Shown one piece after another: positions 1 through 64,000 of a DNA stretch of 64,000 nt. Origin of the DNA: Tolypothrix sp. PCC 7910 (GTDB lineage: Bacteria > Cyanobacteriota > Cyanobacteriia > Cyanobacteriales > Nostocaceae). Position numbers and translations under genes: made by a program. The notes beneath the pieces are model-generated. The model ran no database searches. It saw only the letters and a program-made list of their open reading frames with translations, and was not told where the DNA came from. Each line of letters opens with the position of its first letter. The stretch's first letter is position 1. The stretch spans positions 1-64,000 of the forward strand of contig NZ_CP050440.1 in the NCBI RefSeq assembly GCF_011769525.1. Direction: 5' to 3'.

Positions 1-69
1 TTCTGTCAGTATTGCAACATCAGCAGGATTATCTTCTACAAGTAGAACTGCAAGTATCTCACTTTCCAT
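1..69 (-). CDS. Response-regulator receiver domain protein, N-terminus only (runs off left edge)
   Basis: The ATG is at 67-69 on the minus strand, and 23 codons are visible before the window edge. The peptide ends a first beta strand in LLVEDNPAD, the acidic pocket typical of CheY-like receiver domains. It is the third gene in line after the PAS histidine kinase and the Rcp1-like regulator, but a 175-bp AT-rich gap separates it from the latter, so it may have its own promoter. Whether it is a stand-alone receiver or a hybrid kinase cannot be seen. The receiver call is good; everything downstream is unknown. Confidence 0.75.
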   Translation of the reverse strand, partial: MESEILAVLLVEDNPADVAILTE

Positions 70-244
70 ACATCATCTCACCCAGCCCAGCACAATTTTT
101 TTTAAAGCCATAAGATAACAACTATTTTTTTAATTAAATTATTATTTACGAAACTTAAAACTTAATTATTTTTGAATTTTAAGCATGAGATTAAAATAAT
201 CTTTGAATCTCAAATTGGCAATATTAAATCTAAAATTTGCACAG

Positions 245-700
245 TTAAATATCCTGATGGGGAGGCAATTCAACTAGTGCTAACCAAAAATGCTCGATTG
301 ATCTAACTACTTCTACAAATTGTTCGAGATCAACTGGTTTGACAAGGTAGCAATTAACATGAAGCTGATAACTCTTGAGAATATCAGCTTCCGCAGAGGA
401 AGTGGTCAAAATCACGACGGGAATAGTTTTAAGATTTTCATCTGCTTTAATTTCTGCTAGTAGTTCTCTACCATTTTTCTTGGGTAAGTTTAAATCTAGC
501 AGGATTAAATCAGGACGAGTCACATCTACATATTTTCCTCGCTTATATAAATAATCGGTTGCCTCGGCTCCATCCCGGACAATACTTAATTTATTGAGAA
601 ATTTACTTTCGCAGAGAGTTTCTGCTATTAAGACGGCATCACTTTTTGAGTCTTCAACTAGTAAGATTTGGAGTACTTTTAATCGGTGTTCAGGTGGCAT
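245..700 (-). CDS. Rcp1-like single-domain response regulator
   Basis: This 151-residue protein is a single CheY-like receiver domain. The acidic pair lies in LLVEDSKSD (E16, D17), the phospho-acceptor is D69 in LILLDLNLP, T99/T100 is the switch Thr region and K121 in LVKPV is the conserved lysine. Length and spacing match the Rcp1 type of regulators that partner cyanobacterial phytochromes and multi-PAS kinases; there is no output domain. The ATG at 700 lies 8 bp after the stop of the large PAS histidine kinase, so the two are almost certainly cotranscribed and form a phosphorelay pair (inference from gene order). The target of phosphotransfer is not evident. Confidence 0.9.
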   Translation of the reverse strand: MPPEHRLKVLQILLVEDSKSDAVLIAETLCESKFLNKLSIVRDGAEATDYLYKRGKYVDVTRPDLILLDLNLPKKNGRELLAEIKADENLKTIPVVILTTSSAEADILKSYQLHVNCYLVKPVDLEQFVEVVRSIEHFWLALVELPPHQDI

Positions 701-708
701 ATTAAGTT

Positions 709-3700
709 CTAATTCCCAATGGGAAGTGTAAAGTAAAAAGTAGCTCCTTGTCCAAGTTGTGAATCAACCCAAATTCTGCCACCATGCCGTTCGACAATCT
801 TTTTACAGATGGCTAATCCTAAGCCTGTACCAGAGTACTCATCACTGGCATGAAGCCGTTGAAAAATTCCGAATATCCTTTCGGCGTACTGTGGTTCAAT
901 GCCAATTCCATTATCTTGAACCATGAAAATCCACTCTTCTTGAAAGGTAGCACAAAGGGGGTTACAGTTCTCAGGGAAGTGTGGATCAGTCAATGTTAAT
1001 GTATTTTTTTGAGCAGAAATATATACCTTTGGAGGTAACTCACTACGGTATTTTAGGGAATTGCTGATTAAGTTAAGTAAAAGATTTGACATTTGGCTGG
1101 GATCGGCAAGCACAGTTGGTAAAGGTTCTGCGGTAATTAATGCTTGAGTTTCAGTGATGCTAATTTGCAAATCTTTTTTTACCTGTTCAAGCAAGGCATT
1201 ATAATCAACTGATTGTAGCTTCAGTTCATAGCGACCGGCTCTAGAGTAGGCTAATAAATCTCTCACGAGTTGCTGCATCCGGATTGCGCCATCCACAATA
1301 AACTCGATATACATATCTGCTTTCGCATCGAGTTGACCTTGATAACGCTTTGCTAGCATTTGTGTAAAACTGGTTACAGCCCTAAGTGGCTCTTGTAAAT
1401 CGTGAGAGGCGACATAGGCGAATTGTTCTAGTTCCTGATTAGAGCGTTGTAACTCTTCTGCTAGTTTGCGGGATGATTCCTCTGCTGCTCTTAATCCAGT
1501 GACATCACGAGTAATTGTCAGCACAGACTCTACCTTACCATTCGCTGCTAATTCTGGAACTACGTAAGTTTGGTAAGCTTTCCACTCATCCTGCTGGGTG
1601 GCTCGAAATTCGGCTATCCGCATTTGTCCTGTGGTAAAGACACTTTCTAAGGAAGCTGTCCAAAAATCAGTCATTTCTTGGGGATAACCTAAATCTGCTG
1701 GCGTTTTGCCCAAATAGGTTTCTATAGGAATTCCCGACTGTTGTGTAATGGCTGGGTTGACATAAACATAACGATATTGGCGATCGTGTCGGCTAATGAC
1801 ATCGGGTGTATTTTCTACCAATGTCCTAAATTCTCGTTCTCGCTTTTGGAGAATCTCATTAGTTTCACGCAGTTCTTGTGTGCGTTGTTGAACTTGCAGT
1901 TCTAATTCATCTTTTGCAGTTCTGAGTGTTTGCTCTGCTTGCTTTTGCAGAGTAATGTTCTGTGACATGGATAAACCCGCAAATATTTCTCCCTGCTCGT
2001 TGAATAGGGGAAGTGTATAGATTTGATAGATGCGATCGCCAAAACATAGTTCAAAAATTGTGGTTTCTCCTGCCAATGCAGCTCGATAGGGTGGTTCTAA
2101 AACAGTACTAATTTCTGGAGGTACGGTTTCCCAAAGAGTATGTCCCTCAAGTTGTTCCTTTGTCATCCCAACTTTTGCTATTTCTGTACCATCAGATAAC
2201 AGATAGCGTAAATCACGATCAAAAATGTTAACTCCACCATTGGGGAAGTTGTGAGCTAGGGTGCGATACAAATATTCACTTTTACGCAGTGCTTCTTTGG
2301 CTTGTTTTTGTGGTGTAACATCATTCCCAAAAATGATAATGCCACCAATTTCACCTGTAGCAGTATGCCAAGGATGAATTTCCCAGCTGATCCACTGCTG
2401 GGTGCCATCTACGCGAATAAACAAATCTTCATCGCGTTGTTCACTAGCTCCAGCTAGACAGCGTTGATGGATTTGTCGCCATTTCTCGGGAATTTCGGGA
2501 AAAATTTCGTAGTGCGATCGCCCAATTAATGATTCAATTGCATCGAGATGATACTCATCCACCCATCGTTGACTAGCAATGATGTAGCGCATATCTTTGT
2601 CCAACATGGCAATCCCAGCCGGTGCATACTGGGCAAATAAGCGTAAAGTCGCTTCGCTTTCTTGTAAACTCTGTTGTGCTCGTTTGCGTTCGGTAATTTC
2701 CTCACACACGATATTGATACCAATAGTGCGTTCGCCATCTTTCAATGGCAAAAAGCTTTCTAACCAAGTCCGTTGCACACCGGGTTGAGCTGGAGTTTCC
2801 CCCGTTATTTCTATATTGAGTACAGGTTTACCTGTTGCGAAAATGGAGCGTAACATTTGTCCTGCGGCATCTGCTATGTTAGGTAGCAACTCTTGTACTG
2901 TCCGACCAATATGTGCATCAATTGGAAAACCGTTCATTTGGGCTAGGCGCTCGTTAATACGCACAAAGCGCAAATCTGGATCTAAAACGCTTAAGCCAAT
3001 GGGGGCTGATTGGTAGATAGTTTCAATTTCTGCTAATTGACGTTGTAGCTGAATTTGATTTTCCCTTAAGGCTGCTTCTGTGCGTTTGCGTTCGGTAATA
3101 TCTCGACAAACACAGAATCGCAGAATATCTCCTTCCCACTCCACAACGTTAAAGCTAATTTCCACATCGTATATTGAGCCATCTTTGCGGCGATGCTGAG
3201 TTTCTAAAATACCACTGTTGGAATTAATGCAGTCTTGCATGATTTGCTGTAGCTCTGCATGGGTGTACTGAGCATCCCAATCAAAAATACTTAGCTGGGC
3301 AATTTCTGGGGGAGTGTAACCCAACATTTGAGCAAATCGGGGATTGGCATCTAATACTTTACCTTCTTGGTCTAAAATGACGATGCCATCAAAGGAGGTT
3401 TTAAACAGGGTTTGAATCCGCAGCGATTCTTTTGCTAACCTTTGTTCAGCCTGTTTGCGCTCCGAAATATCTTCAAAAGCGCTGACAGTGGCAATAATTT
3501 GCCCATCTCGATCCATAATTGGCGCAGCACTCACAGACAACAGGGTGAATGTGCCATCACCACGGCAGTATTGCATTTCCTCAGCTTTAATGACTTCACC
3601 AGAAAGCAGAGAACGAGCTATAGGGTATTCTTGAGGTTGATAAGGTTGCCCATCTTCGTGAATTGCACCATATTTAATGTACTCCTGGTAAGTCTGGGCT

Positions 3701-4734
3701 GGTAATAAAGGATGCTGCAACACCCTAATGGCTTCTTGATTGTGAAACAGAAGTTTTCCTGAAGGAGCCTCTGCGATCGCTACACCCACAGGCATTTGTT
3801 GCAGGACTTGTTCTAAGCGGCTACGTTCCGCTTCTAACTGTTGTAGTAGTTGATTGCGTTCAGCTTCGGCTTTTTTGCGCTCAGTAATATCCCTCGCTGC
3901 CGAAATCCTCACACTCTGCCCTTGATACCAGCTTTGTTTACCTACTACCTCTAATTGAATGAAGGTGCCATCTTTTTTGATTCCAGTAATTTCATAAGGC
4001 AGTTGATATTGGTTATGAGTATAACGCAACACCGTTTGCACAGATTCCGGTGTAAGAAAATCAACTGCAGATTTACCGATCACTTCCTCTAAGGTATAAC
4101 CAAACATTCTGGCAAACCCAGAATTAGCTTCAATAATCTTCCCTTGCTCTTGAATCACAATACCTTCAAACATGGCATCCACCAAAGCAGAGAATCGCAT
4201 TTGGCTTTCTTGAGATGCTTGTTCTGCTTTTTGCCGTTCCGCAATTTCTCGGTGCAGGGATTCATTAACGGCGGCTAACTCCTGAGTTCTAGCTGTAATT
4301 CTGGCTTCTAATTCCTCACTGAGTTGGCGTAATGCTGCTTCTGCTTGCTGGCGTTCTGTAATATCTCTGGTGGTGGTGATGACTGCCTCAATTTCTCCGT
4401 CATTTCCTTCAATGGGAGAAATCACATATTCATAGTACCTAACTCCATTAATAGTAGGGAAACTCGTTTCACCTCGAATCGGGCTTCCAGTCTGCAATAC
4501 AGATTGGCGTTGCAGATCATAAACTTCCATGATTTCCGCGGGAAATCCTAACTCTTGCCAAGTTTTACCCAGCAATTGCGCCTGTTCTAAACCCAAAGCT
4601 ACTAACCCAGCAGGGCTAGCATAAACATAGCGTAAGTTGCGATCGCTAATGTAGATATGATCGGTAGAGGCTGCCAAAACCCGATCTATCAGTCCGATCT
4701 GCTCTGAGAACATAGAATTTTCTTGGCTTCCCAT
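709..4734 (-). CDS. Multi-PAS sensor histidine kinase
   Basis: A soluble hybrid-free sensor kinase. By eye there are eight PAS/PAC modules of about 115-125 residues, each closed by a PAC tail such as RDITERKKAEAE or SEDISERKQAE-type sequence, with coiled-coil linkers after the first and seventh. They are followed by a HisKA domain (YVASHDLQEP, phospho-His about 230 residues from the C-terminus) and a HATPase_c domain with the N box (NLISNSLKY), G1 (DNGIGI) and G2 (GTGLGL). There is no membrane segment, so it probably senses a cytoplasmic signal or ligand; no cofactor-binding residue is obvious. An open frame extends upstream to a TTG at 4815. I chose the ATG at 4734 because GAGG sits 8 nt before it, while the TTG has no ribosome-binding site. 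It is followed 8 bp later by a Rcp1-like regulator, its likely partner. Ligand unknown. Confidence 0.9.
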   Translation of the reverse strand: MGSQENSMFSEQIGLIDRVLAASTDHIYISDRNLRYVYASPAGLVALGLEQAQLLGKTWQELGFPAEIMEVYDLQRQSVLQTGSPIRGETSFPTINGVRYYEYVISPIEGNDGEIEAVITTTRDITERQQAEAALRQLSEELEARITARTQELAAVNESLHREIAERQKAEQASQESQMRFSALVDAMFEGIVIQEQGKIIEANSGFARMFGYTLEEVIGKSAVDFLTPESVQTVLRYTHNQYQLPYEITGIKKDGTFIQLEVVGKQSWYQGQSVRISAARDITERKKAEAERNQLLQQLEAERSRLEQVLQQMPVGVAIAEAPSGKLLFHNQEAIRVLQHPLLPAQTYQEYIKYGAIHEDGQPYQPQEYPIARSLLSGEVIKAEEMQYCRGDGTFTLLSVSAAPIMDRDGQIIATVSAFEDISERKQAEQRLAKESLRIQTLFKTSFDGIVILDQEGKVLDANPRFAQMLGYTPPEIAQLSIFDWDAQYTHAELQQIMQDCINSNSGILETQHRRKDGSIYDVEISFNVVEWEGDILRFCVCRDITERKRTEAALRENQIQLQRQLAEIETIYQSAPIGLSVLDPDLRFVRINERLAQMNGFPIDAHIGRTVQELLPNIADAAGQMLRSIFATGKPVLNIEITGETPAQPGVQRTWLESFLPLKDGERTIGINIVCEEITERKRAQQSLQESEATLRLFAQYAPAGIAMLDKDMRYIIASQRWVDEYHLDAIESLIGRSHYEIFPEIPEKWRQIHQRCLAGASEQRDEDLFIRVDGTQQWISWEIHPWHTATGEIGGIIIFGNDVTPQKQAKEALRKSEYLYRTLAHNFPNGGVNIFDRDLRYLLSDGTEIAKVGMTKEQLEGHTLWETVPPEISTVLEPPYRAALAGETTIFELCFGDRIYQIYTLPLFNEQGEIFAGLSMSQNITLQKQAEQTLRTAKDELELQVQQRTQELRETNEILQKREREFRTLVENTPDVISRHDRQYRYVYVNPAITQQSGIPIETYLGKTPADLGYPQEMTDFWTASLESVFTTGQMRIAEFRATQQDEWKAYQTYVVPELAANGKVESVLTITRDVTGLRAAEESSRKLAEELQRSNQELEQFAYVASHDLQEPLRAVTSFTQMLAKRYQGQLDAKADMYIEFIVDGAIRMQQLVRDLLAYSRAGRYELKLQSVDYNALLEQVKKDLQISITETQALITAEPLPTVLADPSQMSNLLLNLISNSLKYRSELPPKVYISAQKNTLTLTDPHFPENCNPLCATFQEEWIFMVQDNGIGIEPQYAERIFGIFQRLHASDEYSGTGLGLAICKKIVERHGGRIWVDSQLGQGATFYFTLPIGN

Positions 4735-4887
4735 TACAGTATCCTCAAAAGTGTCGCTAGTCAGCTCATACACATCTTGATTGCATATTTTTTTGTTGGG
4801 GTTGTCAAGAGTCAACAGTCGAATGTCAAAGACTAGAGCGCCAGTCTAGTAGTGGGGAAGCCAAAAGTTGGAGAGACGTGATTAATG

Positions 4888-4909
4888 GAGACGCGATTAA
4901 TCGCGTCTC
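4888..4909. repeat. Palindromic GACGCGAT repeat
   Basis: A perfect palindrome, GAGACGCGAT-TA-ATCGCGTCTC, lies here. Related copies occur at about 26681-26708 (inside a coding end), 31627-31650, 33454-33473, 56274-56312 and 57805-57870. This is a dispersed palindromic repeat family; no function is seen. Confidence 0.7.
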
Positions 4910-4914
4910 TACTC

Positions 4915-5171
4915 ATACCAATTCAAATAATGTTTGCGACACATCAATTATCGCAAGGCTTACCTATCCGCCTTGGAATGAATTCCAAGGGACAAAGGCA
5001 AAGTTTACTTTAGTAAACTGGGGATAAGTGATAATTTTTAGTCATCTTAAGATGACTTTTGTTATGAGACTCAGAATTCATTCTGAGGCGGGCTATGAGT
5101 TTCGCGTTAAGTTAACACCAATGGGCAATGCTGCCCCTACAATCTGTCGCATTCTTTTTTTAAATTGGTAT
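4915..5171. repeat. MITE-like repeat (ATACCAATT ends), copy a, interrupted by a four-hairpin element
   Basis: The left end ATACCAATTCAAAT continues into TGTTTGCGACACATCAAT. The right end is GCATTC followed by a T-run and AAATTGGTAT, the inverted copy of the left end. The family is normally about 100 bp (compare 25233-25332). Here it is 257 bp because a four-hairpin element sits in its middle. The structure implies a nested insertion. Confidence 0.7.
4966..5093. repeat. Four-hairpin repeat element, copy A
   Basis: Four perfect short inverted repeats lie in tandem: 4971-4990, 5002-5019, 5040-5057 and 5070-5087. All fold with a TNNA tetraloop, and CCG/GCGGG at 4968 and 5088 forms a closing stem. 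The spacers are 11, 20 and 12 nt. Compared with copies at 33.3 and 45.1 kb, stems 1 and 2 differ by compensated base-pair changes and stem 4 is replaced by another perfect stem. GCGTTAAGTTAACAC to its right resembles the terminal repeat of copy C. Confidence 0.8.
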
Positions 5172-5284
5172 CAAAATTCAAGATTGCAGAGGCGAAAAAT
5201 TTCTATCTCTTAATAAATCAACCAATTTGCCAAAATGCTTGAGTATAATTGCATACTATGTTTTGGCGTTGGGAGAACCCGCTC

Positions 5285-6589
5285 ATGGATAAATCAATTG
5301 TGCAGTTGGTTGACGAATTACCAAGTGATAACATCAGTATCAAGGTTTTGAACGCTCTCAATTATGTTGCCCCTGGACAGTGGAACAACCTGGTAGGTTT
5401 TGACAATAGTGTCCGTGCAATTACGGGGGAAACTGACCCTGCAGTTATTCAAAGAATCCGCGATCGCGCTGTTTCTCTCTATCACGATCCGCAAAATGGC
5501 TATCAGATGGCGGTGAAATTATATCAAACCATCGATAAAGCCGACACAGCTATGGCGACAGCAGCTTTAGCCAATAAAGTTGGGGAAAAAATCGGTTTTC
5601 TATCTTTTTTAAGTAACATTACTCCCAAAGCAGACGTAACTCAAACTATAGATTTAGTTTTAAAAATTGCGATTGAAATTATCGCCTTCTCTAAAATAAA
5701 TGGTATTCCTAGCCCTAATCCCCAAGCATTTGCTCAATCTTTAGCTGAAAACTATCAAGATGCTTCCTTGATGCGGATGATAGCTTTAGTCTGTATAGAT
5801 GGAATGCTACCTTTAGGGCCTGATTTCCTCGCCAAAATTCACAGCATTATTACTGGCACAGATGCCAACGTAGTCGCACAAAATCCTGTATTCTTAGCAG
5901 TTAATACCGCTTTACCGGGGAATAATCCCTCCGAGAAATTTGGTTTTATTACTCAAGCTTTCAACTCCGTACAAGGCTGGATGAATGGCTTAGTAGCTAA
6001 GACAGGTTTAACACCCCAATCGATTACTAGCCATTTAGGTAATTTTATTCAGATTGCTGATGATAACTTAGATTTTGTCGCCGCATTCTTGGATCAAACT
6101 ACCAATTATTTTGAGCATACAGGGATTCAATCAGTTGCTCGCGCCATCATTTTGCGATCGCACTCTTTAGTAAAAGCCGAAACCCCCGCACCAGCACTAC
6201 AGCCAAGCACAGCACCCTCATCGGCGGCTAATTCAAGTAATAACCAGTATGGAGTCAGTAAAACCGTGGAAGTTTGGGACGGAGAGGAAGAAGATTGGTA
6301 TCAAGCCACAATTGAGAAAGTCGAAAATGACCAATTCTTTGTCAATTACATTGGTTATGGTTCATCCTACAACGAATGGGTAGGCGAAGATGAAATTCGC
6401 ATTCGTGAACATGGCTCATCCGATAGCAACGGATTTGCAGTCAATCAAAAAATCAAAGTTTGGGACGAAGACAACGAAGATTGGTATTCTGCCAGTATTC
6501 AGAAAATTCAAGGGCAACAATACTATGTGCATTACCTAGATTACGATTCTTCCTATGATGAGTGGGTGGATTTGGAAGAGATTAGATAA
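5285..6589 (+). CDS. Hypothetical protein with two C-terminal Tudor-knot/chromo-like domains
   Basis: About 434 residues. The N-terminal ~300 residues are unrecognised and have no membrane segment. A low-complexity Ala/Pro/Ser linker follows, then two consecutive ~45-residue modules with the pattern V-W-D-x-E-x-E-D-W-Y-x-A-x-I-x-K-x-...-Y-x-V-x-Y-...-S-Y-(N/D)-E-W-V. This pattern is typical of the Tudor-knot/chromo-barrel group, which in eukaryotes binds methylated histones or nucleic acid. In a bacterium the ligand is unknown. The frame is open from a TTG at 5249, but the ATG at 5285 is preceded by GGGAG 9 nt upstream and is preferred. The stop codon TAA is the first base triplet of a TAATGCG heptamer repeat. 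It appears monocistronic with a strong terminator after it. Confidence 0.75.
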   Translation: MDKSIVQLVDELPSDNISIKVLNALNYVAPGQWNNLVGFDNSVRAITGETDPAVIQRIRDRAVSLYHDPQNGYQMAVKLYQTIDKADTAMATAALANKVGEKIGFLSFLSNITPKADVTQTIDLVLKIAIEIIAFSKINGIPSPNPQAFAQSLAENYQDASLMRMIALVCIDGMLPLGPDFLAKIHSIITGTDANVVAQNPVFLAVNTALPGNNPSEKFGFITQAFNSVQGWMNGLVAKTGLTPQSITSHLGNFIQIADDNLDFVAAFLDQTTNYFEHTGIQSVARAIILRSHSLVKAETPAPALQPSTAPSSAANSSNNQYGVSKTVEVWDGEEEDWYQATIEKVENDQFFVNYIGYGSSYNEWVGEDEIRIREHGSSDSNGFAVNQKIKVWDEDNEDWYSASIQKIQGQQYYVHYLDYDSSYDEWVDLEEIR

Positions 6590-6617
6590 TGCGTAATGCG
6601 TAATTAAAAACTTGCTC

Positions 6618-6655
6618 AGATACCCGACTTTTTGAAAAAGTCGGGTATCTTTTTA
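6618..6655 (+). terminator. Rho-independent terminator
   Basis: A long perfect hairpin, AGATACCCGACTTTTT paired with AAAAAGTCGGGTATCT, is followed by TTTTTA. It lies 29 bp after the stop of the Tudor-knot protein gene. Confidence 0.85.
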
Positions 6656-6689
6656 TTTAAGTTCACATCAATGGTTAAGCTCATTAGCG

Positions 6690-6835
6690 ATTGATTTGTC
6701 AGTTATATAAAAAAGCTCTTTCAATTGGGGGATTCTCCCCCAAACCCCCGATTGGGTGACGGTTGCGTCCCCCAAACCCCCTCCAAAATTATTGTTCTGT
6801 TTTTTATTGAGTAACTAGTTTTTTGGTTTTGTTAT
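6690..6835. repeat. Dispersed G/C-tract repeat, copy 1
   Basis: Contains GGGGGATTCTCCCCC, then CCCGATTGGGTGACGG and TTGCGTCCCCC, then CCTCCAAAATTATTG. A near-identical ~145-bp copy lies at 15905-16050. It can form nested hairpins, and no reading frame is conserved between the copies. Confidence 0.75.
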
Positions 6836-6840
6836 AGGGT

Positions 6841-6925
6841 TTATATTTGATTTTTAAAGTTCGTGTAGGATGCGTTAGCGATAGCGTAACGCATCAGTGC
6901 CAAAGCTTTTCGTGCATTACGGCTT
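6841..6925. repeat. GGATGCGTTAGCGATAGCG palindromic repeat, copy 1
   Basis: The imperfect palindrome GATGCGTTAGCG / CGTAACGCATC is followed by CGTGCATTACGGCT. It matches about 80 bp at 52532-52612 and, inverted, 40722-40757; a partial copy is near 51870-51905. Non-coding. Confidence 0.7.
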
Positions 6926-6991
6926 ACTGATATTTTTTCGGAAATCAAATCGGATTCCTATATCAATCGCATGAATTACACAGTTAACCAA

Positions 6992-7414
6992 TTAAGGTAA
7001 AACAACAGAGTTGTGCTTACCATTGTTGTTTGCACCTTTCAAAGCTGTAACTGTACCCTCTGATGAAGGTTCAGATTTCTTAGAACGGCGTGATGAACTC
7101 TTGCGTACCTTACCTCCTGCCTGAGTATATTGCACGCTATCTTTGCCATAATTAGTAGCCACACTCATTAACATCTTTTCGGAATAGCTACTTAATTCTT
7201 CTTCACTTTGAGCGATACGATCTGCCATTTCATCTAAAGTAGAGAGTAAATTATTGTAATTAGATAGCTCAGTTTGCAAACTTTGAATACGGCTGTCGTA
7301 TTCTGTTAAATTCAATCCATTACCAAAGTCTAGCGTCTGATTAATCCAGCGCATTCCAGCAATTCGCCGTAAAGCTTTTTCGAGAGTAGGTGAACCGCGT
7401 TTTTGTCTGGCCAT
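6992..7414 (-). CDS. Conserved-type hypothetical protein, basic N-terminus and coiled coil
   Basis: A soluble protein of 140 residues. It starts MARQKRGSPTLEKALRR, has a predicted coiled-coil region around residues 45-85 rich in Leu/Glu/Ser, and a Lys/Arg/Ser-rich tail (SSSRRSKKSEPSS). The charged ends suggest nucleic-acid or protein binding, but I do not recognise the family. The ATG at 7414 is preferred over a GTG at 7423 because AGGAG lies 8 nt before the ATG and would overlap the GTG context. It is a single gene with 21-bp repeats and an LRR remnant divergently upstream. Confidence 0.7.
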   Translation of the reverse strand: MARQKRGSPTLEKALRRIAGMRWINQTLDFGNGLNLTEYDSRIQSLQTELSNYNNLLSTLDEMADRIAQSEEELSSYSEKMLMSVATNYGKDSVQYTQAGGKVRKSSSRRSKKSEPSSEGTVTALKGANNNGKHNSVVLP

Positions 7415-7564
7415 AATATGCACTCCTGAAGAGAATCAAAGGATTACTGCGTATAATCTAGCCAATACAACAATAAATTTATATGAGAAATAATTCGGAA
7501 AATTAATTGCAAATAAACAAGAATTTGATTATTTTTACTTGTTTATACTGAAATTTTTCAAAGA

Positions 7565-7712
7565 AGCGTCTTCAACATCGAGTTGATCGCCTTCAACATC
7601 GAGTTGATCGCCTTCAACATCGAGTTGAGCGTCTTCAACATCGAGTTGATCGCCTTCAATATCGAGTTGAGCGTCTTCAACATCGTGTTGAGCGTCTTCA
7701 ACATCGTGTTGA
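7565..7712. repeat. 21-bp tandem repeat array
   Basis: Seven tandem copies of a 21-bp unit with consensus TTCAACATCGAGTTGATCGCC; variants carry GAGCGTC or ATCGTG. In one plus-strand frame it reads as heptads F-N-I-E-L-(I/S)-(A/V) and stops just after the array. No start codon or ribosome-binding site is seen. The core AT(C/T)GAGTTGA is shared with the larger array at 47.6-48.05 kb. Confidence 0.85.
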
Positions 7713-7734
7713 GGGATTAAATTATGATTTTCCC

Positions 7735-7959
7735 TTGCTTAACTCGACCTATGACGAAGGCGATGTCTACAAAGGGCTACGCCTACGTACTCTTTCGAGT
7801 TTGCCCTTGGAAATCGGACAACTGGTCAACTTGCAAACCCTCAACCTCAGCAATAATCAACTCAGCAGTCTGCCTGGGGAAATTGGACAACTGGTCAACT
7901 TATCAGAAGATCCAGGTGATGTGAATGAAATCCTCAATTTCTATTTTCGGTCAAAGTAA
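7735..7959 (+). pseudogene. Leucine-rich-repeat protein remnant
   Basis: The open frame encodes roughly two LRR units of the type [23 protein letters not shown], followed by a short non-repeat tail. There is no ATG, only a TTG at 7735, no ribosome-binding site, and the flanks are repeats. LRR proteins of this class normally carry many 23-residue units. I read it as the leftover of a longer LRR gene, probably eroded by repeat activity on both sides. Expression is unlikely. Confidence 0.6.
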
Positions 7960-7962
7960 GTA

Positions 7963-8064
7963 ATACCAATTTGCCAAAATAATGCCACAAATGGGTAGGG
8001 GCAAGGCACTGCCTTGCCCTCTAGAATATATTGATGTGTCGCCAACATGATTTAAATTGGAATA
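7963..8064. repeat. MITE-like repeat (ATACCAATT ends), copy b
   Basis: Inverted relative to the copy at 25233-25332. It runs from ATACCAATTTG through GGGGCAAGGCACTGCCTTGCCC, an internal palindrome, and ATATTGATGTGTCGC to AAATTGGAAT. A second hairpin, GGGGCACTGCTGTGCCCC, follows at about 8128-8146. No gene lies in 7960-8268. Confidence 0.65.
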
Positions 8065-8268
8065 ACAACGAAGCGGGAAATAAAAAATATACAGCAGATT
8101 GCAAGCTGGTGAAGTACAGATAACGATAGGGGCACTGCTGTGCCCCCACCCACATACCGCATTTACCTGAAATACGCTATACAATCAAAGTCCCCCTTAT
8201 CCGCATTGTTGCAAAAAACCTACACCTGTCAGAAAGGGGAATGGAGACAAATACCTAACACCCAATAA

Positions 8269-8982
8269 CTACTGACCTGTTTGGCTGTCTCCCGAAGACG
8301 AGGAACCGTTAGAGTTAGTGTTTGACTGACCTGCTCCGTTAAGTGGAGAATTGTTAAGAGTATCGCTGCTGTTATCTTGAGTAGAAGATTTACCAGATGG
8401 ACTTTGACGGCTGGGAGCCGATGGCGATGGCGATGCAGATGGTGATACGGAGGGGACTCTTTCAGCAGCAGGTCGTTGAGAGGGAACAGTAATATTAATA
8501 TTCGGTTGTGAAGGCGCAGAAGGAGAAGCAGAAGGTTGTTGAGGAATAATCACCGGTACTTCTCTGGTTCTTTCAATGATTGTGGTTCGTTGTTGAGGAG
8601 ATTGGCTAGCAGCAGGAGAAGGGCTAGCACTAGATGGTACAGGAACTAATACAGGCGTAGTATTGTTCACAGGTTCATTGTTGCGCTGGTTAAAGTACCA
8701 CAACGCTGCTGCACCTAAGGTAACTAATGAAGTTAGGATGACACCCAACAATAAACCATTAGCAGTATTACTACTATCACGCTCTACTAAATTAGCTTCT
8801 TGATATCTGCGTTCAGCGCTGCGCCCGGTAACATAACCAGTTCCATAGGAATTATGATTACCTGGGTTGTTAACTGTTTCCGTAGTTCTCTGCACGTGAG
8901 TACGAGTCTCACCGTTACTATCTGTATAGGATTCTTGCCTATTTTCACTGTGATAACTTTCGCGATCGCTTGGATTATTCAT
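8269..8982 (-). CDS. Single-pass membrane protein with Ser/Pro/Gln-rich tail, hypothetical
   Basis: 237 residues. The hydrophilic N-terminus is rich in Glu, Ser and Arg and contains a possible glycine-zipper start. One membrane span lies around residues 76-97 (GLLLGVILTSLVTLGAAALW). It is followed by a low-complexity Pro/Ser/Ala/Gln tail with repeated SPSASPSP motifs. There is no signal peptidase site, so it is probably anchored with a cytoplasmic N-terminus and an extended periplasmic or wall-facing tail. I do not recognise the family; similar anchored low-complexity proteins are common in filamentous cyanobacteria. It appears monocistronic. Confidence 0.65.
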   Translation of the reverse strand: MNNPSDRESYHSENRQESYTDSNGETRTHVQRTTETVNNPGNHNSYGTGYVTGRSAERRYQEANLVERDSSNTANGLLLGVILTSLVTLGAAALWYFNQRNNEPVNNTTPVLVPVPSSASPSPAASQSPQQRTTIIERTREVPVIIPQQPSASPSAPSQPNINITVPSQRPAAERVPSVSPSASPSPSAPSRQSPSGKSSTQDNSSDTLNNSPLNGAGQSNTNSNGSSSSGDSQTGQ

Positions 8983-9573
8983 AATCTTTTATTCCACTCC
9001 TCGACTAGAAAATATTGACCAACAAAATTTTTCATTCACCAAAACTTTTCATTTATTTGAAAAATTTGATTTATGAAACTATGTTTTATTTATTACTTAA
9101 CCTTCGATATGATTCAGAATAACCTCTGTAATCATTGGGTTGGCTCTACCGCTAGTAGGGAGTTTTTCCTCCATCCAAAGGGGGAATATTGTTACTATTG
9201 AGAAAACTATTAGCTTATTAACAGGTTAGTAATCTAATAGAGCAATTCTATTTCAGTTGTGAAAAATATCGGTTTTGGCTTCTGACTGTTGACTTCTGAC
9301 TGTCAACGGTTAACAGTCAGTAGCCCTAAATGTAATATTTCATGAATCATTTAGAATTGCTCTATATTTCCTAATTCATGAAATCTTTAAAGTTCATCTC
9401 TTTTTATAAAGCAACAATATTGATAACTCCAAAATCGAAAATATACAGTCAAAAATATTGGCATGAGCCTTCTATAAAAATCATGTCTCGCTTTAATAAC
9501 AGATATTAGGTGAATGAGGCTGAAATATAGTAAATATGACCATAAAACTTTTGAAATGATGTGTGTTTTATCT
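8983..9573. other. Intergenic region with a 126-bp inverted-repeat element
   Basis: No gene is seen. TAGAGCAATTCTA at 9238-9250 and its exact inverse at 9351-9363 bound a 126-bp segment that also holds TCTGACTGTTGACTTCTGAC and an inner GTCAACGGTTAAC palindrome. This has the form of a small non-autonomous element. The rest is AT-rich. Confidence 0.55.
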
Positions 9574-10206
9574 CTAAAACCAGTTGAGCTTGAATAAGCT
9601 TTTAATTTTTTTGCACCATCTTTTTACTAGCGGTCTAGAATGTGATGTCTGGGTTGATGGGGTTGACCATCTTGAGTATTCTGATTTATAAGAGGTTTTG
9701 GGTATTCTCAAATCTAATTCCAGCTGCGCGGCTTTATTTAGATCTGAGGTAGCTCTATATTCAAATCCCAGTTGAGAGCAAACTAGGCCACGATACTTGT
9801 ATGCTTGAATATAACGAGGATTAAGGCGAATTGCTCTTGTAAAATCTGCGATCGCTTCTTCATATCGCCCTTGACTGGCATTCTCCACTCCCAAATTGTA
9901 GAAGGTTTCAGCATTCCAACTATTAGTAGATACTTGGGTAGATTTTTTTGGCGAAGCTGGCTGTTCAACAGTCTTAGCTAACCCTTCAGACTTGATCAGG
10001 TTATAAGCTGCATTAATTTGTTTAATTTTTGCTTCTGCTTCCCGTTTCTGCTTTTCATCCCCAAAGCGATCGGGATGCCAAGTTTTGACCAGCTGACGGT
10101 AAGCTTGCTTCACCTGCGCTTGGGATGCATCAGGTTTCAGCCCCAAAATTTCAAAAGGATAATTGATATCGAGGTGTAGATTATCTCGCTGCTTGTCGTT
10201 AGACAT
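9574..10206 (-). CDS. DnaJ-domain protein with TPR repeats
   Basis: 210 residues. An N-terminal J domain (about residues 14-75) carries the HPD motif at 44-46 (KTWHPDRFGDEKQ), needed to stimulate DnaK ATPase. A linker is followed by two TPR units (about 98-165; NLGVENASQGRYEEAIADFTRAI, then the next helix pair), with a basic C-terminal tail ending in KSLFKLNWF. It lacks the G/F and zinc-finger regions, so it is a type III co-chaperone, with the TPRs probably choosing the client. I start at ATG 10206; the frame extends to a GTG at 10239, but neither has a clear Shine-Dalgarno site. Confidence 0.85.
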   Translation of the reverse strand: MSNDKQRDNLHLDINYPFEILGLKPDASQAQVKQAYRQLVKTWHPDRFGDEKQKREAEAKIKQINAAYNLIKSEGLAKTVEQPASPKKSTQVSTNSWNAETFYNLGVENASQGRYEEAIADFTRAIRLNPRYIQAYKYRGLVCSQLGFEYRATSDLNKAAQLELDLRIPKTSYKSEYSRWSTPSTQTSHSRPLVKRWCKKIKSLFKLNWF

Positions 10207-10389
10207 CGGGAAAACCGCAGAAATAGTTAACCATGTCACTCTATGCTAACGATTTCTAAAAATTTCTTGGGTTTTAGCTAAACCCCCTATGATTCTTGTA
10301 TCCATTTGCCATGCCTATCTAGTAATAAACTTTATAACTACAGGACAAGCGATATCAAAACACTAGACAATTTGCCGACTAGTCAATAG

Positions 10390-11529
<1,140 letters not shown>

Positions 11530-11562
11530 AACTACTGCTATCATAATATATGCTTCGTGATT

Positions 11563-11636
11563 GGGGCTGTAGCTCAGTTGGATAGAGCGAGCGCCTCCTA
11601 AGCGCTAGGCCGTGCGTTCGAGACGCACCAGTCCCG
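11563..11636 (+). tRNA. tRNA-Arg, anticodon CCU
   Basis: A complete cloverleaf can be drawn. The acceptor GGGGCTG pairs with CAGTCCC (one G-U), the D arm is GCTC/GAGC, and the anticodon stem AGCGC/GCGCT holds loop CTCCTAA, so the anticodon is CCT (reads AGG). The T arm is GTGCG-TTCGAGA-CGCAC. The discriminator is G and CCA is not encoded. Confidence 0.95.
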
Positions 11637-11645
11637 TAAAGAATT

Positions 11646-11692
11646 AAAATCACTGAAACCCTTTAAAAATAGAGGTTTCAGTGATTTTTTAT
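11646..11692 (+). terminator. Rho-independent terminator after tRNA-Arg
   Basis: A 15-bp stem, AAAATCACTGAAACC with GGTTTCAGTGATTTT, followed by TT and ATTTTAT, 9 bp after the tRNA. Confidence 0.85.
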
Positions 11693-11762
11693 TTTATAAT
11701 CTTAGCTAAAATATAGTACTTATTTACTATTTTGTCCTGGTTAGACAAGCTCAAATGAATAT

Positions 11763-11906
11763 CAACAATTACCAATTACCAATTACCAATTACCAATTAC
11801 CAATTACCAATTACTAATTACCAATTACCAATTACCCATTACCAATTACCCATTACCAATTACCCATTACCCATTACCAATTACCAATTACCCATTACCC
11901 ATTATC
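11763..11906. repeat. STRR heptamer array (CCAATTA)n
   Basis: About 20 tandem heptamers of CCAATTA with CCCATTA variants. This is a short tandemly repeated repetitive sequence of the kind known from heterocystous cyanobacteria. The array overlaps the 3' end of cbiO and supplies its stop codon. Confidence 0.9.
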
Positions 11907-12731
11907 TAATTCATTCCTTTCCAATATCCTCTGTTGTATCCGTTGAATAACCGCTGATTCTTCAGGGGATAAACCATCAAATAACATCTCATATATTAAT
12001 GGCATACCCAATTCTAACTCTTCTAAAATTTCACGTTGCATAAATACATCTTGGGGCTTACCTTCAAGTACTAACCTTCCCTTATCCATCACAAAAACCC
12101 AATCTGCCCAGCGATAAACTAAATCTAAATCGTGGGTTGCCATTAATAAAGTCGTTCCCGCCTGATGAATTTTTCTCAGGGTTGACATTAAGTTACGAGT
12201 ATGTTTGACATCTAAATATGCAGTAGGTTCATCCAACACCAATAGTTCTGGTTGTAGTACCATGACATCTGCAATAGAAACTCGTCTTTTTTGCCCTAAA
12301 CTGAGATGATGTACTGGTTTTTCTGCTAAAGATTTTAATCCAAATTCAACTAAGGATTGCTCGACTCTTAATTGAATTTCTGCTGTCGGCAAACCTAAAT
12401 TACATAAGCCATAGGAAATATCTTCTTCAACGGTAGCAGCTACCAATTGTTGCTCTGGATCTTGAAATATTAAACCAATTTTTTGCCTTAAATTACTGAG
12501 GTATTGGCGGTTATAATGTAAAGCTTCTCCACGCCAACGTACATTTCCAGAATTCGGTTTGTACAAACCATTAGCTAATAAAAATAATGTGGTTTTACCA
12601 CAACCATTTTGACCAATTAATGCACATTTTTTGTGTTTGGGAACTCTCAGTGTTAACCCATTGAGAGCAGACTGCTGTGAACCTGAATACTTATAATATA
12701 CTTGCTCAAATTCGAGTAAATATTCCTGCAT
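11895..12731 (-). CDS. cbiO: Cobalt ECF transporter, ATP-binding subunit CbiO
   Basis: 278 residues. It is the ATPase of an energy-coupling-factor cobalt importer, a cytoplasmic dimer bound to CbiQ. Motifs in order: Walker A G40-QNGCGKT-T48, Q loop IFQDPEQQL, ABC signature LSLGQKRR, Walker B LLVLDEPTAYLD, and switch His in ATHDLDLV. It starts inside the end of cbiQ (26-bp overlap), implying translational coupling. The last codons (Asp-Asn-Gly-stop) are made of STRR heptamers, so the array has replaced or extended the original 3' end. Last gene of the cbiMNQO operon. Confidence 0.93.
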   Translation of the reverse strand: MQEYLLEFEQVYYKYSGSQQSALNGLTLRVPKHKKCALIGQNGCGKTTLFLLANGLYKPNSGNVRWRGEALHYNRQYLSNLRQKIGLIFQDPEQQLVAATVEEDISYGLCNLGLPTAEIQLRVEQSLVEFGLKSLAEKPVHHLSLGQKRRVSIADVMVLQPELLVLDEPTAYLDVKHTRNLMSTLRKIHQAGTTLLMATHDLDLVYRWADWVFVMDKGRLVLEGKPQDVFMQREILEELELGMPLIYEMLFDGLSPEESAVIQRIQQRILERNELDNG

Positions 12732-13518
12732 CTTGGGATAATTGTAATGCGATTAATAATGCACAGCCAAAAATTGCTTCTATGATATATCGTGGTTGTG
12801 CATGATAGCGATGAGGATGCCACACTCGAAATTCATCCTTAAAACCACGTGCTTCTAATCCCAAATAAAACTGATTATATTGTTGTAGAGTTCGTTGTAA
12901 TAATTGCCCAATGAGTAATGCTAAACTTTTCATGCTAATGCGCCAAGTACGATAGCCATTACGAGATTGTTGAGCAGTCCACAACTCATTAGCTGTTCTT
13001 AGCAGAATGAAAATAAACCGATACATGAGCAACAAAAGTTCTGTCAAAAGCACAGGACATCCGATGCGGCGCAAAGTTTGTAATATTTCTGTGAAGGGAA
13101 CAGTTAACATTAAAAAGTAGAGGCAAGAAATAGAAGCTAATGCTCTGGTGAAAATTGTTAACGCCTGCTCACTACCACTGCGACTAATGTAAATATAGTA
13201 TTGTCCCAGCATTAATCCTGACCATGAGTCTGGTAAAATGCTAGCTAAATCATTAGTAGAAACGCTATTGAGCATCAGTGCTGGTAAGCTGGTTAACCAA
13301 AAAAAGCTGGCGACTATTAATAATTTCAAGTAGATACCAGCAGGAATTTTTGCGTAGATAATAATCCAAATACCCATCCACAAAGCGATGAGAATTTGTC
13401 CTAATGGATGGGTACTAAGGGAAATTACAAGAGTAGCGATCGCAAAAATTATTTTATGTTCTGGAGGTATGCGTCTAAGTTGGTTGGTGTAGGCTAAACT
13501 ATCTAGTTGCAGCGTCAT
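12706..13518 (-). CDS. cbiQ: Cobalt ECF transporter, transmembrane subunit CbiQ
   Basis: 270 residues, with four to six hydrophobic segments in the N-terminal two thirds. The coupling-helix motif GLEARGFKD near residue 222 contacts CbiO. It is the T component that transmits ATP-driven movement to CbiM. It overlaps cbiN by 4 bp and cbiO by 26 bp. Family assignment rests on the Ala-Arg-Gly signature and gene order; length is usual for CbiQ. Confidence 0.92.
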   Translation of the reverse strand: MTLQLDSLAYTNQLRRIPPEHKIIFAIATLVISLSTHPLGQILIALWMGIWIIIYAKIPAGIYLKLLIVASFFWLTSLPALMLNSVSTNDLASILPDSWSGLMLGQYYIYISRSGSEQALTIFTRALASISCLYFLMLTVPFTEILQTLRRIGCPVLLTELLLLMYRFIFILLRTANELWTAQQSRNGYRTWRISMKSLALLIGQLLQRTLQQYNQFYLGLEARGFKDEFRVWHPHRYHAQPRYIIEAIFGCALLIALQLSQDAGIFTRI

Positions 13519-13817
13519 TCTTGATCTCTTTGCTGTTGCGAACGTCCTCTATATAAGCCAATAGCGTAACCAATGACTCCCGCACCTAAAGCTGCTTGGG
13601 ATGCAAATAATAAACTTTCTATTTCTTTGCTAGGTGGTTGAAATAAGGGTTGAAACCAAGGTTCATATCCTGGTTTTACTTGACTAATGGCCTTTTGCGC
13701 TTCGCCATCAGCACCACCAAATTCGGCATTGCGTGCTAATATTAACGGCGCAATTGCTAAACCAATAACTGCAAGCACCAACAACCAGTTATGCCATCCC
13801 TTATGAGACTGTTTCAT
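13515..13817 (-). CDS. cbiN: Cobalt ECF transporter, small subunit CbiN
   Basis: 100 residues with two membrane spans (about 11-28 and 68-88) around a periplasmic loop containing [12 protein letters not shown] and the PGYEPWF segment typical of CbiN. CbiN is needed with CbiM for metal loading, its loop contacting the CbiM metal site. It overlaps cbiM by 17 bp and cbiQ by 4 bp. Confidence 0.93.
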
Positions 13818-14580
13818 TAGTTTGGGGTTCCCGTTTAATTAATTTTAATAATTCTAATTCTTGAGGATTGTATGATTGTAGCCAGTTCCACACCAGCACC
13901 GTTAGCAACCCTTCACTAATTGCCAAAGGTACTTGAGTAATGGCAAAAATTCCTGCAAACTTGGTAAATGAAGCGATAAAGCCACCCACAGGTGCAGGAA
14001 AAGCTAGAGCTAGCTGGAAAGAAGTAATAATGTAAGTTAGTAAGTCTGCTAAAGCGGCTGCTAAAAATATGGCGATTCTTTGTTTACCAGTTAGCCGCAT
14101 TGTCAGTTGATATATCCAGTAAGCTGCAAATGGCCCTGCGATCGCCATTGAAAAAGCATTTGCTCCCAATGTTGTCAAACCGCCATGTGCAAGTAACAAA
14201 GCTTGAAATAACAGCACCAAGCTACCTAAAACTGACATTGCCAAAGGCCCAAATAAGACTGCCCCTAACCCTGTTCCTGTAGGATGGGAACAGCTACCTG
14301 TAACAGAAGGCAGTTTTAAAGCCGATAACACAAATGTAAAAGCCCCCGCTAACCCCAAGAGTAATTTCAGCTGCGGGTTAGCTTGCGTAATCCGAGTCAG
14401 CGATCGCAGTCCTAAAATAAAAAATGGTAAGGTGACTACCCACCAAAAAATTGCCCACTGCACTGGTAAAAAACCTTCCATAATGTGCATCGCATAGGCG
14501 GGTTTGGGTAAGCCGACTACAAAGTACAAGCTGCCTAATGCTAATAAAACTAAATGTAGTTTGACGCGATTTTTTTTCAT
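13801..14580 (-). CDS. cbiM: Cobalt ECF transporter, substrate-binding subunit CbiM
   Basis: 259 residues. A cleavable signal peptide (about 1-30, ending KPAYA) is followed by MHIMEGFLP. In the family the processed N-terminal Met-His and a later His (here in SCSHPTGTG) coordinate Co(II) or Ni(II). Six or so membrane spans follow. First gene of cbiMNQO; all four genes overlap. A cobalamin riboswitch lies about 385 bp upstream, so import should fall when B12 is plentiful. Cobalt rather than nickel is inferred from that riboswitch. The ATG at 14580 follows a weakly purine-rich leader. Confidence 0.95.
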
Positions 14581-14965
14581 TTTTATGTTTTAGCAGATTT
14601 AAGATAGTATACAAATTCTGACTAATTCACTAGCACAACTAAGGCTATGATGCATAAATCAGGCTGGTAGCAGTGCAAATTTACATTAGTCAATATTTCT
14701 ACATATTTATACTTGTTATGCACTGATAGGCATCATTAAATCTGTTGTAATAAGTTACTGATGAAACATCGATCAATCTTTTAATTAAACTCATGGTTGT
14801 TGTGCAATACAGTGTAGGCAATCAAGATTCGTTGAGCGATCGCTACTCCTGTATTTAACAAACAATATCCGCCGCTTTGTTGGCAGATCTGGATAAATCA
14901 TTTGAAAAAATACTAAATAAGACCGCATCTGTACCTCGCAGATGTGTTTCCACAAAAATAACTAA

Positions 14966-15075
14966 TAGGCGGGCATTCTGACTTACTCTATAAGAGTTCA
15001 CAGCTGCGGGACAGCGTCGGATTTGCACCGAACTTTCCCCCTTACGTCTGATGGGTGTTTGCCATCAGAACCCAT
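14966..15075 (-). promoter_or_regulatory. Cobalamin riboswitch
   Basis: Read on the minus strand, the segment contains GGGAAAGTTCGGTGCAAATC, then CGACGCTGTCCCGCAGCTGTGA (the B12-box region), and ends AAGTCAGAATGCCCGCC: the conserved core of cobalamin riboswitches. It is preceded by the GGGTTCTGATGG...CCATCAGA stem. It lies upstream of cbiM with a ~385-nt leader between. I see no clear terminator in that leader, so control may act on translation or through a structure I cannot predict by eye. Confidence 0.95.
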
Positions 15076-15238
15076 TAAATTAAAACAAAGTATATCATCA
15101 GGGAATAATTACTAATTCGTAATTCGTAATTCGTAATTAAAAAATTTAGACTGCTCACAAAAGCAGCATCTTAATTATTTTTGCTCACAGCCCTGCTTTA
15201 TAAGCAAAGGAACAATTTGTATTTCTTATTTGATTTAT

Positions 15239-15319
15239 TTATTTTTCCTGACTCAAGGTCATACTGAAGCCACGCCAAGGGTATAAACTGACATCATCAA
15301 TTTGGCAACGCGATCGCAT
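15239..15319 (-). CDS. Possible 26-residue peptide or read-through tail of the preceding gene
   Basis: It starts with an ATG 9 bp after the TGA of the Cys-motif membrane protein, in the same frame, and reads MRSRCQIDDVSLYPWRGFSM... to a TAA. Composition is protein-like (aromatic, mixed charge). Either a small peptide gene or the original C-terminus cut off by a TGA. Weak evidence. Confidence 0.25.
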   Translation of the reverse strand: MRSRCQIDDVSLYPWRGFSMTLSQEK

Positions 15320-15328
15320 CTGGGACAA

Positions 15329-15658
15329 TCAAGCATATTCTTTAGATTCACTTTCAGCTAATTCCCTGGGTTCGTAATGACGACATCCTTGACAGGGGCC
15401 ATTGGGATTAACAGCACAGCGAATATGGCCGGATCGAGCATTAAATTTGCAGCTGATATCGCCTACAAGATAACCTACACCTTCTAGATAATAGCGATCG
15501 CCTTCAAGCTGCCTAATTTGCCTTGTTCTCATCCTTGAGCCGTTCATGGCTGCTTGTCTCATCCTTAACCTTGTCCGGAGATGAGTTTTACGGATGATCC
15601 ATAAAGAGAACAGGGAGGGTAAGAAACCAATGGCGATTACCAAAAGAGTTTTTAACAC
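15329..15658 (-). CDS. Small membrane-anchored protein with Cys motif (DUF6464-like)
   Basis: 109 residues. One N-terminal membrane span (about 3-22, LLVIAIGFLPSLFSLWII), an Arg-rich stretch, then a compact C-terminal region with four cysteines (DISCKFN, HIRCAVNP, GPCQGCRHYE) that could bind a metal. It resembles the cyanobacterial DUF6464 family from memory; function unknown. I use the GTG at 15658, preceded by AAGG, rather than a TTG 30 bp upstream. The riboswitch and cbi operon lie downstream but are not obviously linked. Confidence 0.65.
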   Translation of the reverse strand: MLKTLLVIAIGFLPSLFSLWIIRKTHLRTRLRMRQAAMNGSRMRTRQIRQLEGDRYYLEGVGYLVGDISCKFNARSGHIRCAVNPNGPCQGCRHYEPRELAESESKEYA

Positions 15659-15904
15659 TTTTTCCTTACCTCGTTTTCGTGAGTGCAAATCTTAGGGCAG
15701 TTTTAGCTTTGCGCCTTGCAAGTAAGATAGTTTTTCCTGACTTACAATAGCAAGTGGCACTGCAACCTCCAAATTAGAGGTATCGAGTACCACTGTAATC
15801 AGCATAACTTTTACAGTTTATTGGTTGGGCTGTAGTTGCACTATGAGAACTTTAAGATTTGTTGATTAGGGTGATTACCCAGTACGCTTGGGTGAAGCTT
15901 ATTA

Positions 15905-16050
15905 GGGATTGATTTTTCACTTATTAAAAAAGCCACCAGAATTGGGGGATTCTCCCCCAAACCCCCGATTGGGTGACGGTTGCGTCCCCAAACCCCCTCC
16001 AAAATTATTGTTCTGTTTTTTTGTTGAGTAATTGGTGTTTTGGTTTTGTG
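15905..16050. repeat. Dispersed G/C-tract repeat, copy 2
   Basis: Second copy of the 6690-6835 repeat, including GGGGGATTCTCCCCC, GATTGGGTGACGGTTGCGTC and the trailing ATTATTGTTCTG. Apart from it, 15689-16181 shows no gene. Confidence 0.75.
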
Positions 16051-16181
16051 ATCAATTAATTTTCTTAACTGAACTGTATTTGGTTATCATCCTTGTATTA
16101 GGGAAATCTCAAAAATCAATCATTTTTCTGGATATAACCTAATCTTAATCCCCTCTGCCCCCTGCCCCCTGCACTGATTCC

Positions 16182-16583
16182 TTACTGCGATCGCAATTCT
16201 TTGCTACGGCTTTGCTGGCGCAGTTGTTGTGCTAGCTGTTGTGCATCTTTTTCGGCTTGAAATAAATCTACTTTGCGGTTTGTGAGGATAAATGACTCAT
16301 CTGACTGTTGTCTCACCCAGGGGATAGTCACTGCTAAATACTCACAAGTGCTGTTATGCGGCTTACCTTTCTCTTGCAGCTTACTAGCGATCGCCTTAAA
16401 TTCTAAAATCATTGACTCTAGCTGTGCAGCCATTTGATTGATACATTGCACTTGCAATAACAAACGTTCCCATTCATCACTAATATTGTCTTTTGGGAAT
16501 TGCAATGGTGCGATCGCAGTCGTTGCCGATTTTGTGGGAAATGGCACAATTGCCAGATTAGGTGTTTTTTTGTATTCTTTCAT
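16182..16583 (-). CDS. Hypothetical protein, Gln-rich and helical
   Basis: 133 residues, soluble, mostly predicted helix. A Leu/Gln/Glu-rich middle (about 38-75) could form a coiled coil, followed by a short beta-like segment (YLAVTIPWVRQQ) and a Gln/Arg-rich end (AQQLAQQLRQQSRSK). The family is not recognised. The ATG at 16583 is taken over a TTG at 16595; neither has a good ribosome-binding site. Two HIP1 sites lie inside the gene, typical of resident genes in this genome. The 312 bp upstream (16596-16907) are AT-rich and empty. Confidence 0.6.
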   Translation of the reverse strand: MKEYKKTPNLAIVPFPTKSATTAIAPLQFPKDNISDEWERLLLQVQCINQMAAQLESMILEFKAIASKLQEKGKPHNSTCEYLAVTIPWVRQQSDESFILTNRKVDLFQAEKDAQQLAQQLRQQSRSKELRSQ

Positions 16584-16907
16584 ACTTTTTAACAAGGCTA
16601 ACTAGCTGTTAAAGCATTTTAACAGGTTATTAGTACGTATATACTACTTTAGGGTGGTGAAGTTGTGAATAAAAGTTACTGTCTGGAGCTACCCAGATAG
16701 GAAAATGTAGTTGCAATACTACAAGGGTGAGAATTTGGAAATCAAAATTTGCTTTACGGAACAAATTAAAGGTTCAGGTTTAAAGACTTGCTTCTTAAAT
16801 GGCAAATATTAAATATGGTGCTGTATTGTATAGCTGTATGCGGAATTAATAGGAGCAATGGAAAAGTTTTAAATAAATGAAATTTATAACATCCACCAGA
16901 AGATAAA

Positions 16908-17462
16908 TTAATAATTGTCAACAGATTCAAATTTCCTATAATTTACTCGCCATTCCTCTAGATTGTCTATAGTGATAGACTTAGTTATTACATTCACATC
17001 GTTACCGCGCCAGTCTATTTCTGGGTCGGTTGTAAAAACTCCACATTCTAATTGGTCGTTTCTAATATTCCAATATTCGCTAAATCGGCTTTTTAAGGTA
17101 ATAACTTGGTCAAAAACCTTGTTTCTGTGTTTATTCCTTCTTTTTCTTTCGGTTGCACCTGTAGCTTCTGTGTCAATAAACTTAGTCTCAATTAAAAATA
17201 GATTACCGCGATTTGTTAAGTAGACAAAATCACACTTCCCCAAATCGGTGTAATCTGCAATTGGCGACTTTTCAAATAGTAATAATTCTGAACATGAAGG
17301 AAATAATTTGTTCAGGTTGAGGAATAAATAAGCTTGTAATAGCAGTTCTTTATCATAAGGAAAAAAAAGCACACCCTCAAAAAATTTTTTGATGTCTTCT
17401 TGAGTTTGAGGTTGTATTTTTCTACAATATGATACAAATTTATGTAGCTCAGTTACCATCAT
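16908..17462 (-). CDS. PD-(D/E)XK nuclease-like hypothetical protein
   Basis: 184 residues. A helical N-terminal half is followed by KCDFVYLTNRGNLFLIETKF, which gives D78, then E92-T-K94 on the next strand: the D...ExK arrangement of the PD-(D/E)XK nuclease fold. Basic residues follow (ERKRRNKHRNK). No DNA-target domain or partner methylase is seen, so restriction, repair or structural use is open. The ATG at 17462 has AAGGAG 10 nt upstream. Unlike its neighbours it contains no HIP1 site and is AT-rich, which may indicate acquisition by transfer (inference). Lone gene. Confidence 0.6.
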   Translation of the reverse strand: MMVTELHKFVSYCRKIQPQTQEDIKKFFEGVLFFPYDKELLLQAYLFLNLNKLFPSCSELLLFEKSPIADYTDLGKCDFVYLTNRGNLFLIETKFIDTEATGATERKRRNKHRNKVFDQVITLKSRFSEYWNIRNDQLECGVFTTDPEIDWRGNDVNVITKSITIDNLEEWRVNYRKFESVDNY

Positions 17463-17701
17463 CAAGTCTTATCTCCTTCCCCTGATTATTGCCTATATGG
17501 CATGGCATCAAAAGATACCATGCAAAAAAGGAAGGGAGCATCCGCATAAGTAACCAAAAAACAAAATTAATTGCCGTTTGTCTAAGGCTATCTACTGTTG
17601 ACGCTGTAGTAAATCTTATGTCAAGCTAGTCCAGCAATTATCAGTAGAATAACTAGAAGTACATGATAAATCAGGCTTGATAAATTTGTAAGGTTGTAAC
17701 T

Positions 17702-19051
17702 TTAACTACCAGTTAATGGTTTTATCTGAGCTGGGAATCTGGCATTTTCTAGAGCAATCAAAGCACTGAGAGAATCTTGTACCCAAAATTGCCTACCAAA
17801 GCGGACAAGTTGACGAGAAGTTCCCGACTGTACAACTCCAATTACAGGTATTTTCGCTTTCTCTTTTTCCCCAGCTTGTTCTTTCAAAACATTTCGTAAG
17901 CGATCGCGCTCTTCAATGTTAACTGCTTGCATGGGAGTGAGTTCGACCATGATCAGTTTTACTGTTTCCACTTGTTCAGCATCTTCAACAATTAATTGAG
18001 TTTGGTCGTCTCTGCGGTCTACCTTACCCCAAATAATCAACCTTGCATCTACTTCAAGTAAGGAACTAATACGTTCATAATTTTTAGGAAAGACGACGGC
18101 TTCTGACTGTGAAGTTAAATCTTCGATTTGCAAAATTGCCATTGGATCGCCTTTTTTGGTGATGACTTTTTTCACACCATTGAGCATGACAACTGCACAA
18201 ATCATCATGTCTTCTCTTTGTTCGCCAAGTTGGGAAAGATTAATTGGCGCTAGTACTAAAGACGATTGCTTAATTGATTTGAGGGGATGATCTGATACAT
18301 AAAAACCTAAGAGTTCTTTTTCCATCCGTAATTTTTCTTGAGGAGGAAAATCCGAAACAGGCTGAGATTTGGGGGCAATTTCAAAAGCATTATTGCCATT
18401 TTTATTATTTGTAGCCGAAAAACCGCCTAATAAATCAAAAATACTGCCCTGACCACTAGCACGGTCTTTAGCGCGCGATTGTGCCCAATCATACACCAGT
18501 GGCAAGTCTTGCATGAGCTGGTGACGGTTGGGTTGAATTTTATCAAAAGCACCACAAGAGATCAGCGACTCCAGAGTTCGGCGGTTCACAGCACGCAAAT
18601 CTATGCGATCGCAAAAATCCCCCAGGGATTTAAACTCGCCGCTTTCTTCCCTAGCCTCAAGAATACAGGCGATCGCATTTTGTCCCACATTTCGCACTGC
18701 CGAAAAACCAAATAAAATCTTGTCTGCTGCTGGCGTAAAATCTACCCCAGAACGATTAATATCTGGCGGTTCAATTTGAATACCCATACTCATACAAGTG
18801 GCAATATATTTTTGCACTTTGTCAGTGTCGCCACTGTTAGCTGTTAACAGTGCAGCCATATATTCCAAAGGATAATTAGCTTTTAAATATGCTGTTTGAT
18901 AAGTTACATATCCATAAGCTGTAGAGTGAGATTTATTAAAACAATTGGAAGCGATTAAACCATTTTTAATTGCAAAATTATGGTCTTGTTCCACCCCAAT
19001 ATCATAGACATTTTCTTCGCCTATAGCTCTGCGTGTAACTATTTTGACCAT
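17702..19051 (-). CDS. dnaE: DNA polymerase III alpha subunit, C-terminal half with split C-intein
   Basis: 449 residues. Residues 1-36 are the C-terminal fragment of the cyanobacterial split DnaE intein (starts MVKIVTRRAIGEENVYDIGV, block F DHNF, ends IASN). The C-extein begins at Cys37-Phe-Asn, the +1 nucleophile and conserved flank. The remaining ~413 residues are the C-terminal part of DnaE: end of the polymerase fingers (KSHSTAYGYVTYQTAYLKA), helix-hairpin-helix region, and OB fold (around DMMICAVVMLNGVKKVITKKG). The protein is made functional by trans-splicing with the DnaE N-half carrying the N-intein, which is not in this window. Asn36 and Cys37 are intact, so splicing should be competent. 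Divergent from gatA across an STRR-rich spacer. Confidence 0.97.
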   Translation of the reverse strand: MVKIVTRRAIGEENVYDIGVEQDHNFAIKNGLIASNCFNKSHSTAYGYVTYQTAYLKANYPLEYMAALLTANSGDTDKVQKYIATCMSMGIQIEPPDINRSGVDFTPAADKILFGFSAVRNVGQNAIACILEAREESGEFKSLGDFCDRIDLRAVNRRTLESLISCGAFDKIQPNRHQLMQDLPLVYDWAQSRAKDRASGQGSIFDLLGGFSATNNKNGNNAFEIAPKSQPVSDFPPQEKLRMEKELLGFYVSDHPLKSIKQSSLVLAPINLSQLGEQREDMMICAVVMLNGVKKVITKKGDPMAILQIEDLTSQSEAVVFPKNYERISSLLEVDARLIIWGKVDRRDDQTQLIVEDAEQVETVKLIMVELTPMQAVNIEERDRLRNVLKEQAGEKEKAKIPVIGVVQSGTSRQLVRFGRQFWVQDSLSALIALENARFPAQIKPLTGS

Positions 19052-19182
19052 TTACCCCTACTCCCGTTAACAATCTATATAAATGCTTTAATTTATCAAT
19101 TAATCTGGATTGTAAACTAAGCGATACCCATACTACACAATCCATTCCACTGCTAACACTGCTATACTTTTACACGAAAATA

Positions 19183-19325
19183 GGGATTAGGGACTGGGAA
19201 TTAGGGACTAGGGACTAGGGACTGGGGACTGGGGATTAGGAGAAATAACTAAATATTCCATTACAATTACCGATTACCAATTACCAATTACCCAATCACC
19301 AGTCACCAGTCACCAGTCCCCAATC
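19183..19325. repeat. STRR heptamers in both orientations (GGGACTA / CCAGTCA types)
   Basis: A left block of GGGACTA/GGGACTG/GGGATTA heptamers is followed by a right block of ACCAATT, CACCAGT and CCCCAATC heptamers. The blocks are partly complementary (for example GGGGACTGGGGATTAGG against CCAGTCCCCAATCCCC), so the spacer between the divergent dnaE and gatA genes can fold into a long hairpin. Confidence 0.85.
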
Positions 19326-19376
19326 CCCCCAAATATGTACTAAAATCAAGGACTTGAGTCACTTAAGGAAGCAATC

Positions 19377-20843
19377 ATGGCATCCATTCGGGAGTTGCAC
19401 GAACAACTAACTAAAAAAGAACGTTCTGCTGTCGAAATTACCCAAGAAGCTTTAGACCGCATTCAAGCTTTAGAGCCGAAATTGCACAGTTTCTTGTGTG
19501 TCACGGCACAACAGGCGTTAGAGCAGGCTCGTGCTGTGGATGCTAAAATCGCGGCTGGTGAAGAAATTGGGCTATTGGCAGGGATTCCCATTGGCATTAA
19601 AGACAATCTCTGCACCAAAGGCATTACCACCACTTGCGCCTCTAAAATTTTAGAAAATTTTGTACCGCCTTATGAATCAACAGTAACGCAAAAACTGGCG
19701 GATGCTGGGGCGGTAATGGTAGGTAAAACGAACTTAGATGAGTTCGCTATGGGTAGTTCCACAGAAAACTCTGCCTACCAAGTCACGGCTAATCCTTGGG
19801 ATTTATCGCGGATTCCTGGTGGTTCTTCGGGAGGTTCAGCAGCGGCGGTAGCGGCGGAAGAATGTGTTGTGTCTCTCGGTTCTGATACCGGTGGCTCAAT
19901 TCGCCAACCAGCATCTTTCTGTGGTGTGGTAGGGTTAAAACCGACTTACGGGTTAGTTTCTCGTTACGGTTTGGTGGCTTACGCTTCATCTTTGGATCAA
20001 ATCGGGCCATTTGGACGCACAGTGGAAGATGCAGCAATATTATTGAGTGCGATCGCGGGTTACGATCCTAAAGACTCTACTTCCTTAAAGGTAGAAATCC
20101 CTGATTATGCTGCTACTTTAAAACCAGACCTGAAAGCTAGAAAAAAAATTAGAATCGGTGTCATCAAAGAAACTTTTGGCGAAGGCTTAGACTCTGTTGT
20201 GGAAAAAGCAGTTACCAAAGCCATTGAACAACTGCAACATTTAGGCGCAGAAATTCATGTGGTTTCCTGTCCTAACTTCCGCTACGGTTTACCCAGCTAC
20301 TACATCATCGCCCCTTCAGAAGCATCAGCTAACCTTGCTCGTTATGATGGTGTGAAGTATGGCTTAAGGGTTCCTGATGCTGATAATTTGCTGTCAATGT
20401 ACACTCGTACCCGCGCTAGTGGCTTTGGTACAGAAGTTAAACGGCGGATTATGATTGGCACTTACGCCCTTTCTGCTGGTTATTATGATGCCTACTATCT
20501 GAAAGCGCAAAAAGTCCGCACTCTGATTAAGCAAGACTTTGAAAAAGCTTTTGAACAAGTTGATGTGTTAGTTTCTCCGACTGCACCAACTACAGCATTC
20601 AAGGCAGGAGAAAAAACCACCGATCCCTTGAGCATGTATTTAACTGACTTGATGACTATTCCTGTGAATCTTGCTGGTTTACCAGGTTTAAGTGTTCCCT
20701 GCGGCTTCGATGAAAATGGACTACCCATTGGATTGCAGCTAATTGGCAAAGTCCTACGAGAAGACCAACTATTTCAGGTAGCTTACGCCTATGAACAAGC
20801 TACTAATTGGCATTTACGCCAACCAGAATTGGCTGGAAGTTAG
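19377..20843 (+). CDS. gatA: Glutamyl/aspartyl-tRNA amidotransferase subunit A
   Basis: 488 residues, usual for GatA. It frees ammonia from glutamine for transamidation of Glu-tRNA(Gln) (and Asp-tRNA(Asn)) in the GatCAB complex. The amidase Ser-cisSer-Lys triad is visible: K75 in GIKDNL, S150 in PGGSSGGS and S174 in [10 protein letters not shown]. The ATG has AAGGA 8 nt upstream. The stop codon TAG is the first part of a GGGACTA-type STRR array. gatB and gatC are not in the window, as is common in cyanobacteria. Confidence 0.97.
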
Positions 20844-21289
20844 GGACTAGGGACTGGGGACTGGGAACTGGGGATTAGGGAATGCTGCAAAATTAATGGT
20901 GGTATTTATCCATTGGTGTCTTTCATCCTATCCCTAGAAGGAATAGGATGAAAGACACCCCGACACTGATGACTGATGACTGTCAACCGTCTACGTGAAG
21001 TCTTTTAGGGGTTGTATGAGCTTAACAGGCTAATCCCTGGTATTTTTAGTTTTTGGCTTATTTCTAGCCACAAAGATTAAAATATTAATAGAATAGTAAA
21101 GTTATATAAATTTATTGTATATAATATTACTGAGTAATTAAAACTCATGAAAATAATTCGGAATTAAATTTAAGTATAAATACTTTAAGAAAGCATCACC
21201 AATCCCAGGATTTGGTGAATTTTTTCACGCTGTCTTAATTACGAATTCCGAATTATTTAAGATATTGGGAAACTAAAAAATCAGGGTAA
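20844..21289. other. Intergenic: STRR heptamers and a 17-bp hairpin
   Basis: STRR heptamers (GGGACTA, GGGACTG) run from 20842 to about 20880. At 20915-20959 a perfect 17-bp stem (GGTGTCTTTCATCCTAT with ATAGGATGAAAGACACC) surrounds an 11-nt loop. It lacks a T-run, so it is a candidate transcript-end structure for gatA rather than a standard terminator. The rest is AT-rich without a gene. Confidence 0.6.
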
Positions 21290-22192
21290 ATGAGTATAAA
21301 CAGGTTGAATCTGCCATTAAATTTGTTGTTCAAGCTGGTAATTTGGTTCACTATTATTGGTGCGATCGCCTATTTTTGTGTATGTATATTTCTGTTTATT
21401 CAGCAACCCCGGCTGATATTTTTTCCTTCTACTATAATTGAAAAGACACCAGAGCTATTTAATCTCTCTTATGAGGAAGTTTGGCTACCAGTACCAGGGG
21501 GAAATGCTAAAGGCGAACGCATTCATGGCTGGTGGCTCAAAGCTAAACAAGCCGATAAAAAATCTAATAGCAAAGTTTTGTTGTTTCTCCACGGTAATGG
21601 TATCAATATTGGCGCAAACATTGCCCATGCCCATCGATTTTATAAACTAGGGTTTTCCGTATTGCTAATTGATTATCGGGGTTATGGACGCAGTCAAGGG
21701 GCCTTTCCTAACGAAACCAGAGTGTATGAAGACGCAGCTACAGCTTGGAATCATCTAGTACAGCAACGGCAAATTCCGCCCAGCCATATTTTTATCTATG
21801 GCCATTCTTTGGGGGGTGCAATAGCCATTGATTTAGCTCTCAAACACCCAGAAGCTGCTGGATTAATTGTAGAGAGTTCTTTTACCTCCATTCGAGATGT
21901 TGTAGCTTACAGGAACTTGTTTCGGATGTTCCCCGTCAATTTAATCCTGACACAACGGTTTGAATCGATAAAAAAAATACCAAAGTTAAAAGTACCAGTA
22001 TTATTCATTCATGGCATTGAAGATTCAAGTGTGCCGTTTTTTATGAGTAAAGAACTGTATGCTATTGCTCCCGAACCAAAACAGCTGATTTTAGTTCCCA
22101 ATGCTGAACATAACAATGTAGCAGATTTAGCTGGTGTGCAATATCTGCAATGGGTAGATGATTTTGTGCAACAAGTTTATATTCGCAGGTAA
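21290..22192 (+). CDS. Alpha/beta hydrolase, membrane-anchored
   Basis: 300 residues. An N-terminal membrane span (about 10-37) precedes an alpha/beta hydrolase fold of the ABHD13/BEM46 type. The oxyanion region is LFLHGNGINIGAN, nucleophile S173 in GHSLGG, acid D245 in HGIEDSSVPF and base H274 in NAEHNNV. The triad is complete and in the expected order. The substrate is unknown; the family includes acylesterases and thioesterases acting near membranes. The ATG is preceded by CAGGG. It appears monocistronic. Confidence 0.88.
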   Translation: MSINRLNLPLNLLFKLVIWFTIIGAIAYFCVCIFLFIQQPRLIFFPSTIIEKTPELFNLSYEEVWLPVPGGNAKGERIHGWWLKAKQADKKSNSKVLLFLHGNGINIGANIAHAHRFYKLGFSVLLIDYRGYGRSQGAFPNETRVYEDAATAWNHLVQQRQIPPSHIFIYGHSLGGAIAIDLALKHPEAAGLIVESSFTSIRDVVAYRNLFRMFPVNLILTQRFESIKKIPKLKVPVLFIHGIEDSSVPFFMSKELYAIAPEPKQLILVPNAEHNNVADLAGVQYLQWVDDFVQQVYIRR

Positions 22193-22665
22193 ATTCATCA
22201 GGTCAAATACATCTAATTAGGTCGGCAAAATTAAAGATAACTGGCTGAGGCTGTCATCTGTCCTTGGTCATTAGTAAGGATTTCAAGCCTATTTACGTTT
22301 TTTAACATAGTTTGCTTTATTTCCACTGACTTACTTAAGAGGATGTTTGATTCTGGGCTGGTGAAGTATTCTCTGCCAGCGAATTGATTTTGGTGGCAAT
22401 ATCACGATTTTTACTGAATAAAAACGCAGGTTTTTATTCATCTAACAACTGCATATTACATTTATCGAGGCATAGCAGCTAACCGCAGTTGATAGTAAAA
22501 ACTACGGTTATATTTAATGCTAAGTAAAAAAGTATCTTTGTCTATAAAAATACCCTTTCAGGGGGAGAAAATTCCCAGATAAAAATCCGGATCAGTCACC
22601 AAACAGGAGAAGCAATTATACAGGTGGAACTACTCTTGCCTCCAGTATTGGAAGAGACTTTAACT
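22193..22665. other. Intergenic, no gene seen
   Basis: AT-rich, with no convincing open frame on either strand. It must hold the promoter of the RodZ-like gene that follows, but I cannot assign -10/-35 elements with confidence. Confidence 0.5.
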
Positions 22666-23754
22666 ATGACTACGACATCTGTATATTTGCTAACAATTCC
22701 CGGAAATCCTCCTATTGAAATTCCTCGTGAGCAATTGCGATCGCTACTTGCTGATATTGAAGCTGAATTACACCGTAGTAAGGTTTATCGAAATGCTTTA
22801 GGTACTTTACAAGACTTGCTAGGGGCTTCGGCAGAACAAGCCAAGGTTTTGTTTAAAACAGTCAGTAGAGAGGCAATTGCTTTAGCATTTCAGCAATTTG
22901 CAATACATCATCAACAAGTTACAAATATCAGTCCCAAGACAGATGTCGCTAGTATTTCTTCCCATCAGGAGCTAGAAGACACTAGTAATTTATCACAGCC
23001 ATTAACAAGTATTACATCGCACACTCAAGAACCAGTAGCAAATACCAGTGTGGATAATGTGCCATCACAGATAACAACAACAGCAGATGTAGCAAGAAAA
23101 CCCGAATCTAAATTTACAAAAACTGCATGGAAGAAGTGGCTGAATTATAATCAAAAACCATCTAGCACTCAACAACCACAGCAGACTGTAATCGACGAGT
23201 ATACAATCACGTTGCGTCAAATAGGCCAAAAATTTCAGGAAGCACGAGAATCTCAAGGATGGTCTTTAATCCAACTTAAAGAACACACTCATATCCCCCT
23301 TCATCATATGGATGCCTTAGAAAAAGGCAACATAGATTTATTACCAGAAGATGTCTTTGTGCGTGGCTTTATTCGCGTTATCGGAAATACTTTAGGGCTA
23401 AATGGTACAGCCTTAGCAGCTTCCTTACCTAAACATGAGACAGCTAAGTCACAAGCCGCTTTACCTACTTGGTGTCAGGCGCAAAAAGCTACTGGTGGAT
23501 TAGCGCTGGAACTCCGCCCGATGCATTTATATGTAGGGTATACAGCCCTTGTTGCTGGTGCGGTAGGAGGATTATCCTTTGTATCTCCACAAGCAAACTC
23601 TGAGAAAACCCTTCGTGTTGATGTGGAAAGCCAACCAGCTTCATCCTTACCCAAGTCAATTCAGAAGCAGGAAGCTAATGCTAAACCAGGACTCAAGTCT
23701 GGTAGTACTCGCGTGATGGTTGGCCCTGATATTTCCCCACCAGAAGCGCTGTAG
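22666..23754 (+). CDS. RodZ-like membrane HTH protein
   Basis: 362 residues. The N-terminal ~80 residues are a helical region, followed by a Ser/Thr/Gln-rich linker. A helix-turn-helix domain of the RodZ/HTH_25 type lies around residues 185-250 (LRQIGQKFQEARESQGWSL, then IDLLPEDVFVRGFIRVIGNTL). A membrane span (MHLYVGYTALVAGAVGGLSF) and a short periplasmic tail follow. RodZ links MreB to the cell-wall machinery. Here the extra N-terminal region makes it a cyanobacterial variant, so a cytoskeletal role is inference. I use the ATG at 22666 (GGAAGAGA upstream); a GTG at 22624 is in frame but poorly spaced from its AGGAG. Confidence 0.75.
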   Translation: MTTTSVYLLTIPGNPPIEIPREQLRSLLADIEAELHRSKVYRNALGTLQDLLGASAEQAKVLFKTVSREAIALAFQQFAIHHQQVTNISPKTDVASISSHQELEDTSNLSQPLTSITSHTQEPVANTSVDNVPSQITTTADVARKPESKFTKTAWKKWLNYNQKPSSTQQPQQTVIDEYTITLRQIGQKFQEARESQGWSLIQLKEHTHIPLHHMDALEKGNIDLLPEDVFVRGFIRVIGNTLGLNGTALAASLPKHETAKSQAALPTWCQAQKATGGLALELRPMHLYVGYTALVAGAVGGLSFVSPQANSEKTLRVDVESQPASSLPKSIQKQEANAKPGLKSGSTRVMVGPDISPPEAL

Positions 23755-23765
23755 TGTAAATATAA

Positions 23766-23812
23766 GCGATCGCATTCTTGTACTTGTTAAAGAATGCGAT
23801 CGCGCTTTGTAT
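23766..23812 (+). terminator. Hairpin terminator built from two HIP1 octamers
   Basis: GCGATCGCATTCTT pairs perfectly with AAGAATGCGATCGC (14 bp, ~10-nt loop), followed by GCTTTGTATT. Each arm begins with the HIP1 octamer. It lies 11 bp after the RodZ-like stop. The T-run is weak. The rest of 23813-24306 is AT-rich with no convincing gene. Confidence 0.6.
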
Positions 23813-24306
23813 TATCTCCGTTAAATTATCATCCATAGCTCATTGCATCTTTCCGCTCGGAATCAATGTTATTGCATTAGAAATGAGATTATTACTGATT
23901 TAATTTTTAATTTAATTAAAACTGAGAAGTTATATCTGCTATTCATCGATAGAAACACTTAAATTACAGTCAATTATTTAACCAATCAAAAGTATCTATA
24001 GTTACTAGTTTCTAAAATGGTGATTTTTATTTTCATAGTAGCTTTATCTTCTATAAGTCATTCATCTAGAATTTTAACTATAGGTTTCTCAACCAAAAAG
24101 CTATTTCTCTCGAGCATTAAATCTGGGGAAAACTTACTATATAAGGAATATAAGATATTACTTATCCTAAGTTTTAGGATAGCGAATACAAATATATCTA
24201 CTCTGCCAAGTTAAACTTTCAATGAAATCAATCTGTATAAGATGTTTTTTTTTAAACATTAAATTATATTTTTAATAAAGCTATGCATTTAGAAAATTGA
24301 ACACAT

Positions 24307-25047
24307 ATGAATAAGCACACTGCGTTTATTTCAGCGCTTGTAGTAACAACAGGTATTGCTTTAGCAGCAACTGCAATGCCAGCTTCTGCCGTAACCTTTG
24401 GTTTCAATAACATTGCTGGTGGTGATACTGTTGGTGATGCTTATAATTCCAAGTTTTCCTTTGATGTTATCGACCAAGGAAATAATAATGTACTGTTCAA
24501 ATTTGCCAACAATAGTCTATCTGTACTAAAAGAAGATCCTACTATTAAACAAATTGCTTTCAGTGTAGATAGTACTGTGAGTAACCTCCTGTCTGGTATG
24601 ACGTTCAACTCCTCATTTAATACCTCTATTAACGGAGTCAACTTTGTAAGTGACGCTAATAATTTACCGCAAAGCAATAACATCGTAGGATGGAATAAAA
24701 ATACAAACCTTGGTGCTGGACTTGTAACAGGACAGGGTGGAGGCAATGAAAATGGAGTGCAAAGAGGTGAGGTTTTAGGAATCAAATTTACTGGGAACTA
24801 CAACAATGTTCTTACTGCTATTGCTAACGGTAAACTTAAAGTAGGTATTCATGCTGGCAGCCTTGCAAATGGTGCTAGTGATAGTTATGTAAACACTACC
24901 TCTTATGTAACCAGCGCCCCACCACAAGCTGTGCCTGAACCAGCTACTATATTTGGCTTGATGGCTTTTGGTATGGGTGGATTGCTGACACGCAAGAATG
25001 GTAAAAATGCCAAAAAAGAAGTCCTTCCAGTAAAGGTAACAGCTTAA
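24307..25047 (+). CDS. PEP-CTERM sorting-domain exoprotein
   Basis: 246 residues. A cleavable signal peptide (about 1-28, ending PASA) is followed by a Gly/Asn/Ser-rich beta domain. A C-terminal PEP-CTERM signal comprises VPEPATIFGL at about 211-220, a hydrophobic helix, and a basic stop (TRKNGKNAKK). Such proteins are cut and anchored by exosortase; a cyanoexosortase A lies 32 kb away in this window and is the likely processing enzyme (inference). The central domain is not a recognised enzyme and is probably structural, in the sheath or exopolysaccharide. A tail of about 15 residues after the basic stretch is slightly longer than usual. Monocistronic with a terminator downstream. Confidence 0.92.
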   Translation: MNKHTAFISALVVTTGIALAATAMPASAVTFGFNNIAGGDTVGDAYNSKFSFDVIDQGNNNVLFKFANNSLSVLKEDPTIKQIAFSVDSTVSNLLSGMTFNSSFNTSINGVNFVSDANNLPQSNNIVGWNKNTNLGAGLVTGQGGGNENGVQRGEVLGIKFTGNYNNVLTAIANGKLKVGIHAGSLANGASDSYVNTTSYVTSAPPQAVPEPATIFGLMAFGMGGLLTRKNGKNAKKEVLPVKVTA

Positions 25048-25182
25048 TTTTGGGAAAGTGACATTCACTGGTTATGTGAGTTATCAACTGTTTTATTACA
25101 TCCACAGGTTGAAGATGATAATAAAAAAGTCCAACTTTGAGAAACTCAAAATTTAGCCAAAGGCTTATATTGCAACACAAAT

Positions 25183-25217
25183 ATTCCCGACTTCTTCAAG
25201 AAGCCGGGAATTTTATT
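25183..25217 (+). terminator. Rho-independent terminator
   Basis: A hairpin of ATTCCCG-ACTTCTT pairing with AAGAAG-CCGGGAAT, followed by TTTATTATT, 135 bp after the PEP-CTERM gene stop. Confidence 0.75.
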
Positions 25218-25232
25218 ATTCACAAATGTCTT

Positions 25233-25332
25233 ATACCAAATCAAATTATGTTTGCGACACATCAATATATTCTAGAGGGCATGGCAGTGCCTTGCCCCTA
25301 CCATCTGTGGCATTCTTTTTTCAAATTGGTAT
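25233..25332. repeat. MITE-like repeat (ATACCAA ends), copy c, the most complete
   Basis: A 100-bp element bounded by ATACCAAATCAAAT and TTTCAAATTGGTAT. The interior is TGTTTGCGACACATCAATAT, ATTCTAGAGGGCATGGCAGT, GCCTTGCCCCTACC and CTGTGGCATTC. It has no coding capacity. A further hairpin, GTAGGGGCGACCATGCCCCTAC, follows at about 25346. Confidence 0.75.
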
Positions 25333-25469
25333 TAGATAAATTCTTTGTAGGGGCGACCATGCCCCTACGAAAAAACTTGTATTGCTTGGTTAATTTATCT
25401 TTTGGTATTTCTACATTAATTGCTTAAACAAAATTGAATTGCGAACTACGAATTACGAATTAGTAATTA

Positions 25470-26654
25470 TTATTCGTAGTGGATACCAGCTTGTTTAAAT
25501 CTGTGCAGAACTTCACCCAAGCGATCGCAATCTGCAATTAAACTGATCCTGACATATCCTTCACCAGCAACGCCAAAGGCATTACCAGGAGTGACGACAA
25601 CGCCGGTTTGTTGCAAGACATCTAGGGCAAAATCTGTAGAACCAACGCCTACAGGACATTTCACCCAGAGATACATTGTCGCTTTGGTTTTGGGAATATC
25701 CCAACCTAACTTGCCTAATCCTTCAATCAGGAAATCGCGACGGGTGCGGTAGCGTTGTTGGACTTCATGCAAATAGACATCTGGCAGTTGCAAGGCAGTT
25801 TCTGCGGCTGTTTGTAAGGCTGCAAAAATACCATAGTCTAAGTTGGTTTTTAAAGTCCGCAAACCTTGGATGACATGGCGATTCCCCACCACAAACCCAA
25901 CGCGCCAACCTGCCATATTGTAGGTTTTGGATAAGGTGTGAAACTCTACACCAATTTCCTTGGCACCGGGAATTTCTAATAAGCTAGTGGGTTGATAACC
26001 ATCAAATGCTAACTCGGCATAACATAAGTCATGCACTAGAAGAATTTCGTGTTTCCTAGCAAAAGCAACGATTTCTTCAAAAAATTCTCGAGGTGCGGTG
26101 GCTGCGGTGGGATTGCTGGGATAGTTGAAATAGAGGATTTTGGCTTTTTGTGCCACTTCATCGGGAATCGCCCCTAAATCAATTAACCAGTCGTTTTCTG
26201 GCTTTAAAATCAAGCTGTAAACTTGCCCACCAGCGATTACCGGGCCGCGAAAATGGGCGGGGTAAGCAGGAGATGGTACCAGAACGATATCACCAGGGTT
26301 GATGTAGGCGATCGCTAAATGGGTTAATCCTTCTTTGGAACCCAGTAAGGGCAAAGCTTCACTATCGGGATCGAGGGAGACACCATAACGGCGATCGTAC
26401 CAATTGGTAATGGCACGACGAAAATTAGCCGTCCCTTCAAACGGTGGATAGCCATGATTGGCAGGATTTTGCAAAGCTGCCATTGCTGCTTCTACCACTG
26501 GTTGCGGTGTTGGGCCATCAGGGTTTCCCATCCCCAAATCAATCAAATCTAACCCTTGCTCCCTCGCCTTTGCCTTTAGCTCATCTAAGCGAGCAAATAC
26601 ATAAGGTGGTAGCTTCTGTATACGTTCTGCTGGGACAATCCAATCCAAACTCAT
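25470..26654 (-). CDS. Class I PLP-dependent aminotransferase (aspartate/LL-DAP aminotransferase-like)
   Basis: 394 residues. A fold-type I aminotransferase with LGMGNPDGPTP near the N-terminus, the PLP-binding Asn and Asp/Tyr region (YPSNPTAATAP; VHDLCYAEL), the PLP Lys in HTLSKTYNMAGWRVG, and the C-terminal substrate-carboxylate Arg in GYVRISLIADCDR. Proteins of this shape are annotated as aspartate, alanine or LL-diaminopimelate aminotransferases; the sequence alone does not settle the substrate. Its ATG overlaps the stop of the iron-ADH gene by 4 bp (ATGA), so the two are translationally coupled. Confidence 0.88.
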   Translation of the reverse strand: MSLDWIVPAERIQKLPPYVFARLDELKAKAREQGLDLIDLGMGNPDGPTPQPVVEAAMAALQNPANHGYPPFEGTANFRRAITNWYDRRYGVSLDPDSEALPLLGSKEGLTHLAIAYINPGDIVLVPSPAYPAHFRGPVIAGGQVYSLILKPENDWLIDLGAIPDEVAQKAKILYFNYPSNPTAATAPREFFEEIVAFARKHEILLVHDLCYAELAFDGYQPTSLLEIPGAKEIGVEFHTLSKTYNMAGWRVGFVVGNRHVIQGLRTLKTNLDYGIFAALQTAAETALQLPDVYLHEVQQRYRTRRDFLIEGLGKLGWDIPKTKATMYLWVKCPVGVGSTDFALDVLQQTGVVVTPGNAFGVAGEGYVRISLIADCDRLGEVLHRFKQAGIHYE

Positions 26655-27841
26655 TGCTCAACCTCGTCACTGATACCCCTGACTGAGACGCGATTTGTCG
26701 TGTCTCGACTATCTACTGGTGCAGTGGTAGAAACCATCGCCGCCATTAACTGTTCCAACGCTACTTTAAACGGTAGTCGATGGATATCGGAATTCGGATT
26801 AAGGGCGATTTCCGCAGCGGTTTGCAGTTCAGCTAGGGTAATATTGCCCAATCCCAAATCACTCAATTTTTGTGGCAATCCAATCTCTGCATAAAATTTC
26901 ACTAGCTGTTGTCTGGATGTGGCTGCTAGTTGATTGCCTTGAACCATTTCTTCTAAACGCAGTTGCACTAAGATGCCATAGGCAACTTTTTCACCGTGAA
27001 TACTGCTATGTCCGGCAATGTGAGTTAAACCATTATGCACTGCATGGGCGGCAACGGTACGGCACTGTGCGCCTCCTAATCCCCCAACTACCCCAGCCAT
27101 CAACACTGAAGCATCTACGACTTCTTGCCAATCTTCACTACCTGGCGTTTGCAAGGCGGCGACTGACTTTTGCAATAAAATATCGCGCAGAACTCGTGCT
27201 TGCTGCACAGCACCAATAATTAAAGTTTGTTGGGAATGTCCACTACTGACTGACGCTTCATACCACTTGGCGATCGCATCTCCGATTCCCGCTACTAAGG
27301 TATGCTGTGGTGCGGTTTGAATTAAGTCGTAATCCAGAATCAGCAAATCGGGACAGCGAGATAGGGCCACATCATAAAGAAACGCCCCATCCTCAGAATA
27401 AACATTCGAGAGGGCAGACCAAGCCGCACAGGTAGCCGCTGAGGTGGGAATTGTCACCACTGGTAATTGTAACTGATGGGCTACTAACTTCGCTGTATCC
27501 AGTGCTTTACCACCACCAAAACCGATAATCAAATCAGCTTTATGTGCTTTTGCTGCTTTCCGCAAAGATTCCAAGCTAGCTTCACAGCAATCTGCACCAT
27601 AGTCAGCTGCAGCGATATCTAATTTTTGCTGTTCTAAAATGGGTTGCAAACTCTCTTTGGTAATCGCCAGAGTTTGCTTTCCCGCCACAATTAAGGGACG
27701 ATTCCCCAAACGCGCAATCTCTGTTGATGCCGTCTGCAATATATTGGAACCACGAATTACTTTTGCTGGCGCGATCGCCAACGTCAATAATGAACTAGGT
27801 GTTTGAGTAGACAAGGTTTGAGTAGAAATTTGATTGGGCAT
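26651..27841 (-). CDS. Iron-containing alcohol dehydrogenase family protein (GldA-like)
   Basis: 396 residues. An NAD-binding N-terminal domain with the GGGKALD motif and TIPTSAATCAA is followed by a helical metal-binding domain. Likely metal ligands are the Asp of GDAIAKW, His in HAVHNGLTHIAGH and His in HGEKVAYG. It is closest in look to glycerol dehydrogenases; the substrate is not determined. The last ~20 residues (SRDTTNRVSVRG...) are encoded by a copy of the genome's GACGCGAT palindromic repeat, so the C-terminus is repeat-derived. First gene of a two-gene operon with the aminotransferase; the ATG is at 27841 on the minus strand. Confidence 0.85.
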   Translation of the reverse strand: MPNQISTQTLSTQTPSSLLTLAIAPAKVIRGSNILQTASTEIARLGNRPLIVAGKQTLAITKESLQPILEQQKLDIAAADYGADCCEASLESLRKAAKAHKADLIIGFGGGKALDTAKLVAHQLQLPVVTIPTSAATCAAWSALSNVYSEDGAFLYDVALSRCPDLLILDYDLIQTAPQHTLVAGIGDAIAKWYEASVSSGHSQQTLIIGAVQQARVLRDILLQKSVAALQTPGSEDWQEVVDASVLMAGVVGGLGGAQCRTVAAHAVHNGLTHIAGHSSIHGEKVAYGILVQLRLEEMVQGNQLAATSRQQLVKFYAEIGLPQKLSDLGLGNITLAELQTAAEIALNPNSDIHRLPFKVALEQLMAAMVSTTAPVDSRDTTNRVSVRGISDEVEQ

Positions 27842-28612
27842 ATAACTAGTTTGCCAAAACCTTGATATTTCTTAACAAATTAAAAGCGCCAATAGGTAAT
27901 GATGCCGGATAGTTATAAGTTAAGCTGTTTGCCACTATCAGCAATTCTGATGACTCAACTAATAAAATTGGGGAATGACATCAACTAAGCCTGTTGCCAA
28001 CTGGTTGAGCAGTTTGACACTATGGCTTAATTCTATATTGCCCATTATCCTAAAATTCCGAACTACCAAAGTTTTGAATAACCGTATAGTGAATTAACAA
28101 TACCACTCCCAGATACTGAGGAAAAGTCTTTGGGCATTCGGTTTTGGGTATAAGGAACAGCCAATAATTTTTCCTACTACCATGACCGATTACCGACAGG
28201 CTGATTAACTTTTTCTTATTACTGGAATTGCTAAGTTAATATCTTAAACTAAAAAAAATCATTATTGTATACTGAAATACAAAAAAAACTATGTTTTACT
28301 GATGACAGAAAGAATTGCTGTTGTTTACAAGAATATACTTACTCAACCAAGCTAGATATTTCTGCAAAAACCTTGCCATACATCAAAAATATCAATCTTT
28401 GGGTGGAAGAATATTGATTACATAACTGGTGTAAAAAACACAATCTCAGGCAATTAAGGAACAGAGAATGCTATCAATACATGAATAGGGGTGCAAAGCT
28501 TTGCGCCCCTATTCATGTCCTATTCATGTATTGATGTATTACCAAGATTAAACAGGAACGTGAAGCCTGAAAAATGCTTTTCGTTGGGCTATACCTGATT
28601 TTGCCAACATTT
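27842..28612. other. Intergenic 771 bp with a long hairpin
   Basis: No gene is seen. At 28480-28517 an 18-bp stem (CATGAATAGGGGTGCAAA with TTTGCGCCCCTATTCATG, one G-U) is extended by a partial repeat CCTATTCATGTATTGATG that can pair instead with ATCAATACATGAATAGG at 28472. Two alternative foldings are therefore possible. It lies ~95 bp beyond the end of the Ycf51 gene. Confidence 0.55.
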
Positions 28613-29134
28613 CTAAGCTGTAGGCTTTGGCAACTGAGCAAATTTTTCTGGGTAAAGTTCCACAGTGATATTAGAGTCTTCACGACTAACTAGCGATCGC
28701 TTAACCTGACCCAAATATAAAGGTACAGTCACCCCTGGTTCTGGGTGAATTAAAGCCCGGGCTCGAATTGTCAGTTGGTTTTCAGTCTTAGAACCCAAGC
28801 GGCCAAAAGAATAGAGATTACTAGCGGCTTGTCGTAAAGTTGCGTCTAATGCTGAAGTGGTAATTTGGGGTGTGGTGGAAATTACGGCTTGTGTGGAACC
28901 ATTGTCATAAACCAGAGTGTAGCGGACTGCACCAGGAATCACAGTCCGGCTCAAAGGTACTAATGAGAGTGCAAATAAACCAGCTGTGACCACCAGCATA
29001 AAGCCAGTTGTACCCACCAGCCGAAAGCGGATGCCCCATTTAAAAATTAAACCCAAGACTGCTAAGGCGGCAAACACCAACGTTGCAATACCTGACCATT
29101 GGGTGTATTGAAGAAAATCAGCTGTTGTGAGCAT
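28613..29134 (-). CDS. ycf51: Ycf51 family protein
   Basis: 173 residues. Two membrane spans near the N-terminus (about 15-33 and 38-58) are followed by a soluble beta-rich domain (AVRYTLVYDNGSTQ; VTVPLYLGQVKRSLVSRED). Length and pattern match the Ycf51/DUF2518 family of cyanobacteria and some red-algal plastids, whose function is not established. Its ATG is at 29134 on the minus strand. It appears monocistronic. Confidence 0.82.
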   Translation of the reverse strand: MLTTADFLQYTQWSGIATLVFAALAVLGLIFKWGIRFRLVGTTGFMLVVTAGLFALSLVPLSRTVIPGAVRYTLVYDNGSTQAVISTTPQITTSALDATLRQAASNLYSFGRLGSKTENQLTIRARALIHPEPGVTVPLYLGQVKRSLVSREDSNITVELYPEKFAQLPKPTA

Positions 29135-29490
29135 AAGCTTGGCTACTGAGGCATGAATTTTTGATTACAGACAAAACCATTCTACCTAGTGCCTACACCC
29201 TAGCAGGTTGTTTTCCTACCTTATACCAAGTTGCCATTACCCTTGTTGTGAAATTAAGGCCCCTACTACATTGGCTTTCGAGGAAATCAGAAGATCCAGC
29301 AGCCCAACTGGGAATTACTTCTAGGAGTCTGATTCCACTTCAGCTTCTTCATTCTTCAATAGTAAAATTGCTGATGTAGTCACGCGCAATGGGCTCAAAA
29401 AATAAGGCAGCAGCTAAGGTTGTCCAATCGCTATACTGACTCAAAAAAGCCTGCTAAGTCATCAGGATTATTTACTCAGTTCAACTCTTC
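29135..29490. other. Intergenic, no gene supported
   Basis: The spacer contains a weak 72-codon open frame on the plus strand without a ribosome-binding site or recognisable domain. I do not call it. Confidence 0.4.
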
Positions 29491-29820
29491 TCAGACTTCA
29501 AACTTCAGCCTTTTCACCCAGTGTCTTTGCCAAAGAATCGTGGCTAAGTTAGTGAATAAACAAGTTATTGCTAGACATAACAAGATATAAGTTGGCAGCA
29601 TCACTACACCAACGGCAAACCAAGTATATACGTGCCATACCATGATTAAAGCAAAAATACTGGCAATTCCCGCCGATTGCCATACTTGATGTGATGGGCG
29701 ATGGATTACCGTCAAGATAATTGTCGATAATGTGGCTAATAGGTTTGCAGGGACAAGAAACGCACAAATACTTACGCAGTTGGCGCGAGAGAACTCAGCT
29801 AAGGTGTGGAAATCGAGCAT
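29491..29820 (-). CDS. Small multi-pass membrane protein, hypothetical
   Basis: 109 residues from the ATG at 29820. Three hydrophobic segments (about 18-38, 46-66 and 68-95) are followed by a short basic end (RHWVKRLKFEV). No catalytic motif. The frame is open to a TTG at 29871, giving 126 residues, but the ATG is more plausible; neither has a clear ribosome-binding site. I do not recognise the family. Confidence 0.5.
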   Translation of the reverse strand: MLDFHTLAEFSRANCVSICAFLVPANLLATLSTIILTVIHRPSHQVWQSAGIASIFALIMVWHVYTWFAVGVVMLPTYILLCLAITCLFTNLATILWQRHWVKRLKFEV

Positions 29821-29980
29821 CAAGTTGTTGGGATAATGTTCGCTTATACTAACAAATTTAATATATTTCAAAATAATTGAACTTACCTTAGCATGAGTAA
29901 GAGTGAAGGAATCAATATGTGTAACATAATTTAAATTAATTACAGCCTTTAAAAATGTTAATCATATTGTTAATAAATTA

Positions 29981-30001
29981 ATGGTGGGTAATCCCCACCA
30001 T
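29981..30001 (-). terminator. Hairpin after the fasciclin gene
   Basis: On the minus strand ATGGTGGGG pairs with CCCACCAT around ATTA, 7 bp after the fasciclin stop. It is followed by TAATTTATT, a weak T-tract. Confidence 0.55.
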
Positions 30002-30008
30002 CACCAAA

Positions 30009-30410
30009 TCATCCCATTAAAATCACCGTATCAATGACGTGAATTACACCATTATCAGCTTCGATATCCGCTGCTAAAACTGTGGCGTTTTTCACTTCAA
30101 ATCCATCAGAACAATCAATTTTGATTGGTGAACCTTCCACAGAAGTAACGGTTCCAAGTTTTGCTAAGTCAGACTGCATCAGCTTTCCAGGCACTACATG
30201 AAATTTTAAAATCCTTGTTAACTGAGGAATATTTTGCACTAGAGTTTGAATAGTTCCTGCTGGTAACTTAGCAAAAGCATCATCAGTAGGAGCAAACACA
30301 GTAAACGGCCCAGGACTTTTTAATGTTTCTACTAAACCAGCAGCTTGTACAGCAGTTACTAAGGTTTTAAACGCGTCATTGCTAACGGCAATATCTACAA
30401 TATCAGCCAT
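30009..30410 (-). CDS. Fasciclin (FAS1) domain protein
   Basis: 133 residues, one FAS1 domain. The H1 region is [20 protein letters not shown], followed by [11 protein letters not shown], and the H2 region is [11 protein letters not shown]. It ends with the usual [15 protein letters not shown]1 domains mediate adhesion. No signal peptide is present, so this copy is predicted cytoplasmic or non-classically exported, as in many cyanobacterial homologues. The ATG at 30410 has AGGAT upstream. Monocistronic. Confidence 0.93.
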
Positions 30411-30581
30411 TTATTTATCCTATATTTGTGTATGTCATCATAAAGGATAGTAAACCATTTTTAAGTTTTATTACACCAGGTGAGTAAAAAATTAGGTGCA
30501 ATTATATAACACTTACACGCGAGTGTATTCTTGTTAGGTATCTCCTTATGATCAGCATAGAAAAATATCATTGTAGGTAAA

Positions 30582-31517
30582 ATGTCCGAGCGTAGTTACG
30601 CCATTTTAGGTACTGGTGCATTAGGTGGTTTTTATGGTGCCAAGCTGCAAAAAGCTGGTTTAGATGTCCACTTTTTGCTGAGAAGTGATTATGAATATGT
30701 GAGTAAATCGGGTTTGGTGGTGGAATCAATTGATGGTGATTTCACGCTGACTCAAGTCAACGCCTACGATGATGTCGCCAAAATGCCACAATGCGATGTG
30801 GTGGTGGTGTCGCTGAAAACTACACAAAACCATTTACTACCGCAGATGTTACCGCCCGTGGTTAAGGATAATGGGGTGGTGTTGGTGTTGCAAAATGGAC
30901 TGGCGGTAGAAGAGGAAGTTGCCAAGATAGTTGACAATGTGACTATTATTGGTGGGTTGTGTTTTCTCTGTTCCAACAAAGTTGCAGATGGACATATACG
31001 CCATCTTGACTATGGACAAATTACCTTGGGAGAATATGCTGCTAACTACGAGCCAATGGGGATTACACCCAGGATGCAGCAAATAGCTGATGACTTTACT
31101 AATGCAGGTATCGCTATAGAGTTAACTGAAGACTTATTACTGGGGCGATGGAAAAAATTAGTGTGGAATATTCCCTATAATGGGCTGTCTGTAATTCTTA
31201 ACGCCAGAACTGATGAGTTAATGGCGAATCTGCACACCCGTGAGTTAGTGGAAAAGGTGATGTATGAAGTTAGCGCTGGGGCGAAGACGGCGGGGAGGGT
31301 GATTGCGGAGAGTTTTATTCAAACTATGTTGGAGTACACGGTGAAGATGAAGCCTTACCGTACCAGCATGAAGATTGATTATGATGAACGTCGTCCTTTG
31401 GAAGTGGAAGCGATTTTTGGGAATCCGTTACGGAAGGCGCAAGCGGCTGGGGTGGATTTACAGTTGATTCGGTGTTTGTATCAGCAGTTGAAGTTTTTGG
31501 ATATGAGGGATGGGTAA
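30582..31517 (+). CDS. 2-dehydropantoate 2-reductase family protein
   Basis: 311 residues. An N-terminal Rossmann fold (YAILGTGALGGFYGA) and a helical C-terminal domain as in ApbA/PanE ketopantoate reductases. The catalytic Lys is probably in GRWKKLVWNIPYN, and the Asn/Glu region is VEAIFGNPL. It reduces 2-dehydropantoate with NADPH in pantothenate synthesis if it is true PanE. Several paralogues per genome are usual, so panE is not assigned. The stop TAA lies at the first unit of an STRR array (GGGGATT heptamers). Confidence 0.85.
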   Translation: MSERSYAILGTGALGGFYGAKLQKAGLDVHFLLRSDYEYVSKSGLVVESIDGDFTLTQVNAYDDVAKMPQCDVVVVSLKTTQNHLLPQMLPPVVKDNGVVLVLQNGLAVEEEVAKIVDNVTIIGGLCFLCSNKVADGHIRHLDYGQITLGEYAANYEPMGITPRMQQIADDFTNAGIAIELTEDLLLGRWKKLVWNIPYNGLSVILNARTDELMANLHTRELVEKVMYEVSAGAKTAGRVIAESFIQTMLEYTVKMKPYRTSMKIDYDERRPLEVEAIFGNPLRKAQAAGVDLQLIRCLYQQLKFLDMRDG

Positions 31518-31660
31518 TGGGGATTGGGGATTGGGGATTGGGGATTGGGTAATGGGGATTGGGGATTGGGGATTGGGGATTGGTAATTGGTAATTCGTAA
31601 TTCGTAATTCGTAATTCGTAATTGGAAGAAGACGCGATGAATCGCGTCTCTACAAGGGTG
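31510..31660. repeat. STRR arrays (GGGGATT, AATTCGT) and GACGCGAT palindrome
   Basis: GGGGATT heptamers run from within the stop codon of the ketopantoate reductase-like gene. They are followed by four AATTCGT heptamers and the palindrome GACGCGAT-GA-ATCGCGTC at about 31630. The whole spacer to the end of the trehalase gene is repeat. Confidence 0.85.
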
Positions 31661-31663
31661 GAT

Positions 31664-33184
31664 TTACATTAAAGTTGCGAGGAGTTCGAGTACTACGCCA
31701 TTTGTCCAGCCGAAGCCGACTTCGTTGGAACTGTAGCCAAAGCAAATTTCGTCGGAAACGTTGGCGGAACAGCGTTCTACGTCGTATTTTTCGACTAGGC
31801 TACCGCGACGCTCAAATTCTTTAATTACCATAGCTAAGAATTTGCGGGCAATGCGATCGCCTTCTTGATGATAGCCGTAACGGTGTAATCCTTGGACGGC
31901 GATTAATGTTAAGGGTGCCCAGCCAAAGGGTGCGTCCCATTGGTTACCTGTAACGCGGGTGCTGGTAAATAATCCCCCTGGGGCTTCAAATAAGGAGAGG
32001 TTTTCCACAACGCGTTTGGCTTGTGCGTCAGAGGCGACTCCTACCCACAGGGGATAAAAGGTGGTAGCAAATTCGTATTTGCGGCGTGTTTGAGTTTGAA
32101 AGTGATAGTCGAGATAAAGTCCTTGGGCTTCATCCCAAAGACATTGATCAATGCGATCGCGTCTTACCTCTGCGCGATCGCGCCATTGTTGCGCTAGTTG
32201 TTCGTTACCAAGAATATCGTTGATTTGCGCTAAGTCTTGTTCCATTTGGTAAAGCAAGCTGTTGAGGCACACGGGCGCATAGTGGATAATATCAATACTA
32301 AAAGGGCCAAAGCGATTGCTGATATCAAAACCAGATTCGCGCATGGTGCGATCGCCTTTGTAAAACAGATTGCTTAATTCGTCTGTTTCTCGGTCATAGT
32401 AAAGGCTGACATCATAATCTTCGATTTCAAATCTTTGATAGTATTCCTTGACGCGTTCATAGTGGTTTTTCCCTTCTTCATCGCGTTCTGAGAATAATAC
32501 TTCTGGTGCTGGGCTTTCGCCTAAAGCATAATACCTAGATAACCCTGTGGCGGGGTTGAGGTGGGGCGGGACTACCCAGTAATAGTAAAATTGCTCTAAC
32601 AACGGTACTGTTGACCTCAGCCATTCTTCATCTTGGCTATGTTGGAACATCGCTAAAACCATCAAGCTGAGGACGGGGGGTTGCGATCGCGACAGCATAT
32701 AAGTACGGTTGGCATTGAGGATAGTACCGTAATGCTGTACTTGGTAAAGTAGCTGATCGACTTGACTTTGGGCTAAATCCGATTCGCCATCTCGTAATAA
32801 ACCTAGCAAAATAAAATAGCTGTCCCAGCCGTACATTTCGTTAAAGCGTCCGCCTGGAACAACGTAATCGCCGGGGAGATATAACAATCCATGTTCTCTA
32901 ATGGCTTCGGCTTCAGGGGGTAAGGTGCGAATTTCTATTTGGCGGACTTCGTCTTTTGATAGCGATCGCTCTAAGACAGACTGAACATTGGGACAATCTT
33001 CTCTAGGGGAGATGTAGATAATCCAAGGGCTATCGGGTTTGTGTTCTAGTTTGGCATCTTTGGCAGATTGCAGTAAATGTGAGTGCGATCGCCTTAAGGT
33101 TTTCCAGGTTTTTTTGATATATGTTCTGACAGCTGCAATTTGTGTGCTGGTAAATGGGGATTGGGTGGAAGTTTGAGGTGTCAT
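31664..33184 (-). CDS. treH: Trehalase (GH37)
   Basis: 506 residues. It hydrolyses trehalose to two glucoses. Trehalase signature 1, PGGRFNEMYGWDSY, is present near residue 112 and signature 2, QWDAPFGWAP, in the C-terminal part; the (alpha/alpha)6 fold is expected. No signal peptide, so it is cytoplasmic. I use the ATG at 33184. It is last in the treZ-treY-treH order known from Anabaena, where the cluster responds to dehydration (established for that organism, inferred here). A 300-bp gap with a four-hairpin repeat separates it from treY, so cotranscription is uncertain. Confidence 0.93.
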   Translation of the reverse strand: MTPQTSTQSPFTSTQIAAVRTYIKKTWKTLRRSHSHLLQSAKDAKLEHKPDSPWIIYISPREDCPNVQSVLERSLSKDEVRQIEIRTLPPEAEAIREHGLLYLPGDYVVPGGRFNEMYGWDSYFILLGLLRDGESDLAQSQVDQLLYQVQHYGTILNANRTYMLSRSQPPVLSLMVLAMFQHSQDEEWLRSTVPLLEQFYYYWVVPPHLNPATGLSRYYALGESPAPEVLFSERDEEGKNHYERVKEYYQRFEIEDYDVSLYYDRETDELSNLFYKGDRTMRESGFDISNRFGPFSIDIIHYAPVCLNSLLYQMEQDLAQINDILGNEQLAQQWRDRAEVRRDRIDQCLWDEAQGLYLDYHFQTQTRRKYEFATTFYPLWVGVASDAQAKRVVENLSLFEAPGGLFTSTRVTGNQWDAPFGWAPLTLIAVQGLHRYGYHQEGDRIARKFLAMVIKEFERRGSLVEKYDVERCSANVSDEICFGYSSNEVGFGWTNGVVLELLATLM

Positions 33185-33285
33185 AAGCAATTTATGGAAA
33201 ATTTTTTCTCACGCAGAGGCGCAAAGGAGAATGAATTTGAACCGCAGATAAACGCGGATAAGAAAGATTTCTCCGTTAAGCTTCC

Positions 33286-33414
33286 TAGCCCGCCTGAGAA
33301 TGAATTCTCAGGCTAATAGCCAAAGTCTACTCAAGTAGACTCAAAATTGTGGTGATATTTAGTCATCTTGAGATGACTTTTCCTATTAGCAAGGAACTTC
33401 AGTTCCTTGCGGGA
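33286..33414. repeat. Four-hairpin repeat element, copy B
   Basis: The hairpins are at 33293-33312, 33324-33341, 33361-33378 and 33389-33410 (11-bp stem GCAAGGAACT/AGTTCCTTGC plus ends). The outer stem is CCCGC at 33289 with GCGGG at 33409. Spacers are 11, 19 and 10 nt. It sits between treY and treH. A GACGCGAT palindrome follows at 33454. Confidence 0.85.
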
Positions 33415-33482
33415 CGAGGTTTTCACTTGGGTAATACTCAGAACTCTTGTACAGACGCGATTCATCGCGTCTCTGCAATTAA

Positions 33483-36278
33483 TTACTCAGCACTCACTAA
33501 CAAAGCCACGGGAAAATGCGCTAGTGCTGCGCCGATGGATAATGTTGCTGTCGCCTCGAAGGATTGCTGAGTTAGCAGATTTTTCCAGGTGGCGGAGGTT
33601 CCTGTGGGTAATTGCAGGTGTGTATCTTGCCATACCGATTCGCCTAAGGGATATTCCCCAGGTTGAATAAGGTTGGTGAGAAAACGCGGGGCGATCGCGA
33701 TCGCGGTTTGGTTTCCCTGCTGTCTGGCAAAGGCGATAATATGATCGGCGTGGGTTCCCTGAATTTCTAGGGGTAGATATTCACCGTCTTGGAATAATTG
33801 CAGGTAATCGATTCTGGCTTTTAGGGCTTGTACTGTTAAAAAGAGTTTGATTCTCCCATCGGTTTTGGCGGTGAGTAATTCCGGAATTAAGCCGAGAATG
33901 TCGGTTTTGATTTGCTGTTTGATGTCGTTTAAATAACTCCGACGCTGTTCAAAATCTACGGGACGACGGTTATCGGGATCGACTAAGCTGAGTTCCCAAA
34001 GTTCGGTTCCTTGGTAAAAGTCGGGTACGCCAGGGGCGGCAATTTTTAGTAGAGTTTGAGAAAGGGAGTTGAAGATACCATAGTTGGCAATGCGCTGTTG
34101 AAACTCGCGGAAATCTGTGAGGAATTCTTGAGAGATTGATGGATCTAAGACTTTCTCGACAAAAGCTGTACAAGCTTCTTCATATTCGCTATCTGGACGC
34201 AACCATGCTGTATGTACTTTCGCTTCCCGAATCGATTTAATGATGTATTCTTTCACCCTTTCCCCAAAGGATGAATATTCATGTTCTGCGAAGGGAAAAG
34301 CCCCAACTAGTGTTTGATAGAGGAAATATTCGTCATTGCGATCGGGCATAGTTGCATTTTTGCGCTTGCTTTTATGCCCTTGATTCATGCTACTCCACTT
34401 GTTAACTCGCTGTTCCCACTCATCGGGAATTTCTGACAGCACATTTAACCTGGCGCGCACATCTTCACCCCGCTTAGTGTCGTGGGTGGCGGTGGTGTTC
34501 ATGGTATGAGTCCAAGTTTGTTGGTGCTTTTGGTTAAAGCTATGAAATTCGCCCAGGGAAATACCAAAATGACTGGGATTTCCGCCGACTTCATTCAGGG
34601 AAATAAAGCGGTTGTAGGAATATAATGTGGTGTCTTCTACACCTTTTGCCATCAATGGCCCGGTATATTGCTGCATCCGCATGACAAAATATAGCCATTG
34701 TTCCCGTTCGGTTTGCGTGAGGGAAGAATCAAACTCCAGCAGCATCAGCTTTTCAATGAAGTCCATCTCATGCTGTAACAAAGGCGCTTGGGCTTTGGCT
34801 TGGCGAATTACTTCCTCAATGTAAGCGCGATCGCTTTCATGGATGCCATCTGGTGTAATATAGGTGCGGTAAATAGGGAAGAGAGTCAGAATTTCTGCGA
34901 TCGCTCTTTTTAAGCCGTTGACTGTAAAATCATTGCCAAAGCGATATTTGCTGGAAATATTCTTTAACAAAATCGCTAAATTATCAACGTCGCCTGCTAA
35001 ATTCTTTTCCAAAATTAGGTGCTTATTCTTGTTGACAAGCGATGCATAATCTACTTTCGCACCGATAAATTTCTGATAAATTTGCTCAAATTCTGATTCA
35101 TTTGCTGATTGACAGAATACGCCATTGATATAATTTAAAAAGTCATAACCAGATGTACCTGCAATTCTCCAATTTTCTGGTAAATCTTCCGTCATTTCCA
35201 AGATTTTTTCAACGGTGATATAGACATCACCCATTTTTTCTTGCAGTCTTTCTAAATATTGGCTGGGGTTATAAAGTCCGTCAATATGGTCAATACGTAA
35301 GCCTGTAAATTTACCTTCTTCTACTAATTTTTGAATTAAGCTATGGGTGTTATTAAAAACCCGCAGTTCTTCAACTTTCACCGAAATCAGTTCATTGACA
35401 GTAAAGAAGCGGCGATAGTTCATTTCTTCCGCGCCAACTTTCCAAAAGGCGAGGCGATAAAATTGCTCTTTGAGGATGTCATCGAGCAAATTAAAGCTTT
35501 CGGAATTACCTGGTTCGCCGTTGAAGGTTTTCAGGTTTTCGTCAATGAACTCGCGGATATCATCATTGCTACTATATAGTTCCCAAACTAAACCTTTAAT
35601 AAAGGCAATTTGGTCTTGACGTTGTTTACCAGCCACCTCAGAAGGGACATTTTTTAGAATGTAGAGAATCCCTAATAATTTAATAAAATCAGGGTGATTG
35701 CGTCCTAAAGTGCGGGTGAGTTTACCAAGATTATGAGTGAGGAATTTGGTATAAGACTCTAACCGCAACGGCAATTTTAAACTGTAATAATTAACAGTTA
35801 ACCCGTTTTGTTCATATTGTAATTGAATGTCTCCCTTTTCTAAGGAAACCCCGTAGAAGTCTCCCAGCAAAGGCGCGAGTATGCGCTGTTCGCGATCGCC
35901 AAAGGGAACATTCCAGCATAAATCAAAGTAGTCGGTATAGCTGGAATCTGGGCCATGTTCTAATACATCCATTAGGTAGGCGTTTTCGCTACTATAAGCC
36001 ATGTGGTTAGGTACAATATCTTGTAACCAGCCCATATTAAGGGATTGGAGTTCGCTAACTAAGGCTTCAAAGGATTCGGTAGTACCTAATTCAGGATTAA
36101 GTTGAGCAGCATCTACGACATCATAGCCATGAGTACTACCGGATCTAGCTTTGAAGATGGGTGAGGCGTATAAATCGGAGATACCTAAATCAGCCAGGTA
36201 AGCTGCGATCGCCTTTGCATTGTCAAAGTTAAATTGGGATGTAAATTGAATTCGATATGTAGCTTTAGGAATTCGCAT
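33483..36278 (-). CDS. treY: Malto-oligosyltrehalose synthase
   Basis: 931 residues, usual for TreY. It turns the reducing-end alpha-1,4 bond of maltodextrins into the alpha-1,1 bond of trehalose. GH13 motifs: the N-terminal YRIQFTSQFNF and LYASPIFKARSGSTHGYDV segments, region II GLRIDHIDGLYNP (nucleophile Asp), general acid in ITVEKILEM, and region IV ATHDTKRGEDVRARL. It works with TreZ, which releases the trehalose. The ATG is at 36278; 235 bp separate it from treZ upstream. Confidence 0.96.
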   Translation of the reverse strand: MRIPKATYRIQFTSQFNFDNAKAIAAYLADLGISDLYASPIFKARSGSTHGYDVVDAAQLNPELGTTESFEALVSELQSLNMGWLQDIVPNHMAYSSENAYLMDVLEHGPDSSYTDYFDLCWNVPFGDREQRILAPLLGDFYGVSLEKGDIQLQYEQNGLTVNYYSLKLPLRLESYTKFLTHNLGKLTRTLGRNHPDFIKLLGILYILKNVPSEVAGKQRQDQIAFIKGLVWELYSSNDDIREFIDENLKTFNGEPGNSESFNLLDDILKEQFYRLAFWKVGAEEMNYRRFFTVNELISVKVEELRVFNNTHSLIQKLVEEGKFTGLRIDHIDGLYNPSQYLERLQEKMGDVYITVEKILEMTEDLPENWRIAGTSGYDFLNYINGVFCQSANESEFEQIYQKFIGAKVDYASLVNKNKHLILEKNLAGDVDNLAILLKNISSKYRFGNDFTVNGLKRAIAEILTLFPIYRTYITPDGIHESDRAYIEEVIRQAKAQAPLLQHEMDFIEKLMLLEFDSSLTQTEREQWLYFVMRMQQYTGPLMAKGVEDTTLYSYNRFISLNEVGGNPSHFGISLGEFHSFNQKHQQTWTHTMNTTATHDTKRGEDVRARLNVLSEIPDEWEQRVNKWSSMNQGHKSKRKNATMPDRNDEYFLYQTLVGAFPFAEHEYSSFGERVKEYIIKSIREAKVHTAWLRPDSEYEEACTAFVEKVLDPSISQEFLTDFREFQQRIANYGIFNSLSQTLLKIAAPGVPDFYQGTELWELSLVDPDNRRPVDFEQRRSYLNDIKQQIKTDILGLIPELLTAKTDGRIKLFLTVQALKARIDYLQLFQDGEYLPLEIQGTHADHIIAFARQQGNQTAIAIAPRFLTNLIQPGEYPLGESVWQDTHLQLPTGTSATWKNLLTQQSFEATATLSIGAALAHFPVALLVSAE

Positions 36279-36513
36279 AATATTGTTGTTTTAATGGGGG
36301 AATAAGGGTAATACAATTTTGGATTTTGGATTGAGAATTAGTCTCTATGTAGAGTTCTGTCAATCCATCTGTCGCACTCCTTTTTCAAATTGATATAGTA
36401 TTCTTTGCGTCTTTGCGTGAGATTTCTTTTAAACGAACCGCGTTCGCGAAGCGTCTCGCAGAGAAGGCGCGAAGTGCGCTAAGGAAGAGGAGAAGAAGAG
36501 TGAATAAGAGAAA

Positions 36514-38364
36514 TTAAGACTCTAATTCATACAGCACTAAACTGTGAGGTTGCAGTTGCAATTCTTGTCCTACAGATAAATTATTAGGTGCTGGTGAACC
36601 AGGGCCAGACCATACTGTATCAGCGGAGTCTAATTTTTTATGAGCAGTGCTTTCAATTGGTAAGGTTAATGTTATGGGAGATTGATTAAAATTCATGGCA
36701 AATATTACTTTATTGGCTTCACTCCACCGCCGCACTATGACTAATTGTTTCTCTTCATTGCTAGTTGCTTCGATGCAGTTGCGGTCTTTTTTTAACAGTG
36801 CGGGGTGGGTTTTGCGCCAATTAATTAACTCACGATGCCAATCTAATAAAACCTTGTGTTTACCTTCATTGCGTAATTGCCAATTCAGTTTACAACGCAA
36901 AAAAGTTTCTGCTGATTCTGGATCTGGTGGATCTTCATCATAGTGAAACGCTTCAAATTCTTGTTTACGCCCTGCCCTGACTGCTTGAATTAAATCAGGG
37001 TCAGAGTGACTAACAAAATACATAAAGGGTGCAGTTTCACCGTATTCTTCACCCATGAATAATAAAGGTAAGTAAGGTGATAGCAACACAGCGCCAGCAG
37101 CTAATTTTAATCCTTCAAAAGAAATGCGATTCCAAAGGCGATCGCCTTTCATTTGATTGCCGATTTGGTCGTGATTTTGAATGCAAACGGAAAATTGAAA
37201 TGGCGGGCGATCGCGGCAAGGGATACCATGAAATCGTTTACGATGGGGCGCATACAGCCAATCATAGACAAAGGTATCTTGGTAAGCTTTAGCTAGTTGA
37301 GTGCATTCGCCATAATCTTGATAATATCCTTGGCGATCGCCTGTTAACAGTGCGTGTAATGCATGGTGAAAGTCATCACTCCACTGTGCATCCAGCCCAT
37401 AACCACCTAATTCTGGCGGACGAATGATTTGGGGATTATTTAAGTCACTTTCGGCAATTAAATAGCGTTTGCAATTAGCATTCTGGCAAAAATGATGTAC
37501 TGCTTCAGCTAATTCCCACAAGAAATGTTTTGCCCCTAAATCATAAATTGCCTGAATCGCATCCAGCCGCAAAGCATCAATATGAAATTCTCCCAACCAA
37601 TACAGCGCATTTTGGATGAAATAGTGACGTACACCTTGACTGTGGGCATCATCAAAATTCATCGCATTGCCCCAAGGGGTTTTATAGGTTTTAGTAAAAT
37701 AAGGCGCGAATTGACCCATATAATTACCTTCTGGGCCAAAGTGGTTATAAACCACATCCAGCACTACCGCAATCCCATGTTGATGACAAGCATTTACAAG
37801 TTCCTTTAAATCGGCTGGCGTACCGTAGGAATTTTGCACAGCAAAAGGGTAAACGCCATCATAACCCCAGTTACGGTATGCTAAATCCGGTTCAATATGG
37901 GTATCTCCTGGGAACTGGGCAATAGGCATAATTTCAATGGCGTTAATTCCCACTTCTCTCAGTTCCGCCAGCCGGGGAATTATCGCTTTGAAAGTGCCTT
38001 CGGGTGTAAATGTACCTACATGAAGTTCATAGAAAATCATCGCTTCCAAAGGCACACCAGTCCAGTTGTCATCTGTCCAATTAAACTGCGGATCGATTAC
38101 CTGGGAGGGGCCATGAACACCTTCGGGTTGATACTGTGATGCAGGATCGGCAAAGGCATTTTCGCCATCCAAAACATAGCGATAAAGGGTATCAGGATAG
38201 ACATCATTTAGTTTAATTTGCCAATATCCCGCTTCTATATGAGGTTTGAGTGGAATTATCTGTTCTTTTGCTGTTAAAATTTGCAGCGCCACGCTATTTA
38301 GTGTAGGCGACCAAACTGTAAACTCACACTCTCCGTTACCCAAGTAGTTAGCACCAGTCCTCAC
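36514..38364 (-). CDS. treZ: Malto-oligosyltrehalose trehalohydrolase
   Basis: 616 residues. It cleaves trehalose from maltooligosyltrehalose. An N-terminal E-set-like domain (about 1-90) is followed by a GH13 barrel with WGYDGVYPFA, DVVYNHFGPEGNY, nucleophile D268 (ALRLDAI), acid/base E305 (LIAESDLN) and transition-state D399 (QNHDQIGNQ), then a small beta C-terminal domain. It starts with GTG at 38364, decided by GGAGG 8 nt upstream. First gene of the trehalose cluster. The 36279-36513 spacer holds a decayed ATACCAATT-type repeat end near 36369-36396 and a GCGTTCGCGAAGCGTC palindrome. Confidence 0.95.
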   Translation of the reverse strand: MRTGANYLGNGECEFTVWSPTLNSVALQILTAKEQIIPLKPHIEAGYWQIKLNDVYPDTLYRYVLDGENAFADPASQYQPEGVHGPSQVIDPQFNWTDDNWTGVPLEAMIFYELHVGTFTPEGTFKAIIPRLAELREVGINAIEIMPIAQFPGDTHIEPDLAYRNWGYDGVYPFAVQNSYGTPADLKELVNACHQHGIAVVLDVVYNHFGPEGNYMGQFAPYFTKTYKTPWGNAMNFDDAHSQGVRHYFIQNALYWLGEFHIDALRLDAIQAIYDLGAKHFLWELAEAVHHFCQNANCKRYLIAESDLNNPQIIRPPELGGYGLDAQWSDDFHHALHALLTGDRQGYYQDYGECTQLAKAYQDTFVYDWLYAPHRKRFHGIPCRDRPPFQFSVCIQNHDQIGNQMKGDRLWNRISFEGLKLAAGAVLLSPYLPLLFMGEEYGETAPFMYFVSHSDPDLIQAVRAGRKQEFEAFHYDEDPPDPESAETFLRCKLNWQLRNEGKHKVLLDWHRELINWRKTHPALLKKDRNCIEATSNEEKQLVIVRRWSEANKVIFAMNFNQSPITLTLPIESTAHKKLDSADTVWSGPGSPAPNNLSVGQELQLQPHSLVLYELES

Positions 38365-38748
38365 GCAGTATCCTCCCGTTAGATAATGTGTGCCGAATTG
38401 TGGCTTGATTTTTGGTTATCCTAATTCTGCAAAATCTAGAAACAAATTTAATGTTTAAAAAATCAGATTAAATCTGATTTTCTCAATTACAAAATAGGAA
38501 TTGGTAAGCAAAAAATCCTGCCAGATAGCATCATGGATTGTCTAGCAGAGAATTTACCAGCACCCTCAGGCGGATTTTTTTCAGTCGAAAAGCTTGTCTA
38601 TTCACCCATATAGAGAAGATTCATGAAAAAAACTCTATCGAATTGAGTAATTTGCTCAAATTACTTGATATTGACTGGCAAATCAAGAATCAGTACCCAT
38701 GAGAAAATGCAATTATGAGCATCTCTGAATGAGTACAACAATATTTAC
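38365..38748. other. Intergenic, divergent promoter region
   Basis: It lies between treZ (minus) and the broken Rpn-like gene (plus). A hairpin AAAATCAGATT/AATCTGATTTT lies at 38459-38481. No gene. No promoter elements are assigned. Confidence 0.5.
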
Positions 38749-39639
38749 ATGATTGACCATGACCGTTTATTTAAAGAACTAATTTCTACATTCTTTCTCG
38801 AATTTTTAGAATTATTCTTTCCCCAGGTAATGGCTTATCTAGAACCTGAATCATTAAAATTTCTAGACAAAGAAGTATTTACCGATGTTACTGCTGGCGA
38901 ACAATACGAAGCTGATTTAGTAGCACAAATCAGATTCCGAGAACAAGAAACTTTTTTTCTAGTTCATATCTAAAACCAATCCTACCCCCAAGCTGATTTT
39001 GGGCGGAGAATGTTTCGATATTTTGCGCGCTTATTTGAAAAGTACGCATTACCTGTATATCCCATCGTGATATTTTCTTACGACACCCCACGCACACCAC
39101 AAACGAACATTTACCGCGTAGAGTTTCCCGACAAAACCGTTTTAGAATTTAACTATGGGGTAGTGCAACTCAATCAATTAAACTGGCGTGACTTTTTACA
39201 ACAAGAAAACCCTGTAGCCAGCGCCCTCATGGCTAAAATGAATATAGCACCCTCAGAACGTCCCAGAGTTAAGTCTGAATGCTTGCGTTTGTTAGCAACT
39301 TTACGACTTGATCCAGCCAGAATGAAAATGATTTCTGGCTTTGTTGACACTTATCTCAAGTTAAACGCAGCAGAAGAAAATATATTTCAAACTGAGATTG
39401 CTAAATTTGAACCAGCCAAACAAGAGGTAGTTATGGAAATTGTTACTAGTTGGGAATTAAAAGCAAAACAGGAACTTATTATACGTCAACTTAACCGAAA
39501 AGCTGGTGTAGTTACACCGGAATTGCAAGCACAAATTCTCCAATTACCTAATACCCAATTAGAAGATTTAGGCGAAGCATTGTTAGATTTTACAAGCCAA
39601 GAGGATTTAGTAAATTGGTTGCAGGGAGTGTCAGAGTAA
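38749..39639 (+). pseudogene. Rpn-family PD-(D/E)XK nuclease gene broken by one nonsense codon
   Basis: Two open segments, 38749-38973 and from about 38974 to 39639, lie in the same frame and together make one Rpn-type protein of about 296 residues. It starts MIDHDRLFKELISTF, has the strand EADLVAQIRFREQETFFLVHI, then [stop], then NQSYPQADFGRRMFRYF, and ends in a DUF4351-like tail (LPNTQLEDLGEALLDF). The stop TAA at 38971-38973 takes the place of a Glu codon (GAA) in the motif HIENQ, the catalytic E-x-Q of this nuclease group. A single G-to-T change explains it. The downstream part has an internal ATG at 39010. Rpn proteins are linked to recombination and mobile DNA. The gene is probably dead, unless the C-terminal piece is translated. 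Confidence 0.85.
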
Positions 39640-39683
39640 AATCAAGTCAACTAAAACTGAATCACCAAAACATGAGTTAATTT

Positions 39684-39896
39684 ATGAAAATTGTTACTAG
39701 TTGGCAATTAGAAGGCAAACAGGAAATAATTATGCGCCTACTTAACCGAAAAGTTGGTGCGATCGCACTGGAATTGCAAGAAAAAATTCTCCAATTACCT
39801 AATACGCAATTAGAAGATTTAGGCGAAGCATTGTTAGATTTTACAAGCCAAGAGGATTTAGTAAATTGGTTGCAAGGAGTGTCAGAACAACATTAA
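39684..39896 (+). pseudogene. Partial tandem duplicate of the Rpn-like gene's 3' end
   Basis: 70 codons, nearly identical to the last ~68 codons of the gene just upstream (IVTSWxLxxKQEIIxRxLNRK through VNWLQGVSE). The last ~110 bp differ at only a few positions. It has an ATG but no ribosome-binding site and no nuclease domain. It may encode the DUF4351-like tail alone. It overlaps the end of the convergent SDR gene by 4 bp. Confidence 0.7.
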
Positions 39897-40681
39897 GTGG
39901 GGTTAATGCGCTTTGCTATCCAATAAAATAATGATGGCAAATATCTTTTAAAATACACCATCAAAATATCAGCACCGCCAATGTAAACTTCTCTCTGCTG
40001 GCGATAAATACTTTTGATGATTTTTTGCGCGCAAATCTCCGCCGTCATCCCTTTTGCTTGCCCTTCATCCATTTGCTGATGTAAACTGCCATCAGCAGTT
40101 AAAGCATTAGCTGAAATATTAGTTTTAATTCGACCAGGACAAACTATAGTAATAAAAATATTATTTTCGGGTTTTAATTCTATCTGTAATGTCTCAAACC
40201 ATCCATGTAGCGCGTGTTTTGAGGCTGCGTAAGCTGAACGTAGCGGAAAGCCAAATTTTCCTACGACGCTGGAAATAACTGCAATTTGTCCGCCGCCTTG
40301 TTTAATCATATATGGCAAAACTTTTTTAGTTATATTAATCGTGCCAAAATAGTTAACTTCCATAATTTTTCTGTCAACTACTTCTTGAGTATCAATAGCT
40401 AAAGAACGTTGGCTAATACCTGCATTATTTACTAATAAATCTACTTTGCCATAATGATTTATAGCTGTATTAACTGCATTTTCTACGGCTATAGTATCGG
40501 TAATATCCAGAGGAATAATTAAACATTCACTCTTGATTTGCTGTTTAACTCTTTGTAATTCCGCTTCTTTTCTTGAAGAAATAATTAGCTTTGCACCTTG
40601 ATTAGCAAATTGGTAAGCTAATGCTTCACCAATACCAGAAGATGCGCCAGTAATCCAAACAACTTTATCTAAAAAAAGCAT
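39893..40681 (-). CDS. Short-chain dehydrogenase/reductase
   Basis: 262 residues, classical SDR. The NAD(P) loop TGASSGIG is at 11-18, NNAG motif around 88, catalytic Ser in VISSVVG and Tyr-x-x-x-Lys in SAYAASKHAL. A C-terminal hydrophobic stretch (VYFKRYLPSLFYWIAKR) suggests membrane association as in DHRS7-type members. The RK after the third strand (SSRKEAEL) favours NADP. Substrate unknown. Convergent with the Rpn remnant; a repeat lies just upstream at 40722-40757. Confidence 0.88.
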   Translation of the reverse strand: MLFLDKVVWITGASSGIGEALAYQFANQGAKLIISSRKEAELQRVKQQIKSECLIIPLDITDTIAVENAVNTAINHYGKVDLLVNNAGISQRSLAIDTQEVVDRKIMEVNYFGTINITKKVLPYMIKQGGGQIAVISSVVGKFGFPLRSAYAASKHALHGWFETLQIELKPENNIFITIVCPGRIKTNISANALTADGSLHQQMDEGQAKGMTAEICAQKIIKSIYRQQREVYIGGADILMVYFKRYLPSLFYWIAKRINPT

Positions 40682-40721
40682 TTTCCAAATTATAAACTAC
40701 GAATTATATAGAAAAAATATC

Positions 40722-40757
40722 AGATGCGTTACGCTATCGCTAACGCATCCTACGTGA
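40722..40757. repeat. GGATGCGTTAGCGATAGCG palindromic repeat, inverted copy
   Basis: GATGCGTTACGCTATCGCTA followed by ACGCATCCTACGTG, the inverse of the copies at 6841 and 52532. Confidence 0.7.
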
Positions 40758-40840
40758 ATTGCTACTGAAGTACAAATAAATTTATCTGCGTTAATCATCT
40801 TCTATCTACGGTTAATTATTTTTTATGACTGCAAATGTTG

Positions 40841-42316
40841 TCAACTTTTGAATAGTAATGCTGTGAGATTACAAGCAATGTAACCAATCGCCCAAGGAGA
40901 TTTATCCTTTAATAGCAATAGTATCTGATTTAGTGTTTCTGGTAGAGTCGCACCATACACCCGCCAGAGATTTTCTCGCAGTTGATGCAAAATGCGATCG
41001 CCTACAATATCATCGCTACCGGGACGCAGTAACCAATGGGTTCGCAAAAGCTTAAAATGATGCATCTCATGCGTCTGTGCTACCTGTTGAATTTCTTTTG
41101 CAGCCTGTTCTACCAATTCATCGGTGACGATTTTCATCACTAGGGGTTGCAAGGTAAATGAGGCTTCTCCCATACCCACCCATTTTTCTAAAAGCGATCG
41201 CCTTTCTAATGCCATAATTGCTTCTAAGACCATCGCTGGATCGACGGATATCAGCAGATGGGTTTGCAAACGCGAGAATGATACAGGTTCTTGCCAAATC
41301 GCTAACCAGTAGAGAATATCCTGTTGTAATTCCGATAGTTGCTGGAATTGCTGTTTCAAGATAAAACGTAAGCGATCGCCAATCACCAAAGTATTTTGAC
41401 TCAAAAATGCCGTAATATTCCCCGCAAACACAGACTGAATTAATGGGGTGACAAGTTTTATTGCTAGGGGATTACCGCGATAAAGTTGAATTAAGGCGGA
41501 GATTCCCAGTTGTTTAGAGGTAAAGCCTCTGGATTGCAATATTTCTAAAGCCTCGGCTTTTGGTAAACCCTTGAGATTTATACAGTTGTTGATTTCAATC
41601 GCGCTTGGCTGTTCGCGACTGGTAATCACGATACAACTTTGATGGCGATCGCGGCTGATTTTTTGGATAAATTGAATATATTCTGGCTGCGACAAAACCC
41701 CATCTAAGCCATCCAGGATTAGCAGACAGCGACGTTTTTGCAGGTGGTGTAAAAGTTGCACTGTTCCTTGCTGGATATCATGAATAACAGTTTCCTCAAA
41801 GTTATGCACCAGCGCATCCAGCAGCGATATGAGAGAAGGTACAGTAGAAAGCGATCGCCAAATCAAACAATCAAATTTTGACTGCATCCGATCCGCCACA
41901 GCCAACGCTAAAGCAGTTTTACCAATCCCCGCAATCCCAACAATAGTTACTACTTTACAACCAGCTAAAATCCATTGTTCTAGCTGCTGCAATTCCTGAT
42001 TGCGCCCATAAAAGCTTTCTACATCTGGTGCATCATGCCAATCAATGTAAGGATTAGAGAAGTCTGCAATAACTTCTAATTCTAGCCCAGAAGCATCTGC
42101 GATCGCATTCCAGTCGGTAATCCCAACAGCTTCGCAAATAGCGATAAAAATTTCGCGCTGAATGCGATCGCCTTGCCAAAATCGACGTAAAGTAGCTCTA
42201 GAAGTATGGGCATCTTGCCACCATCGCGCCGTACTAGTTTTCGTCCATCCTAGACGTTGGCGCGCCTTGTCTACAATTATTAATCCTGCTGTCGATGCCC
42301 TCAGCGAGTTTGACAT
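40841..42316 (-). CDS. NB-ARC/STAND NTPase with N-terminal HTH-like domain, apparently lacking its repeat domain
   Basis: 491 residues. An N-terminal ~85-residue domain (KARQRLGWTKTSTARWWQDA) resembles the DNA-binding-like domain found before many cyanobacterial STAND NTPases. The NB-ARC ATPase has Walker A G127-IAGIGKT-134, Walker B LLILDGLDG at 198-206 and the ARC region (RGNPLAIKLV). A winged-helix part follows, ending GYIACNLTALLFKS. In relatives, a Gly-Tyr-x-x-x-Asn motif like this is followed by WD40 or pentapeptide repeats, but here the gene stops at once. It is either a natural short form or a 3' truncation. The ATG is at 42316 on the minus strand. Role in signalling or defence is inference. 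Confidence 0.82.
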   Translation of the reverse strand: MSNSLRASTAGLIIVDKARQRLGWTKTSTARWWQDAHTSRATLRRFWQGDRIQREIFIAICEAVGITDWNAIADASGLELEVIADFSNPYIDWHDAPDVESFYGRNQELQQLEQWILAGCKVVTIVGIAGIGKTALALAVADRMQSKFDCLIWRSLSTVPSLISLLDALVHNFEETVIHDIQQGTVQLLHHLQKRRCLLILDGLDGVLSQPEYIQFIQKISRDRHQSCIVITSREQPSAIEINNCINLKGLPKAEALEILQSRGFTSKQLGISALIQLYRGNPLAIKLVTPLIQSVFAGNITAFLSQNTLVIGDRLRFILKQQFQQLSELQQDILYWLAIWQEPVSFSRLQTHLLISVDPAMVLEAIMALERRSLLEKWVGMGEASFTLQPLVMKIVTDELVEQAAKEIQQVAQTHEMHHFKLLRTHWLLRPGSDDIVGDRILHQLRENLWRVYGATLPETLNQILLLLKDKSPWAIGYIACNLTALLFKS

Positions 42317-42665
42317 ACAATTTTTATATCATGTCTGATAAATTACAGCGTTTTGTAAGTAAATCAAGTAAAAAGCTAGGGCAAAACAATATTTATGTCC
42401 CTACAATCGACGATAATCTGTACTTTACTAAGTTGCAAACTGCTGTATAAATTTGTAGCGAAGACTTGAATTTTAAATGTCCGGGCTAAACTCTTTACCA
42501 AGAGAAATTAATTTTGTGATGATTTCCTCAATATTATACTGTTGAATTCGTTAATGAATTAACCCATTAGCAGGAGGTCATTCACCAATAATAATTTTAT
42601 TCTAATAATAGTCAGACCAATACAACATGGCTTGAATTAGCATTCATGGTAGAGAGGTATAAATC
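42317..42665. other. Intergenic, no gene seen
   Basis: AT-rich region between divergent genes. Only a GCAGGAGG-like purine stretch near 42570 stands out, too far from any start. No gene called. Confidence 0.45.
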
Positions 42666-42989
42666 ATGTTGAACCTGATACTTATCCGCTTTTTAAAAGT
42701 AACAGCATTGGGATTTTCAACAGCATTTTTACTAGCATGTCAAAATGCTGTTAATGCTCAACAAACTCCAAATTTAACGCCACAACAAGCCCAAAGTTTA
42801 TCTCGTGATTTAGTGCCATCTAGTTCTGAACAATTTTTTAGACAAGGACATTATTTGATGGAGAGAGAAATTCAAAATCTCAGGCTCAGGCAATTAGAAC
42901 CAAGGGAACCAGTACTCAAGATAAACTCGATTCAACCGGTTAAAAAAGATAATCTACCAAACAGAAACCCTAATACCTTACCCAATTAA
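42666..42989 (+). CDS. Small secreted or lipoprotein, hypothetical
   Basis: 107 residues. A signal sequence (about 1-25) contains a lipobox-like LLAC, with a possible signal peptidase I site (AVNA-QQ) seven residues later. The mature part is short, hydrophilic and rich in Gln, Arg, Pro and Asn. The ATG has GAGAGG 8 nt upstream, a good site. No family recognised; the tail is low-complexity. Confidence 0.6.
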   Translation: MLNLILIRFLKVTALGFSTAFLLACQNAVNAQQTPNLTPQQAQSLSRDLVPSSSEQFFRQGHYLMEREIQNLRLRQLEPREPVLKINSIQPVKKDNLPNRNPNTLPN

Positions 42990-43156
42990 GAATTACAATT
43001 TTCAGGGCTGCATGGGGGATAATTATCAATACTAGGAATCTTCCAAGAATTACGCAACCGGCACAAATATTTTCGGGGCGTGGCAGTCAAGGGTCAAAAG
43101 TTTTTTCTTGCCCCTTTTCCCCTTCCCCTTTTGCCCTTAACCGACAAGTATTGGTA
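42990..43156. other. Intergenic, no gene seen
   Basis: A C/T-rich stretch (repeated CCCCTTTTC blocks) between the small secreted protein and the HD-hydrolase remnant. It could carry a transcript end; no hairpin with a T-run is visible. Confidence 0.4.
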
Positions 43157-43333
43157 TTACTTCTGCTCAATCAAAGACTCTTGTAAATACCCAGCTGCTA
43201 CACAATCTTCAATTAATTGCAGTACAAAAGGCCAAAGTTCTGGTGCGCCTGTTTTTACAGGTGCAACTCGTTTCATAACTTGGTCACGTCTGATACCATG
43301 AATGCGCCAAGTTCCACCCTTTGTTTGTTGATT
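43157..43333 (-). pseudogene. 3' part of an HD-domain hydrolase gene, cut off by an IS insertion
   Basis: The minus strand reads NQQTKGGTWRIHGIRRDQV, continues MKRVAPVKTGAPELWPF and ends LQLIEDCVAAGYLQESLIEQK-stop. This is the typical C-terminus of HD_3/YfbR-like HD hydrolases (GTW...HGI..DQV..R..P...G.PELW..V...IE......GYL). It has no start of its own. It joins in frame to the 5' part at 44483-44917 once the IS and one ATT are removed. Confidence 0.85.
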
Positions 43334-44482
43334 AGACCCGTCCGAAAACTCGCAAGCCTATATTTACAAGGCTTTGAGACCAGTCCTTGCAGATTCTGTT
43401 GCAATGGAACAATAAGTGTTTGATATAGTTACTGATAGTTTAGAGCAGAAAAATACATAATCTTGCCTAACGCAAACACAATTTTTAATTGATACTAATT
43501 TATGGCGCTATTCGGTAATACGAAAGTGCCAATTCGCAGTCTTACTAGACCACAAACTAACAAAACTATTTCATTATAAACATCAGCATTTAATCTAAAT
43601 CTTTGTGATGCCACTTGGAAAATTTTTACAATACGTATTAAATGCTCAACAAATATACGCTTACTTGATAGAGCTTTATTTTCTTCTTTTTGTTGTTCAT
43701 TTAATTGTTGTTTTCTTTTCTTCTTATGAGGGGTAGTAATATTATTCCCACCTTGATACGCTTTATCTCCCGTAAATTCTTGTTTTTCATCAAATTTTGT
43801 TTGTTGCTCTCTAAATAATTTTATGTCTGCTGTTGGCCCTGGAGAGCCTACTGTAACATCAATAATATCTTTTCCCTCTGGCAAGGAAACTATCTGGTTT
43901 TTTATAGTATGCTGTTTTTTCTTTCCCGAAAAGAACTTTTTCTGTTCTTCGTTGTCAGATGGTCTATCTATAGGCTGTTCTACGCTATCAACTAGCAACT
44001 TAAAATTCGTTAATATTTCTTGTATAATGAGCAAATCTCCTTCTTTATTTTCTACTTGCTCTATTAAACTAGAAGGGAGAATCTTACGTAATATTTTTCT
44101 CCAGTAATGAAAAGTATCATTAGATAAAGTTTTTGATATACCAAACATTATTCCTAAAACTTCAAATGTGGGTATTTGTCTCAGATAAAACAAGCACAAA
44201 CATACTTGTTCTGGGATGGATAATAATTCTTTGCGTCCACCTCCACGACGATGTATTCTAACTTTCTTCTGTTCCAATTTGAGTTGTTCTTCTTCATGAC
44301 TGTTTTTAGCATAGTTTACAAGGTCAGTAAATTGGTCATAACTAATCCCCAAAAGTTGCTTTGCTCTTCGTGGATACTTTTGTATATAATCAAATATACT
44401 AATCATTTAATTAAATTTTGGTAGAGGGTCAATTTTACTTTCTACCATTTTTTTGTACCCAATTCATATTCCGGACGTGTCT
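43334..44482 (-). mobile_element. IS5-family insertion sequence, complete
   Basis: 1149 bp. Terminal inverted repeats AGACCCGTCCGAAAA (left) and AGACACGTCCGGAAT (right, inverted) match at all but three of 15 positions. The flanks are ATT at 43331-43333 and ATT at 44483-44485, a 3-bp target duplication of the A-N-T type known for the ISL2 group. One transposase gene fills most of it. It is inserted in an HD-domain hydrolase gene, whose two parts rejoin in frame if the IS and one ATT are removed. Confidence 0.9.
43495..44406 (-). CDS. IS5-family transposase (DDE_Tnp_4 type)
   Basis: 303 residues. An N-terminal helix-turn-helix (about 60-110; KELLSIPEQVCLCLFYLRQ) precedes a DDE catalytic core: D in LLVDSVEQP, D in GPTADIKLF and E in RIFVEHLIRIVKIF. 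It is rich in Lys (KKKRKQQ) for DNA binding. Full length and uninterrupted, so the element may be active. There is no HIP1 site within the gene, unlike host genes nearby. The ATG is at 44406 on the minus strand. Confidence 0.92.
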   Translation of the reverse strand: MISIFDYIQKYPRRAKQLLGISYDQFTDLVNYAKNSHEEEQLKLEQKKVRIHRRGGGRKELLSIPEQVCLCLFYLRQIPTFEVLGIMFGISKTLSNDTFHYWRKILRKILPSSLIEQVENKEGDLLIIQEILTNFKLLVDSVEQPIDRPSDNEEQKKFFSGKKKQHTIKNQIVSLPEGKDIIDVTVGSPGPTADIKLFREQQTKFDEKQEFTGDKAYQGGNNITTPHKKKRKQQLNEQQKEENKALSSKRIFVEHLIRIVKIFQVASQRFRLNADVYNEIVLLVCGLVRLRIGTFVLPNSAIN

Positions 44483-44917
44483 ATTGTGTAGCAAAGGTTG
44501 TATCCGGTCTAATGCTGCGGCAAACTTAGAAGTGGGTGTTTCCCCAGCTTCAAATTCATCCCACAGCGAACGTAATTCGCTACCGATATCTGTGGGTAAA
44601 ATTCCAAATAGCCGCGATGCTGCTTGTAATTCTTTCTCTGCCTTACTAGAATTAGCTTGCACATCGTAGCAGAAGGTATCGCCAGCATCAATTTCTACTA
44701 AATCATGAATCAATAGCATTTTGATCGCTTGCATAATATCAACACCATCTGGTGCATATTCTGCTAGCGTCATCGCCATTATTGCTAAATGCCAAGAATG
44801 TTCTGCACTGTTTTCTCGGCGCGATCCATCTATCAGCAGGGTTTGGCGAAATATCTGCTTCAAGCGGTCAATTTCGATGATGAATTGAATTTGTTGCGTC
44901 AGTCTGTCGGTTTGCAC
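44435..44917 (-). pseudogene. 5' part of an HD-domain hydrolase gene (YfbR-like), truncated by the IS
   Basis: 160 codons as it now reads: about 145 host codons ending DRIQPLLHN, then codons from the IS end (RHVRNMNWVQKNGRK-stop). The HD metal site is intact: H in SAEHSWHLA, HD in LLIHDLVEIDAGD. Family members are dNMP 5'-nucleotidases or related phosphohydrolases. The C-terminal ~58 residues have been displaced to 43157-43333. The start is GTG at 44917 with a weak ribosome-binding site. The truncated product may still fold partly, but I treat the gene as broken. Confidence 0.85.
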
Positions 44918-44943
44918 GAGAGTTTCTCAAAAACACCCTAATA

Positions 44944-45011
44944 ATACCAATTCAAATCATGTTTGCAACACATCAATATATTCTAGAGGTCATGGCAGTG
45001 CCCATTGGTAT
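44944..45011. repeat. MITE-like repeat (ATACCAATT ends), copy e, internally deleted
   Basis: ATACCAATTCAAATCATGTT to GCAACACATCAATATATTC and TAGAGGTCATGGCAGTGCCC, then directly ATTGGTAT. The right half is missing, and the terminal GGTATCAACTTAAGC merges with the left end of the four-hairpin element. Confidence 0.7.
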
Positions 45012-45203
45012 CAACTTAAGCTAAAAATAGCCTCTGTCTTAGCTTTGCCGTCCGCCTGAGAATGAATTCTCAGGGCCAAAGCCAAAGTCTACTGAAGTAG
45101 ACTCAAGATTTTGAGAATATTTAGTCATCTTGAGATGACTTTGACTATTAGCAAGGAACTTCAGTTCCTTGCGGTATCTGGGTTTTGCGTTAAGTTGACA
45201 CAG
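45003..45203. repeat. Four-hairpin repeat element, copy C, with terminal inverted repeats
   Basis: The hairpins are at 45055-45074, 45086-45103, 45123-45140 and 45151-45172; the outer stem is CCGC/GCGG. Outside these, GGTATCAACTTAAGC at about 45007 is an imperfect inverse of GCGTTAAGTTGACAC at about 45187-45201. The whole unit is therefore ~195 bp with terminal inverted repeats, like a non-autonomous transposable element. Confidence 0.8.
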
Positions 45204-45206
45204 GTG

Positions 45207-45659
45207 CTAAATTACTTTTCCCGCATACATATATTTCATCTCTAAATTTGCCCGCACCCACAATTCTGTCATTGACCAAATTACTACTTTATTTGGTGCG
45301 TCTGCAAAATTACCTGGCTTGTGGGTGACAATTGCATGAAGAAGGCGATCACTAACACAAACTAATTCTACAGCAGAGTCAAAATCTTGCAGGGGTGATA
45401 CTCTGGCTTGTTGTAAGATGCTGTTGTCAACTGGGCAAATTTGGATTTTTTCTTGTAACCAATTAATTACTATCTCAGCAATCTGAGAATTTTGCAGGCG
45501 ACTAATATAATTGGAAATCCTTTGCCAACCGATATCAGTTATATATATTTGCACCAAAGGATGGGCTACATCTAAGAGATTGCTAACATCTTCTACGCAG
45601 TTGTAGCGATTCATTAAAGCTTCTAAGATTAAATCGGCATCAACTAAAATTCTTAGCAC
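45207..45659 (-). CDS. PIN-domain protein
   Basis: 150 residues, one PIN fold. The first acidic residue is D7 in RILVDADLIL, a mid-protein acidic site lies in QDFDSAVELVCV, and DFDSA...DRLLHAIVTH gives the later pattern. It has the shape of VapC-like RNases, but no antitoxin gene is adjacent. It may be a stand-alone cyanobacterial PIN protein or a toxin that has lost its partner. The ATG is at 45659 on the minus strand. Its 3' end abuts the four-hairpin repeat. Confidence 0.7.
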   Translation of the reverse strand: MLRILVDADLILEALMNRYNCVEDVSNLLDVAHPLVQIYITDIGWQRISNYISRLQNSQIAEIVINWLQEKIQICPVDNSILQQARVSPLQDFDSAVELVCVSDRLLHAIVTHKPGNFADAPNKVVIWSMTELWVRANLEMKYMYAGKVI

Positions 45660-46040
45660 GTTAACCCCTATTGTAAACTGATAAATTTAGTGCCATTGCC
45701 TGAAATTTGACCGTTGAATAGATGCTAAAGGCAAGAATAAGCTGCAACAATCAAAACTTCCTAGTACATATTGGCGTACATAGATAAACCGTTTACAAGA
45801 AACCAAAATCATCAAATCACAGCCTTAAGATTTTTGACTTTTGATTTTTAACTTTGGAATTTGTGTGGCGGTAATCGAACAATAGGTGTTATTACAAATA
45901 ACATTCATGCTCATAATGAAAGCAAGAACAAATTTGTAATAATACCTAAATTCAATGACGAAGAATGCTTTTAAAAGTTCCGAAATAAAATTGCAAATTT
46001 AGCAACATTTAGCCGTTAAAAATTCACAAGAAATTTATTT
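45660..46040. other. Intergenic, no gene seen
   Basis: AT-rich, with repeated TTTTTGACTTTTGATTTTTAAC-type stretches around 45830. It ends with AT-rich sequence after the mltA stop. No feature is supported. Confidence 0.45.
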
Positions 46041-47303
46041 TTAAGGCTTCAGTAATAGATAAAATAATTGTCCATTGCTGACTGTGACACCAGCGCGATC
46101 GCCTGCTATTTTGCCAGTACCTAAAAAGTAATCCACCCTGCCAGGGCCTTTAATTGCCCCACCTGTATCCTGATCGAGTACGTAACGGCTGACAATGCGA
46201 TGTTTTAATTTACCAGTACTATCGGCAAAGGGAAACTCAGACCGAATTAGCGCTAAAGCACCAGGAGGCATGAGAGATTTATCTGTAGCAATGGAACGTT
46301 CTGCTGTCAGTGGTTGACTGATAGAACCCTGTGCAGGTGCGCCTTTGGTTTCCTGAAAAAACACAAAGCTGGGATCGCGAGGAATATATACGTTCAATTC
46401 TTGGGGATACTTTTGGAAATAGTCGAGAATTATGGGCATAGTCATCCCTTGTAACGGTAATTTGCCATCATTTGCCAATTCTCGCCCAATACTTTTGTAA
46501 TTATACGCAATATTGCCTGCATAACCAATACTTGTAAGCGTACCATCAGTTAGTTGCAATTTCGCAGAACCTTGAATTTGCACCATGTATGGTTCCAGGC
46601 GATCGCGAAACCAAAATAACTCTAAGCCGCGCAGTTTCCCCTTTGAAGCTTGCAAACCGTCAGCCCCTTCTAATTCCAGGCGTGTGGGATGCGGTAAGCT
46701 CCAGGAATCTAAATCGGGAGGTAATTTATAAACAGGATAGCGGTATTCTGCTGTCGGTACACGACTAGCTGTATACATTGGCTCATAATAGGCAGTGAAC
46801 AAAACTGAACCTTTGCTATCCTTACCAATTGACTGATAAAGTACAAACTCCTGAGATATTGCTGTATGCAATGCAGCTGCGGAATTTGTCGTGAGTAGCA
46901 ATTGACGGAATCTGATCAAACTTTTGTAGACGCGATCGCGTGTAATTCCTGGTACCTGATAATTTTGATAAGCTGCTTCCGCCCTGGGAGTTTGTAAATA
47001 GCGCAGACTGCGATCTATCGACTGTAACAGCGCTTTTTTATGCGCTGGTTGTCCATTTTCAATTTGATAAATCGCCTGATCCATACAGGAAGTATCATCT
47101 TCACAGCAAGTAACTGGTACTCTGGGAATTAATACTGGTAATTTCTGCTGAGAATTGGCGGAAGATGATTCAGGAAGATACCACTTTTTCAGCTGACATT
47201 CTGCGGGACTGAGTTTTAATTGTCCCAAAGATGGCATCCCCACTAGGAACGTTAACAGCACAACAGGTAGGCTCAGAGAAATAGTTGTAAGTTTATTTAG
47301 CAT
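46041..47303 (-). CDS. mltA: Membrane-bound lytic murein transglycosylase A
   Basis: 420 residues. An N-terminal signal peptide (about 1-27) precedes a region with paired Cys (VTCCEDDTSC), the MltA domain (FTAYYEPMYTAS, IQGSAKLQLTDG, GYAGNIAYNYKSIGREL) and a C-terminal 3D domain (VLDQDTGGAIKGPGRVDYFLG) with the three conserved Asp. It cleaves peptidoglycan glycan strands to 1,6-anhydro products, in the periplasm. No lipobox Cys is clear at the signal end, so soluble or otherwise anchored. Monocistronic. Confidence 0.94.
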   Translation of the reverse strand: MLNKLTTISLSLPVVLLTFLVGMPSLGQLKLSPAECQLKKWYLPESSSANSQQKLPVLIPRVPVTCCEDDTSCMDQAIYQIENGQPAHKKALLQSIDRSLRYLQTPRAEAAYQNYQVPGITRDRVYKSLIRFRQLLLTTNSAAALHTAISQEFVLYQSIGKDSKGSVLFTAYYEPMYTASRVPTAEYRYPVYKLPPDLDSWSLPHPTRLELEGADGLQASKGKLRGLELFWFRDRLEPYMVQIQGSAKLQLTDGTLTSIGYAGNIAYNYKSIGRELANDGKLPLQGMTMPIILDYFQKYPQELNVYIPRDPSFVFFQETKGAPAQGSISQPLTAERSIATDKSLMPPGALALIRSEFPFADSTGKLKHRIVSRYVLDQDTGGAIKGPGRVDYFLGTGKIAGDRAGVTVSNGQLFYLLLKP

Positions 47304-47614
47304 TAAAAAATAAGTTATTTGTCAAGAGTCAACAGCCCAGGCGTAGCCTGTCGTAGACATCGTAGTTCAATTTGTGGCGATCGCACTTTCTCAACAATCA
47401 AATTAAATTGCTATATTAAAACCCACTATTCCTTTTTCCCTGTTCAATCAGAATTGCAGGTTATTGATTTTACATTCCTTATACCAATTCTTTCTTAAGC
47501 TGCATAGAATTCGATCCCCCCTAGCCCCCCTTAAAAAACTACGGTGTACACACAAGTATTATCTGTAAGGGTAAAAAATATTTGATACATCAATCATGAC
47601 TTTTCAAACATCCT
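47304..47614. other. Intergenic with C-rich repeat fragments
   Basis: Contains AGCCCAGGCGTAGCCTGTCG near 47334 and GATCCCCCCTAGCCCCCC near 47513, both fragments of dispersed repeats. No gene. Confidence 0.45.
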
Positions 47615-48055
47615 CTGAGCAAAGCCACTATTGAGTTGAGCAAAGCCGCTATTGAGTTGAGCAAAGCCGCTATTGAGTTGAGGAAAGCCACTATTGAGTT
47701 GAGCAAAGCCACTATTGAGTTGAGAATAGCCGCTATTGAGTTGAGCAAAGCCGCTATTGAGTTGAGAATAGCCACTATTGAGTTGAGCAAAGCCACTATT
47801 GAGTTGAGAATAGCCGCTATTGAGTTGAGCAAAGCCACTATTGAGTTGAGCAAAGCCGCTATTGAGTTGAGGAAAGCCACTATTGAGTTGAGGAAAGCCG
47901 CTATTGAGTTGAGAATAGCCGCTATTGAGTTGAGGAAAGCCACTATTGAGTTGAGAATAGCCGCTATTGAGTTGAGCAAAGCCACTATTGAGTTGAGCAA
48001 AGCCGCTACTGAGTTGAGCAAAGCCGCTACTGAGTTGAGAATAGCCGCTAATGAA
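47615..48055. repeat. 21-bp tandem repeat array, about 21 units
   Basis: The unit is ATTGAGTTGAGCAAAGCCGCT. It varies only at AGCAAAG/AGGAAAG/AGAATAG, GCT/ACT and ATT/ACT, in mosaic order. Because the period is a multiple of three, frames stay open on both strands: plus heptads (S/R)(K/I)A(A/T)IEL, minus LNSI(A/V)A(L/I/F). Neither has an ATG or a ribosome-binding site, so I do not call a gene. It shares its core with the array at 7565-7712 and lies ~340 bp before the HEAT-NACHT gene. Confidence 0.9.
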
Positions 48056-48396
48056 ACAGCCCTGGGGGGTATTAAGGGAGGTAAAACCCGGATCTCAAAA
48101 TAACTCCGATTTGTGTGTTCACCCTAGCTTAAAAAAGGGGAGAAAAGAATCAAAGTCTCTCTTTTTAAGGGGAAACCGACATAAATCTCTCAAATTCCCC
48201 CTTTTTAAGGGGGATTTAGGGGGATCTAAATATGTGCAACTTCACATGAAATTAGTATTAGAGCTAAAAACTGAGCTTCGTTAATGAGTCTTGAATACTC
48301 GTGAGTGAGTATTTAAAAATTCACAATCAGGAATTAGGAATTGCAAGGTTGATATTATACTCATAATCGGTGTAATCGGCCGCCTTGCCCCCAATT

Positions 48397-51300
48397 ATGC
48401 TCATAATTCCCTGCCGCGCTAACAAGCTTTCCCTTTTCTTCCTTTTCTCCTTTACCCTGCTGTTGACACTTCTGCTATGTTTACCTTGGGTGAGTGCGAA
48501 AGAACAGCCTAAGCCGAAGCCAGAAGCATGGCAGATTAACGGCATAGTCGCCGCCCTGGATGATGGATATGACGAAGTTAAGACACTTGCTTTTGAACAA
48601 TTCAAATATTTTGATCTAAAAAATTTGAATTTGGTGGTTCAGAAACCAGCTGATATTGCTCAGAAAGTTTTCAAAATCTTCAAGGATAAATCCGTTCACT
48701 CCGGTGTTCGTGCCAGCGCAGCAGCAGCATTGGAAAATCTCGGGGAAACTGCCGAACCCTATGTCAAAGACATCCTCGACTTCCTCAAAGATAAAACTGT
48801 TGACTCCCGTGTTCGTATCATTGCAGCAGAGGACTTGGAAAATCTGGGGGAAGTAGCCAAACCCTACGTTAAAGACATTGCCGACATCCTCAAGGATAAT
48901 ACTGTTGACTCTGGTGTTCGTGCCTGTGCAGCAGCGGCATTGGGAAATCTGGGGGAGACGGCCAAACCTTACGTCAACGACATCGCCAATATCCTCAAGG
49001 ATAAAACTGTTAACTCTTATGTTCGTTCTGGTGCAGCTTATGCCTTGGGACATCTGGGGGAGGTAGCCAAACCCTACGTCAAAGACATCTTCGACATCCT
49101 CAAGGATAAAACTGTTCACCCTACTTCTCGTTCCCGTGCAGCAGAGGCATTGGGAAATCTAGGAGAGTTAACCAAACCCTACGTCAACGACATCGCCAAT
49201 ATCCTCAAGGATAAAACTGTTGAGAGTGATGTTCGTTCTGATGCAGCTTATGCATTGGGAAATCTAGGGCAGGTAGCCAAACCCTACGTCAAAGACATCT
49301 TCGACATCCTCAAGGATAAAACTGTTGACCCTAATTTTCGTTCCCGTGCAGCAGAGGCATTGGGGAATCTAGGAGAGTTAACCAAACCTTACGTCAACGA
49401 CATCGCCAATATCCTCAAAGATAAATCCGTTGACTCTGGTGTTCGTTCTGGTGCAGCTTATGCCTTGGGACAGCTGGGGGAGGTAGCCAAACCCTACGTC
49501 AAAGACATTGCCGACATCCTCAAGGATAAAACTGTTAACTCTTATGTTCGTTCTGGTGCAGCACGGGCATTGGGAAATCTGGGGGAAGTAGCCAAACCCT
49601 ACGTCAAAGACATCTTCGACATCCTCAAGGATAAAACTGTTGAGATTGATGTTCGTTTTGGTGCAACACAGGCATTGGGAAATCTGGGGGAAGTAGCCAA
49701 ACCCTACGTCAAAGACATTGCCGACATCCTCAAGGATAAAACTGTTGACTCTTCTGTTCGCTCCAGTGCAGCACAGGCATTGGGAAATCTGGGGGAAGTA
49801 GCCAAACCCTACGTTAAAGACATTCTCGACATCCTCAAAGATAAATCTGTTAACAGTAGTGTTCGTTCCCCTGCAGCAGGGGCATTGGAAAAGATAGAAC
49901 AACTCAACTTGAATAATATTGTTGTAATTTTGGATAGCGTTTATTACGCAGGTCAATCAGAATTTGCACAGTGGCGATTTTTAACCTATTTCCTTGGTGG
50001 TGGCACTGAAGACGTGAAAACTCTGCTAACATGGCTGGGTTTTTCTAAAACAATTCCTGCCTCATTAATGCACGATGAAGGTAAGAAAACACTGGAGGTT
50101 TTTCTCAAAGCTTGGGAACCTAGTAAGGGGCTAGAGAGATTAAGAGAAGATTTAGCAGAAAAGATTTCGATACTTGTCGAGAGTAAAAAAGTTCCTTGGA
50201 AATGGCAAGATATCACTTTGTTACAGTCCCACTACAAAAACCTCAAAACTTCCTACCCGTATAAAGCTTATGCAATACAGTCACAGATCAATAACCTTGA
50301 GGGTTGGCAATGGTTTTTCAAAGGTAGAAACACTATCCTTATTCACCTTACCTTCTGGCTTGCCCTCATCTTTGCTTATCCCAAATTTCCCCAAGTTCAA
50401 GCTATCTTCTTCTGGAATCCTTGGGTAAGGCGCATTCTCGGTGTCGGCTATGTCGGCTTTCTCCTTACCTGGTTTCCTCCCTTCCGCCGCAAGTTATTTG
50501 AACCTTTCCAGCCTTCCCTTCTCGCCGATGCTGGGTTAGATAATTTTAACCCCCAAGCTTACTTCCCCGACTCGCAAGTCAAACTTCCCAACACCGAGGA
50601 ACCCGTAGCCATTACCCAGGTGCTACCCAATATCAAAGGGCAAATTGTCCTCGAAGGTGATTCCGGTTTAGGTAAATCGATGTTTCTCCGCCATTTGGTG
50701 AAAACCTCACCGCGTCTGGTGGTTTATCTCCCCGCCCGCAAGTGTGACAAAGGGGTAATTGAAGCGATTCAAGCCAAGCTGCACGGACAAGCACAAGATG
50801 CTGATTTTCTCAAGAATTTGATTTACAGTGGTGCTTTAGATATCTGCATCGACGGACTCAATGAAGTTACCGCCGACACTAGAGCAAAAATCACTCAATT
50901 TGTCGAAAGCTACTTCCGGGGTAACATCATCATGACTACCCAGCCCCTAGAGTGGACACCACCCTCAACAGCCAAAATATATAAATTACAACCCCTTGAG
51001 CAAGCGCAAATTCAGCAATTCTTAATTTCCCGTCAGCCGCGCCTGCCCAAAGATGCCAAAGTTAAAGGTAGTGAATACGAGCAAGCCTGCGCTGATTATT
51101 TAAATCAAACTCTCAACAACCAGCCATCAGCAGAAGAGTTAGCCGCAGTTAACAGAATTCTCTCTAACCCAATGGATTTAACTGTTGTAGCGTTGATGCT
51201 AGCCCAAGGTGAATACCCCGACTTATTCCACCTGCAACAACAGCAATATAATTTGATAGCAACTGAATACCTGCAAGAGTGGAAACAGGAATTTCCTCTC

Positions 51301-51723
51301 AAAAAATTCTCCCAAGCTGTATATGATATGCGGCTAAATGATGAACAAGCTTTACCGGGAGATGAATTTTACCAAGTTTTACAATCTTTAGAAGACGAGA
51401 AATATAAAATGGTCGTCAGCCGTCAATGGCAAAACGAAGAAGGCGCAGCCAAGAAAGAATGGTATTTCCGCCACGACAAAATTATGGAATTCTTTTTAGT
51501 GCAGAACTTTCTCGGTGAGAATGAAGAAGCGGAAAAACGTCTCATCGATCACATGGGCGACCCGCGCTTTCGCGGTGTATACTTTTTGCTGGCAACCCTA
51601 CTCCCCTTAGATGCAGCCAAAGAACTGCGGGAGAAAATTATTCAATACGCCGCCGATACTAAAGACCATACTGTAAGTGATACCTTCGTGCAATTATTGC
51701 GCCCCCGTGCTGCCGCAAATTAA
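48397..51723 (+). CDS. Membrane HEAT-repeat/NACHT NTPase
   Basis: 1108 residues. Layout: signal-type hydrophobic start (about 10-33) and Pro-rich spacer; twelve 35-residue HEAT-like repeats at about 85-505 (VAKPYVKDIxDILKDKTVxxxV, then RSxAAxALGNLGE); a helical part; two membrane spans at about 650-710 (ILIHLTFWLALIFAY; ILGVGYVGFLLTWF); then a NACHT/STAND NTPase with Walker A EGDSGLGKS (Lys near residue 760) and Walker B LDICIDGLNE. A helical C-terminus holds YFRHDKIMEFFLVQNFLG, typical of NACHT proteins. If the signal works, the HEAT array is periplasmic and the NTPase cytoplasmic, so a transmembrane sensor is plausible (inference). The 105-bp repeat DNA is strongly homogenised. I use ATG 48397; a TTG lies 12 bp upstream. 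Function unknown; defence or stress signalling possible. Confidence 0.85.
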   Translation: MLIIPCRANKLSLFFLFSFTLLLTLLLCLPWVSAKEQPKPKPEAWQINGIVAALDDGYDEVKTLAFEQFKYFDLKNLNLVVQKPADIAQKVFKIFKDKSVHSGVRASAAAALENLGETAEPYVKDILDFLKDKTVDSRVRIIAAEDLENLGEVAKPYVKDIADILKDNTVDSGVRACAAAALGNLGETAKPYVNDIANILKDKTVNSYVRSGAAYALGHLGEVAKPYVKDIFDILKDKTVHPTSRSRAAEALGNLGELTKPYVNDIANILKDKTVESDVRSDAAYALGNLGQVAKPYVKDIFDILKDKTVDPNFRSRAAEALGNLGELTKPYVNDIANILKDKSVDSGVRSGAAYALGQLGEVAKPYVKDIADILKDKTVNSYVRSGAARALGNLGEVAKPYVKDIFDILKDKTVEIDVRFGATQALGNLGEVAKPYVKDIADILKDKTVDSSVRSSAAQALGNLGEVAKPYVKDILDILKDKSVNSSVRSPAAGALEKIEQLNLNNIVVILDSVYYAGQSEFAQWRFLTYFLGGGTEDVKTLLTWLGFSKTIPASLMHDEGKKTLEVFLKAWEPSKGLERLREDLAEKISILVESKKVPWKWQDITLLQSHYKNLKTSYPYKAYAIQSQINNLEGWQWFFKGRNTILIHLTFWLALIFAYPKFPQVQAIFFWNPWVRRILGVGYVGFLLTWFPPFRRKLFEPFQPSLLADAGLDNFNPQAYFPDSQVKLPNTEEPVAITQVLPNIKGQIVLEGDSGLGKSMFLRHLVKTSPRLVVYLPARKCDKGVIEAIQAKLHGQAQDADFLKNLIYSGALDICIDGLNEVTADTRAKITQFVESYFRGNIIMTTQPLEWTPPSTAKIYKLQPLEQAQIQQFLISRQPRLPKDAKVKGSEYEQACADYLNQTLNNQPSAEELAAVNRILSNPMDLTVVALMLAQGEYPDLFHLQQQQYNLIATEYLQEWKQEFPLKKFSQAVYDMRLNDEQALPGDEFYQVLQSLEDEKYKMVVSRQWQNEEGAAKKEWYFRHDKIMEFFLVQNFLGENEEAEKRLIDHMGDPRFRGVYFLLATLLPLDAAKELREKIIQYAADTKDHTVSDTFVQLLRPRAAAN

Positions 51724-52664
51724 TGGATTATGGGAGTGTAATTTCTAGAAATCAGCAGTATTTTAGCTGATTGTTTTCTCTAAAAGTAAATATCAAGTAG
51801 GGTGTGTTACGGCTGTACAAGGATTTCGGACTTAGAGACAATGAAATTTAGCCGTAACGCACCATCTTTGTCGATGCCGTACTCTCTGCTAACGCATCCT
51901 ACAATTTAAGGTTTACTTTAAATAATTGAAGGGAAAAGGCAGAATTTCTGGTTAACACAGCAGTATTTTAGCTGATAGTTTTCTCAAACAGCGCGTAGGC
52001 GTAGCCTTAGCCACACTACAACTCATCTTCCCAATCCCCAGTCCCCAGTCCCACTTTACAATTTCTCCATATTAGGTACTCATTTTTATAATTTGAGTAA
52101 ACAAAAAGGCTTGTAACTTTCTCATTTAGCTGTTTCAAGTAAGCAAAATGCCATTTCACCTACTTAAAAAGCCATTTCACCTACCCAAAAAGCCTTATTG
52201 CCTTCTCATTTTGGTGTTTTCCGCAAGCAAAAAGCCTTAACGCCTACTCAAAAAGCCTTAACGCTTACTCATTTTGGTAAATCACGCACTCATTTTAGTG
52301 TTTTCCGCAGGTAAAAAGCCTTAACGCTTACTCATTTCGGTAAATCGCGCACTCATTTTGGTGTTTTCCGCAAAAATTTAGGCTATTTACTGGCTCAAAA
52401 ATAGCCATTGCTTTCTCCTTTAAATAGATTCAGCCAGCGTTGTAACTATTTGCTGGCAAAAAAGTGCGATCGCAAAAACGAAAATGCGATCGCACTTGTT
52501 CTCAAATCAAATTCCGTGCTTATGGACTCATATTTAATTTTTGAAATTTATGTAGGATGCGTTAGCGATAGCGTAACGCATCTTTAACAAGCCTTTCGTG
52601 CATTACGGCTACGCCTAACGCACGCTAAAAATACTTACCTCTTGATTCTTCTTCCCCTATTCCC
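51724..52664. repeat. Repeat-rich intergenic region with ~63-bp tandem units
   Basis: No gene. At 51795-51905 there are degenerate copies of the TAACGCATCCTAC repeat. From 52085 to 52385 a complex tandem array is built of CTCATTTTGGTGTTTTCCGC, AAGCAAAAAGCCTTAACGC and TACTCATTT(T/C)GGTAAATC blocks; two consecutive units are 63 bp apart and one carries an extra ~20 bp. At 52532-52628 a full GGATGCGTTAGCGATAGCG repeat follows. The spacing is irregular, so this is not a CRISPR. Confidence 0.7.
52462..52503 (-). terminator. HIP1-stem terminator downstream of pxcA
   Basis: On the minus strand AAGTGCGATCGCA pairs perfectly with TGCGATCGCACTT (13 bp) and is followed by TTTTGCC. Each arm contains a HIP1 octamer. 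It lies ~165 bp beyond the pxcA stop. Confidence 0.6.
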
Positions 52665-53978
52665 TTACTCATTCATATTATGATAAGTCGCCACCGCAGA
52701 AGGCGATATCCGGTTTAAGTAACGGAAAATCCAATATTTGAAAATCGTATCTAAAATCACCGGGAAAGTGGCAATAAATAAGAAGATAAAATCTCTATTT
52801 GCTGGTAATCCCCAGTGGCGCGAAATACCTTCTAAAATTACTTCCCAACCATGCGGAGAGTGAAACCCTACAAATACATCAGTAAACAAAATGATAATAA
52901 ATGCCTTGGCGCTATCGCTCAGACCATAGACAATATTATCAAAAAATTCTTTGATAGTAGCGATAGAAGATTTACTAACTAGTAAAAGCCAAATAAACGC
53001 CGCCACAGAAAACATATCTGCAAACACATTTTTAATGGCATTCGAGCTTTCTTTGCGAAAATCTTCAGCAATCTCACCTGCCTTTTCTTTCAGATGAATT
53101 TCTAATTCCTCAACAGGTAGTGGTGGTGCTTTTGTAATCAAATTTTCAAATTTTAGCCTTTCTTCATACCTTTCTAGCTCAGATAAAGCTTCTTCTTCCA
53201 TTTCCACATTGAGGAAAACTTGCATTGTTTCCGACCCTCGAAAATGTTCAATTAAAGGGCCAACTACCAACGCTTTTGCTAACTGATGAGTGAGAAGTGG
53301 TACAATAATTAAGAGTAAAATAAATCTGATTGATATGATTGTTCTTCTTTGTGTTTGGCGGAAATTTTGAACTACATCTTGTTCAGAATTAGGGTCTAAC
53401 TCTACTTGTAGACGCGTAATCGTACTTAAAATTGACCTTGGTAATATTCCCGTTGTATTCGCCTTCCCTTGAGGCTTTCTATTTTCAGTAATCGGTACTT
53501 TTTGTTTAGGTATCGAAGTGGAATTTATAGAAGATCTAGTTTGGATCTGGGGCCGTTTATCTACTACAACTAGAGCGCTAGGGTCTTCTTCAAGGGTATA
53601 TTTGGAAATAACTTGGTCGATAAACCTGAGCTTTTCTAAAATTACGTAAGGTTCAGGATATTCTACACCTGCTTTATTCGCAGCTTTTTGATTTCCTTCA
53701 TTTAAAAACCAACGGCTACCTTTAAACTCTGTTAGTCGCATCCGCGCAATTTTTAATTGCTTTCTTAAGTCGGCCTCAAAATAATCCATGACATTATTAC
53801 TGTACATGGCTAAGTCGGGGTCTATTTTATTACCATTAAAATGTTGATCTTCTAGCTCTTTAATTTTTAATGCCGCGTTATAAGCCTCATCCAGAGAACG
53901 TTCTGGTGTGCGTAAATACCATCGGTAAAGACCCAGCAAGAAAGAGTAAATTTTTTCGCTAAAAACAGAGTTCTTCAT
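52665..53978 (-). CDS. pxcA: Proton extrusion protein PxcA (CemA family)
   Basis: 437 residues. A long soluble N-terminal half (about 1-215) precedes a CemA domain with four membrane spans: ISIRFILLLIIVPLLTHQL, the MFSVAAFIWLLLV region, FIIILFTDVFVGFHS and FIFLFIATFPVILDTIFKYW. The motifs VGFHSPHGWE and KYWIFRYLNR are family hallmarks. It supports light-dependent proton release and acid/CO2 acclimation in cyanobacteria (established for Synechocystis PxcA), in the plasma membrane. I use ATG 53978; a TTG 9 bp upstream is in frame. Divergent from the helicase gene. Confidence 0.95.
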   Translation of the reverse strand: MKNSVFSEKIYSFLLGLYRWYLRTPERSLDEAYNAALKIKELEDQHFNGNKIDPDLAMYSNNVMDYFEADLRKQLKIARMRLTEFKGSRWFLNEGNQKAANKAGVEYPEPYVILEKLRFIDQVISKYTLEEDPSALVVVDKRPQIQTRSSINSTSIPKQKVPITENRKPQGKANTTGILPRSILSTITRLQVELDPNSEQDVVQNFRQTQRRTIISIRFILLLIIVPLLTHQLAKALVVGPLIEHFRGSETMQVFLNVEMEEEALSELERYEERLKFENLITKAPPLPVEELEIHLKEKAGEIAEDFRKESSNAIKNVFADMFSVAAFIWLLLVSKSSIATIKEFFDNIVYGLSDSAKAFIIILFTDVFVGFHSPHGWEVILEGISRHWGLPANRDFIFLFIATFPVILDTIFKYWIFRYLNRISPSAVATYHNMNE

Positions 53979-54065
53979 CGTCGGCAATCATCCAGCATGA
54001 TTTGGTGATTCTTAACCTTAAATTAACGCACGAATTATACTAACAAATCTACAAAGAGAGGGCTT

Positions 54066-56234
54066 GTGGTTTTTGATTCTGTATGGATTGTTGGTGGTAG
54101 CCGCAGTGGCAAAACAACACGTTTAGTTAGACAGTTTTGTGATTGGGTACAATGGGAAAACCAAGATAGCAGATCATTTTATACTACCCAAAAAAAACAA
54201 AAAAAAGGCAAACAACTATCCAAGGGTTTAGATTTACGGCAAACAGAACCAGGAGTTTTGCTGTTAGCCGCCAATGATGATAATCGCAGAGAATTAGGAG
54301 ACAGAATTGTTACAGCTACCCTGGGTAAATATCCAGTGAGAGCCAAAACACCTCTAGGCTTTTTTCAAGATGAAGTAATTTTATTTTGGCCCTTGCTGAT
54401 TCAATCATTGAAGCTAAAAGCACAATTCCCCGTTAGATTGCGCCCAGAAACAGAACAGGAATTAGCTACAAAACTTTGGCGATCGCATTTAGACGAAGAA
54501 ACTCTCCGCCGTGCTGGGGTAAATGAGTATCGTTTAGTGCGTCGTATCCTCGATTTACTGCAACTAGCAGCATACAGTGGCAAACCCTGTGAAGAAATTT
54601 CCTCAATTTTAGCAAGCGGTTTCGCTGACAATCCCATCTATTTAGAGCCAGAATTTCTTGCTTCTTTATTATTAGAGTGGCGCGACTGGTGTTTAGACAA
54701 AGGATTACTGACTTACGGAATTATTACCGAACTGTACAACCAGCACCTATTACCCAATCCCCAATATCAACAGCAACTCAGGAAACGTTACCAAGCTGTA
54801 CTCGCAGATGATGTTGATGATTATCCTGGCATAGCCCGTCATTTATTTGATGTTTTGTTAGACCAAGGCGCAGTAGGGGCTTTTAGCTACAATCCAGAAG
54901 GTGCAGTACGCTTGGGGTTAGGCGCAGATCCCAACTATTTAGAAGTCTTAGCAGGGCGTTGTCAAATCGAAAACTTAATAGGGCCATCCCGTGAGTCATT
55001 AGCAATTGCATTAGCTACCCAAATGGCAGAATTAGCCACAGAACCAACGGTGATGTTGAGCTTACCAGAAACAGTACAATCAATTCAAACTACCTCCCGC
55101 GCCCAACTATTGCGACAAACAGCAGAAGTAATTGTAGATGCGATCAAGTCAGGAGAAGTCGAACCGGAAGAAGTCGCAGTCATTGCACCCGGTTTAGATG
55201 CGATCGCCCGTTATACCCTGATAGAAATCCTCAACAAGCAAAATATTCTCGTAGAACCCCTCAACGACCAACGCCCCTTAATTAGTTCACCAGCAATTCG
55301 GGCATTGCTCACCATACTTGCCCTAGTTTATCCCGGCTTGGGTCGCTTAGTAGATAGAGATGCTGTAGCCGAGATGTTAGTAGTTTTGAGTCGCAGACAA
55401 AAAACCGCTGATAATTCCTCCGAAATCAGCAGCGACATTGACCCAGTACGCGCCGGGTTAATAGCAGATTATTGCTTTGAACCCCACCCCGAACGCCCCA
55501 ACTTGCTACCTGTAACAGCATTTGAGCGCTGGGATAGAATCGGCTATGCTGCCACCACAGCTTATAGTGAGATATTACAGTGGTTAGAAAAACAGCGATC
55601 GCAACAAGAACAGCGGTTAATTCCTAGCCCCATTTCCCTACTTTATCTAGCAGTCCAAGATTTTCTCTGTAAAGATAGCAATCCCCCCTACGATCAACTA
55701 GCAGCCTTAAGGGAATTGCTAGAAACCGCCCAACACTACTGGGAAATTAACACCAGACTACAACAAAGTAATTCATCTACACGGGCGGCTGCGGAAGCCA
55801 CCATCAGCGAATTTATTCAACTGCTGCGACGTGGTACGATTACCGCCAATCCCTATCCTTTACGCCCCATCGGCCCCGCCAAAAAAGCTGTTACCTTAGC
55901 TACTATCTTCCAATACCGTTCTAGTAGGAGATTTCACCGTTGGCATTTTTGGCTAGATGCTAGTTCACCCTTATGGGCTAAAGGTGGCGCAGCTACATTA
56001 TTTGGCGCACCTTTATTTCTGCAAGACAGGTTAGGCGTACCTTGGACAGCAGAAGACGAGAAAACAGCCGAAGACGAACGGCTGCAAAGAATCTTGGCGG
56101 ATTTACTTTCCCGTGTATCCGAGAAAGTTTACCTATGTCACAGCGATTTAGCCGTGAATGGACAAGAGCAAATAGGGCCGCTTTTACCCTTAGTCCATGC
56201 TTGTGTACCACTTACAGCTGAGGCTGGCGCGTAA
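54066..56234 (+). CDS. UvrD/RecB/AddB-like superfamily 1 helicase protein
   Basis: 722 residues. Walker A GGSRSGKTT at 10-18 and a Walker B-like VLADDVDDYPG (around 250) flank a helical region; helicase C-terminal-like motifs follow (VAVIAPGLDAIARYTLIEIL; DQRPLISSPAIRALL). The Lys-rich insert after residue 45 is unusual. The layout resembles AddB or Rep-like proteins, with no nuclease domain or 4Fe-4S Cys set seen. Role in recombination repair is inferred. It starts with GTG at 54066 (GAGAGGG just upstream). The stop TAA is the first codon of an STRR array (GGGATTA heptamers). Cyanobacterial homologues exist to my knowledge, but the biochemical role is not settled. Confidence 0.7.
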   Translation: MVFDSVWIVGGSRSGKTTRLVRQFCDWVQWENQDSRSFYTTQKKQKKGKQLSKGLDLRQTEPGVLLLAANDDNRRELGDRIVTATLGKYPVRAKTPLGFFQDEVILFWPLLIQSLKLKAQFPVRLRPETEQELATKLWRSHLDEETLRRAGVNEYRLVRRILDLLQLAAYSGKPCEEISSILASGFADNPIYLEPEFLASLLLEWRDWCLDKGLLTYGIITELYNQHLLPNPQYQQQLRKRYQAVLADDVDDYPGIARHLFDVLLDQGAVGAFSYNPEGAVRLGLGADPNYLEVLAGRCQIENLIGPSRESLAIALATQMAELATEPTVMLSLPETVQSIQTTSRAQLLRQTAEVIVDAIKSGEVEPEEVAVIAPGLDAIARYTLIEILNKQNILVEPLNDQRPLISSPAIRALLTILALVYPGLGRLVDRDAVAEMLVVLSRRQKTADNSSEISSDIDPVRAGLIADYCFEPHPERPNLLPVTAFERWDRIGYAATTAYSEILQWLEKQRSQQEQRLIPSPISLLYLAVQDFLCKDSNPPYDQLAALRELLETAQHYWEINTRLQQSNSSTRAAAEATISEFIQLLRRGTITANPYPLRPIGPAKKAVTLATIFQYRSSRRFHRWHFWLDASSPLWAKGGAATLFGAPLFLQDRLGVPWTAEDEKTAEDERLQRILADLLSRVSEKVYLCHSDLAVNGQEQIGPLLPLVHACVPLTAEAGA

Positions 56235-56794
56235 GGGATTAGGGATTGGGGGATGAGGGAATCTCTTGTACAGACGCGATGAATCGCGTCTTTGCGTCTC
56301 TGCAACTGTTGCCTTTACAAAAAATTCATCTAGTTTTGGTAATTACTTTATAAATAATTTATTTAATTTCCGTTTATTCACTTAAAGATTTATTACATTA
56401 GTCCTGGGGATAACACTTAGGTTAAGTAAAAACTTTATGGTGAGTGAGGTTTTGCCTAAAAAATATCATGAGAAAATAGAGCGATCGCAAATATTGGCAA
56501 ATTATTGAGAGGAATATTAAATATTCATCTATAAAATTACTTTTCTCTAGCAATCCTACAGGACTTATGAACATCAAACTATTCACTTTTCCCCGACTGC
56601 ATAAGTAATTTCCAGCTTAAATAAGACTGATTTACTTGATATTTGCTAATACTAAATTATACATATTGCTCTATTTAAATAACAGTTTACTATCAAGTAG
56701 TACAAAGAAAAACTTATACTTCCACGCCTATTATATTTAATTAGATATATTACTAAAATCTTATTATTCTGACATTACCAAAACCTATATTGCA
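56235..56794. other. Intergenic 560 bp
   Basis: It starts with STRR heptamers (GGGATTA, GGGATTG) and a GACGCGAT-GA-ATCGCGTC palindrome with an extra half (near 56274-56312). AT-rich sequence follows, with no convincing gene. The promoter of the exosortase gene is expected at the end but not identified. Confidence 0.5.
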
Positions 56795-57658
56795 ATGAAT
56801 TTGACTAATATAATCTCAACCAAAGTTCTCAAACAAGAACCATTTTGGCTTTTAAGTATTACAGCTGCTCTAGAGGCGATATGTCTCACCTTAGTGTGGA
56901 AAGCTCATGATGTTGGCCATTTAGGAATGAGTATTTTGTTTCTATTCGCCACAGGGTCTTTATTGTGGGATAAACGTCATACATTACGCTTTGAAAGCGA
57001 TGTTTTTTCAACCATTGTTGGGTTGCTATTAATTACTTGGGTACTATGGCAAAGTGCTACACAGAATTTAGAACATACCTTAAGGCTGTTATCATTTACT
57101 TCCGCTTTTGCCGTTAGCTTACTAGCCTCAGGTTTTAAGGGATTAAAGCAATATTTTGAAGAACTAATTATTTTATTCTTCCTAGGATTTCCGGCTGTAG
57201 TTTCCGATTTATTATTTGATATTTCTCCTTTAAGTGCCAAATTTGCCAGCCTTCTTTTGTGGTATGCAGGCTTTGATGTCAGAATTAATGGAATTAATAT
57301 CTATCTACCAACTGGTAGTATCAAAGTAGTTCATAGTTGTTCTGGCATAGACACGATTAACTATATATTAGGGATATCCGTTATTGCAATGGTCATGTTC
57401 CCAATCGCTAAAAAGAAGCAGTTCTTTATACCCATTTTTGCCATTCTTTTAGGATTTGTAATTAATGGAATCAGAATTGCCATGTTAGCTGTAATGCAAG
57501 GAACTAACAAAGCTGCTTTTGATAGTTGGCATGGAGGACAAGCTTCCTATTCCTTTGGTGTGTTGGGTATCTTGATTTTTGGTTTAGTCTATATGTTTCT
57601 GCTCAAGCAAGAAGAGCAACAAGCTGAGAATTTAGAGAAGTCTTTAAGTGGGGACTAG
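56795..57658 (+). CDS. crtA: Cyanoexosortase A
   Basis: 287 residues, about eight membrane spans. It cuts PEP-CTERM proteins near their C-terminus and transfers them to the cell surface. Active-site residues are in place: C182 in KVVHSCSGIDT, R227 in NGIRIAMLAV and H246 in FDSWHGGQASYSFG. Length and order fit the cyanobacterial exosortase subtype. A PEP-CTERM protein occurs at 24.3 kb in this window. The usual small associated protein gene is not directly downstream; a secreted carbohydrate-binding-like protein gene follows after 310 bp instead. The stop TAG is part of GGGGACTAG, an STRR-like unit. Confidence 0.92.
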   Translation: MNLTNIISTKVLKQEPFWLLSITAALEAICLTLVWKAHDVGHLGMSILFLFATGSLLWDKRHTLRFESDVFSTIVGLLLITWVLWQSATQNLEHTLRLLSFTSAFAVSLLASGFKGLKQYFEELIILFFLGFPAVVSDLLFDISPLSAKFASLLLWYAGFDVRINGINIYLPTGSIKVVHSCSGIDTINYILGISVIAMVMFPIAKKKQFFIPIFAILLGFVINGIRIAMLAVMQGTNKAAFDSWHGGQASYSFGVLGILIFGLVYMFLLKQEEQQAENLEKSLSGD

Positions 57659-57968
57659 TACCGCAAGGCGGAATTCAAAATTCAAAATTCAAAATTAAGA
57701 CAGAGTAAGAGTTTTGTTGATTTTGTAGACGCAAAGCGACTACTCTGCGAGAACGCCTAACGGCGAACCTGCATGGTAGGAGAAATAACTTTTGACTCTT
57801 GTAGAGACGCGATTAATCGCGTCTCTACAATCGCGAGTCGCGCCTCTCCAATCGCGAGTCGCATCTCTCTCACCCCAAGCCTCAGTAATTGTCCTCAAGC
57901 TGATTTTCCAGGCATACTATATACTCTTGTGCTTAGGTAATAACCCTGGGTGAAGAGGACAACAAAAT
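57659..57968. repeat. Repeat-filled spacer
   Basis: Three ATTCAAA(A) heptamers at 57673-57696, GACGCAAAGCGACT near 57730, and the palindrome GTAGAGACGCGATTAATCGC at 57802. Two derived units follow (CAATCGCGAGTCGCGCCTCT; CCAATCGCGAGTCGC). No gene. Confidence 0.7.
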
Positions 57969-58523
57969 ATGGCTAGCAAACACTTCTTGGTCAGCAAAGT
58001 TGCATTATTTATTACCACTTTTATTAGCTTCAATTTGAGTTCTACCAAAGTACAGGCTGCTTGTCCTACTCTCCTATTAGATGGTGACTTTGAACAACAA
58101 GCTAGTCCGACAGTTAGCAGTCCTTGGGTAGGAGAAGGTCAAGTAGGCATTGATAGAGAAATAGGTAATAGCAATTCTGGTAAAAATAACGTCTGGATGC
58201 GAAATTTTTCTGGATGGAATGGTATTAGCCAAAAAGTTAAGCTTCAGCCTAATGCAGAGTATGAATTAAAAGCTTACGTGCGGACATCAGGTAATGTCAC
58301 AGATGGGGTCTTTGGGGTGCGAGATAGTAATAAAAATCCGCTTGTAGAACTAAAGTTTGGTAGCTTATCTCAATACATACCTTTAACAATAAAATTCGTC
58401 ACAGGTAGTGAATCTGAATACAATATCTTTACTGGATTCTGGGCGATTAGTCAGGATAGCTGGATTCAAGTAGACAATTATAGTTTGACAGCTACTATGT
58501 GCAAGGATGAGGGAAATAATTAA
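57969..58523 (+). CDS. Secreted carbohydrate-binding-like protein
   Basis: 184 residues. A signal peptide (about 1-33, ending VQA) is followed by one beta-sandwich domain: LLLDGDFEQQASP...WVGEGQVGI, NVWMRNFSGWNGISQKVKLQ, NAEYELKAYVRTSG, and a closing WIQVDNYSLTA. This matches the CBM4/9 carbohydrate-binding pattern. No PEP-CTERM tail, so it is probably released or periplasmic. The ATG has GAGG 10 nt upstream. Position after the exosortase suggests a shared extracellular-matrix role (inference). Confidence 0.75.
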   Translation: MASKHFLVSKVALFITTFISFNLSSTKVQAACPTLLLDGDFEQQASPTVSSPWVGEGQVGIDREIGNSNSGKNNVWMRNFSGWNGISQKVKLQPNAEYELKAYVRTSGNVTDGVFGVRDSNKNPLVELKFGSLSQYIPLTIKFVTGSESEYNIFTGFWAISQDSWIQVDNYSLTATMCKDEGNN

Positions 58524-58548
58524 CGTTGGATAAACATGGGATGAAATA

Positions 58549-58650
58549 ATATTCAAATAATGTTCGCGACAGATAAATTTTTGTAGGGACACGGCAGCAG
58601 TCAGATTATACCAATTTGAAAAAAGAATGCGACAGATTGTAGGAGCGATA
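58549..58650. repeat. MITE-like repeat (ATACCAATT ends), copy f, rearranged
   Basis: A left part has ATTCAAATAATGTTCGCGAC and GTAGGGACACGGCAG. From 58615 an inverted end, ATACCAATTTGAAAAAAGAA then TGCGACAGATTGTAGGAG, runs directly into the SMR gene remnant. The two parts are not in the normal order, so at least one deletion or second insertion has occurred. Confidence 0.65.
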
Positions 58651-58792
58651 ATCCAAAAAAGCTAAATGTCAAAGGATAGCCAACAACTGCTCCTATTAGG
58701 TAAATTGGTTTGACAAAGCCATCTGCCAACTTTAGAGAAGTTGTGCCAAAGATTTCACAAGCAATTGCCAAAAATAGAAAAAGCCAAGCCAT
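58601..58792 (-). pseudogene. SMR-type (EmrE-like) transporter gene, truncated by a MITE-like repeat
   Basis: The first ~49 codons are the start of a small multidrug resistance protein: MAWLFLFLAIACEIFGTTSL, with the essential membrane Glu13, then KLADGFVKPIYLIGAVVGY and PLTFSFFGLS. Usual length is ~105 residues. After this, the frame reads the repeat end (LLQSVAFFFQIGII-stop). About half of the protein, with spans 3 and 4, is missing, and no remainder is found on the other side. The product cannot form a normal transporter. Confidence 0.8.
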
Positions 58793-58879
58793 TCTTTTAA
58801 TCGCTAGTTCATTATTGATAATTTACCGCAATTCACGACTTTTTCTGAAAGTAGCTAATGGCTTGGTAATTAACTAGCT

Positions 58880-61800
58880 TTAAAATCTGCGATCATATTC
58901 AACTACTGCACGACTATCATCAAATAAATTGGTGGAAGCACGCAGACGAATTTCATCATTGATGCGGTAATTTATACCCCATTGCAGTGGGTCATTTGCT
59001 GTGAGTATTTTGATACTAGAAAGGGAAAACTTAGAAGAAATATCCACACCAGCTTCTAGGGCTAATTCTAAAGTTGAATTGCTTCTACCAGCTTCAGGAT
59101 TTTGAGAAAGGACGGTAGGAAATAAGCGTAGTTCACTTAAGCCAAAAGCACTACCAATTTGGTTAAATGCTCCTTGAAAGTTGTTAAATACAGCAGAACC
59201 TGCAATATTAATTAGACCTAAAGTACTATCGCCACGTCCTTGAGTATCAATAAATCCACCACCTAAAAGCGCTACAAGTTCTGTTTCGCTGCGAGATGGT
59301 GTACTCGTGAGTTGGAGATTTTCGTCAAGTTTGCTAGCAAGTCCTTTAATATTAGCTTCAACTCTGATAGTTTCTAAGGTTGATAATCCTCCGGTATTGA
59401 GTCGGCTAATATCAGTAGTTTGATTACCATCAAGAACTTTAGCAAAAAGGCGAATATCTAAATTGGGATCGCGGGGTTGTTCCTTTCTAAATGTTGCTGT
59501 GTGTTCATAACCACGAGCTAAATTAAACTGAGTAGTAAATAAATTCACTCCTCCCCCTGTTAATTTAATAGTTCCATCTGGTACAGGCTGATTTAAGGAA
59601 CCATTAACTGCAAGATTTCCTGTGGCTTGGAAGTTGATAATTGGAGGACGAGTAATTAAAACATTTTTACCTAATACTAGTTCGAGATTATTTAACCTAG
59701 CTGTTGTATTTTTGGTATTACTCTGGTCTGCTTTGTCAGCTTTAGTCATTGTGAGTTCTTCATTTGTAGAGTTAGTAGTCTTGGTAGATTCTGCTAGCAA
59801 TACTTGCCCATCAGATAACTCTACTTTGCCGCCAATTTCTGGGTTAAGGACAGAACCAGTAATTTGTAAATTACCACTCGCGCCGCCTTGGTATAATCCT
59901 TTCAACCTTAAAGTCAGTTGTTCTAAATTAACAGCGAGAGGCGTGGTAATCACTTGTTCTTGATTATTAAATATGGGAATTTCTCCCGCTGCTTCTACCT
60001 TACCTCTGCTAAATTTACCTTGAAGACCTTCTACAATAATGCGGTCAAAATCAAATGTGATTTTACCTGTAACATCTCTCAGTTTTCCAGGTAAAGCTTG
60101 GGCAGAAAAAGTGGCATTATTCACGCTAGCAATACCAGTCATTTCTGGTTGTTGTCTGGTACCGCTTACTGTTAAATCTACCTCTCCTTCACCGTTCTCA
60201 AATACGACTTGGTTATTTAACAGATTTAAAAGTGCAAGTCCCTCATTTTTGACTTTGACATCTAAGCTGATTTCATTGTTATCAGGTTCTACAGAGGCGA
60301 AAGGCAATTTATAAGGGACGGTACCTCTAATGTTCACTGGTTCCGAACCAGTCACTAGGATATTACTGCCAAAATTTAAGCGACTATTGTCATAACTAAA
60401 ACTAGCGATCGCAGATTCTACTTTTTTCTGATTGATTGTGCCATCGGTAATGGTAATTTCTCCTCTAGCTTTGGGATTGCTAACGCTACCCGCTAAAGCT
60501 ACGGAGGTGCTAAGATTACCGCCAACACCAACGGGTAACTTGACGAAATTACTGAGTACCTGGATGGGGAAGTTTCTCACCTGCAAATTCCCCGATTGAT
60601 CGTTACCGCCAATATTACCATTAAAGGAAATCAGTCTTTTATTAGAGGTGATGCGTAAAGGTAGTAAAGTCAAAACGCCATCGGTAAATTTACCATTAGC
60701 AATCACTTGTTCCGCACGATAAAACCGTCCTACTTGGTTCTTTTCTTCTTCTTTACCCCAACTCCAGTTTTGCCCATTTAAATTAAACTCTACTGCCAGA
60801 CCTTTTTCTGCGGCAGTATTCAAGGCAATTTCCCCACCGAAAGTTCCCTGCAAGTTAGCTAAATCTGGGATGGGATTTGTTTCTAAGCGCTGTTGTTCTT
60901 GCGCTGCTAGTAGTGCCTCAACTTGGTAAAAACGCTCGATTTGCGTTGATAATGGCTGATTGGGTAATCCTTGGGGGACAGTCACTAAATCTGCAGCTTT
61001 ACCGTAGGCTGGTGGTGACATCCCGCTACGAATATCTTGTACCTCAAATATCTGGAGTGCTGTCAGCACATCTTGAACATTACCTTCACTAACATTGAGT
61101 TTCCCTTGAATTTGGGGAGTTTTGCCAGAATTACTCACATTACCTGTAAAGGCGTAGCGACTTTTACCCTTAACAAAGGCGCTATCTGTAATATTTGCGG
61201 TACCGTTACCATAACGGAATTGCGCCGTTAAACTTTCTCCCTTGATACGTCCAACAGCTGGATTTGCGATCGCAATATTTCCTGCTGTGGCTAATGTTTG
61301 TTGATTAATCTGTAAATTCCCGGTTAATGCGCCAGCTAAGGGACTTTGACCTAGGCGAGTGTTCTCAGGTAAAGATAAATTTAATACCTGTAAGGGGAAG
61401 TTATTTAAACTCATCGCCAAACTATCACCTTGGGCTTGACCGCTGGCTGATGCTTGTCGCCAATTGACTAGGAAGGATTGGGGGCGATTTTTGCCATCAA
61501 GATTTAAGGTAATGCGATCGCTCTTACCAGCTACGTCTAAACTAGTACCTTTACCTTGGATAGTCTGAATATTTCCACTGAGGACAGGCTCAAAGGCAAA
61601 GTTTTTCACTGCCAAATTTCGTAACCGCAGTTGTCCTTGCAGGTTGGGTACAGGTAACGTACCACTCACCTGTCCGGCAAAATCGGCTTTTCCTACCAAA
61701 TTAATGCCATTGGGTAGCTTAAAGGGCAACTGTTGCAAGCTGTAATCTAAAGCTTGGACATTGAGTTTTAAGTCCGTAATTTCTGGTACACCAGCACCTT

Positions 61801-64000
61801 GAGCATTGGCTAATATGTAACCGCTAGCATTGAGATTCGGCCCAGTAGCGCGTTCAATATTTAACCTTTCACCATCCCAGGCGATCGCTGCGTTGATCGG
61901 TTGCTGAATCGCCGCAATCCCTTGAGAAAATTGCACTTGGCCAGCAGCCCGCACATCAGCTAATTTTGGCGATTGTACTGTGCCGGATACTTGCAATTGA
62001 CCGCCAAATTGACCGCGTAATTGCTGATTTAACTGCTTTAATTCCACCCCAGAAGCGGCAACTGCAGCCTGATAGCGACCGTTATTGAGTTGGATATTTT
62101 TGGCGGTAACTGTACCATCAGCTACATTCACTTTAGCTTCGCCAGTAGCTTGAATCGCTTCTGGTTTAAATGAATCAACCGTACCAGCAACTTGGAAATC
62201 TCCAGTTAACCTACCGCCAAATTGCTTAAATGTCGGTGCTAACTGGGGCACAGATAAATTACTTGCCCGCAGTTGTGCCTGATACACACCGTTATTAAGT
62301 TGGATATTTTTGGCTGTGACTGTACCATCAGCCACTAACAAATTACCCTCGCCAGTACCGCGCAGAGTTTTGAGGCTGAAGTTATCTCTGCTACCTGCTA
62401 TTTGGAATGTACCAGCCAATGGCCCAGCTAAAGTAGGGTGAATATTTTTTAATACCCGTCCCAACCGTACATTATTGGCGACTAATTCAGCTGCAAAGTT
62501 TTGGTCTTGTAGTTGCAGTTGAGAAATTGCTACAGTTCCTCCACCAATTTGCACCCCCGCACCTTCAGGGCGGATAGTAGCAATTGTAAATGGTGCTGTT
62601 GTCCCAGACAGCCGTAGCCGACCGTAAAATTCTGCCCCCGTTAACGAGACATTTTGCAGTTTATTTTTATCTACAAAAGGTTCTAACTGCACACCCTTAG
62701 CGTCAGCCACAGCTTGCCAACGTTGATTGGCATAAGTACCAGAACCTAGTACCTTACCACCAGCGACATTTAAAGCGACATTGCTAAAAGCCACAGTTCT
62801 ATCTGGCGCAACGGTGGCTGTACCAGTAGCTGGGTAGGTTGCCTGTGGCGCTTGCCATTGCACTACAGTCTTAACGTCACCAGGGATACCATAGAGCTTG
62901 CCTGTTCCTGAGACAGTACCGATTTGAAAAGATGGGGTAGTGTTGTAAACTTGGGCGATCGCATCCCCAGGAACATTGTTAGCAGTAAAATCAAAATCCA
63001 GTTGTGGTGTTTTCCCCAGTTTGACTGTACCGCCACCCGTAACCTTACCCCCAACGGTGGCTGTACCTTGAATATCCTTAAAGCTAATTAAGGAATTACT
63101 CGTAGAAAACTCAAATTTACTAGTAACATTTTTAAAGTCTACTTTGTCAATCTGGGCAGGTTTAAGTGTGCCAACTGTACCTGAGAGAATCGGTTTATTA
63201 ATGGCTCCCCCCAGTTGTACATCTGCCTTCACTTCTCCGATTACTGGTATAGGAAGATTTACCTTGAGAGTTTCCAAGGCATTATTTACATTTACCTGAT
63301 TGACTTGTCCGACTACTTTATAGCCAGTTTCTCGGTCAATGATTCCTGCAGCTACCAGGGGAATTTTGCCGTAATTAGTAGCTACTTTCTCTAATTTAAT
63401 TCCTAACCCTTGGAAACTAAGATTACCGTAGGTATTATTCAAAAGTTGCGGTAACCGGGTTATTTGAATCGCTACCCCTTGCAAAGCCGCACTACCATAC
63501 AACAAAGTCTGCTGCTGTGGCTGCAGTTGAATTTGCAAATCCCCGTTGACTCGCCCTGCTTGTAAAGTTAGAGGTAATTGGATAATCCTGGTAATATCCG
63601 CAGCTAGTAAATCTTGTCCTCGCAGCTGCAACTTAGCGGCTTGGGTCTTCAGCCCTGTTTCACCCTGAATTGCGATATTACCACCGCTGTCTGCTTGTGC
63701 CGCTATATCAAAGCGTAACAGCTGGTTGTCATTTAAAAGTTGACCAGTGCCATTGAGTTGGGAAAATGCTACAGGAACTTTCGCAACTTGGGGAATAGTT
63801 TGTAGTTGTGGCGAGATATTTACTGACGCTTGTGTTGGTGTAGCTGAGAGCAAGTTTACTAAAACCAGCTTGCCATTGCGTAAGCGAATATTCTCTAAAT
63901 CGGTTTTAATTGGCCCGCCTTTAGGGCCTAAAGCGATGCTAGTAGTCAACCAGCGCCCTTGCTCATCTTTTTCAATGTAAACATCTGGGTTGACTAAGGT
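58880..64000 (-). CDS. TamB-domain translocation/assembly protein, 5' end outside window
   Basis: 1706 codons are visible, with no stop up to the right edge. The frame continues beyond a TTG at 63949 to the window end (TLVNPDVYIEKDEQGRWLTT), so the start is outside. The protein is a long repetitive beta structure (recurrent VTAKNIQLNNGxYQA and GxLQVxGTVxxPKL units), ending in a TamB C-terminal domain: ELVALLGGGFIDTQGRGD and a terminal beta signal NLFDDSRAVVEYDRRF. TamB-like proteins span the periplasm and help lipid or outer-membrane protein transport with an Omp85 partner. Cyanobacterial homologues are longer than E. coli TamB. No other gene overlaps. Confidence 0.93.
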   Translation of the reverse strand, partial: TLVNPDVYIEKDEQGRWLTTSIALGPKGGPIKTDLENIRLRNGKLVLVNLLSATPTQASVNISPQLQTIPQVAKVPVAFSQLNGTGQLLNDNQLLRFDIAAQADSGGNIAIQGETGLKTQAAKLQLRGQDLLAADITRIIQLPLTLQAGRVNGDLQIQLQPQQQTLLYGSAALQGVAIQITRLPQLLNNTYGNLSFQGLGIKLEKVATNYGKIPLVAAGIIDRETGYKVVGQVNQVNVNNALETLKVNLPIPVIGEVKADVQLGGAINKPILSGTVGTLKPAQIDKVDFKNVTSKFEFSTSNSLISFKDIQGTATVGGKVTGGGTVKLGKTPQLDFDFTANNVPGDAIAQVYNTTPSFQIGTVSGTGKLYGIPGDVKTVVQWQAPQATYPATGTATVAPDRTVAFSNVALNVAGGKVLGSGTYANQRWQAVADAKGVQLEPFVDKNKLQNVSLTGAEFYGRLRLSGTTAPFTIATIRPEGAGVQIGGGTVAISQLQLQDQNFAAELVANNVRLGRVLKNIHPTLAGPLAGTFQIAGSRDNFSLKTLRGTGEGNLLVADGTVTAKNIQLNNGVYQAQLRASNLSVPQLAPTFKQFGGRLTGDFQVAGTVDSFKPEAIQATGEAKVNVADGTVTAKNIQLNNGRYQAAVAASGVELKQLNQQLRGQFGGQLQVSGTVQSPKLADVRAAGQVQFSQGIAAIQQPINAAIAWDGERLNIERATGPNLNASGYILANAQGAGVPEITDLKLNVQALDYSLQQLPFKLPNGINLVGKADFAGQVSGTLPVPNLQGQLRLRNLAVKNFAFEPVLSGNIQTIQGKGTSLDVAGKSDRITLNLDGKNRPQSFLVNWRQASASGQAQGDSLAMSLNNFPLQVLNLSLPENTRLGQSPLAGALTGNLQINQQTLATAGNIAIANPAVGRIKGESLTAQFRYGNGTANITDSAFVKGKSRYAFTGNVSNSGKTPQIQGKLNVSEGNVQDVLTALQIFEVQDIRSGMSPPAYGKAADLVTVPQGLPNQPLSTQIERFYQVEALLAAQEQQRLETNPIPDLANLQGTFGGEIALNTAAEKGLAVEFNLNGQNWSWGKEEEKNQVGRFYRAEQVIANGKFTDGVLTLLPLRITSNKRLISFNGNIGGNDQSGNLQVRNFPIQVLSNFVKLPVGVGGNLSTSVALAGSVSNPKARGEITITDGTINQKKVESAIASFSYDNSRLNFGSNILVTGSEPVNIRGTVPYKLPFASVEPDNNEISLDVKVKNEGLALLNLLNNQVVFENGEGEVDLTVSGTRQQPEMTGIASVNNATFSAQALPGKLRDVTGKITFDFDRIIVEGLQGKFSRGKVEAAGEIPIFNNQEQVITTPLAVNLEQLTLRLKGLYQGGASGNLQITGSVLNPEIGGKVELSDGQVLLAESTKTTNSTNEELTMTKADKADQSNTKNTTARLNNLELVLGKNVLITRPPIINFQATGNLAVNGSLNQPVPDGTIKLTGGGVNLFTTQFNLARGYEHTATFRKEQPRDPNLDIRLFAKVLDGNQTTDISRLNTGGLSTLETIRVEANIKGLASKLDENLQLTSTPSRSETELVALLGGGFIDTQGRGDSTLGLINIAGSAVFNNFQGAFNQIGSAFGLSELRLFPTVLSQNPEAGRSNSTLELALEAGVDISSKFSLSSIKILTANDPLQWGINYRINDEIRLRASTNLFDDSRAVVEYDRRF

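Follow-up and report, generated by a model that had tools for sequence, protein, structure and literature searches.

The closest described relatives of the element reported here are the REPtrons, in which REP, BIME and REPIN repeats are found together with a RAYT (TnpA_REP) transposase. In those parts of the published accounts that we draw on (PMC6006769, PMC8266576, PMC3733652, PMC3116915), the repeats are short palindromes in intergenic DNA whose stems vary in a compensated manner and whose loops measure 2 nt. They occur alone, as inverted pairs or in tandem sets next to a low-copy Y1 gene of the same subtype, and a tetranucleotide of the form xxAG lies unpaired on the 5' side of the hairpin foot; each of these traits has a counterpart in our element. 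TIRtrons, in the relevant part of PMC3733652, are Y1 genes flanked by dispersed inverted repeats, some of which comprise two palindromes, a precedent for the double palindromes that accompany a Y1 gene here. TIRtrons were described for RAYT-type proteins of other phyla, and the likeness to our element is one of description. The PATEs of the IS200/IS605 group, according to the portion of PMC3119063 used here, resemble it in being non-autonomous, in having palindromes near their ends, in being left behind after loss of the Y1 gene and in being targeted by small repeats; unlike our element, with its inverted halves of two hairpins each, they have no terminal inverted repeats and originate from IS605-type transposons. 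Cyanobacterial miniature elements (MITEs) such as Nezha, compared by description only from parts of PMC10969869 and PMC3733652, find a parallel in the MITE shell around one of our copies, whereas the hairpin core described here also occurs without a shell. As for enzymes, TnpA_Y1 subclass 1.2 is presented in the consulted part of PMC6006769 as low-copy, found mostly in Cyanobacteria and Bacteroidetes, and generally without typical IS200 end structures, with 'no' in the REP column.

The window analysed here is a 64,000-nucleotide stretch of Tolypothrix sp. PCC 7910 (contig NZ_CP050440.1, positions 1 to 64,000). An initial annotation of it, made from the sequence alone, had proposed three copies of an element with four perfect short hairpins, near-constant spacers and an outer CCGC/GCGG stem, and all three were found so. 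Their parts are listed below with scores from R1, a covariance model trained on 81 half-units that flank transposase genes in the Tolypothrix genome and in 27 other genomes with such loci:

4966–5093, plus strand: copy A, four-hairpin unit (hairpins 4971–4990, 5002–5019, 5040–5057 and 5070–5087)
4971–5019, minus strand: left half-unit of copy A (outer hairpin, then a spacer lacking the canonical motif, then the inner hairpin), a weak R1 match (14.7 bits, E 0.044)
5040–5088, plus strand: right half-unit of copy A (R1, 50.8 bits, E 7.4e-12)
5107–5123, plus strand: right end of an ISAs1-type MITE shell belonging to copy A (TTAAGTTAACAC with a single mismatch, extended by 5 nt taken from the end consensus)
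33286–33414, plus strand: copy B, four-hairpin unit (hairpins 33293–33312, 33324–33341, 33361–33378 and 33389–33410)
33293–33341, minus strand: left half-unit of copy B, the top R1 match in the window (63.0 bits, E 3.9e-15)
33361–33409, plus strand: right half-unit of copy B (R1, E 1.7e-11)
45003–45206, plus strand: copy C with its full MITE shell, 204 bp in all (inverted ends GTATCAACTTAA at 45008–45019, one mismatch, and TTAAGTTGACAC at 45190–45201, with 5 nt outside each)
45051–45175, plus strand: copy C, four-hairpin unit (hairpins 45055–45074, 45086–45103, 45123–45140 and 45151–45172)
45055–45103, minus strand: left half-unit of copy C (R1, E 4.1e-7)
45123–45171, plus strand: right half-unit of copy C (R1, E 7.8e-12)

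Each copy consists of one half-unit of about 49 nt present twice in opposite orientation, hairpins 1 and 2 against hairpins 3 and 4. Read from the inside out, the half-unit comprises an 18-nt inner hairpin (8 bp around a 2-nt centre, in most cases AGTC...GACT), a spacer of roughly 10–12 nt containing GCTAT[T/G]AG, an outer hairpin of 8–10 bp, again with a 2-nt centre, and GCGG. All 12 hairpins are perfect and all 12 have the T-NN-A centre that had been noted for them; the sole loop outside the narrower T-TN-A form is the TAAA of the second, inner hairpin of copy A (A-2). The compensated changes claimed for stems 1 and 2 and the replacement of stem 4 by a different stem are likewise present. 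R1 recovers all six halves, the left half of A weakly (E 0.044). The ORFs on either side of copy A diverge, and at B and at C the two neighbouring ORFs share one strand. Elsewhere in the window, a stretch of about 1.15 kb at 43331–44486 recurs more than 20 times elsewhere in the genome at 100% identity and looks like a recently active insertion sequence, and a Cobalamin riboswitch lies at 14951–15090 on the minus strand.

The element is far from confined to the window. A blastn search with copy C returned 53 matches in the 8.76-Mb genome, including three identical 125-mers at distant sites (copy C being one of them), and R1 detected 88 half-units at E ≤ 0.01 with 150 of 2967 candidates scored. 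With these 88 half-units and three window copies that all lie between ORFs, the element behaves as a dispersed intergenic palindrome of the REP/REPIN kind. Further copies elsewhere, on which the initial annotation had staked its reading, are plentiful: with up to 31 candidates scored in each genome, R1 matches at E ≤ 1e-4 occur in 121 of the 195 genomes of the order, and with up to 20 scored, matches at E ≤ 1e-5 occur in 54 of 292 genomes sampled from the phylum. Between close genomes, presence varies. The hairpin cores of B and C are missing from the matching regions (90–96%) of three same-genus genomes (G196, G197 and G198); a clean insertion junction was found at neither copy against these genomes, which in the region of copy C differ by more than the element. 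Half-unit presence also differs between the Hormoscilla genome G167 and genomes G180 and G127, where the flanks were too diverged for an insertion boundary to be found. Nostoc plasmids contain two matches to the copy C MITE (77–79%), and a plasmid search with the transposase protein introduced below gave no match at E ≤ 1e-20.

Two further observations concern the surroundings of individual half-units. By eye, the single half-units of G167 (L154–L173) share an outside flank, TCTCACTTCGCTGT.AG, and towards the inside they often have a stretch resembling TGCTACAATT. In six loci (L018, L022, L030, L071, L073 and L076), the centres of outer hairpins appear to contain an inserted copy of a different small repeat, whose ends resemble GATGCTGTTGGC; this repeat itself has a hairpin pair ending in GCGGG (for example, at about 360–620 of L076). 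Small repeats that target the near-terminal palindromes of PATEs have been described, within the portion of PMC3119063 consulted.

Many of the four-hairpin units of the Tolypothrix genome sit in a MITE of about 204 bp, the ends of which match a 1378-bp ISAs1-family element of the same genome; in the examined copy of the latter, the gene is split into two overlapping ORFs. A scan for this shell covered 29 distinct units in 35 Tolypothrix loci, a set biased towards the shell because most loci came from the blastn search with copy C, and found both ends in 19 units, one in 7 and none in 3. Among the 19 two-ended units, an exact 9-bp duplication was seen in 7 and a match of at least 7/9 in 12. The window copies span this range: C is a full MITE, A keeps one end (its left end was not found) and B has none at ≤2 mismatches. 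As a family, the MITE has what such elements are recognised by, namely inverted ends in common with an autonomous element and target duplication; copy C itself is without the 9-bp duplication (3/9 match). A DDE-type route, marked by inverted ends and the 9-bp duplication, has probably made many of the near-identical copies, the ancestor of C included.

These results lend themselves to an alternative explanation, that the hairpins are filler without a role inside an ordinary ISAs1-derived MITE, whose terminal inverted repeats are moved by a DDE transposase. The two-ended majority, the seven one-ended units, the seven exact duplications (from a shell-leaning set) and the match of the ends to the 1378-bp element all agree with it. 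Set against this are the 3 of 29 units without either end and, outside Tolypothrix, the rarity of the shell in stretches taken from the best matches: a shell end within 160 bp was found at 0 of 23 half-units in twenty such stretches of G167, all of them single, at 0 of 9 in G060 and at 2 of 13 in G154. Filler also leaves unexplained both the gene association and the strand-specific loops presented below, and we regard it as unlikely.

Two side observations bear on the shell. IS4-family elements, 1444–1448 bp between end motifs (contig C1; L061, L062 and L065), share GTGTCAACTTAAG with the ISAs1-type element, an outer repeat thus common to two unrelated transposases. The MITE often lies inside another dispersed palindromic repeat with a GGCANTGCC core (window positions 44970–45010 and the flanks of other copies), and several of the 9-bp MITE duplications are palindromes of that repeat kind, such as AGCATTGCT and GGCACTGCC.

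Elsewhere in the Tolypothrix genome, hairpin units enclose a transposase gene:

C1:7396800–7398400: Y1 transposase ORF of 130 aa between hairpin units, the single such locus in the Tolypothrix genome

The protein matches PF01797, as do 22/22 aligned relatives, and the NCBIfam IS200-type model with 93 bits (cut-off 55); with REP_Tyr_transpos it scores 25.2 bits, below the cut-off of 80, and in this respect is not a class 2 TnpA_REP. Its closest solved structures are IS608 TnpA chains (E 2.8e-15). Aligned with its relatives, it displays the HUH, WQ and Y---Q--HH signatures of TnpA_Y1 subclass 1.2, with NHIH in the Tolypothrix protein where the subclass 1.2 row of PMC6006769 gives DH[IV]H; the catalytic tyrosine is absent in one of the 22 aligned proteins. 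By these signature residues, rather than by the models of the authors of PMC6006769, the predicted enzyme fits subclass 1.2. The gene is present once in the Tolypothrix genome and gives 1–5 matches per genome among the order; it is therefore not a multicopy unit of the IS200/IS605 kind in Tolypothrix, though up to five matches occur in the draft genome G128. No Bacteroidetes were among the 80 named loci of a general search for relatives. The other Y1 genes of the Tolypothrix genome were considered as partners and set aside: six of the seven Y1 hits are without these hairpins, and only the subclass-1.2 gene has them.

We then considered the association between half-units and this gene. Some gene match was present in 77 of the 195 genomes of the order, with 45 close matches (E ≤ 1e-42) in 40 genomes. 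An adjacent perfect hairpin pair occurred within 800 bp of 39 of these 45 close relatives, on both sides in 20, and was never seen in their shuffled flanks (5 per side); among weaker gene matches it was found in 5 of a chosen sample of 25. The general search yielded 134 loci, 80 of them named and overlapping in species with the 45-locus set. Of these 80, 62 had a perfect hairpin pair vs 0 after one shuffle each, and at 76 a tolerant scan detected a half-unit no more than 1 kb away, vs 3 among the shuffled (again one shuffle each); R1 half-units lay within 2.5 kb at 76/80, judged by reading the best 300 of 352 model matches. The gene is placed between inverted half-units in 21/80 loci (median span 635 bp), and the remaining named loci have half-units on one side only or in other orders, often as full four-hairpin units beside the gene; orientation calls at the 80 loci are less certain than presence calls.

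Co-occurrence between genomes points in the same direction. At least 10 half-units were found in 33 of the 40 genomes with a close gene vs 39 of the 149 without (G168 is a unit-rich example of the latter; 6 partial-gene genomes were excluded). In the phylum sample, any half-unit match was present in 20/20 gene-bearing vs 34/272 other genomes, a comparison with some circularity, since gene flanks supplied the training set of R1; the samples of order and phylum also overlap. In 4/4 genomes, with 2 to 5 gene-side units each, the gene-side units were nearest to the dispersed units of their own genome; for Tolypothrix, own-genome similarity was 0.90 after an overlapping locus had been removed. In Hormoscilla G167 the gene-side units are not of the subtype that is commonest among dispersed units, and rarer matching copies exist. 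As in a REPtron, a Y1 gene is thus flanked by the same repeats that are dispersed in its genome (39/45, 76/80 and 4/4).

A second clade with the Y...Q..HH signature (34–41% identity) is flanked at 13/15 loci, on each side, by single 18-nt hairpins starting A[G/A][T/C]C, and none of ten IS200-like relatives had such flanking hairpins; the link between subclass 1.2 and dedicated hairpins therefore looks wider than the four-hairpin element. The second-clade hairpins (L129–L143, genomes of the order) have CNNC/GNNG centres. Close gene relatives with nearby half-units were also noticed in assemblies labelled Candidatus Marithrix, Candidatus Parabeggiatoa and KSB1 MAG (L271, L286 and L294), and in Desulfamplus MAG relatives (L291 and L300) repeated AAGCCCGC...GCGGGCTT hairpins beside the gene replace the usual half-unit.

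The folds themselves are strongly non-random. DNA folding gave z = −5.56, −8.30 and −6.07 for copies A, B and C, with 0/200 shuffles as good in each case, and, together with the high copy number, these values exclude chance as the source of the hairpin element. For a test independent of pairing, half-units were chosen by GCTAT[T/G]AG alone; of 96, 61 had both hairpins (at least 7/8 pairs), 25 had a single one and 10 had neither, and in the 25 weaker loci both were present in 0/4. Across 81 distinct half-units, 87.4% of cells pair vs 67.3% in shuffles, changes on both sides affect 266 cells vs 92.1, and the covariation score is 0.518 vs 0.191, none of these values being reached in 500 shuffles, though such scores are inflated by the relatedness of the sequences. 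Further pair types were also more numerous (46 vs 39.6; 4/500), and the number of pairs with a both-side change was not significantly raised (14 vs 11.9; 42/500). The covariation over a larger set that the initial annotation had called for was thus well above shuffles on three of five measures (81 motif-selected sequences), and, with the further copies, it supports the proposal that selection or a copying mechanism keeps a folded RNA or single-stranded DNA.

Such perfection could in principle arise without selection, if template switching or cruciform processing copied one arm onto the other. Arm copying would yield compensated changes in a single step, and it accords with the 358 of 628 scanned units in which both stems are perfect (the scan required at least 6/8 pairs per stem) and with the flipped loops of near-identical copies (hairpin 1 in 2/13, hairpin 4 in 2/13). 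It leaves unexplained why the arms keep one length around a 2-nt centre, as well as the T-TN-A strand bias, the conserved GCTAT[T/G]AG motif and the gene association, and as a full account we consider it improbable; it may act together with selection.

Strand asymmetry of the loops is informative about which molecule is folded. On the strand carrying GCTATTAG in the spacer, the loop centre starts with T in 159 inner and 157 outer hairpins of 170 distinct perfect units, of which 20 inner and 22 outer centres are TA, identical on both strands; in the window, 11/12 hairpins follow this rule, inner hairpin A-2 being the exception. Such strand-biased loops fit an enzyme reading one folded strand, and a double-stranded palindrome would have no reason for the bias.

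An RNA element, acting after transcription as a regulator or small RNA, would share the stable folds and the covariation, and an extended −10 box-like sequence (TGCTACAAT) precedes several Hormoscilla units, as judged by eye. Among 390 distinct units selected at no less than 6/8 pairs per stem (6240 cells), the 267 mismatched cells comprised 73 G.T, 62 A.C and 132 others, without a clear preference for G.T over A.C, a test that is not decisive because a transcript would read the inverted halves in opposite senses. The differing ORF settings of the window copies (A divergent, B and C same-strand), the varying presence among close genomes and the lack of an Rfam match also speak against RNA, to which we give little credence. 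At gathering scores no Rfam model matched the units of the window, Cobalamin being its only match, and five loci searched at E ≤ 0.1 gave one tRNA and one sub-threshold miRNA match, the latter on a unit (L118). Identity with a known RNA family was rejected, since there is no curated Rfam match beyond that sub-threshold hit. Single-stranded DNA fits better than RNA, given the flanked HuH/Y1 gene, the asymmetric loops, the unclear wobble preference and the negative Rfam result.

We therefore favour, with a probability of roughly two in three, the explanation that the four-hairpin element is a REPIN-like inverted pair of double-hairpin repeats belonging to a subclass-1.2 Y1 (HuH) transposase and read as folded single-stranded DNA. 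Data on anatomy, covariation, loop asymmetry, gene association, co-occurrence and presence or absence between close genomes carry this explanation; for binding, cutting, the guide role of T[T/G]AG and mobility it leans on the analogy to E. coli TnpA_REP, as laid out in part of PMC8266576. On that analogy, the subclass-1.2 enzyme most likely binds the half-unit as a folded single strand, and it would recognise the two perfect stems, the T-TN-A loops and the unpaired GCTAT[T/G]AG between the stems. T[T/G]AG may serve as the guide, in the position where REPs have GTAG. The enzyme would then cut beside the half-unit and rejoin it elsewhere, whereby half-units would spread without carrying the gene, and the inverted pair would be the REPIN-like form of a REP-like half-unit. 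Being read as folded single strands by the enzyme is most likely why the repeats spread and keep their folds. Counting against this explanation are the 39/149 unit-rich genomes without a close gene, the divergent G167 subtype, the mixed orientation at gene loci, the lack of clean junctions, the DDE-type marks of the MITE and the tyrosine-less protein.

Unlike REPtrons, the element has two hairpins per unit and a GCTAT[T/G]AG spacer, and its putative enzyme belongs to class 1, the IS200 side, as subclass 1.2, whereas that of REPtrons belongs to class 2. A GTAG or GTRG-like tetranucleotide at the hairpin foot is absent from the consensus of the half-unit alignment (A2), which has GCTAT[T/G]AG. 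Because the GTAG tag and a class 2 enzyme are missing, we do not file the element as a REPtron, though it would work like one. No description of this unit or of subclass 1.2 repeats was found in the open-licence literature, and an earlier description is possible.

On balance, we lean towards the broader view that subclass 1.2 represents a second, independent REPtron lineage arising from the IS200 side, in which a double-hairpin repeat replaces the GTAG-tagged single hairpin. This lineage would extend across cyanobacteria and, together with its repeats, into giant sulfur bacteria, and unrelated DDE-type MITEs would be able to take up its repeats and multiply them. An orphan enzyme class, described without REP or IS properties, gains a candidate substrate, and an identity is offered for a dispersed repeat of 121 of the 195 sampled genomes of the order. 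The element also provides a natural case of one small repeat that has apparently been spread by two unrelated transposition routes.
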